DNA of 64,000 nt from Verrucomicrobiota bacterium (GTDB taxonomy: Bacteria; Verrucomicrobiota; Verrucomicrobiia; Limisphaerales; VHDF01), in assembly GCA_016871495.1 (NCBI GenBank), contig VHDF01000021.1:1-64000 (forward strand). Direction: 5' to 3'. The stretch's first letter is position 1. Every line of letters starts with the position of its first letter. The notes below the pieces were generated by a model. That model was not told the DNA's origin. It saw only the letters and a program-made list of their open reading frames with translations, and ran no database searches. This document shows positions 1 to 64,000 of the stretch, in pieces. Both the position numbers and the translations under genes were made by a program.

Positions 1-350
1 CACACAATGGTAATACCCGTTTTCCCGATCCTCCGGAACCTTCATCCTCGCCTGTCTCATGGGCAATCCATACTGAGTCAACAAATTGAAATCAAGCTTT
101 TTCTATCAGAATGTCTGTCCCTATGTTTGGTAGGGGGGATTTTGAATTTTCGCTCCCGCGATTTTTTTCAAAAAACCCGCCAGTTGCGAAAGTCGGGTTA
201 AGAGCCGCTTCTACCGCGTCAAGTCGTTGCCGATGGCGAAATGAGCCCCCCTCGGATCCTTGGGCCTGGGACTTCGTTCTTCGCTCGCGCGTTGACCCTG
301 GCCAAAATCCCTTCTGAACAAGCGACGACTCTCTTGGGATCTTGGCAGAG
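1..350. other. No gene recognised at left edge
   Basis: I see no convincing coding region, RNA or terminator here. Short open frames exist on both strands but have no recognisable motif or ribosome binding site. The BioF-like gene on the minus strand ends at its right border. Confidence 0.5.
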
Positions 351-1445
351 TCAGCGTCCGGTTCCCGGTTGAAGGCATTCCGCGAGACGTTGGAACTCCG
401 CGGCTTGATGTTCGGAGTTGATCGCGAAGCGAAAGTAGCCTGCGGAAGGACCGACCGGATAGCGGATGAAGGAGGGAAAGATGCCCGCGCGCAGGAGGCG
501 GCGTGTCATGTCCTGAACATGGGAGGGCGAATCCGGAGTCCAACGTGTGACGGGAGTATGGGGAGAGTTGGAGAGAAACGCGTGGGGTTTGAGCGCGTCG
601 TGGAAGCTTCTCATGTTCATCTGCAACCGGGCGAGGCGTCCGGGTTCATCCTCGAAGACCTGGATCGATTCCAACACGCCGGCCGGGGCGGCAAGCGGCA
701 GGGGTGTGGAGCCCGCGTAGGCGGGTGAAGAGTCTCGGAGCGCTTGAATCACCTCGGGCGCGCCGGCGACCGCGCCGCCAGCCACACCCAGTGCTTTGGC
801 CAAACTCAAAGTCAGGACGATTCGCGGATCTCGAAGCTGAAAATGCGAGAGGACTCCTCGTCCTTGGGGTCCGACCGCACCGATCCCGTGCGCGTCATCC
901 ACGATCAACCAGCCGTTTCGAGGTAGGTCGGCCAAGGCTTTATCGACGCGGGAGAAACCGGCGGTGGTGCCGTGGGTGCCTTCGAGTAGAACGACGGGCT
1001 TGGCTCGGCGCGGGAGGGAACGAATGGTTTTGGCCAGACTCTTTGAATCCATCTCTGAGGCTCGAAGAACGGGGAGGCCTGAGATGGCGGCGGCGTCGAT
1101 GAGGCACGGATGAGTATCGTGATCGAGAACGGCGTGAGTGGCCTTCGTTCTCAGGGCTTGGATGGCGAACAGCGGCGCCAAATAACCGGAGTTGGCAAGA
1201 GCCACGGCCGGGAAGTGGAGAAAACGAGCCAGAGCTTTCTCCGTGGCGCGGTAGAGGGGATGTTCGCCGGTGGTGCGGCGGGAGGCGCCGGGTTGAGTGA
1301 GGCCGAGTTTCAGCGCGTTGCGCATGGAGGCCAGCACGCGTGGATGGCCGCTTAGTCCGAGGTAGTTGCAGCCACCAAAATAGACGAGGCTCCGCTTCCC
1401 GCGTCGGACGTGAGTGGAGTCGATGAAATCGAGGGGTGGAATCAC
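351..1445 (-). CDS. BioF-like alpha-oxoamine synthase family PLP enzyme
   Basis: 364-residue fold-type I PLP enzyme resembling 8-amino-7-oxononanoate synthase, which condenses an amino acid with an acyl-thioester. Visible landmarks are the N-terminal NYLGLSGHP motif (residues 27-35), the cofactor-contacting DDAHGIGAVG motif (183-192) and SLAKALGVAGG with the presumed Schiff-base lysine at about 217. It is slightly shorter than typical BioF (about 380-390). No other biotin gene is visible, so the family is firm but the substrate is not; it could be a paralogue such as a 2-amino-3-ketobutyrate CoA ligase relative. It is a single minus-strand gene with repeats upstream. Confidence 0.8.
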   Translation of the reverse strand: MIPPLDFIDSTHVRRGKRSLVYFGGCNYLGLSGHPRVLASMRNALKLGLTQPGASRRTTGEHPLYRATEKALARFLHFPAVALANSGYLAPLFAIQALRTKATHAVLDHDTHPCLIDAAAISGLPVLRASEMDSKSLAKTIRSLPRRAKPVVLLEGTHGTTAGFSRVDKALADLPRNGWLIVDDAHGIGAVGPQGRGVLSHFQLRDPRIVLTLSLAKALGVAGGAVAGAPEVIQALRDSSPAYAGSTPLPLAAPAGVLESIQVFEDEPGRLARLQMNMRSFHDALKPHAFLSNSPHTPVTRWTPDSPSHVQDMTRRLLRAGIFPSFIRYPVGPSAGYFRFAINSEHQAAEFQRLAECLQPGTGR

Positions 1446-1677
1446 GATGGGCTAGGTTGAGTCGCCGCCGATGGAGAGTGTTTCGGAGGGTAGATCGCTT
1501 TGGGCGCGGCGTCCAGACGCCGCAGATCGGTTGTGCGGGGGGGGGTGAGCATGCTTGAGGCTCGGATCCGCGGATGACATCGATTTCACGGATAGATCCG
1601 GGAATTCTCCCGTGGGTGCCGCTTCCAGGATTATCGAAGAAAACTTCCCAAGCCCACTCCCCAGAGGTGCATCCAGC

Positions 1678-1807
1678 CCGGATATTTCATACTGAGCTTG
1701 AACCCGCGAAAGTACGCCGCGTGAGGGCACGCGGCCTACAATCGCGCCTGCCTCTATGATTGTAGGCCCGGTGTGCTCACCGGGCGTCCCGAGCATGCAA
1801 CATGCGG
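1678..1807. repeat. Palindromic repeat family 2, copy 1
   Basis: Begins with CCCGGATATTTCATACTGAG and contains the palindrome CGCCGCGTGAGGGCACGCGG and the hairpin arms GGCCCGGTG/CACCGGGCG. Two other copies lie in inverted orientation at 52654-52766 and 52898-53030. This copy directly abuts a family 1 element, giving a composite. Confidence 0.75.
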
Positions 1808-2019
1808 GCTGGAGGTTGTCGGTGACCGTGTTGTCTTGGTAACGCAGACAGCCTTGTCTGCTGTTTCGCAGGCTGCCCAGCCTGCGGGGCGACGAAGGGA
1901 ACCCAGCGCGTGGAGTGCATGGAAGGGCGTCGTTCTTCACCCGCCGGGCCGACGGGCCGTCGGCGATACGGCAGGCTGGGCAGCCTGCGCCACACGACAG
2001 ACAACTTCGGCATGCGCGG
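1808..2019. mobile_element. MITE-like palindromic element, family 1, copy a
   Basis: About 210 bp. It shares its interior (GGCTGCCCAGCCTGC palindromes, a GGGCCGACGGGCCGTCGGC core) with copies at 5456-5632, 10612-10830 and 14826-15044. The right end (GACAACTTCGG.ATGC) is the inverted terminal repeat; the left end is eroded where it joins the family 2 repeat. Frames through it encode arginine/proline-rich peptides that recur in each copy and are not credible proteins. Confidence 0.75.
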
Positions 2020-2479
2020 CCTCCCCAGCCCTGCAATCCAAGGTCATCCTGTTTTGATCTGTGAATCGGAAGTGAAGAAGCCTGTCGTCTGTTGTTCTCT
2101 TGGGTTTGACGTGTTTCTTGGTTCGATGGAATTGGCTTTTCCAGATCAGATTTGAAGTGTCGCTCATGGAGCGAATAGATTCTGTAATCATGGAGATTTG
2201 TCGCCAACCCGATCGCCCCTCGAATTCCTCCGGTCACCCCTCGGCCAAGACAAGCCGCCCAATCTCATTGCTGATTGTTGCGAAATACTGCTTGCCTCCG
2301 CCAATTTGATGCGCTTAGTGTCCGAACAAGCCTTATGGTGAAGCGTGCTCATCTCCCAATTGAGCAGTGTCGTCTTTTTTGCGGCAAATCAGTCGCAAAG
2401 AAGCGTCCTTTGTGCGCGGTTGGCTCCGTGCCGCAGCGTTCACCCGAGGTAAGTTGTAATCCTCACCCCAAACAAACCT
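2020..2479. other. Non-coding leader of the 937-residue secreted protein gene
   Basis: About 460 bp with no supported gene or RNA. It presumably holds the promoter of the gene starting at 2480, but I could not pick a convincing -35/-10 pair, and no strong Shine-Dalgarno precedes the ATG. Confidence 0.4.
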
Positions 2480-5293
2480 ATGCGTAAATCAGTTAAATCC
2501 TTGCTGATGCTAGGTGTTTTTGCCGGAGGTGCAGTGGCTTTGCAAGCCGCCCCTCCGTCATCACCACAGGGCATCGTCACGGCGAATACCTACCCGGGCA
2601 ACGTCCGCCCAGCCATTATTGCGGGCGAAAAACCAGCCTCCGATGGGACACACTACCCTGGCATCGCCGAACTCCCCTACAACGGATATCCTGGGCCTTA
2701 CTCTGGAGATCCTGCGACTCCCCCTCCGGGTGACGTCCGCAACAACTACACGATGCATCTCCGCTTCTATTACCACGCTCCCAAGGCGGGTAAATTGCAG
2801 TTCGCGATCGCATCCGACGACCCGGGCAACCTGTTCGTGGCCACCGACGCCAATCCCGCCAATAAAGTCCAGGTCGCCGTCGAGCCTCAGTGGAACGCGG
2901 TCCGCTCCTTCGGTGGTGGCGACCCCGCAGCTCCGACACGCCGCACCGTGACGGACGACGGCAAAGAACCTTCTCCTCGGCCCGGCAATATGTCGCAATT
3001 CTTCACGGTGACGGCCGGCCAGGTCCTCTACGTTGAAGCGGTTGCCAATGAAGGCGGTGGTGGCGACAACCTCGCCGTTGCAGCCCGTTACAGCACCGAT
3101 CCTGAATTCGCCGACGGCGACCAGCCGATTAGCGCAAACATCTCCTCGGTAGATCGCGCTGACGTCACAAAGGCCGCCATCACGGGTCTCGGATCCACTC
3201 CGGTGGGCTTCTCCGTCAACGTGATCAATGGCAGTGGAAACAACGGCACCAAGCTCGACAAGGCTTCCGTCAAAGTAGAGCTGGATGGTGCGGCTGTCGC
3301 GACCACCGTTGAGGATACCGCTGACGGCAGCAGGATCGTTTACAGCCATGCCACGGTCTTCGCCTCAGGTTCCAAGCATACGGTCAAGGTAAGCGCGAAA
3401 GACACAGGCGGTGCCAGCCTCCAATCGACCGCAGATTTCACCGTATCCAAGTATGGCTTGCTGAGCAAAGACCTCAAGGTGCCTGATAGCGCGGTCAAGA
3501 AAAATGAGCCCGGCTTCTTGTATCGCACGTTTCAAAACTCCGCCGATACGCGCAATACGAATGCCAAGAGCGAAGAGGCTATTGCCGGAACGTTGAAAAA
3601 CGCTGACGGCCCACTCCCGAATCAAGCCGACCCCAACGCGCAAGGCAACGCCAAGGGCCCGGGCAAGAAGCTCGGTTCCGCCGACAATGCTTTGATCGAG
3701 TTCGAAATTGAAACGGTCATTAACTTGGATCAAGGCGGCGGCAGCAACGGCGCGTTCACTCCCGATGAGCAAATGCCAGGCATCCCCGGCATCGAAGGCA
3801 GCACCGACGGTATTGTCGCTGAAATCATCACTTTCATCGAATTCCCTCGCGGGCTGATCACGATGGGTGTCAATTCCGACGACGGCTTCAAGACCACCGC
3901 CGGCCTCAATCCGGCTGACTCGGCTACGGCCGTCCTCCTCGGTGAATTCAATGGCGGTCGTGGCGCGTCCGACACGATCTTCCAGTTCGTGGTGGAAGAA
4001 GCGGGCATCTACCAGATTCGCACGACCTGGGAAGAAGGCGGTGGTGGCGCGAACATCGAATGGTTCACCGTCAATGCCGGTACGAAGGTATTGGTCAACG
4101 GCGAAGGCGGTCTGAAAGCCTATCGCCGCGCCGACATCGTCGTTCCGGCGGCCTTGGTTGCCCGCTCCCCGGCGCCGAACGCCACTGGCCAGGAGCCTCG
4201 CCCCGACATCGTTGTTGCTTGGAATGACCCAGGTGGCGCGATTGATCAAGCCTCGATCAAAATGAAGGTTGATGGCAAAGACGCTTCGGTCACGGTGGCC
4301 AAGGCAGGCAATACCGTCACCGCGACTCACAAACCTTCCGCCGACTTCGGCTTCAGCAAAACCGTGAAGGTTGATCTGTCCTTCAAGAACGGCGGGCGTG
4401 ACGTCACTACGTCCTGGAGTTTCTTCGTGAAGATCGACATGTCGGCGCCCGGCACGTTGTTCATCGAAACCGAAGATTTCGACTTCGATGGCGGCCAGAC
4501 CATCACCGACCAGCCGATTGGTATGACCGGCAAATATCCCGGCGGTTCTTTCCGCGACAAGGGTGACGGACTCGACAACGCTCCTGGCAACAAGAGCTTC
4601 GGTGTCGATTACTTCGAAACTAGCGCCGGCAATGCCCAAGCCATCTATCGTCCTGGAACCGGTGTTGAAGCCGGCAAAGAAGACAGCCAGGTGACCGGTG
4701 GCGTCAGCCGCGGTTCTTTCGACGTGGAGAAGACCTTCGCGGTCGGCTGGAACGACGGTGGCGACTGGATGAACTACACTCGGACCTTCCCGAGCCCGGC
4801 CAAGAACTACAAGATCTATGGCCGTATCTCCTCGGGCGGTGCAGCGATCAACGCTGAACTGGCCCAGATCACCGCTGGCCAGGGCACGAAAGATCAGACC
4901 AAGAAAATCTTGGGTATCTTCCGTCCTGGTCGCGCGACCTCGGGCTGGGACGGCGCGGGAGCGTTTGAAACCTTCCCGCTCACTGCAGCCGACGGTTCCG
5001 GTACGCCGGTCATCGTCGAGCTTGGTGGCAAGACGACCCTCCGTTTCACCACCATCGACGGCAACAACGACCAGGACTTCCTGATCTTCCAACCCACGAC
5101 GGAATCTCCGGGAGGCGGAGTACCGACGCTCGCGGGCAAGGCCGAAGGTGGCAAGCTCGTGATTACCTTCACCGGCACACTGCAATCTTCCGACAATGTG
5201 GAAGGCCCCTACGCAGATGTAGCAGGCGCAACAAGCCCTCGCACGGTTGATCCGACCGGCGCCGGCAAGTTCTATCGCGCCAAAGGCAACTAA
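2480..5293 (+). CDS. Large secreted protein with PA14/Ig/CBM6-like regions
   Basis: 937 residues. The signal peptide is basic then hydrophobic (MRKSVKSLLML...ALQAA, about 1-24). Residues about 60-210 resemble a PA14 lectin-like fold (YTMHLRFYYHAP, FAIASDDPGN). An Ig-like stretch follows, then a second PA14-like segment near 470-545 (GVNSDDGFKTTAG, AGIYQIRTTWEEGG), another Ig-like domain, and a CBM6-like region near 660-880 (GGDWMNYTRTF, FIIE-type start). The last ~55 residues (LQSSDNVEGPY...KFYRAKGN) match the C-terminus of the protein at 15117-17024. No catalytic motif was recognised, so an extracellular glycan-binding role is inferred. It is monocistronic, followed by a strong terminator. 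Confidence 0.75.
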   Translation: MRKSVKSLLMLGVFAGGAVALQAAPPSSPQGIVTANTYPGNVRPAIIAGEKPASDGTHYPGIAELPYNGYPGPYSGDPATPPPGDVRNNYTMHLRFYYHAPKAGKLQFAIASDDPGNLFVATDANPANKVQVAVEPQWNAVRSFGGGDPAAPTRRTVTDDGKEPSPRPGNMSQFFTVTAGQVLYVEAVANEGGGGDNLAVAARYSTDPEFADGDQPISANISSVDRADVTKAAITGLGSTPVGFSVNVINGSGNNGTKLDKASVKVELDGAAVATTVEDTADGSRIVYSHATVFASGSKHTVKVSAKDTGGASLQSTADFTVSKYGLLSKDLKVPDSAVKKNEPGFLYRTFQNSADTRNTNAKSEEAIAGTLKNADGPLPNQADPNAQGNAKGPGKKLGSADNALIEFEIETVINLDQGGGSNGAFTPDEQMPGIPGIEGSTDGIVAEIITFIEFPRGLITMGVNSDDGFKTTAGLNPADSATAVLLGEFNGGRGASDTIFQFVVEEAGIYQIRTTWEEGGGGANIEWFTVNAGTKVLVNGEGGLKAYRRADIVVPAALVARSPAPNATGQEPRPDIVVAWNDPGGAIDQASIKMKVDGKDASVTVAKAGNTVTATHKPSADFGFSKTVKVDLSFKNGGRDVTTSWSFFVKIDMSAPGTLFIETEDFDFDGGQTITDQPIGMTGKYPGGSFRDKGDGLDNAPGNKSFGVDYFETSAGNAQAIYRPGTGVEAGKEDSQVTGGVSRGSFDVEKTFAVGWNDGGDWMNYTRTFPSPAKNYKIYGRISSGGAAINAELAQITAGQGTKDQTKKILGIFRPGRATSGWDGAGAFETFPLTAADGSGTPVIVELGGKTTLRFTTIDGNNDQDFLIFQPTTESPGGGVPTLAGKAEGGKLVITFTGTLQSSDNVEGPYADVAGATSPRTVDPTGAGKFYRAKGN

Positions 5294-5315
5294 GCCCTTC
5301 GCTCGAACGTTTCAG

Positions 5316-5350
5316 AGGAGGCCGGACGAAAGTCCGGCCTCCTTTTTTTT
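5316..5350 (+). terminator. Rho-independent terminator
   Basis: Perfect 12-bp stem AGGAGGCCGGAC / GTCCGGCCTCCT with a GAAA tetraloop followed by a run of T, 23 bp after the stop codon at 5293. Confidence 0.95.
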
Positions 5351-5394
5351 CGAGGGATGGACATGGATTGCCAGCAATTCTGGGGGTTCGACAT

Positions 5395-5455
5395 ATCGAT
5401 CCGTGAGTATTTTCATGAATCAAAGCGAGTGGAATCAATCGGGCGATCAGGAGTG
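5395..5455. repeat. Repeat module X, copy 1
   Basis: TCGATCCGTGAGTATTTTCA followed by a stretch ending GGGCGATCAGGAGTGCCGTG. A near-identical module lies at 10989-11066 (TCGATCCCTTGAGTATTTTC ... CGATCAGGAGCGCCGCGCAT). Confidence 0.7.
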
Positions 5456-5632
5456 CCGTGCATCGCGAAGTGGTCTGTCGTGTGGCGCAGGCTGCCCAGC
5501 CTGCCGTATCGCGGACGGCCCGTCGGCCCGGCGGGTGAAGAACGAGGCCCTTCCATGTTCTCCACCCGCCTGGTTTCCTTCGTCGCCCCGCAGGCTGGGC
5601 AGCCTGCGATACAGCAGACAGGGCTGTCGCGG
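5456..5632. mobile_element. MITE-like palindromic element, family 1, copy b (one end lost)
   Basis: Starts with the terminal repeat (CCGTGCATCGCGAAG) and shares the ~170-bp interior of copies at 1808, 10612 and 14826, in the same orientation as the 10612 copy. The right terminal repeat is missing: similarity stops near 5630 and runs into other repeat sequence. Confidence 0.75.
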
Positions 5633-5689
5633 TGTATTTTATTTTCAGACGCGGTTCGCCAGGGCGAATGGGTCACGGAATGGGAGATG

Positions 5690-5958
5690 CGCTCGGCGAC
5701 GGAATCCCGCCTTCAATCCCAAAGGGATTGTGTCCTCCAGCCCAAGGTTGCGAGGCACGAGCTACCTTGGGTTGTCGTTTGGAAATGGATTCAACCGCAA
5801 CGCGGTTGTGGCTTGACCCCGCCAAACGGAAATAGGATTTGGTCACAACCCCGTTGGGGTTGGTTTCCATTGACGAAACGTGACCCAAGGTAGCTCGTTC
5901 CTCGCAACCTTGGGCTTTGGGATGGAATCCCGTTGGGATTCTTGAGGTGCTCGACATG
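5690..5958. repeat. Large inverted repeat (family 3), copy 1
   Basis: The left arm at about 5697-5815 (AATCCCAAAGGGATT, CCCAAGGTTGCGAGG, GAGCTACCTTGGGT, CAACGCGGTTGTGG) is the inverse of the right arm at about 5838-5945 (CACAACCCCGTTGGGGTTGG, ACCCAAGGTAGCTCG, CCTCGCAACCTTGGG, AATCCCGTTGGGATT). The right arm with its centre (5819-5958) recurs almost unchanged at 10851-10991. Confidence 0.8.
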
Positions 5959-6033
5959 TCTGTCCCTGAGTATTTTGTGTCTGTCCCTGAGTATTTTCGG
6001 TCCCTGAGTGTTTTCGGTCCTTGAGTGTTTTTG
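5957..6033. repeat. Short tandem repeat of GTCCCTGAGTATTTT-like units
   Basis: Four imperfect units: two of CTGTCCCTGAGTATTTT, then CGGTCCCTGAGTGTTTT and CGGTCCTTGAGTGTTTT. It sits between the family 3 inverted repeat and the 3' end of the metallopeptidase gene. Function unknown. Confidence 0.7.
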
Positions 6034-6094
6034 TGTGTCGTCGTGTCTTTCTCATCCAGGCTTTGGCAAATCTTCACCAGGTGCAACGGCCGAT

Positions 6095-7120
6095 TTAGGG
6101 GTGTCGCCGGAGGATCATTTCCATTTTGCGTAATGCCTCGGGGCTGGCGGGTTTGTTGGCTCCTTGAATCAACATCACGAACTGATCGGCCAGGATCTCC
6201 TCGGGATGGATGATGTAGCGGGTGTTGCGCCCTATCTGCTCGAAATAGCCGGAGACCTGTTCAGGGCTCAACCGCACAGGCTGATCTTCGAGCATCTTCG
6301 CTTTCCACTGGCCGCCCGATTCGTCCATCACCCATAATTTGAAATCAAGATACTCGAAAAACCCCCAACCCCTGGCCCTGGAGTAGGTCTCCGTCCTGGC
6401 GATGAGTGAAGGCATGACCTTCACAGTAGTGCCCTGATGCTCCACCGCGATCCAATGCTCGATGACCGGCGCGTCAGGGTTCGTCATCTGGCGCGAACGG
6501 TAAGAGGGAGGCGGTTCCAGGGGCGCCGATTTTTTGAATCCAATCGCCCCATAGAGTTCGTCACGCATTTTCGGATTGGCCCGGCTCAGCACATGGAACA
6601 ACTCGTGCAAGAGCAAACGTTCGAGCGCGCCGCGCGGGATGTTCAGCTTGGCGACCGGGAGAATCACCGACTCCCCGCGAGTGTAGGCGGCATGCGCTTC
6701 CTCCAAACCACTGCTCTTCACAAGGTGAATCTGCTTGGGAAAAGGAAGTTTCCACCGCGAGAGCGATCGCGCAATTTCCGCGGTGCTTTCGCGCATTCGA
6801 TCCACCTCCGCGGTCGACCATTCCAAAGCTTGCGCCTCGATGAACGACAGCAATCGCGCCTCGTCCACGGGAGCATCCGAGTCGAGCCTGGCCGCCCGAT
6901 CGAACGGACTCAATTGTCGGATGAACTCATCCCGTGTCCCGAGGATCTGAAGGCCCTTTTCACGGTCGGCCAGGACCCACCGAGAATCGCCCTGGATGAT
7001 CCAATCCGAGGCGAGAACTTCGAGGGCGCCGACCAGTATCAAGAGCCATGCGACGCATGACTTTCCTCCCAGGCGTAAGACGCCGGCAGTTTGCCGGCCC
7101 AAAGTCGGCGCCAAGGACAT
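6095..7120 (-). CDS. Exported HELFH zinc metallopeptidase-like protein
   Basis: 341 residues from the ATG at 7120, which is preceded by AAGGAG at good spacing; a longer frame to 7321 exists but lacks such a site. The N-terminus has a hydrophobic segment (about 21-38, CVAWLLILVGALEVLAS) consistent with a signal peptide or anchor. HELFH at 172-176 fits an HExxH zinc/catalytic motif, and HPEEILADQF (305-314) could supply a third ligand. No close named family was recognised and the substrate is unknown. It is last in a minus-strand series, 140 bp after the esterase gene. Confidence 0.75.
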   Translation of the reverse strand: MSLAPTLGRQTAGVLRLGGKSCVAWLLILVGALEVLASDWIIQGDSRWVLADREKGLQILGTRDEFIRQLSPFDRAARLDSDAPVDEARLLSFIEAQALEWSTAEVDRMRESTAEIARSLSRWKLPFPKQIHLVKSSGLEEAHAAYTRGESVILPVAKLNIPRGALERLLLHELFHVLSRANPKMRDELYGAIGFKKSAPLEPPPSYRSRQMTNPDAPVIEHWIAVEHQGTTVKVMPSLIARTETYSRARGWGFFEYLDFKLWVMDESGGQWKAKMLEDQPVRLSPEQVSGYFEQIGRNTRYIIHPEEILADQFVMLIQGANKPASPEALRKMEMILRRHP

Positions 7121-7260
7121 GATGCTCCTTCTCGGTCGCAGCGAAGCACTTCGCGGCATGCATCGACACCATGCGCCAATCCGGTCTGCCCGTCGCTCCA
7201 ATTCTCCACGAATTTTCGCCCGAGGCACGGAGTCCTTTGGGGCCAGCCCCAACGCCTTGT

Positions 7261-8367
7261 CTATTGTGGCAGAGCAACGTCCCGCACGTGGCGGTCCATC
7301 CACTCGAACATGCTCGTCCACATCACGGGGAGATAGACGTGGCCGGTCTTTTCATGAACCTCGCTGCGGAAGGAATTGGAGTTTCCGTAAAGGCTGTAGA
7401 CACGAGCCACCCGTTTCTCGATTTCCCGAATGCCCTCGACCGGCGAGCCGGCGTCGGAATCCCCGTTCATGCAGAGCAACGGACGGGGTGCCGCGCAGGC
7501 CACCACAGCTTCGCTGTCAAAGTGGGCGAGCATACCCGGAACGAAGTAGTAGATGCCGTGATACTTCAGTCCCCCGGCCGCCGTGAGTTCCTGATAACGC
7601 GTCAAGCATGCCACTGCGACCCCGGCTTTCAATCTCTCGTCCAAGGCCATCAGCCACCAGGTGCGCGTTGCGCCCATGCTGATGCCGGTGACCCCGACGC
7701 GGCGGGCATCCACCTCGGGGCGGGAAACCAGATAATCGAGAGCCATCAACTCATCTCGCAGCATCATGCCCCACAAACTGCGGCCCCACCACAGTTGAAA
7801 CTTCGAAGCGCTCATCTCACCCGGTCCACCCTTTTCCGCCTCGCCGCCCGGCCCCTGTCCATTGCGTTCGCCGAAACCATACGCGTCGATGCAGAGCACC
7901 GCGTATCCGCGCCGCGCCAGTGCTGGTGCAGGTGGCTCCGGCGTGTGATCGGCTCGAAAGATCTCCTCCTTGCCAATGGGGTATTCGCCTCCGTGCCAAT
8001 GGCAATAAAGGATGGCGGGAACGGGTCCGGCTGCTTTCTCGGGCAGGACCAAATAGCCCGGGATTGTTGCGCCTGCCCCGTTGTCGAACTCGAATTTCTC
8101 GACGATATAGCCCGGGCGAACTTCCCTGGATATCGTCTTGACCTGCGGCTTCGCCGGGCGCGGCGGCAGGTTGCCCAGCAGTTTCCAGAGGGTTGCGCGA
8201 ATCCCGGCCCGGCGAGTCTCCCAAGCCTCGACACTGGCGGGGATCTCCAGTTCGGGCACCGGGGGCGCGGCTTTCATCCATCTGTCCGCCGCCGCGGGGC
8301 GGGAATCTTGAGCGAAGGTATGCATGGCAAAACCAAGGGTCCACAGGAATGCGAGGCGGGTCGTCAT
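7261..8367 (-). CDS. Secreted alpha/beta hydrolase (dienelactone hydrolase / acetylxylan esterase type)
   Basis: 368 residues with a short signal peptide (MTTRLAFLWTLGFAMHTFAQ). The alpha/beta-hydrolase core shows oxyanion-region HWHGGEYPIG (123-132), CIDAYGFGERNG (159-170), the nucleophile elbow GISMG with Ser about 230, a candidate acid in NGDSDAG (301-307) and a candidate His about 343 (TGHVY). Such enzymes in this phylum are often annotated as polysaccharide esterases; the substrate is inferred only. Its ATG overlaps the stop of the upstream DUF1684 gene by four bases (ATGA), indicating translational coupling. Confidence 0.85.
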   Translation of the reverse strand: MTTRLAFLWTLGFAMHTFAQDSRPAAADRWMKAAPPVPELEIPASVEAWETRRAGIRATLWKLLGNLPPRPAKPQVKTISREVRPGYIVEKFEFDNGAGATIPGYLVLPEKAAGPVPAILYCHWHGGEYPIGKEEIFRADHTPEPPAPALARRGYAVLCIDAYGFGERNGQGPGGEAEKGGPGEMSASKFQLWWGRSLWGMMLRDELMALDYLVSRPEVDARRVGVTGISMGATRTWWLMALDERLKAGVAVACLTRYQELTAAGGLKYHGIYYFVPGMLAHFDSEAVVACAAPRPLLCMNGDSDAGSPVEGIREIEKRVARVYSLYGNSNSFRSEVHEKTGHVYLPVMWTSMFEWMDRHVRDVALPQ

Positions 8368-9299
8368 GGAATGGTGTGAGAGGTGGATCGATGCCTTTTT
8401 TCTCCCGCGGGGATGGCGAAAGGAAGATCATTCTGAGCCGGTGGAATCTGGCACGTGGCGAAGGGCGTGAAGGCGCAGGGCGGATTATACGCGAAATTGA
8501 AATCGAGAACGACTTGCCCGTTCGTTCCTGGCAGCGCTGCATGCAGGTAGCGTCCGCCCGCATAGGTGGCGCCGCCGTTTGTGGCATCGCGAAACAGAAT
8601 GAACAAGTCCCCCTCCTCGCGATCTTCCAGCGCGTCCAGTTCATAGTCGCGATTCTGCCAGCGGAAGCGAATTTTCCCCGGAGATCGTTCCAGCGTGGTT
8701 CCACCGGTCACCACGGCCATGGGCAGCATTTTGGGCAGTCGATGAGGAACGAAGATCCCTTCGACACGGAACTCGGGTTGATACTCAAAGTATTCCAATC
8801 CTTGAAACGCCCGGCGATTTGGATGGGTGGATTGGCGAACCCGCAAGGCCAGGCGTTCCCCTCGCGAAAGCACCGTCAGGCGCAATTCTCCGATGGCAAC
8901 CACGGATGGTTTTCCTTCCTTGTCCGTGCGCAGCCAAGCCTCCGAGACGGAAGATCCATCGACGCTGGCAGCGACTCCCGGAAATGCCACGAAACGCACT
9001 TTCTCTCGAGTTCGGAAGAACGTGCCGATTCGACCCGGTGTCGCCTGACCCGCCAGCTTGATGAGCTGATCTGAATCCGAGCCGGCGGGGTTGTCGCCCT
9101 CTTGGAGCCAGTGCAATCCAACCAGGGTGATCCAGCCGTTGGTGCCCGCGACCGACTCCATCCGCTTCTGTTTCCAAACCGACCAGGCTGGGGGAGCCGC
9201 GCCCGCGTTGAGCAAGAGAACCGAGGCCGTCGCGATGAGCACACCCATACCGGCGGTTCGGCGAATCGTTTTCGCTAAAGTTTGCGCCAAAGAAAACAT
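8364..9299 (-). CDS. DUF1684 family exported protein
   Basis: 311 residues. The N-terminal hydrophobic segment (GMGVLIATASVLLLNAG) suggests export. DUF1684 hallmarks are GWITLVGLHWLQEGDNPAGSD near 55-75, the basic RRAFQGLEYFEY segment, and the signature DFNFAYNPPCAFTPFATCQ near 260-285 with conserved cysteines. The family's biochemical function is unknown to me. The start overlaps the end of the HAD-methyltransferase gene by 25 bp and the stop overlaps the esterase start, so the three are probably one transcript. Confidence 0.85.
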   Translation of the reverse strand: MFSLAQTLAKTIRRTAGMGVLIATASVLLLNAGAAPPAWSVWKQKRMESVAGTNGWITLVGLHWLQEGDNPAGSDSDQLIKLAGQATPGRIGTFFRTREKVRFVAFPGVAASVDGSSVSEAWLRTDKEGKPSVVAIGELRLTVLSRGERLALRVRQSTHPNRRAFQGLEYFEYQPEFRVEGIFVPHRLPKMLPMAVVTGGTTLERSPGKIRFRWQNRDYELDALEDREEGDLFILFRDATNGGATYAGGRYLHAALPGTNGQVVLDFNFAYNPPCAFTPFATCQIPPAQNDLPFAIPAGEKRHRSTSHTIP

Positions 9300-10549
9300 C
9301 GTTCACGGCCCTCACGCCCCTCGAAGGAGCGCGGCACCCAGTGACGGATCAGTTCAAAGTCCGGCGAGAAGCGCGCCAGCACTTCCTTCACAGTTGCCGC
9401 GTGGGGAGGACCCGCCTCATCCTCCGGTTGCAAGTAATGGATGGCCAGAAAATGACCTCCCGGTTCGAGCCAGGCTCGGACGGATTGCGCATAGGCAGTT
9501 CGCCGGGCGGGTGGGATCGCGCAGAAGAGCGTGTGCTCGAATAGCCAGTCGAATTTCGCCGGGGGCGGCGTGGAGAGGAAGTCTGCTTGCACGAATTCCA
9601 ACCGTTCGCTTCGGTGCGTTCGAGATGCTTCCCTCACGGCGCTGGGAGCCAAATCAAATCCCGTGGCATGAAAACCCGCCTCCGCCCAGGCCCGTGCATC
9701 ATGTCCTCGCCCGCACCCCGGCACGGCAACCCGTTGATCCGGGCGGAACGATGTCGCGTGGTCCTTCAGAAAATCGATCAGGCCGGGAGCCGGAGCGCCC
9801 TTGTCCCACCGGGTGTCCCCCGCTTGATAGAGTGATTCCCAATCGGTTTCCTTTTCCCAATGGGTTCCGGCGGCTGCCATTCTCGCCGCGGAGCAGCCTT
9901 CCAGCGACTCAACCGCCCATTCGGGAGAATGCGCCAGCAATTCCGCGAGCGTCTCGCCTCCCGTGGCCACGGCCACGCAACGCGCTCCGATATGATGGGC
10001 GCATTCAATATCGGCCCGGGTATCGCCAACGACAACGATTTCTCGACCCTCGAGGTTTGACCCGAATCTCCGGCGCAGCTTGTCGAGGGCAAGCACGGCA
10101 AGTTCGTTGCGAATCGGGTGTTCATCGCCGAAAACACCCAGTTCAAACTGCCCGTTCAGTCCATGCGCCTCGAGCTTGAGCGCGGCCCCCGCACGAATGT
10201 TGCCCGTCAGCAATCCAACGAGAGGTGGCTCGGGCAGGGTGCGCAAGCCGTCCAGCGCCTGAGCGATTCCCGGGCATGGCTGGCCCGCGCATCGGCGAAG
10301 CTCATCCCGCAAAAACTCAAGATAGGCGTCGAGAAATCGCTGGACCTCGGAGGAACCAGAGGGAAGCCCGTGTTTTTGAAAAAATTCGTGAACCAGCGAA
10401 GTATCCGTCCGTCCATGAAACTTCATGCCGTCGGTCCCGCGGGGAATGCCATAGACGAGCTCCGAGGTTTGCGCAAAGGCGCGCGTCCCCGCCCCTCCGG
10501 TGCGGATCAATGTTCCGTCGATGTCGAACAGAACTGCTTTCGTCGTCAC
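9275..10549 (-). CDS. HAD-superfamily phosphatase fused to TPMT-like methyltransferase
   Basis: 424 residues in one uninterrupted frame. Residues about 1-220 are a HAD hydrolase: motif I DIDGT (9-13), motif II near LLTGN, a lysine near 143-160 and motif IV GDTRADIECA. From about residue 226 (WEKETDWESLYQAGDTRWD) the protein is a class I SAM-dependent methyltransferase of thiopurine methyltransferase type, with motif I VPGCGRGHDA and acidic GFDLAPSA. Either half may be free-standing elsewhere. The start is uncertain: GTG at 10549 or 10555, neither with a clear Shine-Dalgarno. The frame stays open to 10939 only because it reads through a repeat. Confidence 0.8.
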   Translation of the reverse strand: MTTKAVLFDIDGTLIRTGGAGTRAFAQTSELVYGIPRGTDGMKFHGRTDTSLVHEFFQKHGLPSGSSEVQRFLDAYLEFLRDELRRCAGQPCPGIAQALDGLRTLPEPPLVGLLTGNIRAGAALKLEAHGLNGQFELGVFGDEHPIRNELAVLALDKLRRRFGSNLEGREIVVVGDTRADIECAHHIGARCVAVATGGETLAELLAHSPEWAVESLEGCSAARMAAAGTHWEKETDWESLYQAGDTRWDKGAPAPGLIDFLKDHATSFRPDQRVAVPGCGRGHDARAWAEAGFHATGFDLAPSAVREASRTHRSERLEFVQADFLSTPPPAKFDWLFEHTLFCAIPPARRTAYAQSVRAWLEPGGHFLAIHYLQPEDEAGPPHAATVKEVLARFSPDFELIRHWVPRSFEGREGRERCFLWRKL

Positions 10550-10611
10550 GGGCACAGTCTGAAGCAAGCTCCGCGGCTTGTCGATGATCCGGCCTGGGAC
10601 CAACCCAGCGG

Positions 10612-10830
10612 CTGTGCATCCTGAAGTTGTCTGTCGTGTGGCGCAGGCATCCCAGCCTGCCGTATCGCCGACGGCCCGTCGGCCCGGCGGGTGAAGAACG
10701 AGGCCCTTCCATGCTCTCCACGCGCCTGGTTTCCTTCGTCGCCCCGCAGGCTGGGCAGCCTGCGATACAGCAGACAGGGCTGTCTGCGTTACCACGACAA
10801 CCCGGTCGCCGACAACTTCTGGATGCCCCG
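10612..10830. mobile_element. MITE-like palindromic element, family 1, copy c
   Basis: Left end CTGTGCATCCTGAAGTTGTC and right end GACAACTTCTGGATGCCCCG form imperfect terminal inverted repeats. The interior matches copies at 1808, 5456 and 14826. No clear flanking duplication was seen. Confidence 0.8.
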
Positions 10831-10850
10831 TCAGGGCCGCGGCGTTTACG

Positions 10851-11066
10851 CCGCCAAACGGAAATAGGATTTGGTCACAACCCCGTTGGGGTTGGTTTCC
10901 ATTGGCGAATCGTGACCCAAGGTAGCTCGTTCCTCGCAACCTTGGGCTTTGGGACGGAATCCCGTTGGGATTCTTGAGGTGCTCGACATGTCGATCCCTT
11001 GAGTATTTTCACGAATCAAAGCGAGTGGACACCAATCGGGCGATCAGGAGCGCCGCGCATCCCGAA
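10851..11066. repeat. Repeat family 3 (half) plus module X, copy 2
   Basis: 10851-10991 repeats 5819-5958 nearly base for base, and 10989-11066 repeats module X of 5395-5467. Only the right arm of the family 3 inverted repeat is present. Module order differs between the two sites, so the pieces appear to move or recombine independently. Confidence 0.75.
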
Positions 11067-11099
11067 GCCGTGTCAGTCTGATTCACGAAGTCCAGGAAA

Positions 11100-14000
11100 T
11101 CATGGCGTTCTCTCTTTTTGAGCCACGATGACTTGCCGTGCTCCCGCTTGAACCCGGACGGAGTGCATGGATCCGTCGGGCCAAGTCACTTCGATCCCGG
11201 CGGGTTCCAACCCTTTGGGCACCCCGAAGCTGAGGGCTGGACTCGACTGCGAAAGATACCCCGTACCCGCCTGCACTTCCGCCGTTTGCGTCGAGCCGTT
11301 GTTCAGCGTCATCCTGACTCGGGCTCCGATTGCGGTCGGGTTCCCGCGCCGCCCTTGGAGAATGACACGCAATGGACGGTGTTCGGAGTGTCCCGTGTGA
11401 TTCAAGGTTCGGAGTTCTCCGTCGTTGAGGGCTATGAGCAGGTCCGGCCAGCCATCTTGATTCCAGTCCGTAGCGGACATGCCCTTGGCATCTTCCGGGA
11501 TCACCAGTCCGCTCATCGCTGGAGGGACGGGGGTGAAGCGGCCGCCGCCCACGCCGCGCAGCACGATGCCCAGTCCTCCGGCCCTGCGGCCCGTCTCCGG
11601 CCTCGAAGAAAAGGAATTCTGGACCAGGCAAAGGTCCGTAATTCCATCGGCATCCAAATCGGTGGCAACGATGCCATAGGCCGGCGCGCTTTGCGCCAGG
11701 CGCGGAAAGGGAACGAATTTGAATCGTGCCTTGCCGTCGTTGATGAGTGCTCCCGATTCAGCGGTATTGACCTCCCATTTCCGCGCGGAGCGCAGCCGCT
11801 CGGGAGAAAAAAGCTCCGTGAGAGGGGCGTTGGCAAAACTTTGAAACGTAGGCGTCCTTTCCTGCAGGAAGGGGAACACCGCTGCCAGCGTGAAACGGTC
11901 GCGACGGGGAAAAAGCTGTCCCGACTCCCACTCGGCTTCGAGAATCTGCGGGATGGCTTCTTCTCCGAATTGGCCGAACAACAGGACGGCTGGCGACACG
12001 TTCGAAACCGGATAGGGCGTGTTCAAGCCTGCATTCGACACGCCAAAGTCAATGTCGCCGTCGCCGTCGAAATCGCGGGCCGCAATGCCATTCCACCATC
12101 CGAGCCGGGATTCCAAGCCCGCCTCCCGGGTGCGGTCCACGAGCCGTCCCCGATCGTTCTGGTAACATTGAACCGGACCCCATTCTTGCGCGATCATCAG
12201 ATCGAGCCATCCATCCGCGTCGGTGTCGGACCAGACGGCGCCGGAAACCAAGCCGGTGTCCCGCAGGCCTGGGGCGGCGATTTCTGTCACGTCCGTGAAA
12301 CGTCCCTGGTTATTCTGCCAAAGATGGCTTCGCGGAGTGGCGGGATACTTGCCCGGCACGCATCGGCCTCCGATGAAAAGATCGAGGTCGCCGTCACGAT
12401 CGAAATCGGACGCGACGACGGCGCTGCCGGAATCACGTTCAACAGGCAGGACGCCCTCTTCAGCCTTTTTGAATCCGCCCCGGCCATCATTCCAATAGAG
12501 CCGATCCTGCAACACGGCATCACCCGGTTCGCACTCGACACCTCCCGACACCACGAACAGATCGAGGTCGCCGTCCGCGTCTGCGTCGAAGAACAGGGCG
12601 CCCATGTCCTCGCACTCGCGATCCTGTTCGAAACAATCCATGGATTGGCGCTCCCATCGTCCCTCCCGGCTGAGCAACCAAAGCGACCCGGCCTGTTGTG
12701 CCGCGCCGCCGAGATAGAAGTCTTCGTCACCGTCGCCATCCACGTCTCCCACCGCGATGCCAGGACCCAGTTGAGAAAGCTTCCAAGGAAGCAACGGTTC
12801 GCGGGCGAAATCCTCGAAGATTCTTTCACGGTGCCGGGCTCCCTCGGCCTGGCGGCTGGGTTGAAACCAAGGCGTTGTCGTGGGTGGGGATCCACTCGGA
12901 GTCAATCCCTCCGACTGGGTGAGCGAATACGATCGGTCCGCCGCCAGGCCCGCGAATGACTCGACCGAACCATCCGGCCATTGGACCTTCAGTTGTTCGA
13001 CGGTGGACTCCGAACCGAGGCCGAAGTGAAGCAGGGGTTCGCTCGCGGACATGAAGCCGCTGCTTTGTCCAAGGCAGCGCACTTGACGTCCTGACTTCGT
13101 GACCACGCTGACCGTCGTGCCAATCCCGGCGGTGTTGCCCCCCAAAGCGCGAAGGCGAAGGACGATCCGGTGATTCCGAGTCTCATGGTTTTGGTAAACG
13201 GAAAGAGGCTCGCCAAAGTTCATCACCACGAGGTCCAGATCGCCGTCGCGGTCGAAATCCCCGGTGGCGGCTCCGAAGCTGGCGGTGAATTGATTCAAGC
13301 CCCACGGCGCGCCCGCGGGTTCAAAACGCAGATCACCCAAATTGCGGTAGGCCAGGTTTTCCTGCTTGAGCACCGGCATGGCACGCCATCCGGGGCTGTC
13401 CCGCTCCTTCATGCGACCCGCCAGGTCGTTGTGGAGGAAATCGCGCGACATGCCGTTGGCGACGAACAAATCGACCCAGCCGTCATTGTCGAAATCGGCC
13501 CACTTGGGCGACCACGTCCAATCGGTCGCGTCCAACCCGGTGAGTTGAGCGGTCTCGATCACATGCTCGAGACCGGTGCCCAGGTAAAGGGTGTTGCGGG
13601 CATACTGCTTGGGATGGGAAGCGAAAAAGAACCACCGTTCCTTTTCAGGATTATCGCCCGTGATGATGCGCCTTGCCCTTGTCCTGGCCGCCATGTCCGT
13701 GGCCATGAAATCGATGTGTCCATCGTTGTCGATATCCGCCGAATCAACTCCCATCGACGACCAGGGCGTGTGCGGCAAGACCGCTGCGGCCGTGTCGGTG
13801 AAGCTTCCGTCCTGGTTGTTGCGATAAAGGCGGTCTGGCCCGCGATAATCGTTGCTCACGTAAAGGTCCGGCCAGCCATCCTCGTTGTAATCCCACCATG
13901 CCGCCGCCAAGCCGATATCCTGGCCTCGAATTCCAGCCTGATCGGTCCGATTGGTGAATCGGCCCTTTCCTTCGTTGCGAAAAAGGAGATCGGCTTGTCC

Positions 14001-14756
14001 GGCGATCACGAGTTCAACGCGTCCCTGTCCCTTGTCCCAAACTTGAAACGATTCCCGAAAGGGAGGCGTGACTTCGACTTGGCCAGCACGGGATCGAAGA
14101 ATGCCGCGGCGCTGGGCTTCTGCCGTGGACCGCGGGAGCCGGAATCCGGCACCGGTCGGAAGACGGTGCGTGACCAGGTAGGCGTCCAAATCACCATCCC
14201 GGTCATAATCGGCGAAGGCCATGCTCACGCTGGCGCCATGAAAATCGAGTCCATGGGTTCGCGCGGACTCCACGAACGATCCATTGCCTTGATTCACGAA
14301 CAGCAAATTGGGTCCGTTCAAGACGCACACCTGCAGGTCCAAATCGCCATCCCCGTCAATATCCACAAACGTCGTTCCGCCGCACCAGCGGCCGGAAGCG
14401 CTCACCCCTGCCCGATCGGTCACGTCCTCGAACCGCCAGTTTCCGCGATTTCGGTAAAGCCGGTTCCCTTGATCGTAATGGGTGATGAAGAGATCCGGCC
14501 ATCCGTCGAGATCGTAGTCACCCACCGCCACGCCCGCGCCCGCGCCTTGATCCTGGAGCAGTGCCAACGGCGCGTGATCCGGAAAACGATGAACGAGATC
14601 AATGCCGGTGTGGGAAGCGGGCATGGTTTCGAACAGGGAATTCGAACCGGAAGCCTTCCTTGATGGGAGGGGGGAGGAAACGATCGCGGTCTGAGCCGCA
14701 CGCGATGAATCCGCCGCGCCCGCCTCCGGTCCGACGCCGGACACGAGCAGGACCAT
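11100..14756 (-). CDS. Giant exported FG-GAP/VCBS repeat protein with two ASPIC/UnbV domains
   Basis: 1,218 residues from the ATG at 14756. Many calcium-binding-like blade motifs of the type D.D.DGDLDL / DYNEDGWPDL (for example DYDLDGWPD, DIDGDGDLD, DFDNDGWVD) indicate beta-propellers. The protein is a tandem of two lobes, each ending in an ASPIC/UnbV-like domain: GNTAGIGTTV...WPDGS mid-protein and NPTAIGARVR...WPDGS at the C-terminus. A secreted or surface role is typical of the family; function unknown. The start is doubtful: a family 1 element ends 70 bp upstream, the frame runs on through it, and no start codon gives a standard signal peptide, so the original 5' end may have been altered. 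Confidence 0.8.
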   Translation of the reverse strand: MVLLVSGVGPEAGAADSSRAAQTAIVSSPLPSRKASGSNSLFETMPASHTGIDLVHRFPDHAPLALLQDQGAGAGVAVGDYDLDGWPDLFITHYDQGNRLYRNRGNWRFEDVTDRAGVSASGRWCGGTTFVDIDGDGDLDLQVCVLNGPNLLFVNQGNGSFVESARTHGLDFHGASVSMAFADYDRDGDLDAYLVTHRLPTGAGFRLPRSTAEAQRRGILRSRAGQVEVTPPFRESFQVWDKGQGRVELVIAGQADLLFRNEGKGRFTNRTDQAGIRGQDIGLAAAWWDYNEDGWPDLYVSNDYRGPDRLYRNNQDGSFTDTAAAVLPHTPWSSMGVDSADIDNDGHIDFMATDMAARTRARRIITGDNPEKERWFFFASHPKQYARNTLYLGTGLEHVIETAQLTGLDATDWTWSPKWADFDNDGWVDLFVANGMSRDFLHNDLAGRMKERDSPGWRAMPVLKQENLAYRNLGDLRFEPAGAPWGLNQFTASFGAATGDFDRDGDLDLVVMNFGEPLSVYQNHETRNHRIVLRLRALGGNTAGIGTTVSVVTKSGRQVRCLGQSSGFMSASEPLLHFGLGSESTVEQLKVQWPDGSVESFAGLAADRSYSLTQSEGLTPSGSPPTTTPWFQPSRQAEGARHRERIFEDFAREPLLPWKLSQLGPGIAVGDVDGDGDEDFYLGGAAQQAGSLWLLSREGRWERQSMDCFEQDRECEDMGALFFDADADGDLDLFVVSGGVECEPGDAVLQDRLYWNDGRGGFKKAEEGVLPVERDSGSAVVASDFDRDGDLDLFIGGRCVPGKYPATPRSHLWQNNQGRFTDVTEIAAPGLRDTGLVSGAVWSDTDADGWLDLMIAQEWGPVQCYQNDRGRLVDRTREAGLESRLGWWNGIAARDFDGDGDIDFGVSNAGLNTPYPVSNVSPAVLLFGQFGEEAIPQILEAEWESGQLFPRRDRFTLAAVFPFLQERTPTFQSFANAPLTELFSPERLRSARKWEVNTAESGALINDGKARFKFVPFPRLAQSAPAYGIVATDLDADGITDLCLVQNSFSSRPETGRRAGGLGIVLRGVGGGRFTPVPPAMSGLVIPEDAKGMSATDWNQDGWPDLLIALNDGELRTLNHTGHSEHRPLRVILQGRRGNPTAIGARVRMTLNNGSTQTAEVQAGTGYLSQSSPALSFGVPKGLEPAGIEVTWPDGSMHSVRVQAGARQVIVAQKERTP

Positions 14757-14825
14757 GGCTGCCGCCCCGGGAAATGAGAACGCGCTCCTGATGTGGATCC
14801 GTGGACGTGCTTGTTGAGTGAGGGC

Positions 14826-15044
14826 TGGTGCATCCAGAGGTTGTCGGTGACCGGGTTGTCGTGGTAACGCAGACAGCCCTGCCTGCTGTTTCGAAGGCTG
14901 CCCAGCCTGCGGGGCGACGAAGGGAACCAGGCGCGTGGAGAGCATGGAAGGGCCTCGTTCTCCACCCGCCGGGCCGACGGGCCGTCGGCGATACGGCAGG
15001 CTGGGCAGCCTGCGCCACACGACAGACAACTTCGGGATGCACGG
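14826..15044. mobile_element. MITE-like palindromic element, family 1, copy d, with 8/9 target duplication
   Basis: Terminal inverted repeats TGGTGCATCCAGAGGTTGTC and GACAACTTCGGGATGCACGG. It is flanked by AGTGAGGGC (14817-14825) and GGTGAGGGC (15045-15053), which match at 8 of 9 positions. It lies between the start of the FG-GAP gene and the divergent secreted-protein gene at 15117, so it must influence both upstream regions. Confidence 0.85.
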
Positions 15045-15116
15045 GGTGAGGGCCATGACCGCATCTGTTTATTGACACACTGGGATCCGCTTGAATATTA
15101 AAGGCCGCGAATCCCA

Positions 15117-17024
15117 ATGAAAAACCTTTTTGCCGCCTCTCTGGGCCTTGCTTTGGCTTTTCTGCCAGGCAAAGCGTATTCACAGGAGTTTGACATCACG
15201 ACCTTCGATCCCACTTCGGCGGGACGATGGTCGGAACTTGGTCGAACGACACTGATGGTTCCGAAGGTCCCCAACGGATCCATCAAACTCGATAACGCGG
15301 TGACCTCCGGCGAGTACGGCGGTTTCACCGGGGTCCCCGTCACGCCCGGCGTCAATGCCTGGATCCTGGATTTTCCCGGTGACCGTGTCTGGACCAACCC
15401 TGCCGATTCCAGCTTCACGTTTTACCTCGCCCACGACGATGATTTCTTCTACGTCGGAATCCAGGCCAAAGATGACGTGATCAACAGCGACAATCCCAAT
15501 ACAGCGTTTTGGAACGACGACGCCATTGAGATCGTGGTGGACGCGTTGAACGACCGGTTCGACAATAACACCGACAGCTCCAAGGATCCCGTCGGAGGAC
15601 ATAATTACGTCAATTACCAGGGCCGATTTTCGGCCTGGAACGAAGCCACCAACGAGAAGGCCAGTGAAACTTGGGCCAGCGCGGTGCCGTGGAAATACGG
15701 GCCGAACGACGATGTCTTCGGCGTCGGCAAGGCCGTGACCGGTGGTTGGGACATGGAGGTGCGTTTCAAGAAGCGCATGTTCGAGGATGCCACCGCCAAG
15801 AACAAACTGGTGAACGGCTACACCATGGGCTTCAACATCGGCATGGACGATGACGACAAGCAAGGTCAAGGGACCAATGGCGACAAGTCGCGCTCCCAGG
15901 ATTTGGAACTGCAATACTTTTGGGCCAACCGCCAGCGTGTCAAAGGCTACAACGCGGAATATCTGGCCTCGCTCACGCCGGAAGATAAAGCCGCCCAAGT
16001 CTGGCGGGCCGATGCCGAGAATTTTCCTCTCACGATCGACAGCGCCGGGCGCCTGTCGCACGGCGGAACGGGTGAAATCATCTTTGGATTCGACGCTGAC
16101 AAGCGGTCCAGCGGCAAGGTTCTCTTTATTTGCTCCAACTCGGATTCGCCGATCAACGCGGATGGAGCGTTGATCGCGTTGTTGCGCGCCAAAGGCTACA
16201 CGGTCACGCTGTACGAGTCGGGCGGCCAACCGGACGCCTTGCGCCAGGCCGCGGCCGGCCAGGACGTCGTTTTGATTTCCGAAAGCATTGGTTCGGGCAC
16301 CGTCCTTGAGCCCATTGGGGATCCCCCCGTGCAGAAGTTTATCCTACGCGACACCGACATTCCCGTCATTTCCTACGAGGCGTTCATGTGGGATAACGCG
16401 GAGTGGGTGGAGCACCCGGACGGGTTTGCGAACGAATTCTCCTTCTTCGGCAACACGGGCCGCACCGAGGATACCCAGCCGGCCGAACTGAAGGACCCGG
16501 CGGATTCCGTTCACATTCGCAGCGCCAGCCATCCCATTGCCGGCGGTCTGACGGGCAAGGTCAAGGTGTTCAACACCCCCTACAGCCTCAATTACGGACG
16601 GCCCTCGGCGGATGCCGACGTCGTGGCCAGCAGCCTGGCCAACGGAACCTATCCGACCCTCTTCGTTTATGAGAAGGGTGACAAACTCGTGGACGGCAGC
16701 GTGGCACCCAACAAGCGCATCGGATTGTTTTTGGGACAGGCAGCCAGCTTGACTGCGAACTGGGGCCCTGAATTGCGTTATCTCACGGAAGCAGGAAAAA
16801 CCCTGATCTTGAATTCCGTCGATTACGCCGTTGGGAAGAAGGAGCAGCCCAAGCCGACGCTCTCCCTTGCTCGCGATGGGAAGGACGTGGTGCTGACCTA
16901 TGCGGGAGGCACCCTGCAAAGCGCAGGAGCCGTGGACGGCCCCTGGACCAATGAAACCGGCCCGAGCCCGTTGAAGGTTTCAGCAGCCGCGGGCGCGAAG
17001 TTCTACCGCGTCCGGGGCAACTGA
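15117..17024 (+). CDS. Secreted CBM9-like/ThuA-like protein with shared C-terminal domain
   Basis: 635 residues with signal peptide MKNLFAASLGLALAFLPGKAYS. Residues about 45-300 resemble a CBM9/DOMON-type sugar-binding sandwich (FTFYLAHDDDFFYVGIQAKDD, FWNDDAIEIVVD). Residues about 335-570 look like a ThuA/glutamine-amidotransferase-like Rossmann region (KVLFICSNSD, LLRAKGYTVTLYES, DVVLISESIGSG), but no catalytic Cys triad was identified. The C-terminal ~55 residues (LQSAGAVDGPW...KFYRVRGN) match the end of the 937-residue protein. An extracellular carbohydrate-related role is inferred. A strong terminator follows. Confidence 0.75.
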   Translation: MKNLFAASLGLALAFLPGKAYSQEFDITTFDPTSAGRWSELGRTTLMVPKVPNGSIKLDNAVTSGEYGGFTGVPVTPGVNAWILDFPGDRVWTNPADSSFTFYLAHDDDFFYVGIQAKDDVINSDNPNTAFWNDDAIEIVVDALNDRFDNNTDSSKDPVGGHNYVNYQGRFSAWNEATNEKASETWASAVPWKYGPNDDVFGVGKAVTGGWDMEVRFKKRMFEDATAKNKLVNGYTMGFNIGMDDDDKQGQGTNGDKSRSQDLELQYFWANRQRVKGYNAEYLASLTPEDKAAQVWRADAENFPLTIDSAGRLSHGGTGEIIFGFDADKRSSGKVLFICSNSDSPINADGALIALLRAKGYTVTLYESGGQPDALRQAAAGQDVVLISESIGSGTVLEPIGDPPVQKFILRDTDIPVISYEAFMWDNAEWVEHPDGFANEFSFFGNTGRTEDTQPAELKDPADSVHIRSASHPIAGGLTGKVKVFNTPYSLNYGRPSADADVVASSLANGTYPTLFVYEKGDKLVDGSVAPNKRIGLFLGQAASLTANWGPELRYLTEAGKTLILNSVDYAVGKKEQPKPTLSLARDGKDVVLTYAGGTLQSAGAVDGPWTNETGPSPLKVSAAAGAKFYRVRGN

Positions 17025-17059
17025 TCCGGGACGCGAACTCTCTGACCGTACAACGACTC

Positions 17060-17088
17060 AAGCGCGGACGTTTTCGTCCGCGCTTTTT
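17060..17088 (+). terminator. Rho-independent terminator
   Basis: 11-bp stem AAGCGCGGACG / CGTCCGCGCTT with a TTTT loop, followed by a short T run, 35 bp after the stop at 17024. Confidence 0.9.
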
Positions 17089-17162
17089 CGTGCTCTATCG
17101 GACATCTCAACTGCTGTGGTGAGCAAAAGAACTCCGCCGGGCCGAAGTGCGGAACGGTGAGT

Positions 17163-17179
17163 AACTTGAGCATCAAGTT
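17163..17179. promoter_or_regulatory. Dyad-symmetric site of unknown role
   Basis: AACTTGA-GCA-TCAAGTT, a 7-bp perfect dyad with a 3-bp spacer, in the gap between the terminator and the prepilin pseudogene. It could be an operator or a chance palindrome. Confidence 0.3.
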
Positions 17180-17293
17180 AGTCGGGAGGATTATGGGTGA
17201 CATTTTCTCCAGGTCAAAATCCCGGCGCGGGAAAATCGGAATTCATTGTTGCGCAATTCCTTATCCCGCGAGCGAAGCCGGCTTGAATCGAGA

Positions 17294-18019
17294 TTACCGG
17301 CCCAGCTCGACGCGATCGACCACGGTCTTTTGCAGTCGCGTCAGGTCGCGGTCCACGGGTGTCACCGCCGCCGCGTCCAGGGTCTTCATGCGGCAGGTGT
17401 TGGGCTCGATCCATTTCCAGAGTTCGGCGTGGCCGTCGGCAAAGGAGAGGACTCCGCCGCAATTGTGGCGGGAAGCGGGCGCGTTTTGCCAGTAAGGCGT
17501 AGTGTCGAAGCAGCGGACCGCAAAAAAGCCGTCGTCGATTGTGTACGGGTTCTCGTCAATGAAGACCAGGGCGCGGGAAGGTCCGGGGGCCTGAATGTCG
17601 CTGAATTTTTTGTGAGCTTTCACTCGATCCTGTTGCACCCAGTCGGCGTTGCCGTTCATGTGCCCGCTCATCGAGTAGCTGCGGACGCGCTTCACCTTGC
17701 GCGCGCCGGTCGGCGGCCAGGGTTGATCCGCTGGACAAATGTAGATGTCCAGGGAGGTGTTGTATTTGTACAAGGCCCCGTTGGTGATGATGGTGATGTT
17801 GGTCTAATCGGGCGCGCCGGAGATGGTAAAGCGTGCGTCGATCCATGAATTGGGACTGCCGAGCTCGTTGGGGATCAGTTTTCCATTGTTGTCACCCTCG
17901 TACATAATCCAACAAAGCTGAAGCTGCTTGAGGTTGCTCAGGCACTTGATGCCTTGGGCCTTGGTCTTCGCCTTGCTCAAGGCCGGCGAAAGGGTTTCAG
18001 CAGATTCATAACATTCCAC
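17294..18019 (-). pseudogene. Degenerate prepilin-like (H-X9-DG type) gene
   Basis: Two segments lie in the same frame, separated by an in-frame TAG at 17804-17806. The first (18019-17807) encodes ALSKAKTKAQGIKCLSNLKQ, typical just after a prepilin helix. The second contains YICPADQPW and the conserved end SFADGHAELWKW. The hydrophobic [16 protein letters not shown]-type helix expected before ALSKAK is absent, so the 5' end is also damaged. The intact relative at 29608-30342 shows what is missing. Readthrough or a non-functional remnant are both possible; decay is more likely. Confidence 0.75.
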
Positions 18020-18133
18020 TCGTCATCGTTGTCCGAATTCCCGCAGCGCTTGCGAGCGCGTCAAAAGCCAGCTTGTCGAACGTCATGGCCAGGTTTGGGA
18101 ACGGTCCAGTTTCAACCCATTTCGTCGAAAGGC

Positions 18134-18276
18134 GCAAGCTCGCAAACAGCAGTTCTCATTTTGCCTGGAACAAGGTGGGGCGCGCACTCCGCTGCGCGCC
18201 GAGACCGGCTGTTTCCAAGAGCGGCGCGCAGCGGAGTGCTGCGCCCTACCCGTCAAATGAGAATTGCAAGCTCGCA
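18134..18276. mobile_element. Hairpin element flanked by 11-bp direct repeats
   Basis: GCAAGCTCGCA occurs at 18134-18144 and again at 18266-18276. Inside it, arms AGTTCTCATTTTG / CAAATGAGAATT and GCGCGCACTCCGCTGCGCGCC / GGCGCGCAGCGGAGTGCTGC fold into a long hairpin. The outer direct repeats resemble a target-site duplication. No coding capacity. Confidence 0.6.
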
Positions 18277-18296
18277 CAATGTACCTTTCCGACGCC

Positions 18297-18526
18297 CAGT
18301 GCATCCATAGGTTGTCGGTGATGCGCGCCCCACCGCCGGACCGCGCCGTTCACGGTGCTTCAGACCACGCCAACCCGATCGCGCCGAGTCTCGCCAACCG
18401 CGCAGCCTGCCAACGGTGCATTCGGCCCCTTGCGCCAAACCAGCCGCCTCGAACGCGCCATGCCCGCTTTCATCCACACCTTGATGCGGCGTAAACGCCG
18501 CGCTCCGACAACTTGCGGATACACCG
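18297..18526. mobile_element. MITE-like palindromic element, family 1, copy e
   Basis: Left end CAGTGCATCCATAGGTTGTC and right end GACAACTTGCGGATACACCG are terminal inverted repeats. Flanks TCCGACGCC (18288-18296) and TCCGGCGCG (18527-18535) match at 7 of 9. The interior differs from copies a-d (it starts GGTGATGCGCGCC) but resembles the copy at 20693-20922. Confidence 0.75.
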
Positions 18527-18540
18527 TCCGGCGCGCACTC

Positions 18541-20619
18541 TCAGCGAAGGTGGTTTCGAACCCAGGCCGCCAGCATCGGATCGCTCGACTTCTGTTTCTG
18601 GAGATTGAGGGAGCGTCCTGCTCCCGCGGCGGTAAAGGCATCCTCGATCCAACCTGTATTCATTCCATCGCCCAGTCCGTGGACCAGCAATGGGCGAGGT
18701 GCAGCCAAGGCCGCCGCGCCTGCGAAGCCGCCAAACCGGTTCAATCCCGGCGCGAAATACTCCGGAGCCAGCAACGCCCGGTCGTCGGATGGGTTCAGTC
18801 CCGAGGCTTCAGCCATCGTGGCATCGGCGGCGGGCGCCGCAAGCAGGGTCCACCAACCCGCCGTCCCCAATCCACAGAGCACCGCCTGATGGCCTGAGGA
18901 GATTTGCCGCGCGGTCCGGCACGCGGTGACGAGGTCTTGAACTCGCTCCTGCATGTCCGTGCGGTTATAGACCGTGAAGTAATTCTTGAACGCATTACGC
19001 TTGGAGACCGCCCCAGCATCCCAGTTCTCGCCCGTTTGAAACACATCCACCAGCAGCACAGTTAATCCCTCGTTGAGAAAGGCCGAAGCAGCACCGCGCG
19101 GGAGGCCCAAGGTGTCGCGGAAAGCCCGGCGTCCATCGGGGTGAACCAAAACGACGGTGGTCTTGGTGCGAGGTTGCGCGGGCGCCAGCAAGGTGGCGGC
19201 GAGTCGATCCCCCGCCCCGGCCCGTCCAAACACCAGTTCCGTTTCACTGAATCCGCCCTGTTCGCGCCGGGTTCCCAATTCCACCAGGACTTTCACGTCG
19301 GAAGCGTCCAATTGAAGCGCGTGGCGCCAGTGGGGTTGCAAGACCGATTTCATTTTCGCGGAGCCCGCCGGGTCATGAGGACGCAGGGCCGCCAAGCTTC
19401 CTTTGGCGTAATTGACCCAGGAAGATGCGAGACCGGCTTCGTTCAGGGCATCGGACGGTGGTTTTCCACCACCCCAGACGAGCAGATCGGCATCGCGTTC
19501 TTTTCGAAACGGAGGTTCTGAAATGGGATCCGGACTCGGAGTGCTTTGAAGCCAGTGGTTGAACCAGCCATAGACCGTTTCCCGGGTTGTCCGGTTGTAA
19601 TTGTGGGGAAAGTCGAAGCGGGCGTGGGCGAACGAATCGCGGGCGCCAAGCAGTCTGTAGATCGACTCGATGGCGGGCCCCTCGACCCAGGGCATGGCCT
19701 TGGTCCAGTCACCGGTTGCGGCGACGATGACTTGAGGGCGTGGAGCGGGAAGGGCGGCGATCTCCATGTTCGAATGTTTGACGCGCAGTCCTGGAGCGTT
19801 CTCGCAAAGGCAGCCGCCTTGCATGGAGTGAGACACCATCACGATGGGGGCCTGGGCGGCGAGGCGGTCATCGATGGCTCCCAGCATGAAAGTCTGGGTT
19901 CCCCCTCCCGATTCCCCGGTGCAGGCGAGTCGCTTGACATCGGAATCGGGCAAGGCGGCGAGGAAGTCGAGGGCTCTCACGCTGTTCCAGGTTTGCAATC
20001 CCATGAGACTGACGCTCCAAAGCTGGTTCGTCGGGTCTGAAGCGTAAGTATGCGGCACTTGTTGGGTGTCGTTGTAACCCGTCATGTCGTAGGAGAACGC
20101 GATCATACCCTGGCGGGCGAAGGAGATGCACCGTCCGGCGATGCTCCCGGTCTCCTCGTCCGCCATGCGCCCGTTCCTCCAATGGCCATGTGGATTCAAA
20201 ATGGCTGGAAATGGACCCGCGCCCTTGCCCCGGGGGCGGTAGAGATTGCCCGCGAGGTAAAATCCCGGCCACGTCTTGATGGCGACTTTTTCGACGGTGT
20301 AGCCATCGCGTTCCACGCAGTCCGAGATGCGGAATTGGACCTGGCCACGTTCCGGCATGGGCCAAAGGCCGCAACTCACGAGAATGTTCTCGCGCAAGTC
20401 GGAGGCCATTTGGGTCCAGGCCGCCTTGTTGGCCACGGCTGGAAACACGCGGGGTGCGTTGAGATCCTTGACCGCCGCTGCCCTGAGATCCTTGGGAGGA
20501 AGCGTCTGTGCCTCTGCAGGAAGAATCCAGCAAGGCAAACAGACCGAAATCAGCGCGAGCAAGGTCGAGTGCGAAAGAACATTGGGCGAACGGGAGGGAG
20601 GGCAGAAACGAGGAGTCAT
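18541..20619 (-). CDS. Exported acetylxylan-esterase-like alpha/beta hydrolase
   Basis: 692 residues from the ATG at 20619, chosen because it gives a normal signal peptide (hydrophobic STLLALISVCLPCWILPAEA). The N-terminal half has alpha/beta-hydrolase features: FPAILNPHGHWRNG, the nucleophile elbow GESGGGTQ, and FDFPHNYNRTTRE with a candidate catalytic His. The C-terminal half (VLVHPDGRRAFRDTLG, LCGLGTAGWWTLLAAP) looks like a second, degenerate hydrolase lobe. Such proteins are common in the polysaccharide-rich secretomes of this phylum; the substrate is unknown. It is flanked on both sides by family 1 elements. Confidence 0.8.
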   Translation of the reverse strand: MTPRFCPPSRSPNVLSHSTLLALISVCLPCWILPAEAQTLPPKDLRAAAVKDLNAPRVFPAVANKAAWTQMASDLRENILVSCGLWPMPERGQVQFRISDCVERDGYTVEKVAIKTWPGFYLAGNLYRPRGKGAGPFPAILNPHGHWRNGRMADEETGSIAGRCISFARQGMIAFSYDMTGYNDTQQVPHTYASDPTNQLWSVSLMGLQTWNSVRALDFLAALPDSDVKRLACTGESGGGTQTFMLGAIDDRLAAQAPIVMVSHSMQGGCLCENAPGLRVKHSNMEIAALPAPRPQVIVAATGDWTKAMPWVEGPAIESIYRLLGARDSFAHARFDFPHNYNRTTRETVYGWFNHWLQSTPSPDPISEPPFRKERDADLLVWGGGKPPSDALNEAGLASSWVNYAKGSLAALRPHDPAGSAKMKSVLQPHWRHALQLDASDVKVLVELGTRREQGGFSETELVFGRAGAGDRLAATLLAPAQPRTKTTVVLVHPDGRRAFRDTLGLPRGAASAFLNEGLTVLLVDVFQTGENWDAGAVSKRNAFKNYFTVYNRTDMQERVQDLVTACRTARQISSGHQAVLCGLGTAGWWTLLAAPAADATMAEASGLNPSDDRALLAPEYFAPGLNRFGGFAGAAALAAPRPLLVHGLGDGMNTGWIEDAFTAAGAGRSLNLQKQKSSDPMLAAWVRNHLR

Positions 20620-20692
20620 AGGCGTGAAGCTGGGGTGGACAAGCTTTTGGCATGACTTCCCGAACGCTGCAAGCTTGCTGATCGGATGCACC

Positions 20693-20922
20693 CCGTGCAT
20701 CCCGATGTTGTTGGTGATGCGCGCCGCAGTGCCGGGGCGCGGCGTTCACGCCGCCTCAGGGCCTGTCGTCAAAGGGGCAGGACAGTTTCAACGGGCAGGG
20801 GTGCCGCCAGGGCGAAGGCATTCACCCAGGGCGGGCCATGGATCGGGAGGAGATCGCCGCGGTCGATGGGCGCGAGCGGAAGCGCCGTGAGCGGCGCGCC
20901 CCGACACCTTGCGGTTGCACCG
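20693..20922. mobile_element. MITE-like palindromic element, family 1, copy f
   Basis: Left end CCGTGCATCCCGATGTTGTT; right end CGACACCTTGCGGTTGCACC. The interior resembles copy e (GGTGATGCGCGCC ... GGCGCGCCCCGACA). Flanks match only 5 of 9, so the target duplication is not clear here. Confidence 0.7.
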
Positions 20923-21125
20923 GGATCAAGGCGTGAATCCTGGCCCACGGGAGATGGAAAAGGACCGAGTGCTCATGCCTTCTCGAGATGCGAAAGTACG
21001 ACTCTGATGGCGAGGTTGAAGGTCGACAAGACTTGCCCTCATCCGCGGAGAAGAGATCGGCTACCTTGAACTTCAGGTGTGAACACGGATCTGGAGGGCC
21101 TTCGTGCCTACCTCCGTTTTCACGA

Positions 21126-22121
21126 TCAGGGGATCGGCACGTGGACCGCGCGGAACTGGCGCTCCGACTTCGGGAGGTTTTCACAACGCTTGCCTTGCAC
21201 TCGCTGACCCCCGTCGTCGCTCAGGACGATGAGCGAACGGGAATTCGAACCTTGGACGACGATGGCCTCCGGATTGAGGCCTTGGAACCGGTTTTCCTTC
21301 CGATGCTGCGGAGCATCCGCGCCTCCTTTCCAAGTGTAAAGCCGGGTGGATCCGGGTCCGGCGCTTGGCCCGGCCAAGATCCAATAGGTGGTTCCGTCAA
21401 AGGCCATGTCTCGCAAGCCCAAGCCCCCTAATGGCAGTCGCACGGGATCGGCAAAGCGGGGCGGTTGTCCTTGGACGACCTGCTCGGGATTGAGCAAGGG
21501 CACCAGCAAAGCGAGACCCCCGGGAATCGGATTGCGCAGGCCGATCCAGACACCACCGCCAACGCGCGGGCAGAGCGACTCGATATTGAGTCCGCCCTCC
21601 GCCTTGGGAGGCAGCCGTCCGGCTTCGCCTAGGCGGGCGAAGGCCAAGGGGGGGAGGCGGTCGAGGTCGGTAAGAAGATTCCGATAAGGTTCGCCGTGAA
21701 TTTCCAGGTGAGGCTTCCCTTTGCGACTCCGAATGGCGGTGGCGAAGAACACGTGCCTTCCGGGTCGAAGTTCGCCGTCCTTGTTCCGCCCGTGCGAGCC
21801 GATCCAAAAGATGAGATTGCCCACGCGCGCTGCGCCTTCGAGGTCCGATTCCACGGACTTCTTCTCGGCTTTCAATTCCTTGTCGAAATTCCAGGTGTCG
21901 ATCGGTTGGCCGCCCTGGGTGGAGTGGTACAGTCGAAGCCGGTTATCCTCGTCATCGGCGACGACGAAATGTTCATCATCCAGCATGACGGCGGCTGAGC
22001 TGCCACAACATCCCAGGAACGGTTCGCCGGCATGGAGGCGAAGGAGGATCAGCAGGCATCCCACGGCCGCGACCGATCCGAGGGCCCGTGCGATTCGGAC
22101 CGTGTCGTGGATCATTGCCAT
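21126..22121 (-). CDS. Exported DUF3616-like protein
   Basis: 331 residues with an N-terminal hydrophobic helix (ALGSVAAVGCLLILLRL). Family-like motifs are VMLDDEHFVVADDEDNRLRLY (about 45-65), SDLEGAARVGNLIFWIGSHGRN (about 92-113) and GGLNIESLCPR, consistent with a beta-propeller of unknown function. ATG codons at 22121 and 22115 are both possible; the second overlaps the stop of nadE by four bases (ATGA). Either way the gene is translationally coupled to nadE. Confidence 0.75.
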   Translation of the reverse strand: MAMIHDTVRIARALGSVAAVGCLLILLRLHAGEPFLGCCGSSAAVMLDDEHFVVADDEDNRLRLYHSTQGGQPIDTWNFDKELKAEKKSVESDLEGAARVGNLIFWIGSHGRNKDGELRPGRHVFFATAIRSRKGKPHLEIHGEPYRNLLTDLDRLPPLAFARLGEAGRLPPKAEGGLNIESLCPRVGGGVWIGLRNPIPGGLALLVPLLNPEQVVQGQPPRFADPVRLPLGGLGLRDMAFDGTTYWILAGPSAGPGSTRLYTWKGGADAPQHRKENRFQGLNPEAIVVQGSNSRSLIVLSDDGGQRVQGKRCENLPKSERQFRAVHVPIP

Positions 22122-23752
22122 TCGCGGTATCGTTGGGCGATGGGGATGCGCCGGCCCATGCCAAAGGCTTTTGTGGTGACCTTGAGTCCCGGCGCCGCCT
22201 GGCGGCGTTTATACTCGCTCATGTCGATCAGACGAACAACTTGGCGCACGGCTTCAATCGAGTGGCCCTGTGCGGCAATGAACTGCGACGAGCGTCCTTC
22301 CACCACGTAGGCTTCAAGAATGGCGTCCAGTGTTTCGTACGGCGGGAGGCTGTCTTGATCGGTCTGATTGGGGCGCAACTCGGCGCTGGGGGGCTTGGTC
22401 ACGGAGGCTTCGGGAATGATCACGCGCTCTCGATTGATCCAACGCGCCAGGCGATACACCAGTGTTTTGGGTACGTCGCTGATCACCGCGAGCCCCCCGC
22501 ACATGTCCCCGTAGAGCGTGCAATAACCCACCGCCATCTCGCTCTTGTTCCCGGTCGTCAAAAGCAACGAGCCGAACTTGTTGGACAGCGCCATCAAAGT
22601 GACCCCGCGCAGGCGCGCTTGAATATTTTCCTCGGTGGTATCTTCCGGCCGATCTCCGAACACGTCCCTTAACTGCCCCTTCACGGACTCGAAGGGAGGC
22701 TGAATCGGAATCACCTCATAACGAATTCCAAGCCGCTGGGCGAGTTCCCTCGCGTCGTCCAGGCTCCCTTGCGAGGAATAACGCGAGGGTAGTGACACTC
22801 CCAGAACCTGTTCCGGTCCCAGTGCCTCGGCGGCCAGAGACGCCACGAGCGCGCTGTCGATGCCGCCACTCAGTCCCAGAACCACCGACTTGAAGCCGCA
22901 CTTGCGCACGTAATCGCGGAGGCCCAGCACCAGGGCCCGGCACACCGCCTCTTCGTCCGACATCGACGAGGTCCCGGATCCTTCCCCGGCTTCGGTGGAT
23001 GCGACGATCAGGTCTTCCTCGAATGCGCGGCCTGCGGCGAGGATACGCCCTTGGCCGTTGAGCAGCAGGCTTTGCCCGTCGAAGACAAGTTCGTCATTGC
23101 CGCCCACCAGATTGCAGTAGGCGAGCGGGCAGGCCATCTTAACGGCTAATTCGGACAGCATGCGCCGGCGGGTTCGTTCCTTGCCAAGGTGCCAGGGTGA
23201 AGCCGAGAGATTGACCAGGATATCGATGCCCTGCGCTCGGAGGTCGAAGGCGGGGTTGGCGCAGTAACGGCGTTCGGGCCAGAAATCCTCGTCGTTCCAG
23301 AGATCCTCACAGATCGTGACGCCGAGGCGACGCCCTGCGGCGAGCAACACCGGGTTGGTTTCGGCGGGTTCGAAATAGCGGTCCTCGTCGAACACATCGT
23401 AGGTCGGCAGCAGGGTTTTGTGTCGAACCTCCTGAATCCGGCCTTGATGGAGGAGGGCGGCCGCGTTGGCGACAGACCGGCCTGGACGGCGTTCGCTTCG
23501 GGCGGCGAATCCCACCAGGGCAGGGGGACCTTGAAGTTGGCCGGCCAAGTTTTTGAGGCAGCCGAGGTTTGCTTCAACAAACGACTCGCGAAGCAGGAGG
23601 TCGCGGGGTGGATACCCGGCCAGGGTCAACTCGGGCAGGACCACCAATTCCGCGCCCTCAGCCGCGGCTCGCCGATAAGCGTCGAGGGTTTTCTCGGTGT
23701 TGCCAGGGAAGTCTCCGACGGTGGTGTTTATCTGCGCCAGGGCGATCTTCAT
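22112..23752 (-). CDS. nadE: Glutamine-dependent NAD+ synthetase
   Basis: 546 residues catalysing the ATP- and glutamine-dependent amidation of deamido-NAD+. The N-terminal nitrilase/glutaminase domain carries the Glu-Lys-Cys triad (E41 in LPELTLAGYPP, K112 in RHKTLLPTYDVF, C148 in GVTICEDLW). The C-terminal synthetase domain carries the ATP-pyrophosphatase loop LSGGIDSALVAS (about 294-305) and NKSEMAVGY. Full length for the bacterial two-domain form. Confidence 0.97.
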   Translation of the reverse strand: MKIALAQINTTVGDFPGNTEKTLDAYRRAAAEGAELVVLPELTLAGYPPRDLLLRESFVEANLGCLKNLAGQLQGPPALVGFAARSERRPGRSVANAAALLHQGRIQEVRHKTLLPTYDVFDEDRYFEPAETNPVLLAAGRRLGVTICEDLWNDEDFWPERRYCANPAFDLRAQGIDILVNLSASPWHLGKERTRRRMLSELAVKMACPLAYCNLVGGNDELVFDGQSLLLNGQGRILAAGRAFEEDLIVASTEAGEGSGTSSMSDEEAVCRALVLGLRDYVRKCGFKSVVLGLSGGIDSALVASLAAEALGPEQVLGVSLPSRYSSQGSLDDARELAQRLGIRYEVIPIQPPFESVKGQLRDVFGDRPEDTTEENIQARLRGVTLMALSNKFGSLLLTTGNKSEMAVGYCTLYGDMCGGLAVISDVPKTLVYRLARWINRERVIIPEASVTKPPSAELRPNQTDQDSLPPYETLDAILEAYVVEGRSSQFIAAQGHSIEAVRQVVRLIDMSEYKRRQAAPGLKVTTKAFGMGRRIPIAQRYREWQ

Positions 23753-23779
23753 GCGAGACTTCTCCTCGGCACCGGCAAA

Positions 23780-24355
23780 TTAAGGATTGCGGAAAAACGT
23801 CTCCCGAAGACTGCCTCGTTCCGTGCGAATGACCACGTTCGTCGTGATGCCATTGCGGGCGAACCAGCCTCGAGGCACCTCCAACACGTACTGGATCTGG
23901 TCCGATCCCGCCTGGATGGATGACTCGTTCAACGGCTTCATGTCATGGATCTCAAGGATCATTCCCTCCGGGTCGACGTAGGCGCCGTCCAGGGGGACAT
24001 AGGTATTCTTCATCCAAAATGCCGCCCGAGTTCGCTCGGGAAAAACGAACAGCATGCCTTCGCCGTCCGCCATGTTGGTGCGGAACATCATGCCCGCCGC
24101 CCATTGCTTCGGAGTCAGGGCGAGCTCCGCGGTGACTTCCTTGGGCCCCATCCATAACTTGAGCGTGGGTAACTTGGGCTGGGCCTTGCCTGGGAGAGGG
24201 ATGCCGTCGGCTGTGGTCTGAACGTTGGTGGCGGCCGAGGCCATCGGGCCGCTGGTGGAAGCTGGGTTGGCGGAATTGGGAGCGGAGCTGGGACCGCATC
24301 CGGCCAGCAGGATGGGAAGCAACCCGAGGAGCAATGGCCGCAATCGAAATGTCAC
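23780..24355 (-). CDS. DUF192 lipoprotein
   Basis: 191 residues from a GTG at 24355 (24358 is equally possible). The lipobox LAGC ends a hydrophobic signal (LRPLLLGLLPILLAGC). The C-terminal ~110 residues match DUF192: GMMFRTNMADGEGMLFVFPE, AAFWMKNTYVPLDGAYVD and VLEVPRGWFARNGI. Function of the family unknown; the protein should be lipid-anchored. The frame continues upstream only through a repeat element, so longer starts are rejected. It lies 27 bp downstream of nadE on the opposite side of its start, as a separate minus-strand unit. Confidence 0.85.
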   Translation of the reverse strand: MTFRLRPLLLGLLPILLAGCGPSSAPNSANPASTSGPMASAATNVQTTADGIPLPGKAQPKLPTLKLWMGPKEVTAELALTPKQWAAGMMFRTNMADGEGMLFVFPERTRAAFWMKNTYVPLDGAYVDPEGMILEIHDMKPLNESSIQAGSDQIQYVLEVPRGWFARNGITTNVVIRTERGSLRETFFRNP

Positions 24356-24416
24356 CACCGCATCGTGGGAGATGCCCGGGCGCGTTTCAAGGTTCAACCT
24401 TGAGGCAAGTATTGTG

Positions 24417-24550
24417 CCGTGTATCCCGATGTTGTTGGTAGGGCGGGCCTGTCCCAGCCCGCCGCCCACGGGATGCGAAACATCATGCTCCGGCGGCGCG
24501 CCGGGACGGACGCGCCCTACCTGCATCACCGGCAACATCGGGATGCACCG
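24417..24550. mobile_element. MITE-like palindromic element, family 1, short copy g
   Basis: 134 bp with terminal inverted repeats CCGTGTATCCCGATGTTGTT and CGGCAACATCGGGATGCACC. Flanks AGTATTGTG (24408-24416) and AGTAATCTG (24551-24559) match 7 of 9. The interior (GGGCGGGCCTGTCCCAGCCC ... CGCGCCGGGACGGACGCGCC) is nearly identical to copy h. Confidence 0.85.
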
Positions 24551-24611
24551 AGTAATCTGCTTCGAGCGCTTGCCGGATTTCCTGGAGGAGGCATGATGAT
24601 CGGACTTGCCG

Positions 24612-25943
24612 ATGCGTTCTCAACGTTCGTCAACAAGGTCCAAGCTCATGTTCCTCACCGGGACGGTGGTGCTGCTTGCCCTGATCGCATGGATGATCAC
24701 CATGCAGGATCCGGCGTGGATTGCGGGAGAGGGATCGATTGAGCCAGGAATCCCCCGCGTTCCGCCAACACGACTCACCTCCTCCAACGCGCCTCCCCCA
24801 GGCCCGAGTGCGGGTCCGATCGCTTCCCCACAGACGAATGCGGCGGCAACTTCCCAAGTGCAGGTGGGACTTCATCCCATTGATCCATCTCGGAGTCCTT
24901 CTCCTCCGGCACGGACCCCGCTGGAGAAGACCTCCGAGGTTCTGCCTTCATTCCAAGCCGACCCGCGATTTGTTTTGACGAATGCGGCCATCCCCGGAAC
25001 GTCCGCCGCCACTCTCGGGAACCTTTCCGCCTCTTCCAACCTGTCATGGCGTCCGTCGGTGTCGTCTTTGCTGTCCACCGGCTTTCCTCGACCGGCGGCC
25101 AGCCCGTTCGAAATCCAGGTGGCGTTGGCCCGCCTCGGGTTTTCGCCCGGGTCCATCGATGGAGTGTGGGGGGGCCAGACCCGCGCCGCGCTGATCGCGT
25201 GGCAATCCCGGGAAGGAATTCCCCCGACCGGGCAGATGGATGCGGCCACGCGCGCTCGTTTGACGTTGAGCCATGCCGTGGAGGAACTCTACACGATTTC
25301 GTCCAACGACCTTGCGGATCTGCAACCCACAAGCCCCACTTGGCTGGGGAAATCTCAGCAAACTTCGCTGGGTTATGAAACGATCCTGGAATCGCTGGCC
25401 GAACGCCGGCTTGCGAGTCCCGCCCTGCTGCAGCGGATGAATCCAGGAACCGACTGGGCTCAGTTGACTTTGGGCGGCGTTGTGGCTTTGCCAAGCGTCG
25501 CGATTCCCGCGGCAACCCTTCCCGCAGTCTCGATCCGCATTCGACTTGGATCGAGATCGCTGGCGGCCTTTGACGCTTCGGAGCGTTTGATCGCCCACTA
25601 TCCGTGCAGCATCGCCCGAAAGGTGGAGAAGCGTCCGCTGGGCCGCCTGTACGTGCTCAACATCGCGGTTCCTCCTAACTACACCTTCGACCCGGAAAAC
25701 TTTCCCGAGTCGGCGGAGGCGCGCGCCTTGGGACGGAAGCTGACCCTCCCGCCCGGCCCCAACAATCCCGTCGGCACGGCCTGGATTGGATTGGACCGTC
25801 CCGGCTACGGCATTCATGGCACGCCCCGGCCGGAGGAAGTGGGTCGAACGGAAAGTCACGGATGCTTCCGGCTGGCGAATTGGAATGCCGAGCATCTGGC
25901 AAGGCTGGTGCGGTCGGGAATTCCGGTGGAGGTGGAGCCTTGA
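24612..25943 (+). CDS. L,D-transpeptidase (YkuD) with peptidoglycan-binding domain
   Basis: About 443 residues. The N-terminal membrane anchor (LMFLTGTVVLLALIAWMIT) is followed by a long Ser/Pro-rich linker, a PG_binding_1 domain near 170-215 (VALARLGFSPGSIDGVWGGQTRAALIAWQ type), a LysM-like segment, and a YkuD domain at the end with YGIHGTP and the catalytic SHGCFRL (Cys about 418). It would form L,D cross-links or attach proteins to peptidoglycan in the periplasm. ATG at 24612 chosen; TTG at 24606 is an alternative. Its stop overlaps the TTG of the next gene. Confidence 0.9.
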   Translation: MRSQRSSTRSKLMFLTGTVVLLALIAWMITMQDPAWIAGEGSIEPGIPRVPPTRLTSSNAPPPGPSAGPIASPQTNAAATSQVQVGLHPIDPSRSPSPPARTPLEKTSEVLPSFQADPRFVLTNAAIPGTSAATLGNLSASSNLSWRPSVSSLLSTGFPRPAASPFEIQVALARLGFSPGSIDGVWGGQTRAALIAWQSREGIPPTGQMDAATRARLTLSHAVEELYTISSNDLADLQPTSPTWLGKSQQTSLGYETILESLAERRLASPALLQRMNPGTDWAQLTLGGVVALPSVAIPAATLPAVSIRIRLGSRSLAAFDASERLIAHYPCSIARKVEKRPLGRLYVLNIAVPPNYTFDPENFPESAEARALGRKLTLPPGPNNPVGTAWIGLDRPGYGIHGTPRPEEVGRTESHGCFRLANWNAEHLARLVRSGIPVEVEP

Positions 25944-26488
25944 GTTCGAAGTTTGCGTTTCGGCTTTTGAGTGAGGATTCCCGCCGCCCGCTCCCCTCGA
26001 AGATCATCATCGGCGAGCACGAGACCGAGACCGCCGTTCACGTCGTCTTGAAGGCCCTGGCCTATCTTTTTTTCTACAGGGATCGAATTCAGGTTGAAAC
26101 TGACTTGCACCTGGATTCGGTTCCATTCGTGCCGGATCTGGCGCAATTGGACTACACGATGCGACCCGCTTTGTGGGTCGAATGTGGCGAATGCAGTGTG
26201 GCCAAGTTGAACAAACTGGCGACGAAACTGCCCGAAGCCGAGATCTGGGTTGTGAGGCCATCGAGAGCCGACGGAGATCAGTTGCTTCTCGCCATGAAAC
26301 GAGCGGAGTTGCGGCAGGGCCGTTACCACGTGCTGGCCCTGGAGACGGAAGGTTTCAACGAAATCCTCGGCCTGCTCCAACCCCGCAACGAGGTGCGTTG
26401 GTATCGCCTGCAAATGGACCCGCCGGTCATGCAGTTTGATTTCAACGGGCTTTGGTTTGAACTGCCGTTCGACATCCTCGAATGGTGA
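25940..26488 (+). CDS. YaeQ-like protein
   Basis: 182 residues from a TTG that overlaps the upstream stop (TTGA) and is preceded by a strong GGAGGTGGAG site, which decides the start. The sequence (IIIGEHETETAVHVVLKALAYLFF, RPALWVECGECSVAKLNKLATK, EIWVVRPSR) resembles YaeQ-family proteins, which have a PD-(D/E)xK nuclease-like fold; the E...WVE.G core is present. Function unknown. Coupling to the L,D-transpeptidase is tight but its meaning is unclear. Confidence 0.7.
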   Translation: MSSKFAFRLLSEDSRRPLPSKIIIGEHETETAVHVVLKALAYLFFYRDRIQVETDLHLDSVPFVPDLAQLDYTMRPALWVECGECSVAKLNKLATKLPEAEIWVVRPSRADGDQLLLAMKRAELRQGRYHVLALETEGFNEILGLLQPRNEVRWYRLQMDPPVMQFDFNGLWFELPFDILEW

Positions 26489-26520
26489 ATTCACGCGACC
26501 CCAGGCCCCAATGGCTTCTC

Positions 26521-26654
26521 CCGTGTATCCCGATGTTGTTGGTAGGGCGGGCCTGTCCCAGCCCGCCGCCCACTGGATGCAAAACATCACGCTCCGGCGG
26601 CGCGCCGGGACGGACGCGCCCTACCGGCATCACCGGCAACATCGGGAGGCACCG
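26521..26654. mobile_element. MITE-like palindromic element, family 1, short copy h, perfect 9-bp target duplication
   Basis: 134 bp. Terminal inverted repeats CCGTGTATCCCGATGTTGTT / CGGCAACATCGGGAGGCACC. Perfect flanking direct repeats TGGCTTCTC at 26512-26520 and 26655-26663. This is the clearest evidence in the window that the family moves by transposition. Confidence 0.9.
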
Positions 26655-26715
26655 TGGCTTCTCTCCAGTCAGAGAAGCCGCTTGCAAAAGTGGATTCGAT
26701 TTTTAGTTTCCACGC

Positions 26716-29607
26716 ATGCCGCAAGCATTAACTCCGCAGCCCCACCCGCCGCAACCTCTCTCGAGCGCGGAATTTGTGTTCCGCCACATCGGACCACGGC
26801 CCGACGAAATCCATGCCATGCTGGGAACTCTGGGGCTGGCGTCCTTGGACGCCTTGACCCGGGCCACGGTTCCCGCGGATATCCGGCTCGATCGTCCGCT
26901 GCACTTGCCTGCCCCTTGCACCGAAGCCGAGGCGCTGAGGCGGCTGCGGGCACTGGCGGATTCGAATCGAGTCCATCGCTCCTTTATGGGCATGGGCTAT
27001 TCCGAATGTCTCACCCCTTCCGTGATCCAGAGAAACATTTTGGAGAATCCGGGGTGGTACACCCAATACACGCCCTATCAAGCCGAGATTTCGCAAGGGC
27101 GGCTGGAAGGGTTGCTCAACTTCCAAACCCTGGTGGCCGAGCTCACCGGGTTGGATGTCGCCAACGCTTCCATGCTCGACGAGTCCACCGCGGCCGCCGA
27201 AGCCATGATGATGTTCCACCGGCTGAAGCAGGGCGAGGGCCGAAACTGTTTCCTGATCGCCGACGACTGTCATCCGCAGACCATCGAAGTGGTGCAGACC
27301 CGCGCCCGCGCGCTGGGCATTGAAACCCGCGTCGAGGCCACCGGCGCCATGCCCTTCGGTCCGGACGTTTTCGGGGTCCTCTTGCAATACCCCAACACGT
27401 ACGGCGCGATTCACGATTATGCCCCGCTGGCTCAACATGCTCACTTGAGCGGCGCCTTGGTGGCCGTCGCGGCCGACCTGCTTGCCCTCGCGATCCTCAA
27501 GCCTCCGGGCGAATTCGGAGCGGATGCCGCCATCGGCAGCGCCCAACGATTCGGCGTTCCGCTGAGTTTTGGCGGGCCCCATGCCGCGTTCTTTGCCACG
27601 CGAGACACGTTCAAGCGCCAGTTGCCCGGACGCTTGGTGGGTGTTTCCAAAGACTCCCGGGGCAAACCCGCGCTGCGTCTCTCGCTGGGCACCCGCGAAC
27701 AGCATATCCGCCGCGAGAAGGCCACGAGCAACATCTGCACGGCCCAAGCCTTGCTCGCCAACATGGCCTCCGCCTACGCGGTGTATCACGGTCCGGAAGG
27801 CTTGCGCGGCATCGCCCTTGAATTGCGCTCGCTGGCGCAAGCCCTCGCCGAGGGCGCTCGTCAACTCGGCCTGCGAGTCGAAGGTTGTCCACGATTCGAC
27901 ACCGTGAGGATCGAGCATCCGGATGCGGCGGCGGTGCTGCGACGCGCGGCTGACGCCCAATGCAATCTCCGGCTCATCCACACTGGCTCGCTTGGAATCA
28001 GTTTGGGCGAAGGGACGACCCCGTCCGATCTGGAAACGTTGCTGGGTGTCCTCCACGGAGAGTCCCGGCTTCCTTTTCAAATTCAGGAACTCGTCAAGAG
28101 AGCGCGGTCGGAGAATCCCTGGCCCGAGTCCCTGGTCCGGCAGTCCCCGTTCCTCACGCACCCTGTTTTTCATCGGCACCGTTCGGAGACCGAGATGCTT
28201 CGCTATTTGAAACGCCTTGAGGCCCGTGATTTGTCGATGACCACTTCGATGATCCCACTGGGTTCATGCACGATGAAGCTGAACGCCACGACCGAAATGA
28301 TGCCGGTCACATGGCCGGGCTTCTCCCAGCTTCATCCCTTTGCTCCCGCGGACCAGACCCGGGGTTACCGAGAGCTTTTTGAAAATCTGAGCGCCTGGCT
28401 GTCCGAGATTACCGGGTTTCCCGCCATTTCTTTGCAACCCAACGCCGGATCGCAAGGCGAATATGCCGGACTGCTGGCGGTTCGGGAATGGCATCGAAAC
28501 CGGGGGGAACCGCATCGCACCGTGTGTTTGATTCCGCTCTCGGCCCACGGGACAAACCCGGCAAGCGCGGTCATGGCCGGTTTTCGCGTGGTGCCGGTGG
28601 CTTGTGACGTGCAGGGCAACATCGACCTGCTCGACCTTCGCGCCAAGGCGGGCCAGCACGCCGCACAACTCGGTGCGATCATGGTGACGTATCCCTCCAC
28701 CCATGGAGTTTTCGAAACCACCATGCGCGAGCTCTGTGAGATCGTCCACCAGCACGGTGGCCAGGTTTATCTCGATGGGGCCAACCTGAACGCCCAGGTG
28801 GGGTTGTGCCGGCCGGCGGACATGGGCGCCGACGTTTGCCATCTGAATTTGCACAAGACCTTTTGTATTCCGCACGGTGGGGGCGGACCCGGCATGGGGC
28901 CGATCGGAGTGGCCCGTCATCTGGCTCCTTTCTTGCCCGGCCACACCGTGGTGGCCCCGGACGAGATGGCGCGGGGCGGCGCGGTCTCGGCGGCTCCTTG
29001 GGGCAGCGCCAGTCTGTTGCCGATCTCCTGGTCTTACATCGCCATGATGGGTGCGGAGGGGCTTCGGCAAGCCACCCAGGTTGCCATCCTCAACGCCAAC
29101 TACATCGCCCATCGCCTCAAGGATCATTTCCCGGTGCTGTATGCCGGGCCGGGAGGCTGGGTGGCTCACGAGTGCATTCTCGATCTGCGTCCCTTCAAGA
29201 GCGTGACGGTCGAGGACGTCGCCAAGCGGTTGATGGATTACGGCTTTCATGCGCCAACCATCTCCTGGCCTGTCGCCGGGACCATGATGATTGAGCCGAC
29301 GGAAAGTGAGCCGAGAGAGGAACTTGACCGTTTCTGCGATTCCCTCATCGCGATTCGCGCGGAAATTGAGGAGATCGAAACCGGGAAGTCGGATCCCGCT
29401 GATAATGTGTTGAAGAACGCCCCCCACACCGCGGACATGATCGCCGCGGAAACGTGGAATCATCCGTATTCGCGCATGCGAGCCGCGTATCCGAAGCCTT
29501 GGCTGCTCGAATTCAAATACTGGCCGCCCGTGGGGCGGGTGGACAACGTCTTTGGCGATCGCAACCTCGTTTGCACCTGCGCCGGCATGGAAGCCTACGG
29601 CGCCTGA
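26716..29607 (+). CDS. gcvP: Glycine dehydrogenase (decarboxylating), P-protein of glycine cleavage
   Basis: 963 residues, the normal full length for the single-chain P-protein, which decarboxylates glycine and passes the aminomethyl group to lipoyl-GcvH. Landmarks are FRHIGPR near the start, [15 protein letters not shown], the C-terminal-half [13 protein letters not shown], the PLP lysine about 714 in [19 protein letters not shown], and [15 protein letters not shown]. No gcvT, gcvH or lpd is in the window. It starts 61 bp after a family 1 element; its stop at 29607 directly abuts the convergent prepilin-like gene. Confidence 0.97.
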
Positions 29608-30342
29608 TTACTCTCCGTCCCAGCCCCTCCGGCTGTGGAAGGCCCACCAGTCATATTCTTTCGGATTGCGTTTCTCGTAGGCCGCATGGTTGTCGGCATA
29701 AACGAGATTGAGCCCGCCGCGATGGGCGGAACGATGGGCGTTCCAATAGGGCATTTCCCAGAAAAGCACCGCCGTGCTTGAATTGCTGATTTGATTCGAG
29801 GGCCGCCCGCTGATCGGCATTCGTTCCTCGTAGCTCCCGTTGGCCTTCAGATAAATGTGGTTCCAGACATAAGTGACGTGATCGTTGCCTTTGAGCAGGT
29901 TCGCAAACAGTGGAACCTCAGGTTCCTTGGTCTTGATGCCGGAGGGGCAAGTGTAAAGATTCTTGCCGGGATTGGTGGTTTTCGCCGTGGAGGTCGTGTT
30001 CGTGGGTTTGTTGGCGTTTTTGCCCACATAAGGCTCCAGCAACTCGGGCATCCAGACCGGGTCGGTGCGCTTCGCGAAACCTTCTCCCCACGCCCGACCC
30101 CAGTTCTTGGGAAGCGGGAGCTTCTCGGCGTAATCGGGCGAATACATGGCGATCGCCAGACCCAACTGCTTCATGTTGTTCAAGCAGTAGGTTTGTTCGC
30201 CGCGCATCTTGGCCCGGCTCAACGCCGGCAGAATCATACCGGCCAAGATCGCGATGATGGCGATGACCACCAAAAGCTCAATCAGGGTAAAAGCAAGCCT
30301 CGCAGGACGAAGTCCGCTCGAGAAAGAAAGGCAATTTCTCAT
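29608..30342 (-). CDS. Type II secretion/pilin-like prepilin (H-X9-DG type)
   Basis: 244 residues from the ATG at 30342. A short basic leader precedes the prepilin cleavage/N-methylation motif [19 protein letters not shown] and the long hydrophobic helix, then [24 protein letters not shown], a hallmark of the expanded pseudopilin-like families of PVC bacteria. The globular part contains LYTCPSG and the C-terminal conserved [11 protein letters not shown]. Probably processed by prepilin peptidase and placed on a surface or secretion structure; the exact role is unknown. Confidence 0.8.
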
Positions 30343-30544
30343 GGTGCAAAAAGGAGGGGTGAAAGACATGGCTAAGGTAACCACCCTCCATCGCAAAACA
30401 AGTCCGTCCGACCACTTTTCACACCCGGCCGGCCGCGCTCACGCATCGTGAAGCGTCTTCAAAAAAGGGCCTGAGTTCAACAACACGAGGGAAGCCCGGC
30501 GGATCGATCCAGAAGAGGGTTCCACCAGCGACAATCGAAGTCTT

Positions 30545-32773
30545 ATGCCCTCGCCATCCTCATCATCTCCTCCGCGAAACCCGACGCACGCGGCCTCTCC
30601 CTCGTCACGTCGCAAGCTTGGCCGCGTCACGAAATCGAAAACCGCATCCGAAGCACGTGGGCGCTTCATCAAATGGTTTCGCGAGATCGGAATCGAGGAC
30701 GTTCCGTTGGTGGGCGGCAAGAACGCGTCCCTGGGCGAAATGTTCCGCGAACTGACCGGCAAGGGAGTGAAGGTTCCAGACGGCTTCGCCGTGACCGCGG
30801 AGGGGTTTCGTTACTTTCTCCGCCAGTCCGAACTGGACACGAAGATCCGGGAAATCCTCAAAGGCCTCGACACCCGCGACATGGAAAACCTTCGCCAGCG
30901 GGGCGCACGCGTTCGCCACGCCTTACTCGCCGCCTCGCTTCCCCCCGACCTCGAAGCGGAGATCACGTCCGCCTACGACCGTTGGCATGCCTCCTCGTCG
31001 CAACCGGCGGACGTGGCGGTGCGCAGCAGTGCCACCGCGGAGGATCTGCCCGACGCCAGCGTGGCCGGACAACATGAGACCTATCTCAACGTCTGCGGGC
31101 ATCGCGCTCTCCTGGATTGTTGCAAGCGCAGCTTTGCCTCGCTCTTTACCGATCGGGCCATCTCTTATCGCACGGACAAGGGATTCGATCATTTCCAGGT
31201 CGCCTTATCCATCGGGGTGCAGCGCATGGTGCGTTCCGATCTGGCTTCGAGTGGAGTGATCTTCACTCTCGACACTGAGACCGGCTTTCGCGACGTCGTA
31301 CTCATCAACGCCGCCTATGGCCTCGGAGAGAATGTGGTTCAAGGCTCGGTGAATGCCGACGAGTATTGCGTCTTCAAGCCGACCCTCAGGACCGGGCATC
31401 GGCCCATCCTGCAAAAGATACTGGGCACCAAGGAATTCAAGCTGATTTACGAAATCGGCGGAGGGAAAATGGTGAAGAATGTGCCGGTGCCACCCGGCGA
31501 CCGGGCGAAATTCGCGATCGAAGAGGACGAGATCCTTCAACTTGCGCGTTGGGCGTGTCTCATCGAGGACCACTATTCTGCCAAGCGCGGTCGTCCCACG
31601 CCGATGGACATCGAGTGGGCCAAGGACGGCCACACCGGCGAGTTGTTCATTGTGCAAGCACGGCCTGAGACCGTGCAATCGCGCAAGGCACCGGAGAGCA
31701 TCGAGACCTATTGGCTGAAGCAACGAGGTCCCGTGCTCGTGACCGGGCGCAGCGTGGGCGAGAAAATCGCGTGGGGTCCAGTGCGGGTCATTCCCAGCGC
31801 GCAGTTCATTGGTCAATTCAAGACCGGCGAAGTCCTGGTGACGGACAAGACGGATCCGGATTGGGAGCCGATCATGAAGAAGGCCGCCGCCATTGTGACC
31901 AACCGGGGCGGGCGAACTTGCCACGCGGCCATTGTCAGCCGCGAACTCGGCGTGCCCGCCATCGTGGGCAGCGAACACGGGACGGAAGTGCTCAAGGATG
32001 GCATGATGGTCACGGTGAGTTGCGCCGAAGGCGAGACGGGTTTCGTCTATGGCGGGAAGCTGGGTTTCGAAGTGAGCCGAACGTCCCTCCGGCATCTCCC
32101 CCGTCCCCGAACCCAAATCATGATGAACGTGGCCAATCCCGCGGAGGCCTTCTCGCTCTCGTTCATTCCAAACGATGGCGTCGGCCTCGCCCGCGAGGAA
32201 TTCATCATCGCCAACTCCATCAAGGTGCATCCGCTCGCCCTCGTCAACTTTGACACCCTCGAAGCGGGCCCCGTCAAAGATCAGATTCGGCAACTGACTC
32301 GCGCCTATGCGGACAAGCCGCAGTACTTTGTGGATCAACTCGCCCAAGGGGTGGCGATGATCGCCGCCGCGTTTTACCCCAAGGATGTGATTCTGCGGTT
32401 GAGCGACTTCAAGACCCATGAATACGCCAATCTCGTGGGCGGACTTGCATTCGAGCCCGTCGAGGAGAATCCGATGATCGGTTTCCGCGGCGCGAGCCGT
32501 TACGATCATCCGCGTTATCAGGCCGGGTTTGCGCTGGAATGCCGCGCGGTGAAGAAGGTCCGCGAGCAAATGGGCCTCACCAATCTCAAGCTGATGGTGC
32601 CCTTCTGCCGCACGGTCGAGGAAGGACGCCGCGGCTGGTCTGCGACACGGAAGGCGCACGCTAGGATGACTCCTTTTTTCCGGTCCATCCCGTGCCCTCT
32701 TCGCCGACCCAAAAGAATCAGCCCACCCACTGCGCCAGGGCGAGAACGCACAGCAGGGCGGCGACCGAGATGA
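30545..32773 (+). pseudogene. ppsA: Phosphoenolpyruvate synthase, 3'-truncated
   Basis: The open frame is 742 codons. From about residue 45 it is a clear PEP synthase: VPLVGGKNASLGEM, VRSSATAEDLPDASVAGQ, the phosphohistidine segment GGRTCHAAIVSRELGVPAIVG, and LRLSDFKTHEYANL. Similarity is full to LKLMVPFCRTVEEGRR (about 32629) and then stops. The last ~45 codons are unrelated, and the C-terminal ~100-150 residues with the substrate-binding SNDLTQ and catalytic Cys region are missing in all frames. The end of the frame overlaps the 3' end of the GntP gene, so a deletion or rearrangement joined the two. Probably inactive. Confidence 0.85.
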
Positions 32774-34076
32774 TGGTTTCCAGGACGGTCCAGCTCTTCA
32801 AGGTCTGGCTCACGCTCAGACCGAGGTACTCTTTCACAAACCAGAAACCGCCATCGTTCAGGTGGGACAGAATCAATGACCCCGCCCCCATCGAAATCAC
32901 GAGCAACTCCTTGTTCAAACCCGGTGCCGCTTGCACCACCGGCGCAAGGATCGCCGCCGCCAGCGTGATGGCCACGGTGGCCGATCCCACGGCGATGCGA
33001 ATGGCCGCCGCCACGATCCAGCCGAGCAGTAGTGGCGAAATCGCCGCCTGCTGCGCCAAGTCGGCCACCACTTTCGAGGCGCCGCTGGCGTCCAGTACCT
33101 TGCTCAATCCACCTCCCGCTCCCACCACCAGGAAGATGCTCGCCGCCGGTCCCACACTCCCCTCCAAGATGGCCAGGATCCGCTCCTTCGAAAAACCGCA
33201 CCGCCGCCCCAGGAGCTCCATCGCCACCAACACCGAAGCGGTCATGGCTACCAGCGGGCTCGACACAAAATCGAGCGTTGCTCGCCAGGGATGTCCTTTC
33301 GCCAGGAAGACCGTCCCCAAGGTTCCCAGCAGCATCAATCCGATGGGCATCAGGATCATTCCCGCCGCGGAGGCAAAACTTGGCGGGTGCGCCACGGGTT
33401 CCTGAGGCTGTGCCTCGGTGCCGGCCACCGCCGAGACTTCAGTGTCCAAACCCAGTCGCGGCGCAATCCACTTCAAGTAAACGGGACCGGCCAGGGCCGC
33501 GGCTGGAAGGCCGACCAGAACGGAATAGAAAATGGTGCGCCCAATGTCCGCTCCAAACCGGTCAATGGCCACCATGGGTCCGGGATGGGGGGGGACCAAC
33601 CCGTGCGAGGCCGACAACCCGGCGACCACCGGCAGTCCGAGCCAGCCCAACTGCCGCCGGGTCTCGGCGGACAGCGACTTCAGAATCGGAATCAACAGCA
33701 CCAAGCCCACGCCGAAAAACACGGGGAGCCCGACGATGAAAGCCACGAGGGTCAGAGACCAGGGAAGGTAGTTTTTTCCCAGGACGCCGATGAGCCGGTT
33801 CGCCACGATTTCCGCACCTCCCGACTCAGCCAGCAGTTTGCCGAGCATGGTTCCCAACCCCACCACCACCGCGATGAATCCCAGCGTGGCGCCCACCCCT
33901 TCCTGAAAGGATTTCGCGATATTGGCCATCGGCATGCCGGAGCCGAGTCCCACCACCACCGCCGCGAGAATGATGCCGAGGAAAGCGTGGAGTTTCCATC
34001 GTCCGACCAAGGCGACCAATCCGACCACGGCCACCACGACCCAGAGGAGGATTTGCAGTTGAGGTTCGGCAGGCAT
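32718..34076 (-). CDS. gntP: GntP-family gluconate:proton symporter
   Basis: 452 residues with about 12 hydrophobic segments. GntP signatures are GVGATLGFIAVVVGLGTMLGKLL, GLPVFFGVGLVLLIPI, ASHGLVPPHPGPM and HLNDGGFWFVKEYLGLS. It would import gluconate or related sugar acids across the inner membrane. The ATG at 34076 is chosen because it gives the normal N-terminus (PQLQILLWVVVAVVGLV). It is divergent from two DUF1080 lipoproteins and a PfkB kinase, suggesting a sugar-acid neighbourhood. The C-terminus looks complete although it meets the broken ppsA. Confidence 0.9.
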   Translation of the reverse strand: MPAEPQLQILLWVVVAVVGLVALVGRWKLHAFLGIILAAVVVGLGSGMPMANIAKSFQEGVGATLGFIAVVVGLGTMLGKLLAESGGAEIVANRLIGVLGKNYLPWSLTLVAFIVGLPVFFGVGLVLLIPILKSLSAETRRQLGWLGLPVVAGLSASHGLVPPHPGPMVAIDRFGADIGRTIFYSVLVGLPAAALAGPVYLKWIAPRLGLDTEVSAVAGTEAQPQEPVAHPPSFASAAGMILMPIGLMLLGTLGTVFLAKGHPWRATLDFVSSPLVAMTASVLVAMELLGRRCGFSKERILAILEGSVGPAASIFLVVGAGGGLSKVLDASGASKVVADLAQQAAISPLLLGWIVAAAIRIAVGSATVAITLAAAILAPVVQAAPGLNKELLVISMGAGSLILSHLNDGGFWFVKEYLGLSVSQTLKSWTVLETIISVAALLCVLALAQWVG

Positions 34077-34134
34077 GGGGAACTCGGCAAGGTTGGAGTG
34101 GTTAGAAGAGGCTGATTGTGGTAACCCATCGCCC

Positions 34135-34884
34135 ATGAAAACCGATCGAGAGGATTCCTGGTTTCCCGGCGCGAGCATCGCCCTGGCGGCGCTGCTGCTC
34201 TTGCTGGCCCCGGGCTGTGCCCACTCCCCTCCCGGAGCCCAGAAGCCGTCCAACGGCTCGAGTCTCGCGGGCTGGCGCGGGCCGCACGGGGCTTGGCGCA
34301 CCTCGGGCGGAGTCAAACTCGATCCCATCGACGCCAAACTTTTTGCCATCCGGCCCGGCGAGGGCCTGCTGGTCAACGGGGACCGGGGGCGCACCGTGAA
34401 TCTGGTCAGCGACCTGGAGCATGGCGACGTGGAAGCGCATATCGAGTTTTGCGTCCCGAAGCAATCGAACTCCGGAGTTTATTTTCAGGGGCGTTATGAA
34501 ATTCAAGTGCTCGACAGCTGGGGCGTGAAGGCGGCGAAATCCTCGGACTGCGGCGGGATTTATGAGCGGTGGGCGAATGGCAAGGGGTACGAGGGCCACG
34601 CGCCGCGTGTCAACGCAAGCCGGGCGCCGGGGGCATGGCAATCGTTCGACGTCGTCTTTCGCGCACCGCGGTTCGACGCCCAAGGCAGGAAGATCGAGAA
34701 CGCGCGCTTCGTCCAAGTGCTTCACAACGGCATCCTCGTTCATCGCAACGTCGAACTGAGCGGTCCGACCCGGTCCGCAACTTTCGAGCATGACGAGAAA
34801 CCACGGGGGCCCCTGATGCTTCAAGGCGACCACGGACCCGTCGCCTATCGCAACCTCTGGCTGCGTCCCGTGCGCCTCCCTTGA
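34135..34884 (+). CDS. DUF1080 (3-keto-disaccharide hydrolase type) lipoprotein
   Basis: 249 residues from the ATG at 34135. The lipoprotein signal is IALAALLLLLAPGC. The jelly-roll DUF1080 core shows HIEFCVPKQSNSGVYFQGRYE, VLDSWGV, CGGIYER, WQSFDVVFRAPRF and PLMLQGDHGPVAYRNLWLRP. The family includes extracellular concanavalin-like glycan-active proteins; activity on 3-keto sugars is known for some members but not shown here. Its stop overlaps the TTG start of the next DUF1080 gene. Confidence 0.9.
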   Translation: MKTDREDSWFPGASIALAALLLLLAPGCAHSPPGAQKPSNGSSLAGWRGPHGAWRTSGGVKLDPIDAKLFAIRPGEGLLVNGDRGRTVNLVSDLEHGDVEAHIEFCVPKQSNSGVYFQGRYEIQVLDSWGVKAAKSSDCGGIYERWANGKGYEGHAPRVNASRAPGAWQSFDVVFRAPRFDAQGRKIENARFVQVLHNGILVHRNVELSGPTRSATFEHDEKPRGPLMLQGDHGPVAYRNLWLRPVRLP

Positions 34885-35687
34885 AGACCGGACGCTGGCA
34901 CGGAGCGTGTCTGGCCCTGGTGTTGGCGGGATGCGCCCTGCCTTCCGTCCGGCCCGATCGACCGCTCTTCAACGGGCGCGACTTGTCGGGGTTCTACACC
35001 TGGCTGGTGGACACGCGCCAGGAGGATCCTCGTCGCGTTTTCACCGTGATGGACCGCGCCATTCGGATTTCCGGCGACGGGCTGGGTTATCTGGCGACAC
35101 GCGAGGAGTATGAGAATTACCGGCTGCGCCTGGAATTCAAATGGGGACGGACGAACACGGCGTGGGGTGGCCGGACTGGCAAAGCAAGAGATTCGGGCGT
35201 GTTTCTGCATGCCACGGGTTCCGATGGCAACAGCTTTGATGGCCAAGGCGCCTTCATGGCCGCCATCGAATGCAATGTCTTCCAGGGTGCCACCGGCGAC
35301 TTTCTCCTCATCCGGGGCCACGATCACGAACCCATTCACCCGCGACTTCGATATCGCGCGAGCCATCAGGCCGACGCGGAGGGCTGGCGAGGATATGATC
35401 CGCGGGGAGAACCACGGAGCTTGGAACGCTGGGGCCGGGTGAACTGGCTCGCGAAGGATCCGCGCTGGCGGGGCGAGTTCGATTTTCGAGGGAGGGCGGA
35501 CGTGGAGTTTCCCGCGGGTCAATGGAACGAACTGGAGTGCCGATGCGAGGGAGACCGGATCGAGATTTGGTTGAACGGGGTCAAGGTCAACGAAGCTCGG
35601 GAAGTCTGGCCGCGACGAGGCAAGATTCTGCTGCAATGCGAGGGTTCCGAGGTGTTTTATCGCAACATCCGGCTCGAAAATCGGTAG
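34881..35687 (+). CDS. Second DUF1080 lipoprotein
   Basis: 268 residues from a TTG overlapping the upstream stop by four bases. Lipobox in ALVLAGCAL. Core motifs are LFNGRDLSGFYTWL, EEYENYRLRLEFKWG, DSGVFLHATG, QWNELECRCEGDRIEIWLNG and KILLQCEGSEVFYRNIRLE. It is a paralogue of the preceding protein, and the pair is translationally coupled. Expected to be exported and lipid-anchored; probably acts on plant-derived saccharides, which is an inference from family and location. Confidence 0.85.
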   Translation: MKTGRWHGACLALVLAGCALPSVRPDRPLFNGRDLSGFYTWLVDTRQEDPRRVFTVMDRAIRISGDGLGYLATREEYENYRLRLEFKWGRTNTAWGGRTGKARDSGVFLHATGSDGNSFDGQGAFMAAIECNVFQGATGDFLLIRGHDHEPIHPRLRYRASHQADAEGWRGYDPRGEPRSLERWGRVNWLAKDPRWRGEFDFRGRADVEFPAGQWNELECRCEGDRIEIWLNGVKVNEAREVWPRRGKILLQCEGSEVFYRNIRLENR

Positions 35688-35776
35688 AGACAATTCCGGC
35701 ACCAAGCCTTAACGTCTCCAGGAGCGCCACGGGGAAATGCTCCCGGGGCGGCAATGATCGAAACGACAACGCAGGT

Positions 35777-36826
35777 ATGAGAACGAGCAACGCGGCGGCC
35801 CGGAGAGGCGTTCTGGGCGGGGGGAATTGGATTATCGACCAGGTCAAGCTCATCGACGTTTATCCCCAGCCCGAGCAATTGGCCAATATCCAGGGCGAAG
35901 CCCAAGGCACCGGAGGCGCCCCTTACAACGTGCTCATCGATTTGGCCAAGATGGGTTGCGGTTTTCCGCTCTACGCCGCGGGGCTGGTCGGCAAGGACAC
36001 CCTCGGAGCGCAAATCCTGGCTGATTGCCAGGCACACAAGGTCGATACCCGGCACCTCGCCACGACCACCAAAGCCCCCACTTCCTACACCGATGTGATG
36101 ACGGAGATCGGCCATGGCCGCCGCACGTTCTTCCACAATCGTGGTGCCAACGCGCTTTGGACCGGTGTCGACCTGGATTTTGACAAGATCAAGGCGCGCA
36201 TTTTCCATCTCGGTTACATCCTGCTGCTCGACGCCCTGGACGCGGAAGACAAGAAGTTTGGAACCAAGGCGGCCGGGCTTCTTTCCGCCGCCCAAGCGGC
36301 GGGCATGAAAACCAGTGTCGACGTGGTGAGCGAGGACAGCGACCGTTTCGGGCGCCTGGTCACGCCCGCGTTGAAGTTCGTCGATTACTGCGTGCTCAAC
36401 GAGCTCGAGGCCGGCAAAACGGCGGGTTTCCGCATTCGCACCTCCGACGGGGGCGTGGACACCGTGGCCCTGCGACATGCCGCCGGCGCACTCCTTCAGT
36501 GTGGAGTGCGCGAGGTCGTCATCATCCACTTTCCCGAAGGTGCGTTTGCCCGGACACGGGATGGACGCGATTATTGGCAATCCTCCCTGCAATTGCCGGG
36601 CAAGTATATCGCGGGCACGGCTGGAGCGGGTGACGCATTTTGTGCCGGGGCGTTGCTCGGATTGCACGAGGGTTGGGACATCGGCCAGTGCCTGTTGACC
36701 GGCGTGTGCGCGGCGTCTGCGTCCCTGTCCCATCCGACTTGCACCGGCGGGATGAAGCCGCTCAAAGCGGTGCAGGCACTGGTCAAAAAGTACAAGCCGC
36801 GGCGACCTTTGGATGGCGCGGAATAG
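35777..36826 (+). CDS. PfkB-family carbohydrate kinase
   Basis: 349 residues, ribokinase-like. The start at 35777 gives the N-terminal GGGNWIIDQVKLIDVYP. Motifs include a Gly-rich substrate region (GTGGAPYNVLIDLAKMG) and the C-terminal signature GTAGAGDAFCAGALLG with the catalytic Asp about 286. It would phosphorylate a sugar or related alcohol in the cytosol. It lies 89 bp after the DUF1080 pair and near GntP; the sugar cannot be named from sequence. Confidence 0.88.
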   Translation: MRTSNAAARRGVLGGGNWIIDQVKLIDVYPQPEQLANIQGEAQGTGGAPYNVLIDLAKMGCGFPLYAAGLVGKDTLGAQILADCQAHKVDTRHLATTTKAPTSYTDVMTEIGHGRRTFFHNRGANALWTGVDLDFDKIKARIFHLGYILLLDALDAEDKKFGTKAAGLLSAAQAAGMKTSVDVVSEDSDRFGRLVTPALKFVDYCVLNELEAGKTAGFRIRTSDGGVDTVALRHAAGALLQCGVREVVIIHFPEGAFARTRDGRDYWQSSLQLPGKYIAGTAGAGDAFCAGALLGLHEGWDIGQCLLTGVCAASASLSHPTCTGGMKPLKAVQALVKKYKPRRPLDGAE

Positions 36827-36862
36827 GCGGCTGGCGCGATGCCTGACCACGTTGTCCAATGA

Positions 36863-37201
36863 TCAACCTTTGCTGCTGGCCTTCCACTCGGCAATGAAGT
36901 CCTCCACGTCTTCTTTGGCTTCGGCCAGGCCGCATTGCGTCTGGTCGCGGTGGAGGCGAATCGCCTCGATCTTTCGGCGCGGATCTCGGGCCAGTGTCTG
37001 AACTTCCGTGGAGACGCGCGAAGGCACCTCGATGCCCTGATGGGCCATGAGCAAATCCAGTCGGCGCCTCAGCCGCCGCAACTCGGGCCTTGGATCACGC
37101 GGCGAGGGCAAGCAGGAATGAACCGCCACAATGAGAAGGGCGATCACCGCGTAGTCGAGCAGCCGCAGCTGCAACAAGGCGAAGAGGGGCAAGTTTTCCA
37201 T
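36863..37201 (-). CDS. Small membrane protein with ribosomal L7/L12 C-terminal-like domain
   Basis: 112 residues from the ATG at 37201. One membrane helix (LRLLDYAVIALLIVAVHSC), a basic segment rich in Arg (RPELRRLRRRLDLLMAHQGIE), then a domain resembling the L7/L12 C-terminus (RKIEAIRLHRDQTQCGLAEAKEDVEDFI). Such tails bind GTPase factors in ribosomes, but here the role is unknown. Its start codon overlaps the ATG of mobA on the other strand, so the two genes are divergent from one CATG. Confidence 0.7.
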   Translation of the reverse strand: MENLPLFALLQLRLLDYAVIALLIVAVHSCLPSPRDPRPELRRLRRRLDLLMAHQGIEVPSRVSTEVQTLARDPRRKIEAIRLHRDQTQCGLAEAKEDVEDFIAEWKASSKG

Positions 37202-37793
37202 GGCTGCGCTCGAACCTAGCAAACCCCAAGCGACTCTCCAAGCGCTCGATGGCGAGATCGCTGTCTGCATCCTGGCGGGCGGACTCAGCACGCGCATGGG
37301 CCGGCCCAAATCAAGTTTGCAATGGCGCGGCCGGACCTTTCTCAGTCACCTAAAACACGCCGCCGCTGAAGCCGGATGGCCCTGCCGAATCATCGCGCAC
37401 GATCAAGTGCCACGGTGCGGCCCCCTCGGGGGCATCGCCACCGGCCTCCTCACCTCAAGGCAAACGTGGGTGGTTTTCCTGGCCTGCGACATGCCATTGA
37501 TCCACGCCGCCCTGTTGCAACGCATGGTCCGCAGAATAGGACCGGGATCCAAACCGCGCGTGGTTCGGCACCAGGGCACGGTGGGATTTCCCATCGTGCT
37601 GCCCGCGAAAATGGGGCGGCGCGTCCTGGAGTTGATTCAAGAAGGAGTTCGGTCTGTTCAGGAACTTTCCCGGAGAACCGGAGCCGTGGAAGTGCCCCTG
37701 CCCAAAGCCTGGATGTTTCGCCTCGCCAACATCAACACCCCCGAGGACCTGAAACGTCTCGCCGGGAGTGGCAATTCGGCGGGGACGGATTAG
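37200..37793 (+). CDS. mobA: Molybdenum cofactor guanylyltransferase
   Basis: 197 residues with the nucleotidyltransferase signature CILAGGLSTRMGRPKSSLQW, GPLGGIATGL and FLACDMPLI. It transfers GMP to molybdopterin. A GAGGGG site lies 10 nt upstream of the ATG at 37200, and no other start codon precedes the signature in frame. No other moco gene is nearby. The carboxylesterase follows after 4 bp. Confidence 0.85.
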   Translation: MAALEPSKPQATLQALDGEIAVCILAGGLSTRMGRPKSSLQWRGRTFLSHLKHAAAEAGWPCRIIAHDQVPRCGPLGGIATGLLTSRQTWVVFLACDMPLIHAALLQRMVRRIGPGSKPRVVRHQGTVGFPIVLPAKMGRRVLELIQEGVRSVQELSRRTGAVEVPLPKAWMFRLANINTPEDLKRLAGSGNSAGTD

Positions 37794-37797
37794 AGTG

Positions 37798-38445
37798 ATG
37801 GCCATGCTTGAAACCGAGTTCATCAAGGCCCGATCCGGCGACGATCACCGCCTCATGATCGTGCTGCACGGATTGGGTGACAGCATGGAGGGATATCGCT
37901 GGCTGCCGGACGCGCTGCGGTTTCCCTGGATGCATTATCTGCTCGTGAACGCCCCCGATGCCTACTTCGGCGGCTATTCCTGGTACGATTTCGCCGGAAA
38001 TCCGGGTCCGGGCATTGAACGCAGCCGCCAGGCGCTTTTCGAGTTGCTGGACGCGCAACGCCGGGCGGGGCATCTTCCCAGCCATATCTTTTTGTTCGGA
38101 TTTTCCCAAGGATGTCTGATGTGCCTCGAGGTCGCTGCACGCTACCCGCATCGGCTGGCTGGGTTCGTCGGCATCAGTGGCTATGCGCATGAGCCCGGCA
38201 AACTCATCGCGGAGATGTCTCCCATCGCCCGGGAACAATCCTTCCTCTTCACTCACGGCACGCAGGATCCATTGGTGCCCTGTCGCGCGGTGCGTGAGCA
38301 AGTCCACCAATTGCAGAACGCGGGTTTCCGGATTGCTTGGAAAGAGTTCGACAAGGTCCACACCATCGCCGGGGATGAAGAAATCGAAGTGATTCGCGAT
38401 TTCGTCCAACACCGCGCCGCGGTGGGCGTGCGGGGCGGCGCGTAA
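37798..38445 (+). CDS. Phospholipase/carboxylesterase-family hydrolase
   Basis: 215 residues, alpha/beta hydrolase of the YpfH/carboxylesterase type: IVLHGLGDSMEGYRWL, the nucleophile elbow GFSQGC with Ser103, Asp157 in THGTQDPLVP and His188 in DKVHTI. No signal peptide, so cytosolic. It starts 4 bp after mobA and is probably cotranscribed with it. An alternative ATG lies at 37804. Substrate unknown. Confidence 0.9.
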   Translation: MAMLETEFIKARSGDDHRLMIVLHGLGDSMEGYRWLPDALRFPWMHYLLVNAPDAYFGGYSWYDFAGNPGPGIERSRQALFELLDAQRRAGHLPSHIFLFGFSQGCLMCLEVAARYPHRLAGFVGISGYAHEPGKLIAEMSPIAREQSFLFTHGTQDPLVPCRAVREQVHQLQNAGFRIAWKEFDKVHTIAGDEEIEVIRDFVQHRAAVGVRGGA

Positions 38446-38491
38446 TTGCTGCGATTTCGACGCCGCCACCTTCCGTTCCACTCCCTCCCCC

Positions 38492-41134
38492 ATGTCCTGT
38501 ATTCGCCGACCCAGATTACACCCTCGTTCGATTCCGTTTTTTCGCCCGTGGGTTGTGCTTCTCTTGAGTGTGCTGGTTCTCACACGGGCCGATGGCGCTC
38601 CGATTCTTTCTTCGCTGGAGCCGCGCTCGGGTCCGCCCGGCGCCACCGTGACCATCCAAGGCACCGACTTGTCCCAAGTTTACGCCGTGACCTTCGGGGG
38701 CGTGCCGGCGGATTTTTCCGTGCTCTCCGCGACGCGCTTGATCGCCATCGTGCCCAAGCACGTGTTGAGCGGGCCGGTGATTGTGGAATCCAGGACGGGA
38801 AACGCCTCAAGCCCGACCCATTTCCTGGCGCCGCCCCGAGTTCTCAGGGTGCGCCCGGCTCGCGCCGCCCCTGGCACCACCATCCTCATTGAAGGGGCCA
38901 ATTTCGGCAATGCCACCCATGTGTATTTGGGCACGACTCCCATCGATTTCCAGCGGACTTCCTCCAGCCAGATCTTTGCTGTGCTTCCCAACGCGACGAC
39001 CAATGCCCAACTGGCCGTGGTCAGCAGTGTGGGGTTCGGCCTCAGCCCGTCGCCTTATGCGATCACGGGTCCAGCCCCCATCGTGGACGCCTTTGAACCC
39101 GCGCTGGGACCGCCGGGTTCAGGTTTTCACGTTTTTGGCGCCAATCTGGAAAATGTGTCGCAGGTTTTTCTGGGAAGCGTGGCCGCGTCCTTCTTAAGAA
39201 CCGCGATCGACCAACTGGAGGTGACCGTGCCGGCGACGGCGTTGACCGGACCCCTTGTTCTGCGGGGCAGCCTCGGCAGTGTCACCAGCAGTGTGCCCTA
39301 TGTCGTCACTCGTGCTCCCGTCATTCGGCAATTCGCCCCGACGCTGGGACGGCCGGGGACCGCGGTCCTGATCGAAGGCATCAATTTCGAGGACCTCTTG
39401 GGCGCGAGTGTGAACGGCAAGAGCGTCTCCGGCATCGCCAGCGCCGCTCCGGGCCAAATCCAGATCACCATTCCTGAAGGCGCGACCTCCGGACCGTTGC
39501 GTGTCACCAACCGGTTTGGAACCGGCACCAGCACCAACTCATTCACCCTTGCCACGGGGCCCTTGATTCTCGACTTCGATCCGCCCTTCGGCGCGGCGGG
39601 ATCCCCGGTTCGGATCGAAGGCATCAATTTTTCAGGGCTAACGGGGCCGGCCGCGGTTCGCTTTGGGAGCCGACCGGCCGCGAGCTACGCGGTCACTGCC
39701 GATACGCAAATTCAGGCCGTGGTCCCGGAGGGATTCGCCGAAGGTCTGATCGTGGTCAGCAACCGGTCTGGAGCGAGCACGAGCAGCGTGCCGTTCCTGG
39801 TCACGGGGCGAGCTCCTTTCGTGACCTCCATCGAACCGGCCTCGGGACCGCCGGGAACGGTGGTGAAGATCACCGGCATTAATTTGGATGCGGCAACGGC
39901 GGTTCGATTCAATGGCCAAATCGCGGCGGGTGTCGAGATCACCGCACCCACTCAACTCTTTGCGATGGCCCCGGCCGGAGTCACCACGGGACCCCTCATC
40001 GTCTCCAGTCCGCGCGGGTCGAGTTCCAACCGATGGGTGTTTTCAGGTCTTCCCCGCATGGGACCTCTGGTGAAACGGATTGCGATAGCCGGCGAGGAGG
40101 TTCTGGTGCGCGGCACCAATTTCTCGGGTGCCACCTCGCTTCGACTGGGCGAGCTGGAGCTGGTGTTTACCCTCTCATCGACGAACGAATTGCGTTTCGT
40201 GCTGCCGGCCACCGCGCTGCGCGGATCGCTCACCCTTGAGACCGATGCCGGCATTCATACTCTGCCTGAATCCCTCGGCGTGGCGCCCACCGTGGCAGGA
40301 TTCGATCCGCTTTTCGGACCGGCGGGCTCCCTGGTGACGCTGACAGGCTCGGGCTTTGGCGAGGTCTCAGCCGTGCTGCTCGGGGAGGTCGCCGCGGACT
40401 TCGCGGCGCGCGCCCCCGACCGTCTGGAGATGCGCGTGCCTGCCGGCGCCACGAACGGCGTTTTGACCGTGCGCACTCCCGACGGCACCGCTCGAAGCAC
40501 GAATGTGTTCATCGTCACCGGCACCTCGGATTTGCGGACTCGAGTGGAGTTTCCCGGAGCGCCGGTCGCGCCCGGAAACATGTTCGAGTGGTGGATCACC
40601 GTGACGAACGCCGGCCCGCTCGCCGCCTCGCGGGTGGGTTTGACCAATACCTTCCCGACGAGCGTCCAAATCGACTCGGTGGCGTCGGCCTGGCCTGTGG
40701 TGAAGCTGGCCAATCGAGTGGAAGTCGCTCTGGGAGTGATGACGAACGGTCAAAGCGCGACCGTGAGACTGCGGGGAACGGCGCCGAGGTCGGGTTACTT
40801 CACCAACACGGCACGGGCGTTCGGCTTTGAGTTGGATCCATTCCCGATCAACAACGTGAGCCATGCGCGCGCGGTGGTGCTGAGCGAAACTGATCGAACG
40901 CTGATGCTGCACCGAGGGGTGGGGACAGCCAGCCGGGTGGTGGTGACGTGGCCTCAGTCCGGCCTCCCGCTTCAACTGGAAACGACGGCGGACCTTGTCT
41001 CTCCGATTCTTTGGCTCCCGGTGACCACCGGCATCATTCCCAGTGAAGGACGCTTCGTATTCACCAACACCACGGCCGGGAGAGAACGCTATTTCCGCCT
41101 CACGCTGCCGCCGGACTCAGCAAACATTCCCTAG
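38492..41134 (+). CDS. Exported IPT/TIG repeat protein with DUF11-like domain
   Basis: 880 residues with signal peptide (PFFRPWVVLLLSVLVLTRADGA). I count eight IPT/TIG-type Ig repeats, each opening like F.P..GPPGT.V.I.G.NF (for example SLEPRSGPPGATVTIQG, SIEPASGPPGTVVKITG, FDPLFGPAGSLVTLTG); the seventh is divergent. They are followed by a DUF11-like domain near 690-790 (WITVTNAGPLAASRVGLTNTFP) and a C-terminal domain ending FTNTTAGRERYFRLTLPP. Likely a surface or adhesion protein; ligand unknown. Confidence 0.85.
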   Translation: MSCIRRPRLHPRSIPFFRPWVVLLLSVLVLTRADGAPILSSLEPRSGPPGATVTIQGTDLSQVYAVTFGGVPADFSVLSATRLIAIVPKHVLSGPVIVESRTGNASSPTHFLAPPRVLRVRPARAAPGTTILIEGANFGNATHVYLGTTPIDFQRTSSSQIFAVLPNATTNAQLAVVSSVGFGLSPSPYAITGPAPIVDAFEPALGPPGSGFHVFGANLENVSQVFLGSVAASFLRTAIDQLEVTVPATALTGPLVLRGSLGSVTSSVPYVVTRAPVIRQFAPTLGRPGTAVLIEGINFEDLLGASVNGKSVSGIASAAPGQIQITIPEGATSGPLRVTNRFGTGTSTNSFTLATGPLILDFDPPFGAAGSPVRIEGINFSGLTGPAAVRFGSRPAASYAVTADTQIQAVVPEGFAEGLIVVSNRSGASTSSVPFLVTGRAPFVTSIEPASGPPGTVVKITGINLDAATAVRFNGQIAAGVEITAPTQLFAMAPAGVTTGPLIVSSPRGSSSNRWVFSGLPRMGPLVKRIAIAGEEVLVRGTNFSGATSLRLGELELVFTLSSTNELRFVLPATALRGSLTLETDAGIHTLPESLGVAPTVAGFDPLFGPAGSLVTLTGSGFGEVSAVLLGEVAADFAARAPDRLEMRVPAGATNGVLTVRTPDGTARSTNVFIVTGTSDLRTRVEFPGAPVAPGNMFEWWITVTNAGPLAASRVGLTNTFPTSVQIDSVASAWPVVKLANRVEVALGVMTNGQSATVRLRGTAPRSGYFTNTARAFGFELDPFPINNVSHARAVVLSETDRTLMLHRGVGTASRVVVTWPQSGLPLQLETTADLVSPILWLPVTTGIIPSEGRFVFTNTTAGRERYFRLTLPPDSANIP

Positions 41135-41301
41135 GACCGGACGGGTGGAAGGTTCGGATGCGCTTCGTTGTTCGGACGTTGCCGCGGCTGGTCTGCGACC
41201 CCGCCGCGCTCCGACGACGGGCGCGGGTGATGCAACCCCGATGGGATTCGATTGGAGCGCGACTGGGCTGAAAGCCAGTCGCAGTAGCCTCGCTGGGAGC
41301 C

Positions 41302-42867
41302 TCACTCCGGAATCGGGGTCGAGATGATCTTCAGGGGAGCTTTGCCACCTGCGGGCGCGTTGGTTGCGGCATTGGTGGCCGACCCCTTGTAAGGAACGTG
41401 CTGGGTGGGCCTCCCCTGCGCCATGGCCGCGTCTTCGGGTTTGACCGCCGAGGTGTTCTCGCCGGCCGCCAGCCCCAGTTTGGTGCGGAGTTGCTTGGCG
41501 AGTTCAGGCCCGACGCCGCTGTCCGGAGCGAGCAATCGATCGATCACATCGCGGCGAAGCAAATCCATCGGCGGCAAACCGACGCGGCCTACGGAAGACG
41601 AGGTGCTTTGCTGGAACCGGATGTAAGCCTTCTGGGCCAGCCGATCATATCCGGCCGCCTGATCGTCCTCGCCGATCGCCAGATTGTAAAATGCGGTTTC
41701 CCACAAGCCCTGCAGCACGGCCTTGGTGCGGTCGTGGGAAATATCACCCATCTGCTCGGTGACCTGCGCGACGGCAAATTCGTCCATCGTGAGATTCGCG
41801 TCCACGGCGCCGGGGTATTCCTCCTTCAGTTTCTTGAACCAGCTCGCAGCCGAGGCCTGGCGGTTGTGGGTGTAGAGAAAATAGACGGCGTCCTTGATAA
41901 AATTCTTGTGGCCGGTTTTGAAGTTGTCCCGCATCTCCGCATCATCGGCAATCATCTTCTCATAGGCGGCGTTGGCGTTGGGGATAATGTCCAAATTGGG
42001 GCCAAACTCGAAGCGTTTGTAGACTTTGTTCTCGATGATGCGGCCGCGATGAAAAGCCATTTGCATGGATTGGAAGATGGAGCGCCGGACGGTGGTGCGG
42101 TCTTTGGGGGTTCCATGTTCCAATCCGCGAAAGGCCCAGTAGATGGCATGGGTCTCAGGGAGACGCCATTCGAGGGGGCCGTAGGTGTCATCGATCTTCT
42201 TCATGATGGCGGGCTCGAGCTTCAATTTTTCCCTGAGATGAGCCACGCGCTTTTTCTGCTCCTCGGTTGTCGGGTTGAGCAATTCGTCGTAGTTGGGGCG
42301 TCCGCTGCCCAGGGCTTCCATCATGATCTTGTACCATGATTCCTTGTACAGGAAATGGGCGTCGTCGAGGTTCTGCCCCATCTTGTGCTGGAAGAACCAG
42401 GAGAGTTCGCGGTAGAGGATGGTTTGCTCCGGATTAAATTTGATGGCTTGATCACGCAGCAGTTCGATGCCGCGCTGCACCCACCGCCAGCGGTCGTTGG
42501 GATCGTCGAACTTGACGGAGATGTTATAGGCCATGTTCCAGGCTTGGTGATACCACACGGTGGCAATATGCGGTTGCAGCTTGGTAATCCAGTCCGCCAG
42601 TTGCACCATTTCGAAGTAGCGCCCCTTTTCCTGCATCTCCGAGGCGCGAATCCAAAGCGCGTTGGCGATGAGGCCCCGGAAACCGCCGAGGGCGACGGTG
42701 GTGAAGGCAAGGACCGGCGGCAAATTTTCGGGAGGTGAAAGCCGGGTCAGCTTCATGCGAACCCGCTCTTGCGCGAGATTGCGATGCGCCATCCCGGACA
42801 GCACCATGCACGCCAAGGCGAGGACGGCGAGGACGGGCTTGTACAGGCGTTCGCGCGCGGTCTTCAT
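41302..42867 (-). CDS. Conserved membrane-anchored protein, last gene of the SPFH/ATPase/ABC operon
   Basis: 521 residues from the ATG at 42867, whose first base is shared with the upstream stop (TGATG). One N-terminal membrane helix (YKPVLAVLALACMVLSGMA) is followed by a large helical domain (FRGLIANALWIRASEMQEKGRYFEMVQLADWITKLQPHI), which reads like TPR-type repeats, and an Ala/Pro-rich tail. No enzymatic motif seen. It could be a scaffold or substrate-capture partner for the two ABC permeases. Confidence 0.75.
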   Translation of the reverse strand: MKTARERLYKPVLAVLALACMVLSGMAHRNLAQERVRMKLTRLSPPENLPPVLAFTTVALGGFRGLIANALWIRASEMQEKGRYFEMVQLADWITKLQPHIATVWYHQAWNMAYNISVKFDDPNDRWRWVQRGIELLRDQAIKFNPEQTILYRELSWFFQHKMGQNLDDAHFLYKESWYKIMMEALGSGRPNYDELLNPTTEEQKKRVAHLREKLKLEPAIMKKIDDTYGPLEWRLPETHAIYWAFRGLEHGTPKDRTTVRRSIFQSMQMAFHRGRIIENKVYKRFEFGPNLDIIPNANAAYEKMIADDAEMRDNFKTGHKNFIKDAVYFLYTHNRQASAASWFKKLKEEYPGAVDANLTMDEFAVAQVTEQMGDISHDRTKAVLQGLWETAFYNLAIGEDDQAAGYDRLAQKAYIRFQQSTSSSVGRVGLPPMDLLRRDVIDRLLAPDSGVGPELAKQLRTKLGLAAGENTSAVKPEDAAMAQGRPTQHVPYKGSATNAATNAPAGGKAPLKIISTPIPE

Positions 42868-44246
42868 CAGTTGCTCCCCGGAGGCAAGGCGATTTCGCGG
42901 CGAGTCAGCGTGACCACGCCGAACAGGGCAAACACTCCCCCGAGCACGACCCACACTTGCAGCATCGCGCGGCCAAGCTGGTTCCACGAGATGCTGCGCC
43001 CCGTGCTCAAGGAGTCAATGGGTGAAAACTCCTCCACCAGCCCGATCAATTGCAAAGCGCCGCGAAAGACCGGAAGGATAATATAATCGACGGGGGCTTT
43101 CTCATCCGCGACGCCGGTTTCGTGATTGACCTCCCACACGGTGCCTTCCTGCAAAGCCTGGGCCATGGTGCCACTGGAAAAAACGATGACCATCAATCCC
43201 ACGGAAAAGAATGCCGCCACGGGGAACGCGAGCAGACTGGCCGCGGCCAAACCCACAAACGCCAACAGCCCCAGCCAGAGCAGAATCACGCCCAAGCCGC
43301 GGGCAAAATTAAGGCCGAAACCGGCCTCGGGATAGAGCACTTCCATGCCATCCTCGAGTTGAAACAGCAAACTGGTCTCGTTTGGGTTATAAAATTCCAC
43401 CGTCAAGACACCCTGGTCGTCGAACAAATCGGGAGGGATTTCAAACTGGTGATAGGCGTCCGGGGCCAGGCTCATCTGGTAGCGCCACAGCTTCGGTGTG
43501 TCGGGAACACCGGCCTGCCAGAGCGCCACAAACGTGCCGGAAGGGCTTTTCTCCGTCGCCGTGAACTTGGTGCGAATGAACAAGGGTTTGCCAGCCGATT
43601 GAAACCGGGCCAGCCCCAATGGAATCCTCCAACGACGGCCGGTGCCCGGACGAACAATTTGGAATTCCTGTTTCACCTGCTCACGGACCTGTTGCAACAC
43701 AAACGTCCGATCCATGGCCGCGACGTTTTGCTGCTTGATGCGCTCGTTGAAAACCTGCTGCACCACGGGTTCCACGTCCATGGCGGGCTCTTTGACAGAC
43801 CCCCGCGCCACGAGCACCTCTTCGCGCAAGAGGCGCTGATCCTCCGCGCTCAGCTTCGAGACTCGATATTGCAGGATGAGGAAAATGGCGGCACCGGAGA
43901 TCACCAGCAGGAAGGTGTTGAGGGCCATGATCCCCAGCCATTTCCCAATCCAAATCTCCCACCGCGCCACCGGTTTGACCGTGACCATCTGCAACTGGCA
44001 ATCCTCAATATCTCGGGCCAGCGTACCGCAGGCCAGCCACAACGTTGCAATGCCCAGAAGTCCGACCACCGCGCTCAGCGAGTAGGTGATCAATAATTGG
44101 GAAATATCCTGCGGCCGGCCGGCCGCCTTCAAGAACATCGGCATCACACCGACCGCCATCACCAGCAAGGCGGAGAGCATCCAAACCAGCTTGTACCGGA
44201 CGGCAGCTTTGATGGTCAGCCGGGCGATGGCGAGGATTCGGCGCAT
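42867..44246 (-). CDS. ABC-2 type permease with large extracytoplasmic insert
   Basis: 459 residues. An N-terminal helix pair (VWMLSALLVMAVGVMPMF) and a helix near 130 are followed by a soluble stretch of about 190 residues (about 150-330), then C-terminal helices (VILLWLGLLAFVGLAAASLLAFPVAAFF). Typical of NosY/GldF-like ABC-2 permeases with an extracytoplasmic domain. It pairs with the ATPase encoded 14 bp upstream. Cargo unknown. Confidence 0.82.
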   Translation of the reverse strand: MRRILAIARLTIKAAVRYKLVWMLSALLVMAVGVMPMFLKAAGRPQDISQLLITYSLSAVVGLLGIATLWLACGTLARDIEDCQLQMVTVKPVARWEIWIGKWLGIMALNTFLLVISGAAIFLILQYRVSKLSAEDQRLLREEVLVARGSVKEPAMDVEPVVQQVFNERIKQQNVAAMDRTFVLQQVREQVKQEFQIVRPGTGRRWRIPLGLARFQSAGKPLFIRTKFTATEKSPSGTFVALWQAGVPDTPKLWRYQMSLAPDAYHQFEIPPDLFDDQGVLTVEFYNPNETSLLFQLEDGMEVLYPEAGFGLNFARGLGVILLWLGLLAFVGLAAASLLAFPVAAFFSVGLMVIVFSSGTMAQALQEGTVWEVNHETGVADEKAPVDYIILPVFRGALQLIGLVEEFSPIDSLSTGRSISWNQLGRAMLQVWVVLGGVFALFGVVTLTRREIALPPGSN

Positions 44247-44260
44247 GGACGTTCCAAGGG

Positions 44261-45448
44261 TTACTCCTTCCGCTCGTCGGAGCCCAAAAGCCCGCTGAGT
44301 TTCCGATTGGCCTCGTTGAGATCCACCGGCTTGGCCTGGGGCGACTGCTCGGGCTTGGCTTCCCCTTGGGCCAACTGATCGAGCCGGCGATCATCCACCG
44401 CGGGGGCTACGGGCTCTGCCTGAGCCGGGGCCGCCGGTTCAGCCAACGAAAGCCGCTCCAGGATCTTGTCCGAACTCGCCGGGGTATCCGCCCCACCGCG
44501 GAGATAAGCCGCCACCTGGCCTCCCGAGGTGGCTCCCGAAGTGGCGGTCTCACTCTGGCGCGCCCGCTGGACGACACCGAGGAAATAGCTTTCCAAATTC
44601 TGCGTCGGTGTGTCGATCCGGACGCGATCCGATCCGGCCTCCGACCGCAGAATCTCCAGCACTCGGCCCATGGTTTCGCGGGAAAGGACCGGCGCGGTAA
44701 TCCGCACTTCGTCCGGCGCGGCCAGCAACTCCTTGAGCGTGCCCATAGCTTGGATCTTGCCGCCGTAGTAAATCACCACGCGGTCGCAGACATCCTCCAC
44801 GTCCGAAAGCAAGTGGCTGCTCAGGATCACGGTCTTGCCGCGGCGGGCGAGCGCAAGAATCAAATCTTTGACTTCGCGGCAGCCAATCGGATCCAGCCCG
44901 GCCGTGGGTTCATCCAGCAACACCAAATCCGGATCGTTGATCAAAGCCTGCGCCAGTCCGATGCGCCGCTGCATGCCCTTCGAAAACTCGCCGACCAGGC
45001 GCGTGCGCGCCGCACTCAGCCCGACCATCTCGAGCAACTGCTCCGCGCGCCGTTTCTTCTCGGCTCCGGGCAAGTCGAAAAGACTGCCGAAAAAATCGAG
45101 CGTCTCGGTGGAATCGAGATATTTGTAAAGGTAGGACTCCTCTGGCAAATACCCGATGCGGGACTTGGTGACGACATGCCGCGGTGATTTCCCAAACACC
45201 TCGATCGTTCCCCGCGTGGGATAGAGCAGCCCCAGCAGCATTTTGACGGTGGTGGACTTGCCCGAACCGTTGGGTCCCAGCAAGCCGAACACCTCCCCTC
45301 GCCGCACCTCGAAATCCACGCTGTCGACCGCGCGCGCCTTCCGCCGGCCCCAAAAGTCTTTGAACTCCTTGGTCAAGCCGCGCACGGCGATGACGACGTC
45401 GCCGGACACGGAGGTGGACGGGGGCGAGGGAGGAGCCGCGAGGGGCAT
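44261..45448 (-). CDS. ABC transporter ATP-binding protein
   Basis: 395 residues. Walker A GPNGSGKSTTVK, a Q-loop region (GYLPEESYLYKYL), the signature EFSKGMQRR, Walker B LVLLDEPTAGLDP and the switch histidine SSHLLSDVED are all present. After about residue 250 there is a ~140-residue extension with a Pro/Ala-rich region, absent from minimal ATPases. The N-terminus starts after a PPSPPS linker. Presumed to energise the permeases at 42867-44246 and 51573-52532. Confidence 0.95.
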   Translation of the reverse strand: MPLAAPPSPPSTSVSGDVVIAVRGLTKEFKDFWGRRKARAVDSVDFEVRRGEVFGLLGPNGSGKSTTVKMLLGLLYPTRGTIEVFGKSPRHVVTKSRIGYLPEESYLYKYLDSTETLDFFGSLFDLPGAEKKRRAEQLLEMVGLSAARTRLVGEFSKGMQRRIGLAQALINDPDLVLLDEPTAGLDPIGCREVKDLILALARRGKTVILSSHLLSDVEDVCDRVVIYYGGKIQAMGTLKELLAAPDEVRITAPVLSRETMGRVLEILRSEAGSDRVRIDTPTQNLESYFLGVVQRARQSETATSGATSGGQVAAYLRGGADTPASSDKILERLSLAEPAAPAQAEPVAPAVDDRRLDQLAQGEAKPEQSPQAKPVDLNEANRKLSGLLGSDERKE

Positions 45449-45466
45449 GGGCGGGGCGGTGGCCTT

Positions 45467-47515
45467 TTAAGCGGGGCGCGGGGCCATGCTCGGCACGGAG
45501 CCCTGGGCCGGGTCGGGAGCGACCGGAGGTGGCGGGGCCGAAGGCGCGAGCGCGGGCTCTAATTCTTCCCCCTGGCGCACAAGTCGGAAGCTGTTGAAGA
45601 CCACAATCAAGGACCCGAGAACATGCATGATCGCCGCCACCACCGGGTTGATGTATTTCAGCGCCGCGAGCACGAGGCCGCCGATGACAAAGGCCACTCC
45701 GAACAAAAAGTTCTGGTTGATGACGGCGCGCGTGCTGCGTGAAAGACGCACGAGGAAAGGCAGGCGGCGCAGGTCGTTGTTCATGAGCGCAATGGTGGCC
45801 GAATGAATGGCCACCTCGCTCCCGGCCGCGCCCATGGCAATGCCCAAGTCTCCAGCGGCCAGGGCCGGAGCGTCGTTGACGCCATCCCCCACCACCGCGA
45901 CCCGATACCCCTTCGCTTTGATTTGCCTTACGAAATCCACCTTGTTCTGGGGAAGGCATTCGCCGATGACCTCCTCGCAGCCGATTTCCCTGGCCACGCG
46001 AATCGCCACGGGCTGACGGTCTCCGGAAATCATCGCGATCCGGCGCACGCCCGCTTCCTTCAAATCCACGAGCGACTCCCGCGCTTCCGCGCGGGTTTCA
46101 TCCCGCAATCCGATCCAGCCGATGCAACGCCCCCCGCGAGCGACATAGACCAAACTGAAACCCTCGGTTTCGTTCACATCGACGGAAGACGAGAAATCGT
46201 CGGGGACGCCGTTGTCCTTGAGCCATTGCGCGCGTCCGACCAGGATTTTCGCGCCTTCGAGCTCCGCTTGCACACCGCGTCCGGCGGTTTCGGTGAACTG
46301 GGCCGGTTCGAGCAGGGGCACGCCCGCCTCGGCGGCCAGTTGCGACAGGGCCTTGGCCGTCGGATGATTGCTGTATTTCTCGGCCGAGGCGGCGATGCGC
46401 AACAGCTCTGCGGGCTTGACTCCTCCGAGCGGAGCCAGCCGGCTCACCGCGAGAATGCCCTTCGTCAGGGTGCCCGTTTTGTCGAAGACGAAGGCGGTGA
46501 TGCGCGCCGCCAGTTCAAGATCCCCGATGTTCTTGATCAAGATGCCAAGACGCGCCGCCGACGAGAGCGCGGCCACCATCGCCGTCGGCGTGGCCAGAAT
46601 GAAGGCGCAAGGACAGGAAACAATGAACACGGAAATCACGCGGCTCAGATCCGTGGTAAAGGCCCAGACCAACGCGCCGATCACCAGCACGAGCGGCGTG
46701 TAAAAGCCCATGTACTGATCGACCAATCGCATGATCGGCAGCTTGGTGCGCTCGGCGTCCAAAATGAGCTTGCGCACCCGCCCGATGGTGGTGTCCTGGC
46801 CGGCCCGGCTGACCCGAACCTCGAGAACGCCGGTCAGATTCTGCGTCCCGGCAAAGACATCGTCGCCCGCCTTCTTGTCCACCGGAAGAGACTCGCCGGT
46901 AATGTTGGCTTGATTGAAGGAACCCTGGCCTTTGACAATGACGCCGTCCGCCGCGACATTGTCGCCCGGGCGGATGCGGATGATGTCACCGACGGCGAGC
47001 TCCTGCATGGGGACCTCCTCCTCTTGATTGCCCTTGAGCCGGCGCGCCTTGGTGGGAGTCAGCTTGATGATGCTCTCGATGGAGGCCCGGGCGCCCTCGG
47101 CGGTGCGCGTCTCGATAATCTCCCCGATCAGCATGAAAAACGCGACTACTCCCGCCTCCTGATAATGGCCGGAGGCAAAAGACGCGAGCACGGCGATGCC
47201 GACCAGCTCGGTCGTGCTCAAGACGCCGCGTTGCAAGTCTTTGATCGCGGTCCAAACGATGGGATAACCGAGAATCACCGCGCCGATCATGGCGCTCACC
47301 CCGGCCACATTGGCGCCGCTCGGGAACACCCACTCGACGAGGAACGAATTGAGAATGAAGATCAGCCCGGCAATCGTTTGCTTCAACCGCACGGGAGTGT
47401 GCGAGAGATGATGCCCGGAGTCTGAACAACCCTCTCCGTGCTCATGATCATGAGGGTGATCGTGACGATGATCGGGAGGCGAATCCTGACGGCTCAATAA
47501 GGAGGAGACTTGCAT
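45467..47515 (-). CDS. Heavy-metal translocating P1B-type ATPase, His-rich N-terminus
   Basis: 682 residues. Nine His plus one Cys lie in residues 16-39 (HRHDHPHDHEHGEGC...). P-type hallmarks are TGES (206-209), the CPC metal site (301-303), the phosphorylated D345 in DKTGT, NHPTAKAL and GDGVNDAPALA. There is no N-terminal HMA domain. The last two helices (INQNFLFGVAFVIGG, AAIMHVLGSLIVVFNSFRL) carry neither the MxxSS pair of Cu pumps nor the DxG of Zn pumps that I would expect, so the metal is uncertain. It lies between an ABC ATPase and SPFH proteins, all in one direction with gaps of 9-18 bp. Confidence 0.93.
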   Translation of the reverse strand: MQVSSLLSRQDSPPDHRHDHPHDHEHGEGCSDSGHHLSHTPVRLKQTIAGLIFILNSFLVEWVFPSGANVAGVSAMIGAVILGYPIVWTAIKDLQRGVLSTTELVGIAVLASFASGHYQEAGVVAFFMLIGEIIETRTAEGARASIESIIKLTPTKARRLKGNQEEEVPMQELAVGDIIRIRPGDNVAADGVIVKGQGSFNQANITGESLPVDKKAGDDVFAGTQNLTGVLEVRVSRAGQDTTIGRVRKLILDAERTKLPIMRLVDQYMGFYTPLVLVIGALVWAFTTDLSRVISVFIVSCPCAFILATPTAMVAALSSAARLGILIKNIGDLELAARITAFVFDKTGTLTKGILAVSRLAPLGGVKPAELLRIAASAEKYSNHPTAKALSQLAAEAGVPLLEPAQFTETAGRGVQAELEGAKILVGRAQWLKDNGVPDDFSSSVDVNETEGFSLVYVARGGRCIGWIGLRDETRAEARESLVDLKEAGVRRIAMISGDRQPVAIRVAREIGCEEVIGECLPQNKVDFVRQIKAKGYRVAVVGDGVNDAPALAAGDLGIAMGAAGSEVAIHSATIALMNNDLRRLPFLVRLSRSTRAVINQNFLFGVAFVIGGLVLAALKYINPVVAAIMHVLGSLIVVFNSFRLVRQGEELEPALAPSAPPPPVAPDPAQGSVPSMAPRPA

Positions 47516-47524
47516 AGCACGGCA

Positions 47525-48733
47525 TCACGGTTGTTCTTTGGCCACGGGCTTTTGAGGTTCCCGGCTCAAGAGCAGACGCAGTTCGCGGGTCCGGCCGTCC
47601 CCGCGCACCGGCAGAAAATGTTTCTCCTGAGCGTTGGTGAACACCTGGGTTCGCGCTTCCAACAGCCAGCGCTGGCGGAAGAGGTCGGGATTGCTCCGGT
47701 AATAGGGAAGCTGGTCGGAAAAATACTTGGCTTCGGCGGAAACAGTTTGAACCAACTGATTGCTGGCGTTGAGACCGGCGTTGCGAATCACGGCGGCATC
47801 GCCCCCGGCGCGGTTGAGCGCGCTCCGCGCATATCCCTCGGCGTCGCGGATCTTGGCATCGCCTTCCTGCTGCGCGGTCAAAACCTCCTCGAACTTGGGC
47901 AGCACCTCCAGCGGAGCGCTGGTTTGCACATCCACGGTCTCGATCGAGATGCCCAAGCTTAGGGTGCTGATCGAATCGCGCAGCTTGCCCACCACCGCCT
48001 CTTGAAAACGAGCCTTCTCATGATAAAGAGCGGCCTCTGCCGAGAACCGGGCGGAAGCGTGAAACATGGCGTTGTTGACAGCGTGGGCGAGCACGTTCGA
48101 CGCCTGCGCAAAGCGAAACGCGTAGGTGAGCGGATCCGAAATGCGGTATTTGAGGTGCGTGCGCACGTGGATGATGTTGCCGTCCCCCGTCAGGGTGTAG
48201 CCATCGACACCGGGGGCGAGGGACCATTTGGCGGCGGGACGCTCGTTGCGAGCCTCTTCCTCCGGCGTCACCGCATACCAGCCGTTTGTGGTCGTCAAGG
48301 CATGACTTTGGCCCACGGGAATCTTGACGACTTCCTCGATCGGATAAGGAAAAGCCCAATGCCAGCCGGGTTTGAGCAGTTGTTGTTCGGCGCCCACCCC
48401 CACGGGCCGCCCGAAGCGAAGTTTGACCGCGAGCTCGTTCGGCTCGACCGTGAACATGCCGGACAGGACAAAGAGGACCACGAGCCCGGCGAGAAGAAAG
48501 CGAACGATCTTGAAGCTGCTGCTGAGGGCTTCGGAAAGCGCCTGGGTGCCGGCGTCGTCGACTCCCGTGGCGGTGGCAGGCACCGGAGCCCCGTTCCCCG
48601 GCGCGGCTTTGGCGTGATCGTGATGGGAATGATCGTGCCCATGATCATGGTGGTGATCATGGTCAGGATGATCGTGCTCGTGCGAATGAGGTTGACCCTG
48701 GGGCGAGCCGGGTCCTTTGGGCTGCTCGCTCAT
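47525..48733 (-). CDS. SPFH/HflK-like protein with His-rich N-terminus
   Basis: 402 residues. Residues 16-40 contain 14 histidines alternating with Asp/Glu (HSHEHDHPDHDHHH...), far beyond what HflK needs. One membrane helix near 73-93 (VRFLLAGLVVLFVLSGMF) is followed by an SPFH domain (NELAVKLRFGRPVG, LKPGWHWAFPYPIEEV, KYRISDPLTYAFRF) and a coiled coil (EVLTAQQEGDAKIRDAEGYARSAL). Its stop is 9 bp before the P-type ATPase. The His-rich segment should bind divalent metals such as Zn or Ni and matches the tail of the ATPase. Confidence 0.9.
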   Translation of the reverse strand: MSEQPKGPGSPQGQPHSHEHDHPDHDHHHDHGHDHSHHDHAKAAPGNGAPVPATATGVDDAGTQALSEALSSSFKIVRFLLAGLVVLFVLSGMFTVEPNELAVKLRFGRPVGVGAEQQLLKPGWHWAFPYPIEEVVKIPVGQSHALTTTNGWYAVTPEEEARNERPAAKWSLAPGVDGYTLTGDGNIIHVRTHLKYRISDPLTYAFRFAQASNVLAHAVNNAMFHASARFSAEAALYHEKARFQEAVVGKLRDSISTLSLGISIETVDVQTSAPLEVLPKFEEVLTAQQEGDAKIRDAEGYARSALNRAGGDAAVIRNAGLNASNQLVQTVSAEAKYFSDQLPYYRSNPDLFRQRWLLEARTQVFTNAQEKHFLPVRGDGRTRELRLLLSREPQKPVAKEQP

Positions 48734-49641
48734 CGTGTTAATCCGGTTTGAGGCCGATCCGCCGCGGGAGAGCTCAACAAGTGGAACGGTGCGCTCTGCG
48801 GGTCGAGAATGAGGGTCGTCTTTTCCTTGGTGCTCGTTTCGAGGGCTTTCAGACTCTTCAGAAAAATGTAGAGTTCGGGGTTTTCCGCGAACACGGTGTA
48901 AAACCGGGCCGCCTCGCGTTCGGCTTCACCCAAGATCTTGGTGGCCTCGGCCTGCGCCAGCGTCATAAGCCGGTTGGTTTCACTCTCGGCGGTCGCCTTG
49001 ATGATGGAGGCCTGCATTTCGCCCTGGCTGCGAAACTCGGAGATGCGGCGCTGCCGCTCGGCCTTCATGCGGTTGAACACCGCCGTGGTGATGCTTTCCG
49101 GCAGACCCAGCTGGTTAATGGCCAGCAGGTCGATTTGAATGCCATAGTTGTCCCTCGCCTGGCTGCGGATCATCGAAAGCATTTCTTCCTCGATTTTGTC
49201 GAACTTGAGGGCGGCGGCGTTGGTGGACACCAGGTCCGAAAAAGCGTAGCGCGAAATGACGCCGTTCTTCACGTTGCGCACTAGCGGATCGAGGGTTTGC
49301 TCCGCCTTGGTGACGTCGCCGTTCAACGTATCGAGGAAAAGCTTCGGGTCGGCGATCCGCCAGCCCACATACACCGAGACCAGGAGGTTGAGCGCGTCCG
49401 ACGTCGTGGTCTGCTCGAACTTCTTTTCAAACGCCTGAATGCGGTTGTCAAACTTGTAAACCTTCTGAATCGGCCAGGGCATTCGAAAGTAAAAGTCGGG
49501 CTGGGTGATGCTGCGCGAAAATCGGCCAAAGGTGGTCACGACGGCGACCTCGGTGCTTCGCACTTGGAAAAGAAAAAGCATCAGGCCGAAAATCAGCAAG
49601 AGCAGGAGACCGTTGATCAGGGTAATCGGATTGCGTTTCAT
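48730..49641 (-). CDS. SPFH/HflC-like protein
   Basis: 303 residues. Membrane helix (LINGLLLLLIFGLMLFLF, about 8-25) then an SPFH domain (VRSTEVAVVTTFGRFSRS, DFYFRMPWPIQKVYKF, ALNLLVSVYVGWRI), a coiled-coil EKKFEQ/ERQRRISEFRSQGEM region, and EAEREAARFYTVFAENPELY like HflC. In E. coli, HflKC assembles a cage around FtsH. Here no ftsH is adjacent; the HflK-like partner overlaps by four bases (ATGA). Confidence 0.92.
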   Translation of the reverse strand: MKRNPITLINGLLLLLIFGLMLFLFQVRSTEVAVVTTFGRFSRSITQPDFYFRMPWPIQKVYKFDNRIQAFEKKFEQTTTSDALNLLVSVYVGWRIADPKLFLDTLNGDVTKAEQTLDPLVRNVKNGVISRYAFSDLVSTNAAALKFDKIEEEMLSMIRSQARDNYGIQIDLLAINQLGLPESITTAVFNRMKAERQRRISEFRSQGEMQASIIKATAESETNRLMTLAQAEATKILGEAEREAARFYTVFAENPELYIFLKSLKALETSTKEKTTLILDPQSAPFHLLSSPAADRPQTGLTR

Positions 49642-49685
49642 AGGGACGTGAAAATCAGGATCGAATAGGTCGGGGCGACATCGTG

Positions 49686-51557
49686 TTAACGGCGAGCAGG
49701 CGGCACAGCCACGTCGAGGAGGTCCGGCCGCAGTTTGTCTTCAAAGTTGAACTGAACTACGTCGTGCGTGTTGGTGGCGGCGATGATGTATTTGCGGGCG
49801 CCGGCCACGGATCGCGCCACCGTTTCGAGATAAGCTCGCTGGGCGTACGAGGACGGAGCGACTCGGTAGGCGGCGTGTTGATGGGTGAACAGAGCCGCCT
49901 CGCCCATGACACTGGCGTTTTTGTTGGCCCGCTCGCTTTGCGCCCGCGTCAAATGATTCGTGGCCTTCGCCCGGGCGGAAGGCACGATGGACGCTGCGTA
50001 TTCCTGGGCGGAAAGAATGTTGGTTTGAGCCTCCTGCTGCGCGCCGATCACGGCCTCGAATTCCTTGGCCACCTTGATCGGCGGATGAATGTCCTGCAAA
50101 CCGAGAAACACGATTTCAACGCCCAACCCCGCGTGACTCGATGCGAGCTGGACGCGCTGCTGCAAAACCGCCGCGGCATCCAAACGGCCGCGGCCCATAA
50201 TGTCTTCAAAATCGACGTTCACCAGGTATCGGACCACTTCGCGCGACGCCAGTCGTTCCAGGATGGTCCGGGGTGCGGCATGCCGGGTCGCCCAATGCAC
50301 GAGGTTCGTCACTCGAAACTGCACGGGTATGCTGACGGTGAGCAAATTGACCGGCACCCCCTGCTCCCGCTCCGCTCCATCCAAGGCGGGAGACTGTCCG
50401 GTCGCCACGATCATGTTGATCTCTTCCTTGTTGTGCGCCTTGGTCCAGAGGAGGGTCCGCTCGTTTTCAAGTTCTGGATCTGGCACCACGCCCACGACGA
50501 ACTTCTGCACTTCGCGGGTGACATGCCGGTGAATGCGGTCGATCGGCCACGGCCATTTGAAATGAATACCGGCTTCCAGCACCTCGCGACCCGCCACGGG
50601 CTTGCCAAACCGCTCCAGCAGCGCCTGTTCCCTCGGCTCGATGATCACGAAGGTGGTGGAAAGAAACAGGAGCCCGAGCTGCAGCAAAATCAGCCAGGCA
50701 AAGGCCCTCTCGATAAAACGGTAAAACCAGGTTTCACTGACTTTGAATCCGAACTGGTAATCCAGCGCCTGGGCGGCGGTGGTCACCAGACCCTCCGGCT
50801 GGGCCAGCAAGCCGATGAACCGGCTCTCGTACAAAATGCGCGCCGAACGACCCTTCACCCGGGGGCGATAAATTTCGAGCAGGAGATTGAGGATCAGCTC
50901 GACTGCGGTAATGCCCAGCAGGACCGCCAGAATCCTTGCCACGTAAAGATCGACCTTCGCAAATCCGAGTTCCGTGGCGCCGATGGCCACCGTGCAGCCG
51001 AATGCGAGGTAGGCTCCCAGCAGCACGTGACTGGCGGCGGGACGCAACAACCTCCGTCCTTCGATGCGAGCCAGGCCGGAGGCGTACTTGCCGAGTAGGA
51101 ACAGGATCAGCGCCACCATGCCAAGCACCGCCATGGCCAGCCGGCCCTGCGGAATGACCGCATGCAATGGGGCGGACTCCAGTTTCTTCCAAAGCCACCA
51201 AACTCCCCAGCCTTGGGCGGAAAGGATCAGCACGGTCAAAACCGGCACGAACCACTTTTCGAACTGCTCCCGCGAGCGCCGGGCCGGCAACACCTCGGAG
51301 GGATCGCCCGTAAACAGGGCCGATCCGGCGGGGGCTTTGCTCAATTGGTCGTACTCGAGCTTTTCCAGACGTTCGGCTTCTTCGAGCCGCATCTGGAAAT
51401 AGCTGAGCAGCGCCGCTGCCACCCCGGTGAGCAGGAAGGCTGCGGACGGAAGCAGGGTGTGCGCATGGGTGACGCCCGCCAGGACGCCCGCGGCCCCAGC
51501 CGCGACCACCAGCGCCACCAAATTCACCAATCCATTTCGTGTGAGATTGCGGTCCAT
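49686..51557 (-). CDS. Multispanning SPFH protein
   Basis: 623 residues. The N-terminal ~310 residues hold about seven hydrophobic segments (for example LVNLVALVVAAGAAGVLAG, FVPVLTVLILSAQGWGVWWL, AVLGMVALILFLLG), followed by an SPFH domain from about 315 (FVIIEPREQALLERFGKPVAG, GIHFKWPWPIDRIHRHV) and a coiled coil near 510-560 (AKEFEAVIGAQQEAQTNIL). A large polytopic front end is not usual for HflK/HflC. It would place the SPFH ring firmly in the membrane near the transporters of the operon. Confidence 0.85.
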   Translation of the reverse strand: MDRNLTRNGLVNLVALVVAAGAAGVLAGVTHAHTLLPSAAFLLTGVAAALLSYFQMRLEEAERLEKLEYDQLSKAPAGSALFTGDPSEVLPARRSREQFEKWFVPVLTVLILSAQGWGVWWLWKKLESAPLHAVIPQGRLAMAVLGMVALILFLLGKYASGLARIEGRRLLRPAASHVLLGAYLAFGCTVAIGATELGFAKVDLYVARILAVLLGITAVELILNLLLEIYRPRVKGRSARILYESRFIGLLAQPEGLVTTAAQALDYQFGFKVSETWFYRFIERAFAWLILLQLGLLFLSTTFVIIEPREQALLERFGKPVAGREVLEAGIHFKWPWPIDRIHRHVTREVQKFVVGVVPDPELENERTLLWTKAHNKEEINMIVATGQSPALDGAEREQGVPVNLLTVSIPVQFRVTNLVHWATRHAAPRTILERLASREVVRYLVNVDFEDIMGRGRLDAAAVLQQRVQLASSHAGLGVEIVFLGLQDIHPPIKVAKEFEAVIGAQQEAQTNILSAQEYAASIVPSARAKATNHLTRAQSERANKNASVMGEAALFTHQHAAYRVAPSSYAQRAYLETVARSVAGARKYIIAATNTHDVVQFNFEDKLRPDLLDVAVPPARR

Positions 51558-51572
51558 GCCAAGTAGTGCCCG

Positions 51573-52532
51573 TTAAGCTAATTCACGTTCTTCAAACAGC
51601 CAAAGCGCCAACGCTAGGGCCGCGCCCAAATAACCGGCCACATACAGCGAAACCTTCCCGACATAACTCCACGGAACGGTCTTGCTGGGTTCAAGAGCGT
51701 CGGCGAGCCAGAAAACCTGCCAATTCGGGAACAGCGTGTAAAGCACGGACGCCCACCATTCCCCGCTCATCGCCTTTTCGTGCAAAAAGTAATCCGACAT
51801 CAGGCCCGCCAGAAAAAGCGCGCAACAAAAGGCCAGCGTCGGCATCAAGTCCCACCGGGTTGTGCAGACAATCGCGAGTCCCGCCAGCAACCACAACGCC
51901 AGCAGGATCAAAAGGCCCGCCGGGATCAACCGCCAGTCCACTCCGGTTCCAAACGCCTGCACCTTGCCCTCCTTGTCGGAAAAATTGATGACCACGAAGG
52001 CCAGCGTCACCATCGCTCCATAGGCAAACACCCCGTTGACCACGAAGGGGCGCCGCAAGAAAAAATTGATCAAACCGCCGATGAGATACGCGGCGGTCAC
52101 GCATCCAAAATAAATGGCCAACGACCGGCGGTCCGGCTCCCCATAAACATCATAAGCCATGCGGCTGGCGCACAAGGCCGCCAGCAGATTGCCATAGGTC
52201 AGCGCCGCGAGCGCACCCGCGACCCCCGCGAATTTCGCGAGCAAGAAAGTCGCCCTCCCGACGGGTTTCGCCAGAACGGCCAGGGCCGTGCCCGTGCGAA
52301 TTTCCTGCGCCACCGAAACCGAAGCGGCGTAAACCGCGGCAAACAGTCCGGTGACCAGCATGATGGCCAGGGCACTCTGCTTGACCATGATTTGATCCTC
52401 GCCAAACCCGAAATAATAAACGCTGGAAATGAAGATGGTGAAAGCCCCCGCCGCCGTCATCAAAATGAGGTAGATGGGCTGGCGAACCAGCTCCATCAAC
52501 GCGTTGACCGCGATCGTCACAAACTGCCTCAT
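51573..52532 (-). CDS. ABC-2 type permease, first gene of the SPFH operon
   Basis: 319 residues with six to seven helices (IYLILMTAAGAFTIFISSVYYF, LAIMLVTGLFAAVYAASVSVA, AYLIGGLINFF). The motif VAQEIRTGTALAVLAKPVGRATFLLAKF is the ABC-2 coupling region (ExR.GT...L..P). It precedes the multispanning SPFH gene by 15 bp. Likely uses the ATPase at 44261-45448, as none is encoded closer. Confidence 0.85.
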   Translation of the reverse strand: MRQFVTIAVNALMELVRQPIYLILMTAAGAFTIFISSVYYFGFGEDQIMVKQSALAIMLVTGLFAAVYAASVSVAQEIRTGTALAVLAKPVGRATFLLAKFAGVAGALAALTYGNLLAALCASRMAYDVYGEPDRRSLAIYFGCVTAAYLIGGLINFFLRRPFVVNGVFAYGAMVTLAFVVINFSDKEGKVQAFGTGVDWRLIPAGLLILLALWLLAGLAIVCTTRWDLMPTLAFCCALFLAGLMSDYFLHEKAMSGEWWASVLYTLFPNWQVFWLADALEPSKTVPWSYVGKVSLYVAGYLGAALALALWLFEERELA

Positions 52533-52653
52533 GTCGAAATCAGTCCGTCAACCTGCCGAAACTGCAGCTTCATTGCAATGGGATATCCGGCCACACTGCG
52601 GCTCCAACCAATCCGTCGTCTCGGCCGGGAGACGACGGCAGAAGCACTAGCGC

Positions 52654-52766
52654 GCATATTTCATGCACGGGACGCCCTACAAACACGGAGGCCGTCGCGA
52701 TGGTAGGCCACGTGCCCTCACGCGGCGTACTGTCGCGGATTCAAGCTCAGTATGAAATATCCGGGC
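52654..52766. repeat. Palindromic repeat family 2, copy 2
   Basis: GCATATTTCATGC at the left and CTCAGTATGAAATATCCGGG at the right are inverted ends. The core ACGTGCCCTCACGCGGCGTA matches copies at 1678 and 52898. This copy lacks the GGTGAGGACACC hairpin of the others. It lies in the upstream region of the SPFH operon. Confidence 0.7.
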
Positions 52767-52897
52767 TAGGGCTTTCCAGTCGTTTTTGGGACGCGGCGGA
52801 GGTTAGCGGCAGAATCTGAAGGGGGAAAGTGTGCGTCTGGCAGCACAGAAACGTGCCGGCATCGAACCGTCCGGGCTTGGGGCCATGGGCCTAAAGC

Positions 52898-53030
52898 CCG
52901 CCTATTTCATGCGCGGGACGCCCGGTGAGGACACCGGGCCTACAAACACGGAGGCAGTCGCGATGGGAGGCCGCGTGCCCTCACGCGGCGTCCTGTCGCG
53001 GATATAAGCTCAGTATGAAATATCCGGGCC
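52898..53030. repeat. Palindromic repeat family 2, copy 3
   Basis: Same orientation as copy 2 and 131 bp downstream of it. Ends are CGCCTATTTCATGC and CTCAGTATGAAATATCCGGG, with hairpin CCCGGTGAGGACACCGGG inside. Its right end directly abuts the stop codon of the polysaccharide-export remnant. Confidence 0.75.
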
Positions 53031-53585
53031 TAGAGGCCGCCTCCACCGCCGCCAAACGGCAGTGTGATCTGCGTGGGTTCGGCTCCCAAAATCACGGCCC
53101 GCCTTCCTTCATTCACCGCGATCGAGTTGACGAAGGTCCCCAGCACACGCTCACCAAACTGGGCGAGCTTGCGATAGGGCGCGGACGGTACAAACACCAC
53201 ATCGCCAGCTTCCAGCTTGAAATCGGTGGCTTTCCCTTTCGCAATGTCCGCGAAATTCACCACGGCAATGCGCGGCGCGTTCAACGTGCCGCGGACGATG
53301 GCCACCTGGGACAGGTAAGCATACTCGGCCGGGCCCCCGGCCGAGGCAATCGCGGTCATCAAAGTAAGATTGGGCCCATAAGGAATCGCCGCCGCGCGGA
53401 GCACGGTGCCGAGCACCTACACCTGCTTCGCCGTAGCGGGTTTGATGTAGAGGTAATCATCCGGCGCCAGATAAATATCCTGGCTGAGGTCGCCCTGACG
53501 GTAGAGACGATCGAAATCGACGGGCAACCGCTCTCCCTGCCGAAGCAGGAAACTGTTCTTGAGGTCCACCGCCGGTTCGCTGGTG
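53030..53585 (-). pseudogene. Remnant of a polysaccharide export (Wza/SLBB-type) gene
   Basis: Reading frame [20 protein letters not shown]...[10 protein letters not shown] is interrupted by TAG at 53417-53419, where family members have YVLG (TAC to TAG). It continues to the stop at 53030 with [20 protein letters not shown] and FKLEAGDVVFVPS, typical of the SLBB/periplasmic part of outer-membrane export proteins. The 5' portion is missing; the reading frame upstream is occupied by a kinase fragment. Non-functional. Confidence 0.8.
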
Positions 53586-53922
53586 CCCGGGCCTCCCGGT
53601 TGAAACGCTCCGTGGAGCCGACACCACCGCCCGTCGGCAACACCTTGAGGGCGACGAGCCGGTCGAGCGCCGGTTGCCGGGCCTTGTAGACGGCCCCCAT
53701 ACCGCCGGCGCCGAGCAGTTCCAGCACTTGCAGTTGGGGAAACAGGCGGGAAATCTCGGCCAGCTTCGGCGGCTCAAACCGGCCGCGGGCCTTCGTCTCC
53801 GCCGGCTCGGTTTCCGCACCTTGCGCCATCAGGCAGGCCGGACAAAGGCCCGCCAGGATGCCGGCTGGCAGTGGTTTGCCGCAATTCGGACAGTTCGTGG
53901 GTTCATTTGCGTTCGTAGTCAT
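53586..53922 (-). pseudogene. 5' fragment of a Ser/Thr protein kinase gene
   Basis: From ATG 53922: a zinc-ribbon-like CPNCGKPL...LCPAC, then the kinase P-loop [18 protein letters not shown] and the invariant-lysine segment [10 protein letters not shown], ending at ERFNREARA near 53586. After this point the frame is out of register with, and fused to, the export-protein remnant. The kinase lacks its catalytic loop (HRD) and DFG, so it cannot be active. Typical of PknB-like families that are abundant in PVC genomes. Confidence 0.8.
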
Positions 53923-54151
53923 GACTTCTATTCCTTCACCTCCACCCACAGAAGCATTTTTCAGAAGTTGTTACCGGAAATCTTCGGGCGGGAAGTTTAT
54001 CCCGTCCCAACCGACGAAACGCAACTCATACTCGTCCCGCAGGAATCCCAGGAATCCCAACGGATTCCGTCGCCGTGGGCATCGCCCATTCCGTGGCCCA
54101 TTGAGAAAAGCACGACGAAGAACGAGGCCTTTCCGTGATGGCTCTGGTGAG
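53923..54151. other. Intergenic, no gene seen
   Basis: No supported coding region. It includes AATCCCAACGGATTCCGTCG, which resembles part of the family 3 repeat near 5690, suggesting degraded repeat sequence. Confidence 0.4.
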
Positions 54152-54241
54152 GTTTAACCTGAACGGAGCAGTTGCCCTTGCCGAATTCGCTCAAGCCTTT
54201 GCGCACCTTCGAGACGCTCAACTGCTCCGCTTAAGTTTAAC
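54152..54241. repeat. Inverted repeat, 3' of the DeoR-type gene
   Basis: GTTTAACCTGAACGGAGCAG (from 54152) pairs with the inverse CTGCTCCGCTTAAGTTTAAC (ending 54241), separated by about 44 bp. It lies just beyond the stop of the minus-strand regulator at 54284 and could act as a terminator-like structure, though it has no T run, or be a small mobile remnant. Confidence 0.6.
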
Positions 54242-54283
54242 GGTTGGAAGGGCGTTTGGCAGCCTTCCAAGATCCAGCCCCTG

Positions 54284-55153
54284 TCAATCCAGCATGTCGA
54301 AGCGCTGGGCTTTGCCGGGTTGAGGGGGTGGGGGAGCGGATTCGACCGCAGGAGGAGCCGGGACTCCGGAATCCACGGGAGGGCCGTTGGACGGGCCCGG
54401 GGCCAGGACCACTTCCACGCCGCGCGAACGGAGGTCCGAGACCCACCGGCCGGGTGCGGCCGCATCGGTCACCAACACGTCGATTTGGTCCAGCACACAC
54501 AATTGAGCCAGGGAGCGCTTCCCGAACTTGGTATGGTCCAGGCAAAGAATGACCTTGCGCGCCGCAGTTAACATGGCGCGCTGGATGTCGATGAGCAGCA
54601 CGTGGGAGTTGGACACCCCTTCGGCGTCGATGCCGCCCGCCCCCATGATGGCGACGTCCGCGTGCATTTTGGAGAAGGCCTCCACCGCGACCGGTCCGTA
54701 AAGCACGCCGAGGCGTGGATAGAGCACTCCTCCGGAAACCATGACCTCGAGACGGTTCGAGGTTGCGAAGAGATTGGCCACCGGGAGCGAGTGAGTCAGG
54801 ATTTGCGGCGTTTTCTCCTCCAAATAGCGGGCCACATGAAAAACCGTCGTGCCGGCATCCAGAATGACGCTTTGATTGGGGAGAATCAGGCTGGCACAGG
54901 CTTTGGCGATGGCCTCCTTTTCCGACAACTGCTGGGTGTCTCTCGTGGCAAAGACAAACTCATCCGTCGCCGGATTGACCAATCTCGCCCCGCCATGAGT
55001 CCTTTTGACCGAACCTTTGGTTTCCAAAGCATCCAGGTCACGACGCACGGTGGAAATCGAGGCATCCACCAGTTCCGATAACTCGTCCAGGGAGGCGAAT
55101 TCCATGCGTCCAAGATAGTCTTCGATCCTTTTTTGACGCTCTTCGGGCTGCAT
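54284..55153 (-). CDS. DeoR-family transcriptional regulator of the microcompartment
   Basis: 289 residues. The N-terminal winged helix-turn-helix (about 1-57) has the family pattern RIEDYLGRMEFASLDELSEL...STVRRDLDALE. The C-terminal sugar-phosphate sensor domain carries LILPNQSVILDAGTTVFHVA, VMVSGGVLYPRLGVLYGP and CLDHTKFGKRSLAQ. The last ~45 residues are Pro-rich and extra. It is divergent from pduL across an 83-bp intergenic region with two dyads, and most likely represses the operon until a sugar phosphate binds; this is an inference from the family and layout. Confidence 0.92.
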   Translation of the reverse strand: MQPEERQKRIEDYLGRMEFASLDELSELVDASISTVRRDLDALETKGSVKRTHGGARLVNPATDEFVFATRDTQQLSEKEAIAKACASLILPNQSVILDAGTTVFHVARYLEEKTPQILTHSLPVANLFATSNRLEVMVSGGVLYPRLGVLYGPVAVEAFSKMHADVAIMGAGGIDAEGVSNSHVLLIDIQRAMLTAARKVILCLDHTKFGKRSLAQLCVLDQIDVLVTDAAAPGRWVSDLRSRGVEVVLAPGPSNGPPVDSGVPAPPAVESAPPPPQPGKAQRFDMLD

Positions 55154-55236
55154 CTTTCACAAACGTGAAAGAAAATGGTAGATTTTGCAATCTTTGTTTG
55201 ACATTTTCCTTTCAAAGCTTAGAAAGGTGACAGTTT
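55153..55236 (+). promoter_or_regulatory. Divergent promoter/operator region of the BMC locus
   Basis: TCTTTCAC-AAAC-GTGAAAGA (55153-55172) is an 8-bp dyad, partly overlapping the deoR start. CCTTTC...GAAAGG (55208-55227) is a second dyad just upstream of pduL. TTGACA at 55198-55203 is a candidate -35 for pduL; no perfect -10 was found at 17 bp. AAGGTGA is the ribosome binding site of pduL. The dyads share TTTC/GAAA cores and are plausible DeoR operators. Confidence 0.65.
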
Positions 55237-55914
55237 ATGGCCGTTCTTGATTCGATTCCACATCGATCTGTCGTTGAGCATTGGGTGCGTCAGGCTGTTT
55301 ACCAGCGCATGGGCAAGCCTTTGCCGCGCACGGCGGCGGCCCCCAACGCTTTGGTGGTGAATGTGAGTGCCCGGCATTGTCATCTGACCCAGGAGGCGGT
55401 GGAGGCCTTGTTTGGCAAGGGGCATCAGCTCGGGGTGCATAAGTGGCTGTATCAGGAGGGTCAGTTTGCCGCGAAGGAAACGGTGACGCTGATCGGTCCG
55501 CGCAGCCGCATCATTTCGAACCTGCGCATTCTGGGTCCCTGCCGCACGTTGAATCAGGTGGAATTGTCTTACACCGACGGGATCGCGCTCGGTTTCGATT
55601 TGCCTTTGCGGATCTCGGGCAACATCAAAGGGACGCTGGGGTGCATGCTCATGGGGCCGGCGGGATTTTTTGAAATGCCTGAAGGCGTGATCCGCGCCTT
55701 GCGGCACGTGCATATGGGGCCTGCGGATGCAGCCTATTACGGCGTCAAGGCGGGCGAAGCGATGAAGCTCCGCCTGGGCGGGCCCTGCGGCATTACGTTG
55801 GATCAAATGCTCGTGCGCGTGGATCCCAGCTTCAAGCTGGAGGTTCACATCGACACCGATGAAGGCAATGCCTGCAATTTACAGCCCGACACCCCTTGCG
55901 AGCTGACGATTTAA
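55237..55914 (+). CDS. pduL: Phosphotransacylase of PduL type
   Basis: 225 residues. It converts an acyl-CoA (propionyl- or lactyl-type) and phosphate to acyl phosphate and CoA inside the shell. PduL metal-binding histidine motifs: [11 protein letters not shown] (about 45-55), [13 protein letters not shown] and [11 protein letters not shown] near the end. The N-terminal amphipathic helix ([15 protein letters not shown]) looks like an encapsulation peptide. First structural gene of the operon, with AAGGTGA upstream; BMC-H follows after 53 bp. Confidence 0.93.
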
Positions 55915-55967
55915 GGAACCACGGCGAACACGAATCAACCTTTCAACCCTCAACCACACAACAACAA

Positions 55968-56258
55968 ATGAGCGAAGCACTCGGAATGATCGAAACGAAG
56001 GGCTACATCGGCGCGGTAGAAGCCAGTGATGCCATGGTGAAAGCTGCCAATGTGACTTTGGTGCAAACCATCCCCATCGGCGGCGGACTCATCACGGTCC
56101 TGGCCAAAGGCGACGTCGGCAGCGTCAAGGCTGCCGTGGATGCCGGAGCCAAGGCGGCGTCCAAGGTGGGCGAGCTCATCAGCTCCCACATTCTCGCGCG
56201 TCCACATGAGGATCTGTTGAAGGTCTTCGTGCCCACGGCAACGGCGGTGAAGAAGTAA
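55968..56258 (+). CDS. BMC-H shell protein 1
   Basis: 96 residues, the hexameric shell subunit of bacterial microcompartments. Typical fold: [27 protein letters not shown]..., [29 protein letters not shown]. The pore loop reads IPIGGGLIT (G-G-G at the pore), unlike the paralogues. Start ATG 55968; a longer frame to 55896 is out of the domain and rejected. The next BMC-H gene lies 23 bp downstream. Confidence 0.95.
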
Positions 56259-56281
56259 CAAACCTTTCAACCAACTCAATT

Positions 56282-56560
56282 ATGCCACAACAAGCCATTG
56301 GAATGATCGAATGCAAAGGCCTGTGCGCGTTGCTGGAAGCCAGCGACGCGGCCTTGAAGGCCGCCAACGTCACCCTGACAGGCTGGGAGAAAGTCGGCAG
56401 CGGCTATGTCACCGCGTTCTTCCGCGGAGACGTCGCGGCGGTCAAGGCCGCGACGGACGCCGGGGCCGCGGCGGCTTCCCAGGTCGGCCAAGTCATCAGC
56501 GTGCAAGTGATCCCGCGTCCGCACGAAGGGCTGAGCACCTTGGGACGCTGGCTGCAGTAA
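56282..56560 (+). CDS. BMC-H shell protein 2
   Basis: 92 residues, same Pfam00936-type fold as its neighbour ([59 protein letters not shown]). The pore loop reads [11 protein letters not shown] (G-S-G), the most common type in shell hexamers. The C-terminus ends GRWLQ, without the lysine-rich tail of shell protein 3. Confidence 0.95.
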
Positions 56561-56642
56561 ACCGATCCCGGCCTCCATCTCTCCGCCCCCGTTTGAAAGG
56601 GCGGCGAGCTTGGGCGCTGAACGTCTCCACCGCCTCATCGCG

Positions 56643-57833
56643 TTGAAAATCCTGGTCGCCAATCTCGGTTCCACTTCCTTGAAGTGGCGTTTGTTTCAGT
56701 TCTCAGAAGGGACTGAAACCATGCTGCACAAGGGCGGACTCGAGCGAGTGACCGATTATTCGAAGGCGATCGAGCAATGTTTGGCGAGCTTGAAGGAGTC
56801 CGGACATATCCGTTCCGAAACCGAGCTGGCCGCGGTTGGATTCAAGACCGTGGTGGCCAAGGATGTTTCGGGATGTGTGCTTCTGGACGAAAGCGTTCTG
56901 GCGGCGATGGAAGCCTATTCCGGGTTGGCGCCGGCGCATAATCCGCCCTACATCGCGGGCATTCGTCTCTTTCGCCAGCGCATGCCTCAGGCACCGCTGG
57001 TGGGATTGTTCGAGACGGCCTTTTATCAATGGGCGCCCGAGGCGGCCATGCGGTACGCGGTGCCGGATTCCTGGTTCCAACTTGGCATCCGGCGTTGGGG
57101 GTTTCACGGGGCAAGCCACAAATTCATCGCCGAACGCAGCGCGGAAATGCTGGGACGGAACGACGTGGCGGCGAGGGTTCGGGCGCTTTACACGGGAGGC
57201 AGCGCGGCCTCTTTGAGCGGCTCCGATCTGCGGGTGATTTCCTGCCACCTCGGCGGCAGTTCCTCGATCACCGGCATCCGCAACGGAGTGGCGGTGGGCA
57301 ACAGCCTTGGCATGAGTCCGCAATCCGGTTTGCCGCACAACAACCGGGTCGGTGATTTGGACGCCGAAGCGCTGCCCTACGCGGTGAAGGCGCTGGGGCT
57401 TTCCGTGGAGGAAGCGCAACGGCAGTTGAGCAAGGAAGGCGGACTCCAAGGGCTGAGCGGCGGGATTTCCAACGACGTGCGCGATTTGCAGCAAGCGGCG
57501 GCGGGCGGAAACGCCAAGGCGCAACTGGCGATGGACGTGCTCGTGCATGAGGCGCGGCGGTGGATGGGGGGGTATTTTTTCCAGCTCAACGGGGCGGATG
57601 CCATCGTCTTCACGGCGGGCATTGGTGAGAACCGCCCCGAATTGCGCGCGGCCCTGTGCGCCAACCTGGACCAGGTGGGCGTGGTGCTGGACGCCGGGAA
57701 GAACGCGGCGTTGCGAGGCGCGGAAGGCGAGATCAGCGCGCCGGAATCGCGCGTGAAGGTCCTGGTCATTCCCGCCAACGAGGAGTTGGTGGTCGCGCGT
57801 GAAACCCAGCGATGGCTGCAGCAATCGCGATAA
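56643..57833 (+). CDS. Acetate/propionate kinase homologue
   Basis: About 396 residues if translation begins at the TTG 56643 (KILVANLGSTSLKW); an upstream TTG at 56610 is also possible. Acetokinase motifs: NLGSTSLKW, FETAFYQW, RRWGFHGASHKFIAERSAEMLG, ISCHLGGSSSITGIRNG and VFTAGIGENRPEL. It should turn acyl phosphate from PduL into the acid with ATP formation. This would give the pathway its energy yield, cytosolic or shell-associated. It sits between BMC-H genes 2 and 3. Confidence 0.93.
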   Translation: MKILVANLGSTSLKWRLFQFSEGTETMLHKGGLERVTDYSKAIEQCLASLKESGHIRSETELAAVGFKTVVAKDVSGCVLLDESVLAAMEAYSGLAPAHNPPYIAGIRLFRQRMPQAPLVGLFETAFYQWAPEAAMRYAVPDSWFQLGIRRWGFHGASHKFIAERSAEMLGRNDVAARVRALYTGGSAASLSGSDLRVISCHLGGSSSITGIRNGVAVGNSLGMSPQSGLPHNNRVGDLDAEALPYAVKALGLSVEEAQRQLSKEGGLQGLSGGISNDVRDLQQAAAGGNAKAQLAMDVLVHEARRWMGGYFFQLNGADAIVFTAGIGENRPELRAALCANLDQVGVVLDAGKNAALRGAEGEISAPESRVKVLVIPANEELVVARETQRWLQQSR

Positions 57834-57917
57834 TTTTTTAGAAAACGGCGCTGCCTGAAAGGGCGCGCCCGGCGGACCCCGCCGAAATCTCGATCAACAG
57901 AAAACAAGACTGAACTT

Positions 57918-58208
57918 ATGGGACAACAAGCCATTGGAATGCTCGAAACACGCGGCCTGGTCGCCCTGGTGGAAGGGACTGACGCCATGCTCAAGGCCGC
58001 CAACGTGGAACTCGTGGGCCCGATGACCCAGGTCGGCAACGCCCTGGTCACCGCGGTCGTCGTGGGTGACGTCGCGGCGGTCAAGGCCGCGACCGACGCC
58101 GGCGCGCAAGCGATCAAGGCCATCAAAGGCGACTTGGTCAGCGTGCACGTGATCGCGCGTCCGCATCCGGACACGGACACGATTCTGCCCAAGAAGAAGA
58201 CGGCCTGA
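57918..58208 (+). CDS. BMC-H shell protein 3, atypical pore
   Basis: 96 residues, close in fold to shell proteins 1 and 2 ([52 protein letters not shown]). The pore-loop equivalent reads TQVGNALVTAV (G-N-A) instead of GSG or GGG, and the tail is KKKTA. PVM-type loci as I know them usually have two BMC-H; this one has three. BMC-P 1 starts 11 bp downstream. Confidence 0.93.
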   Translation: MGQQAIGMLETRGLVALVEGTDAMLKAANVELVGPMTQVGNALVTAVVVGDVAAVKAATDAGAQAIKAIKGDLVSVHVIARPHPDTDTILPKKKTA

Positions 58209-58219
58209 CCCCACGCGCT

Positions 58220-58531
58220 ATGTTCCTCGCGCGCGTCGAAGGGTCGGTCGTGGCCACCAAAAAGGAAGCCAGCATGAGCGGCCGCAAGCTGCTCCTGCTG
58301 CGCCCGCAACTGGTGGACGACAAGGATCCATCCAAGTTCCGCCCCGGTTCGAACACGATCGTGGCGGTGGACAGCGTGGGCGCCGGCGTGGGCGAGATGG
58401 TGTTGTTTTGTCAGGGCAGTTCGGCGCGGCTGGCGGGTGGATTGAAAGAGGCGCCGGTGGACGCGGTGATCATCGGGATCGTGGATTCGGTGGACGTGTT
58501 CGGGCGGCAAACTTACAACGCGAAAAGTTAG
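58220..58531 (+). CDS. BMC-P (EutN/CcmL-type) pentameric vertex protein 1
   Basis: 103 residues with MFLARVEGSVVATKKEASMSGRKLLLLRPQL and NTIVAVDSVGAGVGEMVLFCQGSSAR, the hallmarks of the pentamer that caps shell vertices. A conserved IGIVDSVDVFG strand lies near the end. One of three BMC-P genes in the operon. Confidence 0.95.
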   Translation: MFLARVEGSVVATKKEASMSGRKLLLLRPQLVDDKDPSKFRPGSNTIVAVDSVGAGVGEMVLFCQGSSARLAGGLKEAPVDAVIIGIVDSVDVFGRQTYNAKS

Positions 58532-58605
58532 GACTGCGGGCGGCGCCGAAAAGCGCGCGGTGGAGCCCGTGAGTGGCGAAGGCGGATTTCCGAGGTGTCA
58601 AGATT

Positions 58606-60105
58606 ATGAGCGCGATCAACGAGGCATTGATTCGAGACGTGGTGGCGGAGGTGCTGGGCCGGCTTGGGGCCAGAGCGGGCGCGGGGTCCAGTGCGACGGC
58701 GGCCAAGCCGGACTGCGGATGCAGCGGCAAGCCGGGAGGCATTCCCGCAGTGAGACCCGTCGCGACGGGCGGCGTTCAAGGTGTCTTTCAAGACGCCTCC
58801 CAGGCGTGCGCGGCGGCGCACGAGGGCTATTTGCAGCTGCAAAAAAAGGGGCTGGCGGCCCGGCGCAAAGTGGAGGAGATCGTGAAAACCATGGCGGAAG
58901 CGAACGCCGTGGAGTGGGGCAAGATCGAGTTGGAGGAGACGAAGATCGGCCGGCTCGATCACAAAATTGAAAAGCTGCAGATCATCAAGCTGGTGCCGGG
59001 CGTGGACTGGCTGCGCCCGGACGGACGCAGCGGCGATCATGGCATCACGCTGGAGGAGTACACGCCGTTCGGCGTGGTGGCGGCGATCACCCCCTCGACG
59101 CATTCCATTCCGACTTTAAGCGGGAACATCGTGAACATTGTCGCGGCGGGGAACGCGGTCGTGTTCAATCCGCACCCTTCGGCAGCGCGGTGCGCGGCGC
59201 TTGCCGTGCGGGCCTACAATCAAGCCATTGAGCGGGAGACGGGGATCGCAAATCTGGTCACGATCGTTGAGCAGCCGACGATGGATTCGTTCAAGACGAT
59301 TTGCGCTCATGAAGCCGTGCGTCTGCTGCTCGTGACGGGCGGGCCCGGCGTGGTCAAGGCGGCGATGCAAACCGGGAAACGCGCGATTTGCGCCGGTCCG
59401 GGAAATCCTCCCGTGTACGTGGACGACACCGCCTGCATGAAGCGGGCGGCCAAGGCGATCATTCAAGGCGGGGCTTACGACAACAATCTGCTGTGCATCG
59501 GCGAGAAAGAGGTGTTCGCCCTGGAAAACGTCGCCGACAAGTTGATGTCCGAGATGGAGAAACATGGCGCGCTCCGGTTGAACAGCGCGCAACTCGAGGC
59601 GTTGACCCGGGCCGCGTTTACCTTCAAGCCGGGAGAAGGCGGGGGATGTCGGCACGCGTCGGTCAACAAGGATTTCATCGGCAGGGACGCGGCGGTGCTG
59701 GCGAAAGCGGCCGGGCTGGCGGCGCCTGCGGGCACCCAGTTGCTGTTCGCGGAGACGGACGCCTCGCATCCTTTCGTGGTGGAGGAGCAGATGATGCCCT
59801 TCGTGCCCGTGGTGAGGGTGAAGAACCTGGAGGAAGGCATCCGGCGTTCGCTGGAAGCCGAGCACGGCTACAAGCATACGAGCATCATTCATTCCCACGA
59901 CGTGGAAACGATGACGGCGATGGGCCGGGCGCTGGACACCACCCTGTTCATCAAGAACGGGCCGTGCATGGCGGGCTTGGGTTTGGGCGGGGAAGGATAT
60001 CTGAGTTATTCCATCGCCACGCCGACCGGCGAAGGCGTCACCAATCCTCGAACCTTCACCCGCGTGCGGCGCTGCGTGATGGTCGATAATTTGAGAATCT
60101 ATTGA
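58606..60105 (+). CDS. CoA-acylating aldehyde dehydrogenase (PduP type)
   Basis: 499 residues from the ATG at 58606. The N-terminal helix (INEALIRDVVAEVLGRLGA) is an encapsulation peptide, followed by a linker with CGCSG. The dehydrogenase domain has the catalytic Cys about 297 in GAYDNNLLCIGEKEV and TPFGVVAAITPSTHSIPT. It oxidises an aldehyde such as lactaldehyde or propionaldehyde with NAD+ and CoA to acyl-CoA, inside the lumen. Confidence 0.95.
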   Translation: MSAINEALIRDVVAEVLGRLGARAGAGSSATAAKPDCGCSGKPGGIPAVRPVATGGVQGVFQDASQACAAAHEGYLQLQKKGLAARRKVEEIVKTMAEANAVEWGKIELEETKIGRLDHKIEKLQIIKLVPGVDWLRPDGRSGDHGITLEEYTPFGVVAAITPSTHSIPTLSGNIVNIVAAGNAVVFNPHPSAARCAALAVRAYNQAIERETGIANLVTIVEQPTMDSFKTICAHEAVRLLLVTGGPGVVKAAMQTGKRAICAGPGNPPVYVDDTACMKRAAKAIIQGGAYDNNLLCIGEKEVFALENVADKLMSEMEKHGALRLNSAQLEALTRAAFTFKPGEGGGCRHASVNKDFIGRDAAVLAKAAGLAAPAGTQLLFAETDASHPFVVEEQMMPFVPVVRVKNLEEGIRRSLEAEHGYKHTSIIHSHDVETMTAMGRALDTTLFIKNGPCMAGLGLGGEGYLSYSIATPTGEGVTNPRTFTRVRRCVMVDNLRIY

Positions 60106-60147
60106 GGCGCGGCTCTTCCGCGCGGCGGAACGCTCCAACATTCACTC

Positions 60148-60426
60148 ATGCTCCTCGCCCGTGTCGAAGGCAACGTGGTCGCCACCCGCAAACACCCGAG
60201 CTTCGAGGGTTGGCGGCTGGTGATCTGCCAGCCGATCGGGGTGTCCGGGGAACCAGAAGGCGCGCCGCAAATCGCCATCGACGCCCATGGCGCCGGCATG
60301 CACCAGCAAGTGGTGATTTCCTCGGACGGCTCGGCGGCGCGCGCCGCGGTGGGTGATCCCAAAAGCCCCGCCCGCTGGCTGGTGCTCGGCGTGGTGGACG
60401 AGCGAGAACCCGGGGTGCGCCTATGA
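60148..60426 (+). CDS. BMC-P vertex protein 2
   Basis: 92 residues: MLLARVEGNVVATRKHPSFEGWRLVICQPIG, IAIDAHGAGMHQQVVISSDGSAAR, LVLGVVDEREPGVRL. The start of BMC-P 3 overlaps its stop by four bases (ATGA), so the two are translationally coupled and may be made in fixed ratio. Confidence 0.95.
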   Translation: MLLARVEGNVVATRKHPSFEGWRLVICQPIGVSGEPEGAPQIAIDAHGAGMHQQVVISSDGSAARAAVGDPKSPARWLVLGVVDEREPGVRL

Positions 60427-60746
60427 AACTCGGCACCGTCATCGGACGCGTCACTCTGAGCAAGGTGGTCCCTGAGCTGGAAGGGGGCCGCTGGTTGTTG
60501 GTTTCGCCTTACGCGCGCGAACAGTATGAGCTCGGCGTGAGCGCGGCGCCGGCCCTCAGCCGGGATCCGAGCTTGGTCATCTACGATGCGTTGGGGGGCG
60601 GAGTCGGACAAACCGTCGGTTACATCGAGGGCCGGGAAGCCGCGCAACCGCTGGATCCGCCAGCCCCGATCGACGCCATCAACGCGGCGCTGGTGGACGA
60701 GATTTTTTTCAACCCGTGGAAACCAGGCCCTCCTGCTTCCCGTTAG
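60423..60746 (+). CDS. BMC-P vertex protein 3
   Basis: 107 residues: MKLGTVIGRVTLSKVVPELEGGRWLLVSP, LVIYDALGGGVGQTVGYIEGREAA, then a C-terminal extension (AINAALVDEIFFNPW) that is not in the other two and could contact cargo or other shell parts. The aldolase gene starts 9 bp downstream. Confidence 0.93.
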   Translation: MKLGTVIGRVTLSKVVPELEGGRWLLVSPYAREQYELGVSAAPALSRDPSLVIYDALGGGVGQTVGYIEGREAAQPLDPPAPIDAINAALVDEIFFNPWKPGPPASR

Positions 60747-60755
60747 CTTGAGATT

Positions 60756-61802
60756 ATGAGCCATGTCATTACCGCCAAAGAAGTCGAACAACTGCTCGCC
60801 AAGGACGGCGATTTGAAGCATTTGCCCGCGGACGCGTTGTTGACGCCCAGCGCGCGCGACGCGATTCGCGAGTTCGAGAACGCGCGGAGAAACGGGCCGA
60901 GTGGCGGCGCCGCTTCCCCGGCCCCGACCGCGCCCGCGAAACCCCTCAGCTCCCAATCGCCCCGGTCCGAACTCGAGGCGTATTTTCGCTCCCCGGAGGC
61001 CGGGGCGCTCCAGGAGCAGTTGTGCGACATTGGGCGCCGGCTGTGGGGACGCGCTTATGTCGATGGTAACGGGGGCAATCTGGCCATTCGGGTGGGCGAG
61101 GACGTCGCGCTCTGCACGCCGACGCTGGTGAGCAAGGGATTCATGAAGCCGGCGGACATGTGCCTGGTGGATTTTGAGGGGAACCAATTGTGCGGTGAAA
61201 AGCGGCGCACCAGCGAAATCCTGATGCACCTGCAGATCATGAAGCGGCAGCCTCGCGCGGTGGCCACGGTTCATTGCCATCCGCCCTACAGCACCGGATT
61301 CGCCGTGGCCGGCATCGAACCGCCGACCTGCATGATTCCCGAATACGAAGTCTTCTCCTCGGTGGCGATCGCCCCTTACCGCACCCCGGGCACGCCCGAA
61401 ATGGGCAAGCTGGTGGCGGACTTGGTGGACAAACACAACACCATTCTCATGGCCAATCACGGCGTGGTTTCGTGGAGCCACAACAGCCTGGAGGACGCCT
61501 ATTTCAAGATGGAGATTCTGGAGGCGTATTGCCGGACGGTGCTGGTGACGGCGCAGTTGGGGGTGCCGGCGAAAACCATGACTCCCGGCCAGTTGCAAGA
61601 TCTGCTGCGCATCAAACAGAGTCTGGGCATTCCGGATCCGCGGCATGGCTTGAAAGAGTGCGAACTTTGCGACAACGCGGAATGGCGTCCGGGTGTGACG
61701 TGTGCGATCCCTCCCAAACCCGAATCCGCGGCGGCGTTCGACTCGGAGGCGGAGGCGGCGGTCAAGGCGATCACCGACCAAATTCTATCGAACATGAAGT
61801 GA
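60756..61802 (+). CDS. Class II aldolase (fuculose-/rhamnulose-phosphate aldolase type)
   Basis: 348 residues. The N-terminal helix (SHVITAKEVEQLLAKDG) is an encapsulation peptide, then a Pro/Ala-rich linker (about 47-70). The AraD/FucA fold shows NGGNLAIRV, the catalytic Glu154 (RTSEIL) and zinc ligands H173, H175 (VHCHPPYST) and H235 (ANHGVVS). It would split a deoxysugar phosphate into DHAP and lactaldehyde in the lumen. Extra C-terminal cysteines (CELCDNAEWRPGVTC) are unusual and could form a metal or structural site. Confidence 0.93.
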   Translation: MSHVITAKEVEQLLAKDGDLKHLPADALLTPSARDAIREFENARRNGPSGGAASPAPTAPAKPLSSQSPRSELEAYFRSPEAGALQEQLCDIGRRLWGRAYVDGNGGNLAIRVGEDVALCTPTLVSKGFMKPADMCLVDFEGNQLCGEKRRTSEILMHLQIMKRQPRAVATVHCHPPYSTGFAVAGIEPPTCMIPEYEVFSSVAIAPYRTPGTPEMGKLVADLVDKHNTILMANHGVVSWSHNSLEDAYFKMEILEAYCRTVLVTAQLGVPAKTMTPGQLQDLLRIKQSLGIPDPRHGLKECELCDNAEWRPGVTCAIPPKPESAAAFDSEAEAAVKAITDQILSNMK

Positions 61803-61826
61803 AATGCGGGAGGGAGACTCGTTGAT

Positions 61827-62753
61827 ATGAAAGTGACGATTATCGGCGGTGGCGGACGGGTGGGTTCGTGCGCGGCGTTTGCCCTGCAATGTGGCGGATT
61901 GGTTTCGTCAATTCAGATTCTGGACGCGAACAAGGATTTGGCGGACGGAGAAGCGCTGGATTTGTTGCACGGCAGCGCGTTTTGCGGGGACCAGAGGATC
62001 TACGCGGGAGATTACGCGCGGGCGGCGGACAGCGACCTTTTTCTGATCACGGCAGGGTTGCGGAGGAAACCCGATGAATCCCGGCTTGATCTGATCAACC
62101 GCAACGTGGCGCTGTTCCTCGGCATCCTGGACAGCATCAAGTCCGCGGGATTCAAGAAGGACGCGCAAGTGTTCGTGGTGTCGAATCCGGTGGATATTCT
62201 GACGCATCTGGCCGCGCAGCGGTTGGGGCTGCCCTGGCACCAGGTTTACGGGCTGGGGACGATGCTCGACACGTCGCGCTTCAGCTCGTTGATTGCGGAT
62301 GAGCTCAAACTGGCGCCGACGCAGGTCAAGGCGTTAATCCTGGGCGAGCACGGAGACTCGATGATACCGGTCTGGTCGAGCGCCGCGGTGAACGGGCTGC
62401 CTCTGGCGGGGCTGCCGGAATGCAACGCGGGTTTTCAAAACGCGGTCTTCGAGCGAACGAAGGGCAGCGGCGCCGAGGTGATCAAACGGAAGGGCGGAGC
62501 GGGTTGGGCGGTGGGCGTTGCCATCCGAGACGTCGTTCACGCGGTGCTGTTGAACAAGCAAACGCTGCTCCCGGTTTCCTCATGGATCCAGGGGGCCTAT
62601 GACATTCGCGACATCTGCCTGAGTGTGCCGTCGGTGGTCGGCCGGCGAGGCGTGGAGAAGCAAGTCGAAATCAAGCTGTGGCCCAAGGAACTCATGGGAT
62701 TGCAGGCTTCGGCCCGGGCGTTGAAGGAAACGCTGGCCAAGGTGAAAGCTTGA
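61827..62753 (+). CDS. L-lactate/malate dehydrogenase family enzyme
   Basis: 308 residues with NAD-binding TIIGGGGRVGSCAAF, catalytic His175 in LGEHGDSM and GLGTMLDTSRF. The substrate loop reads AGLRRKPDESR (76-86), with Arg80 at the position where LDH has Gln and MDH has Arg, so a dicarboxylate substrate or a broader 2-hydroxyacid/aldehyde role must be considered. In characterised PVM loci the homologue is described as a lactate dehydrogenase; NADH recycling is a plausible job. Spaced 24 bp after the aldolase. Confidence 0.9.
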   Translation: MKVTIIGGGGRVGSCAAFALQCGGLVSSIQILDANKDLADGEALDLLHGSAFCGDQRIYAGDYARAADSDLFLITAGLRRKPDESRLDLINRNVALFLGILDSIKSAGFKKDAQVFVVSNPVDILTHLAAQRLGLPWHQVYGLGTMLDTSRFSSLIADELKLAPTQVKALILGEHGDSMIPVWSSAAVNGLPLAGLPECNAGFQNAVFERTKGSGAEVIKRKGGAGWAVGVAIRDVVHAVLLNKQTLLPVSSWIQGAYDIRDICLSVPSVVGRRGVEKQVEIKLWPKELMGLQASARALKETLAKVKA

Positions 62754-62762
62754 TGCCGGACC

Positions 62763-64000
62763 ATGAAATCGCTCGACGCCAAACTCGCTGAAATCAAGGC
62801 GAATCCGTCCTCGAAATCGTTCATTCTGGCCGATGCGAAGGACGCGGACATGGCGTTCGGGGTGCGCGCTCCGGGGCCGAGGACGTACTTGTCGGGGCGC
62901 GGGGCGCGTCCGGCCCAGTTCTCACCGGAAGTGTGGACGCGCGGCGAGTTCGGCTACCGCAATCTCCCCGAATTCCTCGACATCATTCGGGAAATCACGC
63001 GGCAGGGAAAAGTGGACATCATGTTGATGTCGGCCTACGTGAGCGAGCAACTCGCGATCAAGGAAGGGTTGTTCCGCGATTCTCCGGTGACGCCGGCGGC
63101 GAGAGCGAACGACACGACGGACGTCTGGGCCGTGCGGCACGGGTGCTACACGCGGGAGCCGAGCCAGCCGTTTCGGAGCGCGAGCATCGACCAGATTCAG
63201 TGCGGCGAGGTCAAGTGTTATCGGGATGGCAGCGGAGACTTTCCGGGAGCGAACCTTGGACTGTATTCGATCACTTTCGTGAACGACCTCGACCAGGATC
63301 GCGAGGCTTTGCTGTGGTACAAAGCTTTTCGCGAGGAGGCAGAACGCAAAGGGTTCCGGCATTTCCTCGAGGTCTTCGATCCGAACGTCGATTCCGGCGT
63401 GCCCTCGGAGAAACTGGGCGAATTCATCAACGACAATATCTTGCGGATCCTGGCCGGAGTACCGGAGGCGGGCCGTCCCGATTTTCTGAAGATCGTCTAT
63501 CATGGCCCGAAGGCGATGGAGGAGTTGGCGCAGTACGATCCCAATCTGGTGGTGGGAATTCTGGGCGGGGGCGCGGGGACAACCTTCGACGCTTTTCGAT
63601 TGATTCACGACGCCCAAAAATACGGCGCGCGCGTGGCACTGTTCGGGCGCAAGATCAATCAAGCGGAACATCAGTTGGCGTTTATCGAAATGCTGCGGTT
63701 GATCACCGATGGACAAGTGGGACCGTCGGAAGCGGTGCGCGTTTATCACGGGGTGTTGCAAAGCCTGGGGATTCGTCCACATCGACCGCTTGATCAAGAT
63801 CTGCAACTGACGGATCAAGCGATGAGCTACGATGGAAACGCCTCCAAGCGGGCCAACGCAACCATCGTCAACAACCCTCTCGCGGCTCGCCAAACAGGAA
63901 ACGCCTCCGACACCTCGGAGTCCGCCCCGCGGCTCCGTGAGACACCCGGCGCGCAGCCTGCCGAATCACCACGGGCAGGATCGAGTCATCCGGTTTCCGG
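62763..64000 (+). CDS. Putative TIM-barrel aldolase-like protein, partial (runs off the window)
   Basis: At least 412 residues from the ATG 9 bp after the dehydrogenase stop; no stop before 64000. From about 60 on it alternates helices and strands: FLDIIREITRQGKVDIMLMS, LGLYSITFVNDLDQDREAL, FLKIVYHGPKAMEELAQYDP, LVVGILGGGAGTTFDAFRLI and YGARVALFGRKINQAEHQLA. This reads as a phosphate-binding TIM barrel like class I aldolases of the DhnA/LacD kind. Residues beyond ~370 look like a low-complexity tail. Function not established; position and spacing tie it to the BMC operon. Confidence 0.75.
   Translation, partial: MKSLDAKLAEIKANPSSKSFILADAKDADMAFGVRAPGPRTYLSGRGARPAQFSPEVWTRGEFGYRNLPEFLDIIREITRQGKVDIMLMSAYVSEQLAIKEGLFRDSPVTPAARANDTTDVWAVRHGCYTREPSQPFRSASIDQIQCGEVKCYRDGSGDFPGANLGLYSITFVNDLDQDREALLWYKAFREEAERKGFRHFLEVFDPNVDSGVPSEKLGEFINDNILRILAGVPEAGRPDFLKIVYHGPKAMEELAQYDPNLVVGILGGGAGTTFDAFRLIHDAQKYGARVALFGRKINQAEHQLAFIEMLRLITDGQVGPSEAVRVYHGVLQSLGIRPHRPLDQDLQLTDQAMSYDGNASKRANATIVNNPLAARQTGNASDTSESAPRLRETPGAQPAESPRAGSSHPVS

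What the first reader, a model, noticed from the sequence alone, without database searches (positions are those of the whole stretch)
24408..26663. MITE-like element family with ~24-bp inverted ends and 9-bp target duplications
Eight copies (1808, 5456, 10612, 14826, 18297, 20693, 24417, 26521) share ends like CCGTGCATCCCGAAGTTGTC(GGTG) in inverted orientation. Four have flanking 9-mers: TGGCTTCTC/TGGCTTCTC (9/9), AGTGAGGGC/GGTGAGGGC (8/9), AGTATTGTG/AGTAATCTG (7/9), TCCGACGCC/TCCGGCGCG (7/9). Interiors fall into three types (a-d, e-f, g-h), so the same ends carry different palindromic cargo. No transposase is in the window.
Basis: seen in the sequence. Interest (0 to 1): 0.75.

Follow-up and report, generated by a model that had tools for sequence, protein, structure and literature searches.

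The report
Promoter-targeting miniature transposons in Verrucomicrobiota
The repeats are real miniature jumping genes, present about 330 times in this bacterium, that land at one fixed distance upstream of gene promoters, and their full-length relatives in related bacteria pair a transposase with DruA, a protein known until now from an anti-virus defence system.

Summary
The finding is confirmed. The genome (5.06 Mb, Verrucomicrobiota) carries roughly 330 elements with these ends: type A 134 bp, B ~219 bp, C ~230 bp, plus 77-bp forms. Type A is a recent burst: 69 copies, mean 1.8 differences from consensus. Of 71 paired A copies, 56 have a perfect 9-bp duplication and 7 have 8/9. Empty sites exist, because A copies sit inside B copies and other repeats whose uninterrupted versions span the junction.

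No partner transposase was found in this assembly. Relatives of the same order have ~2.2-kb elements with the same ends: a DruA (PF14236) gene overlapping an ISKra4-like DDE transposase gene.

New here: insertion follows a ruler. A sigma70 -35 box (TTGACA) starts exactly 27 nt from one element end in 44/68 A insertions (other offsets: mean 4.5, maximum 11). Types B/C and relatives' elements obey the same rule. This places insertions upstream of genes and explains tandem copies sharing three 9-mers. Known ISKra4/TnGBS elements do this at 13-17 bp, so the spacing is new.

In passing: 23 of the 30 best DruA loci in the order adjoin or are fused to transposases of four IS families.

The parts
1808..2019 (-). 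type B element, left end degenerate, no recognisable duplication
   Evidence: right end CCGCGCATGCCGAAGTTGTC (2 mismatches); interior as other B copies
5456..5660 (+). type B element truncated at its right end (end approximate)
   Evidence: left end present, no right end
10612..10830 (+). type B element, 219 bp, duplication decayed
14817..14825 (.). left 9-bp duplication AGTGAGGGC
   Evidence: 8/9 with the right copy
14826..15044 (+). type B element, 219 bp
15045..15053 (.). right 9-bp duplication GGTGAGGGC
15072..15077 (+). perfect -35 box TTGACA exactly 27 nt from the element end, 17 nt before ATATTA, in front of the ORF at 15117
18297..18526 (+). type C element, 230 bp, duplication 7/9 (TCCGACGCC/TCCGGCGCG); TTGCAA at offset 27 on its left side, minus strand (18264-18269)
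20693..20922 (+). type C element, 230 bp, no clear duplication
24408..24416 (.). left 9-bp duplication AGTATTGTG
   Evidence: 7/9
24417..24550 (+). type A element, 134 bp
   Evidence: 99% to the family consensus
24551..24559 (.). right 9-bp duplication AGTAATCTG
26512..26520 (.). left 9-bp duplication TGGCTTCTC
   Evidence: 9/9
26521..26654 (+). type A element, 134 bp
26655..26663 (.). right 9-bp duplication TGGCTTCTC
26682..26687 (+). -35-like box TTGCAA at offset 27, upstream of the 963-aa ORF at 26716

Best explanation
The repeats are non-autonomous (MITE) members of a transposon family whose full-length form is a ~2.2-kb element encoding DruA and an ISKra4-like, Mutator-type DDE transposase between ~26-bp inverted repeats (consensus C[GC]GTGCATCCCGAAGTTGTCGGTGAT). 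The transposase, supplied in trans, recognises the MITE ends and inserts them with a 9-bp duplication (duplication shown, enzyme inferred from shared ends, duplication length and target rule). The target is chosen by a ruler: the duplicated 9-mer ends 18 nt before a sigma70 -35 box, so the box starts 27 nt from the element (shown). Because the promoter and its 9-mer survive insertion, the same spot can be hit again, giving tandem elements that share three copies of the 9-mer with the newcomer next to the promoter (shown as a pattern). The source of transposase for the recent type-A burst in this strain is not visible: it was lost, or was not assembled (inferred). That DruA takes part in transposition is inferred from gene overlap and repeated association only.
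For: Ends and 9-bp duplication: 22/30 perfect in the first sample, with no other length above control; final set 56 perfect and 7 at 8/9 of 71 A. Paralogous empty sites for five A copies, e.g. C29:2554 inside a B element with tens of uninterrupted B copies spanning the junction, mostly at 85-94%. Full-length elements L209 (2199 bp) and L210 (2278 bp) with the same ends, DruA (E 4e-23 and 2e-31) and an ISKra4-type transposase (154 and 182 bits). L333/L235, 2191 bp, has the same ends and a 9/9 duplication, and L335, 976 bp, is an internal-deletion form with a 9/9 duplication. Transposases at least 48% identical to P0004 carry the end motif shortly after the stop codon wherever the contig reaches that far, while those at 45% or less do not. 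All 15 genomes with a close transposase have at least 2 end hits, against 18/230 of the rest (Fisher 3e-15). Ruler: 44/68 A insertions at offset 27 against a maximum of 11 elsewhere; at >=5/6 match 23 against 2; perfect TTGACA 7 against 0. B/C 16/29 against 5, relatives 7/14 against 3, including the full-length element. Only 5/65 inside ORFs and 1/59 intergenic copies between convergent genes. In 15 tandem pairs the -35 box is on the side away from the neighbour 12 times and on the neighbour's side 0 times.
Against: No close transposase was found in the window's own 97%-complete genome, so the enzyme that moved type A here is not identified. The transposases score below NCBIfam's ISKra4 cut-off of 205 bits. 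The two copies with both genes open, L209 and L210, have no duplication, and the copy with a 9/9 duplication has frameshifts in its transposase. About a third of A insertions show no -35-like box at offset 27. Promoters are predicted, not mapped.
Confidence: 0.85

Rival explanations
1. The MITEs are moved by the DruA-Tn5/IS4 fusion transposase that is present in the same genome (C15:2122-4716, 734 aa), which lies between MITE-type ends.
For: The C15 copy is flanked by recognisable type-C ends, and type-C MITEs match both of its termini. Tn5-type enzymes also make 9-bp duplications (established knowledge).
Against: Relatives of the fusion (36-53% identity) lack these ends; where ends could be found they are Tn5-like (L290 CTCTGCACCTTACACGG, L295 CTGATCGTGTCCCACATC with a 9/9 duplication), and the C15 copy has an inner repeat of that sort, CTCGACATTGCACACA/CTCAACATTACACACA. 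It is best read as nested inside a type-C MITE.
Confidence: 0.08
2. The repeats are REP/BIME-type palindromes spread by a tyrosine (RAYT) transposase and selected as terminators or mRNA hairpins.
For: Interiors are strongly palindromic (fold z -6.4, -7.8, -2.6), and a related palindrome (GCGGCGTGAACGCCGC) also occurs on its own outside elements. GTAG-type REPs are reported in the verrucomicrobium O. terrae (PMC3733652).
Against: RAYT elements leave no target duplications (established knowledge), whereas 9-bp duplications are nearly universal here. The ends match DDE elements, and copies avoid convergent gene pairs, where terminators would be expected (1/59).
Confidence: 0.02
3. The ruler reflects selection after random insertion (only copies that spare promoters survive), not targeting.
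For: Coding and convergent regions are depleted, as selection would also produce.
Against: Selection cannot easily explain single-base precision: offset 27 has 23 strong boxes and no other offset from 0 to 71 has more than 2. Tandem re-insertion at the identical 9-mer also needs active choice.
Confidence: 0.04

Closest known systems
ISKra4 group of prokaryotic Mutator-like elements (p-MULT 4; PMC3942029)
   Same: Transposase profile match over nearly its full length; 8-9-bp duplications are typical of these families; several ISKra4 members insert upstream of sigma-A promoters, with promoters on either side of the element; four known members carry extra genes of unknown function.
   Different: Scores 154-182 bits, below the curated 205; carries DruA; -35 box at 27 nt from the end instead of 13-17; hundreds of MITEs per genome.
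TnGBS / ISLre2 (p-MULT 3)
   Same: Fixed-distance insertion upstream of -35 boxes (15-17 bp) with 8-9-bp duplications.
   Different: Oriented insertion with the right end next to the promoter; here either end can face it (26 right, 32 left). Spacing differs by about one helical turn.
Bacterial MITEs such as NEMIS, RUP, ERIC, Nezha (listed in PMC3733652)
   Same: 70-300 bp, terminal inverted repeats, no coding capacity, structured interior, moved in trans.
   Different: Different ends and partner; a single-base promoter ruler is not described in what I read.
Druantia anti-phage system (DruA, PF14236)
   Same: ORF1 belongs to PF14236 (E 4e-23 to 2e-31).
   Different: Here DruA is an element gene overlapping a transposase gene; PADLOC's DruA models match weakly (0.013) or not at all.

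Membership tests
MITE (non-autonomous DDE element) | short, no coding capacity, terminal inverted repeats | tested here: met
   77-260 bp with 23-26-bp inverted ends
MITE (non-autonomous DDE element) | target-site duplication of fixed length | tested here: met
   9 bp only
MITE (non-autonomous DDE element) | empty sites prove mobility | tested here: met
   paralogous empty sites for five A copies; no close relative was available for orthologous sites
MITE (non-autonomous DDE element) | autonomous element with the same ends | tested here: met
   in relatives of the order; not in the own genome
ISKra4 family (for the partner) | transposase above the family cut-off | tested here: not met
   154 and 182 bits against 205, though by far the best family: ISKra4-like, not filed as ISKra4
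ISKra4 family (for the partner) | 8-9-bp direct repeats | tested here: met
   L333 9/9, L335 9/9, L331 8/9
ISKra4 promoter-targeting members | -35 box 13-17 bp from the end | tested here: not met
   27 nt in A, B/C and relatives
REP/RAYT repeats | no target duplication; tyrosine transposase | tested here: not met
   9-bp duplications and a DDE partner
Druantia defence system | DruA beside the DruE helicase and other dru genes | tested here: not met
   L209/L210 hold only DruA and a transposase between their ends

The most novel reading that the evidence does not exclude
DruA is a general accessory of DDE transposition, paired or fused with at least four transposase families, and in this family it (or its contact with RNA polymerase or promoter DNA) sets the 27-nt promoter ruler; Druantia's DruA would then be a transposon gene recruited for defence.
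Probability: 0.25. Interest if true: 0.85.

Novelty: new variant of a known kind. Interest (0 to 1): 0.62.

Why it matters
It gives a natural data set of hundreds of insertions in one genome that shows a transposon reading promoters with single-base precision and re-using the same spot, at a spacing not described for the known promoter-targeting families. It links the poorly understood defence protein DruA to transposition, which makes DruA's biochemical role testable and warns that PF14236 hits in this order are mostly transposon genes rather than Druantia systems. The elements also mark promoters in an uncultured lineage.

Tried and rejected
(1) The DruA-Tn5 fusion at C15:2122-4716 first looked like the autonomous parent in the same genome; homologues with other, Tn5-like ends, and an inner inverted repeat, showed nesting instead. 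(2) The IS4-type transposase at C117 (L140) has no such ends. (3) A weak ISKra4 profile hit at C16:8413 in the own genome is not a relative. (4) The 635-bp end pair at C9:56991 contains the start of an ordinary gene and is a chance pairing. (5) Orthologous empty sites could not be tested because genus and family hold no other genome. (6) The idea that DruA dictates the end sequence: DruA loci beside IS66, ISL3 or Tn5-type transposases lack these ends, so it is not supported. (7) An AlphaFold model of DruA (mean pLDDT 62, four sequences) shows an N-terminal helical, HTH-like part; nearly all listed Foldseek matches are GNAT acetyltransferases but none is significant (best E 0.23), so it is only a lead.

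Full report
Observation. The window holds eight elements with the reported ends. Six are complete pairs, one (1808-2019) has a decayed left end and one (5456) has lost its right end. The four reported 9-mer pairs are correct. Interiors fall into type B (first four), type C (18297, 20693) and type A (24417, 26521).

Genome-wide test. The genome has 5.055 Mb in 201 contigs, and the window is contig C21. The pattern YSGTGYATCCNNADGTTGTYGGTG (<=2 mismatches) has 512 hits against 0 for the reversed pattern. I read 1.64 Mb. On contigs C1-C12, chosen without regard to copies, 73 paired elements lie in 1.12 Mb, which scales to about 330 per genome. Type A copies differ from their consensus by 1.8 bases on average and 18 of 69 are identical to it, so the burst is recent. 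B and C are older.

Target duplications. In the first 30 A copies, flank identity is 0.88 at 9 bp and at control level for 4-8 and 10-12 bp. In the final set, 56 of 71 A copies have 9/9 and 7 have 8/9; of 54 non-A elements, 31 have at least 7/9. Joining the flanks of A copies and searching for uninterrupted versions gave paralogous empty sites for five A copies, most clearly C29:2554, where A sits inside a B element.

The partner. No other genome of the same genus or family is held, but in the same order 52 of 245 genomes have end hits, some over 100. None of 194 genomes of the phylum outside the order matched a stricter end pattern. Two pairs of ends about 2.2 kb apart led to full-length elements, L209 and L210. 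Each has two overlapping genes: DruA (PF14236) and a DDE transposase whose best families are ISKra4, then ISLre2 and ISH6. Further copies with the ends, DruA and/or the transposase are in L230-L236 and in named records L319-L337, mostly metagenome bins labelled Verrucomicrobia, Pedosphaera or Opitutae. L333 (2191 bp) has a 9/9 duplication, L335 is a 976-bp internal-deletion form with 9/9, and L331 is a 2202-bp element with diverged ends and 8/9. Transposases at least 48% identical to P0004 have the end motif close after the stop codon wherever the contig reaches that far; those at 45% or less do not. Genomes with a close transposase have at least two end hits in 15 of 15 cases against 18 of 230. 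The window's own genome has no such transposase.

The ruler. Insertions avoid genes (5/65 inside ORFs, about 84% coding) and convergent gene pairs (1/59). Scanning flanks for TTGACA gave one sharp peak: the box starts 27 nt from the element end, that is 18 nt after the duplicated 9-mer. At least 4/6 matching bases occur in 44 of 68 A insertions, at least 5/6 in 23, and 6/6 in 7; the maxima at all other offsets from 0 to 71 are 11, 2 and 0. A weak TAnnnT lies 17 nt further on, as in sigma70 promoters. Randomly chosen offsets never gave more than 6 at the 5/6 level in 20,000 trials against 23 observed. Older B/C elements (16 of 29, next best 5) and elements of relatives, including the full-length one (7 of 14, next best 3), obey the same rule. 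So ends, duplication length and target rule all tie the MITEs to the DruA + ISKra4-like elements. In the window, 14826-15044 has a perfect TTGACA at 15072.

Tandem copies. Fifteen A copies abut another element across a single 9-mer. The promoter box lies on the side away from the neighbour in 12 of 15 and never on the neighbour's side. A ruler that returns to the same 9-mer predicts this.

Comparison. TnGBS/ISLre2 and some ISKra4 elements insert 15-17 or 13-17 bp upstream of -35 boxes, with 8-9-bp repeats (PMC3942029). The elements here work in the same way, but the spacing is 27 nt, the enzyme is below the ISKra4 cut-off, and DruA is added. I found no paper in the held library that connects DruA with transposons; subscription papers and ISfinder records were not searchable, so prior notice cannot be excluded.

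DruA in general. Of the 30 best PF14236 loci in the order, 23 adjoin or are fused to a transposase: IS66 16, ISKra4-like 4, ISL3 1, Tn5/IS4 fusion 2. Function in transposition is not shown.

Noticed in passing
G000 C15:2122-4716 (L120 same coordinates): A DruA-Tn5/IS4 fusion transposase (734 aa; PF14236 + PF14706 + DDE) with its own inner inverted repeats sits inside a type-C MITE.
   Followed up: yes
loci L258-L287: DruA (PF14236) adjoins or is fused to transposases of four IS families (IS66, ISKra4-like, ISL3, Tn5/IS4) in 23 of the 30 best loci of the order; defence-system annotation by this domain alone would mislead.
   Followed up: partly
G071 (complete genome, one contig): 68 first-look candidates for DruA, with several 600-800 aa DruA-transposase fusions: a large family of this fused element in one genome.
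   Followed up: no
own genome, e.g. C4:96117, C7:61658: The palindrome GCGGCGT(G/T)(A/T)ACGCCGC of type-C interiors also occurs alone, without element ends: an independent REP-like repeat or a captured one.
   Followed up: partly
C4:9263-9607 and C20:5492-5837: Two type-B elements carry the same ~125-bp inner insert (CCTATTTCATGCACGGGACGCCCGGTGAGGACACC...), perhaps another mobile repeat; similar text lies left of the window's 1808 copy.
   Followed up: no
L338-L340 (IMG/VR contigs): DruA relatives (39% identity) on three loci of two viral contigs, two of them at the two ends of one contig.
   Followed up: no
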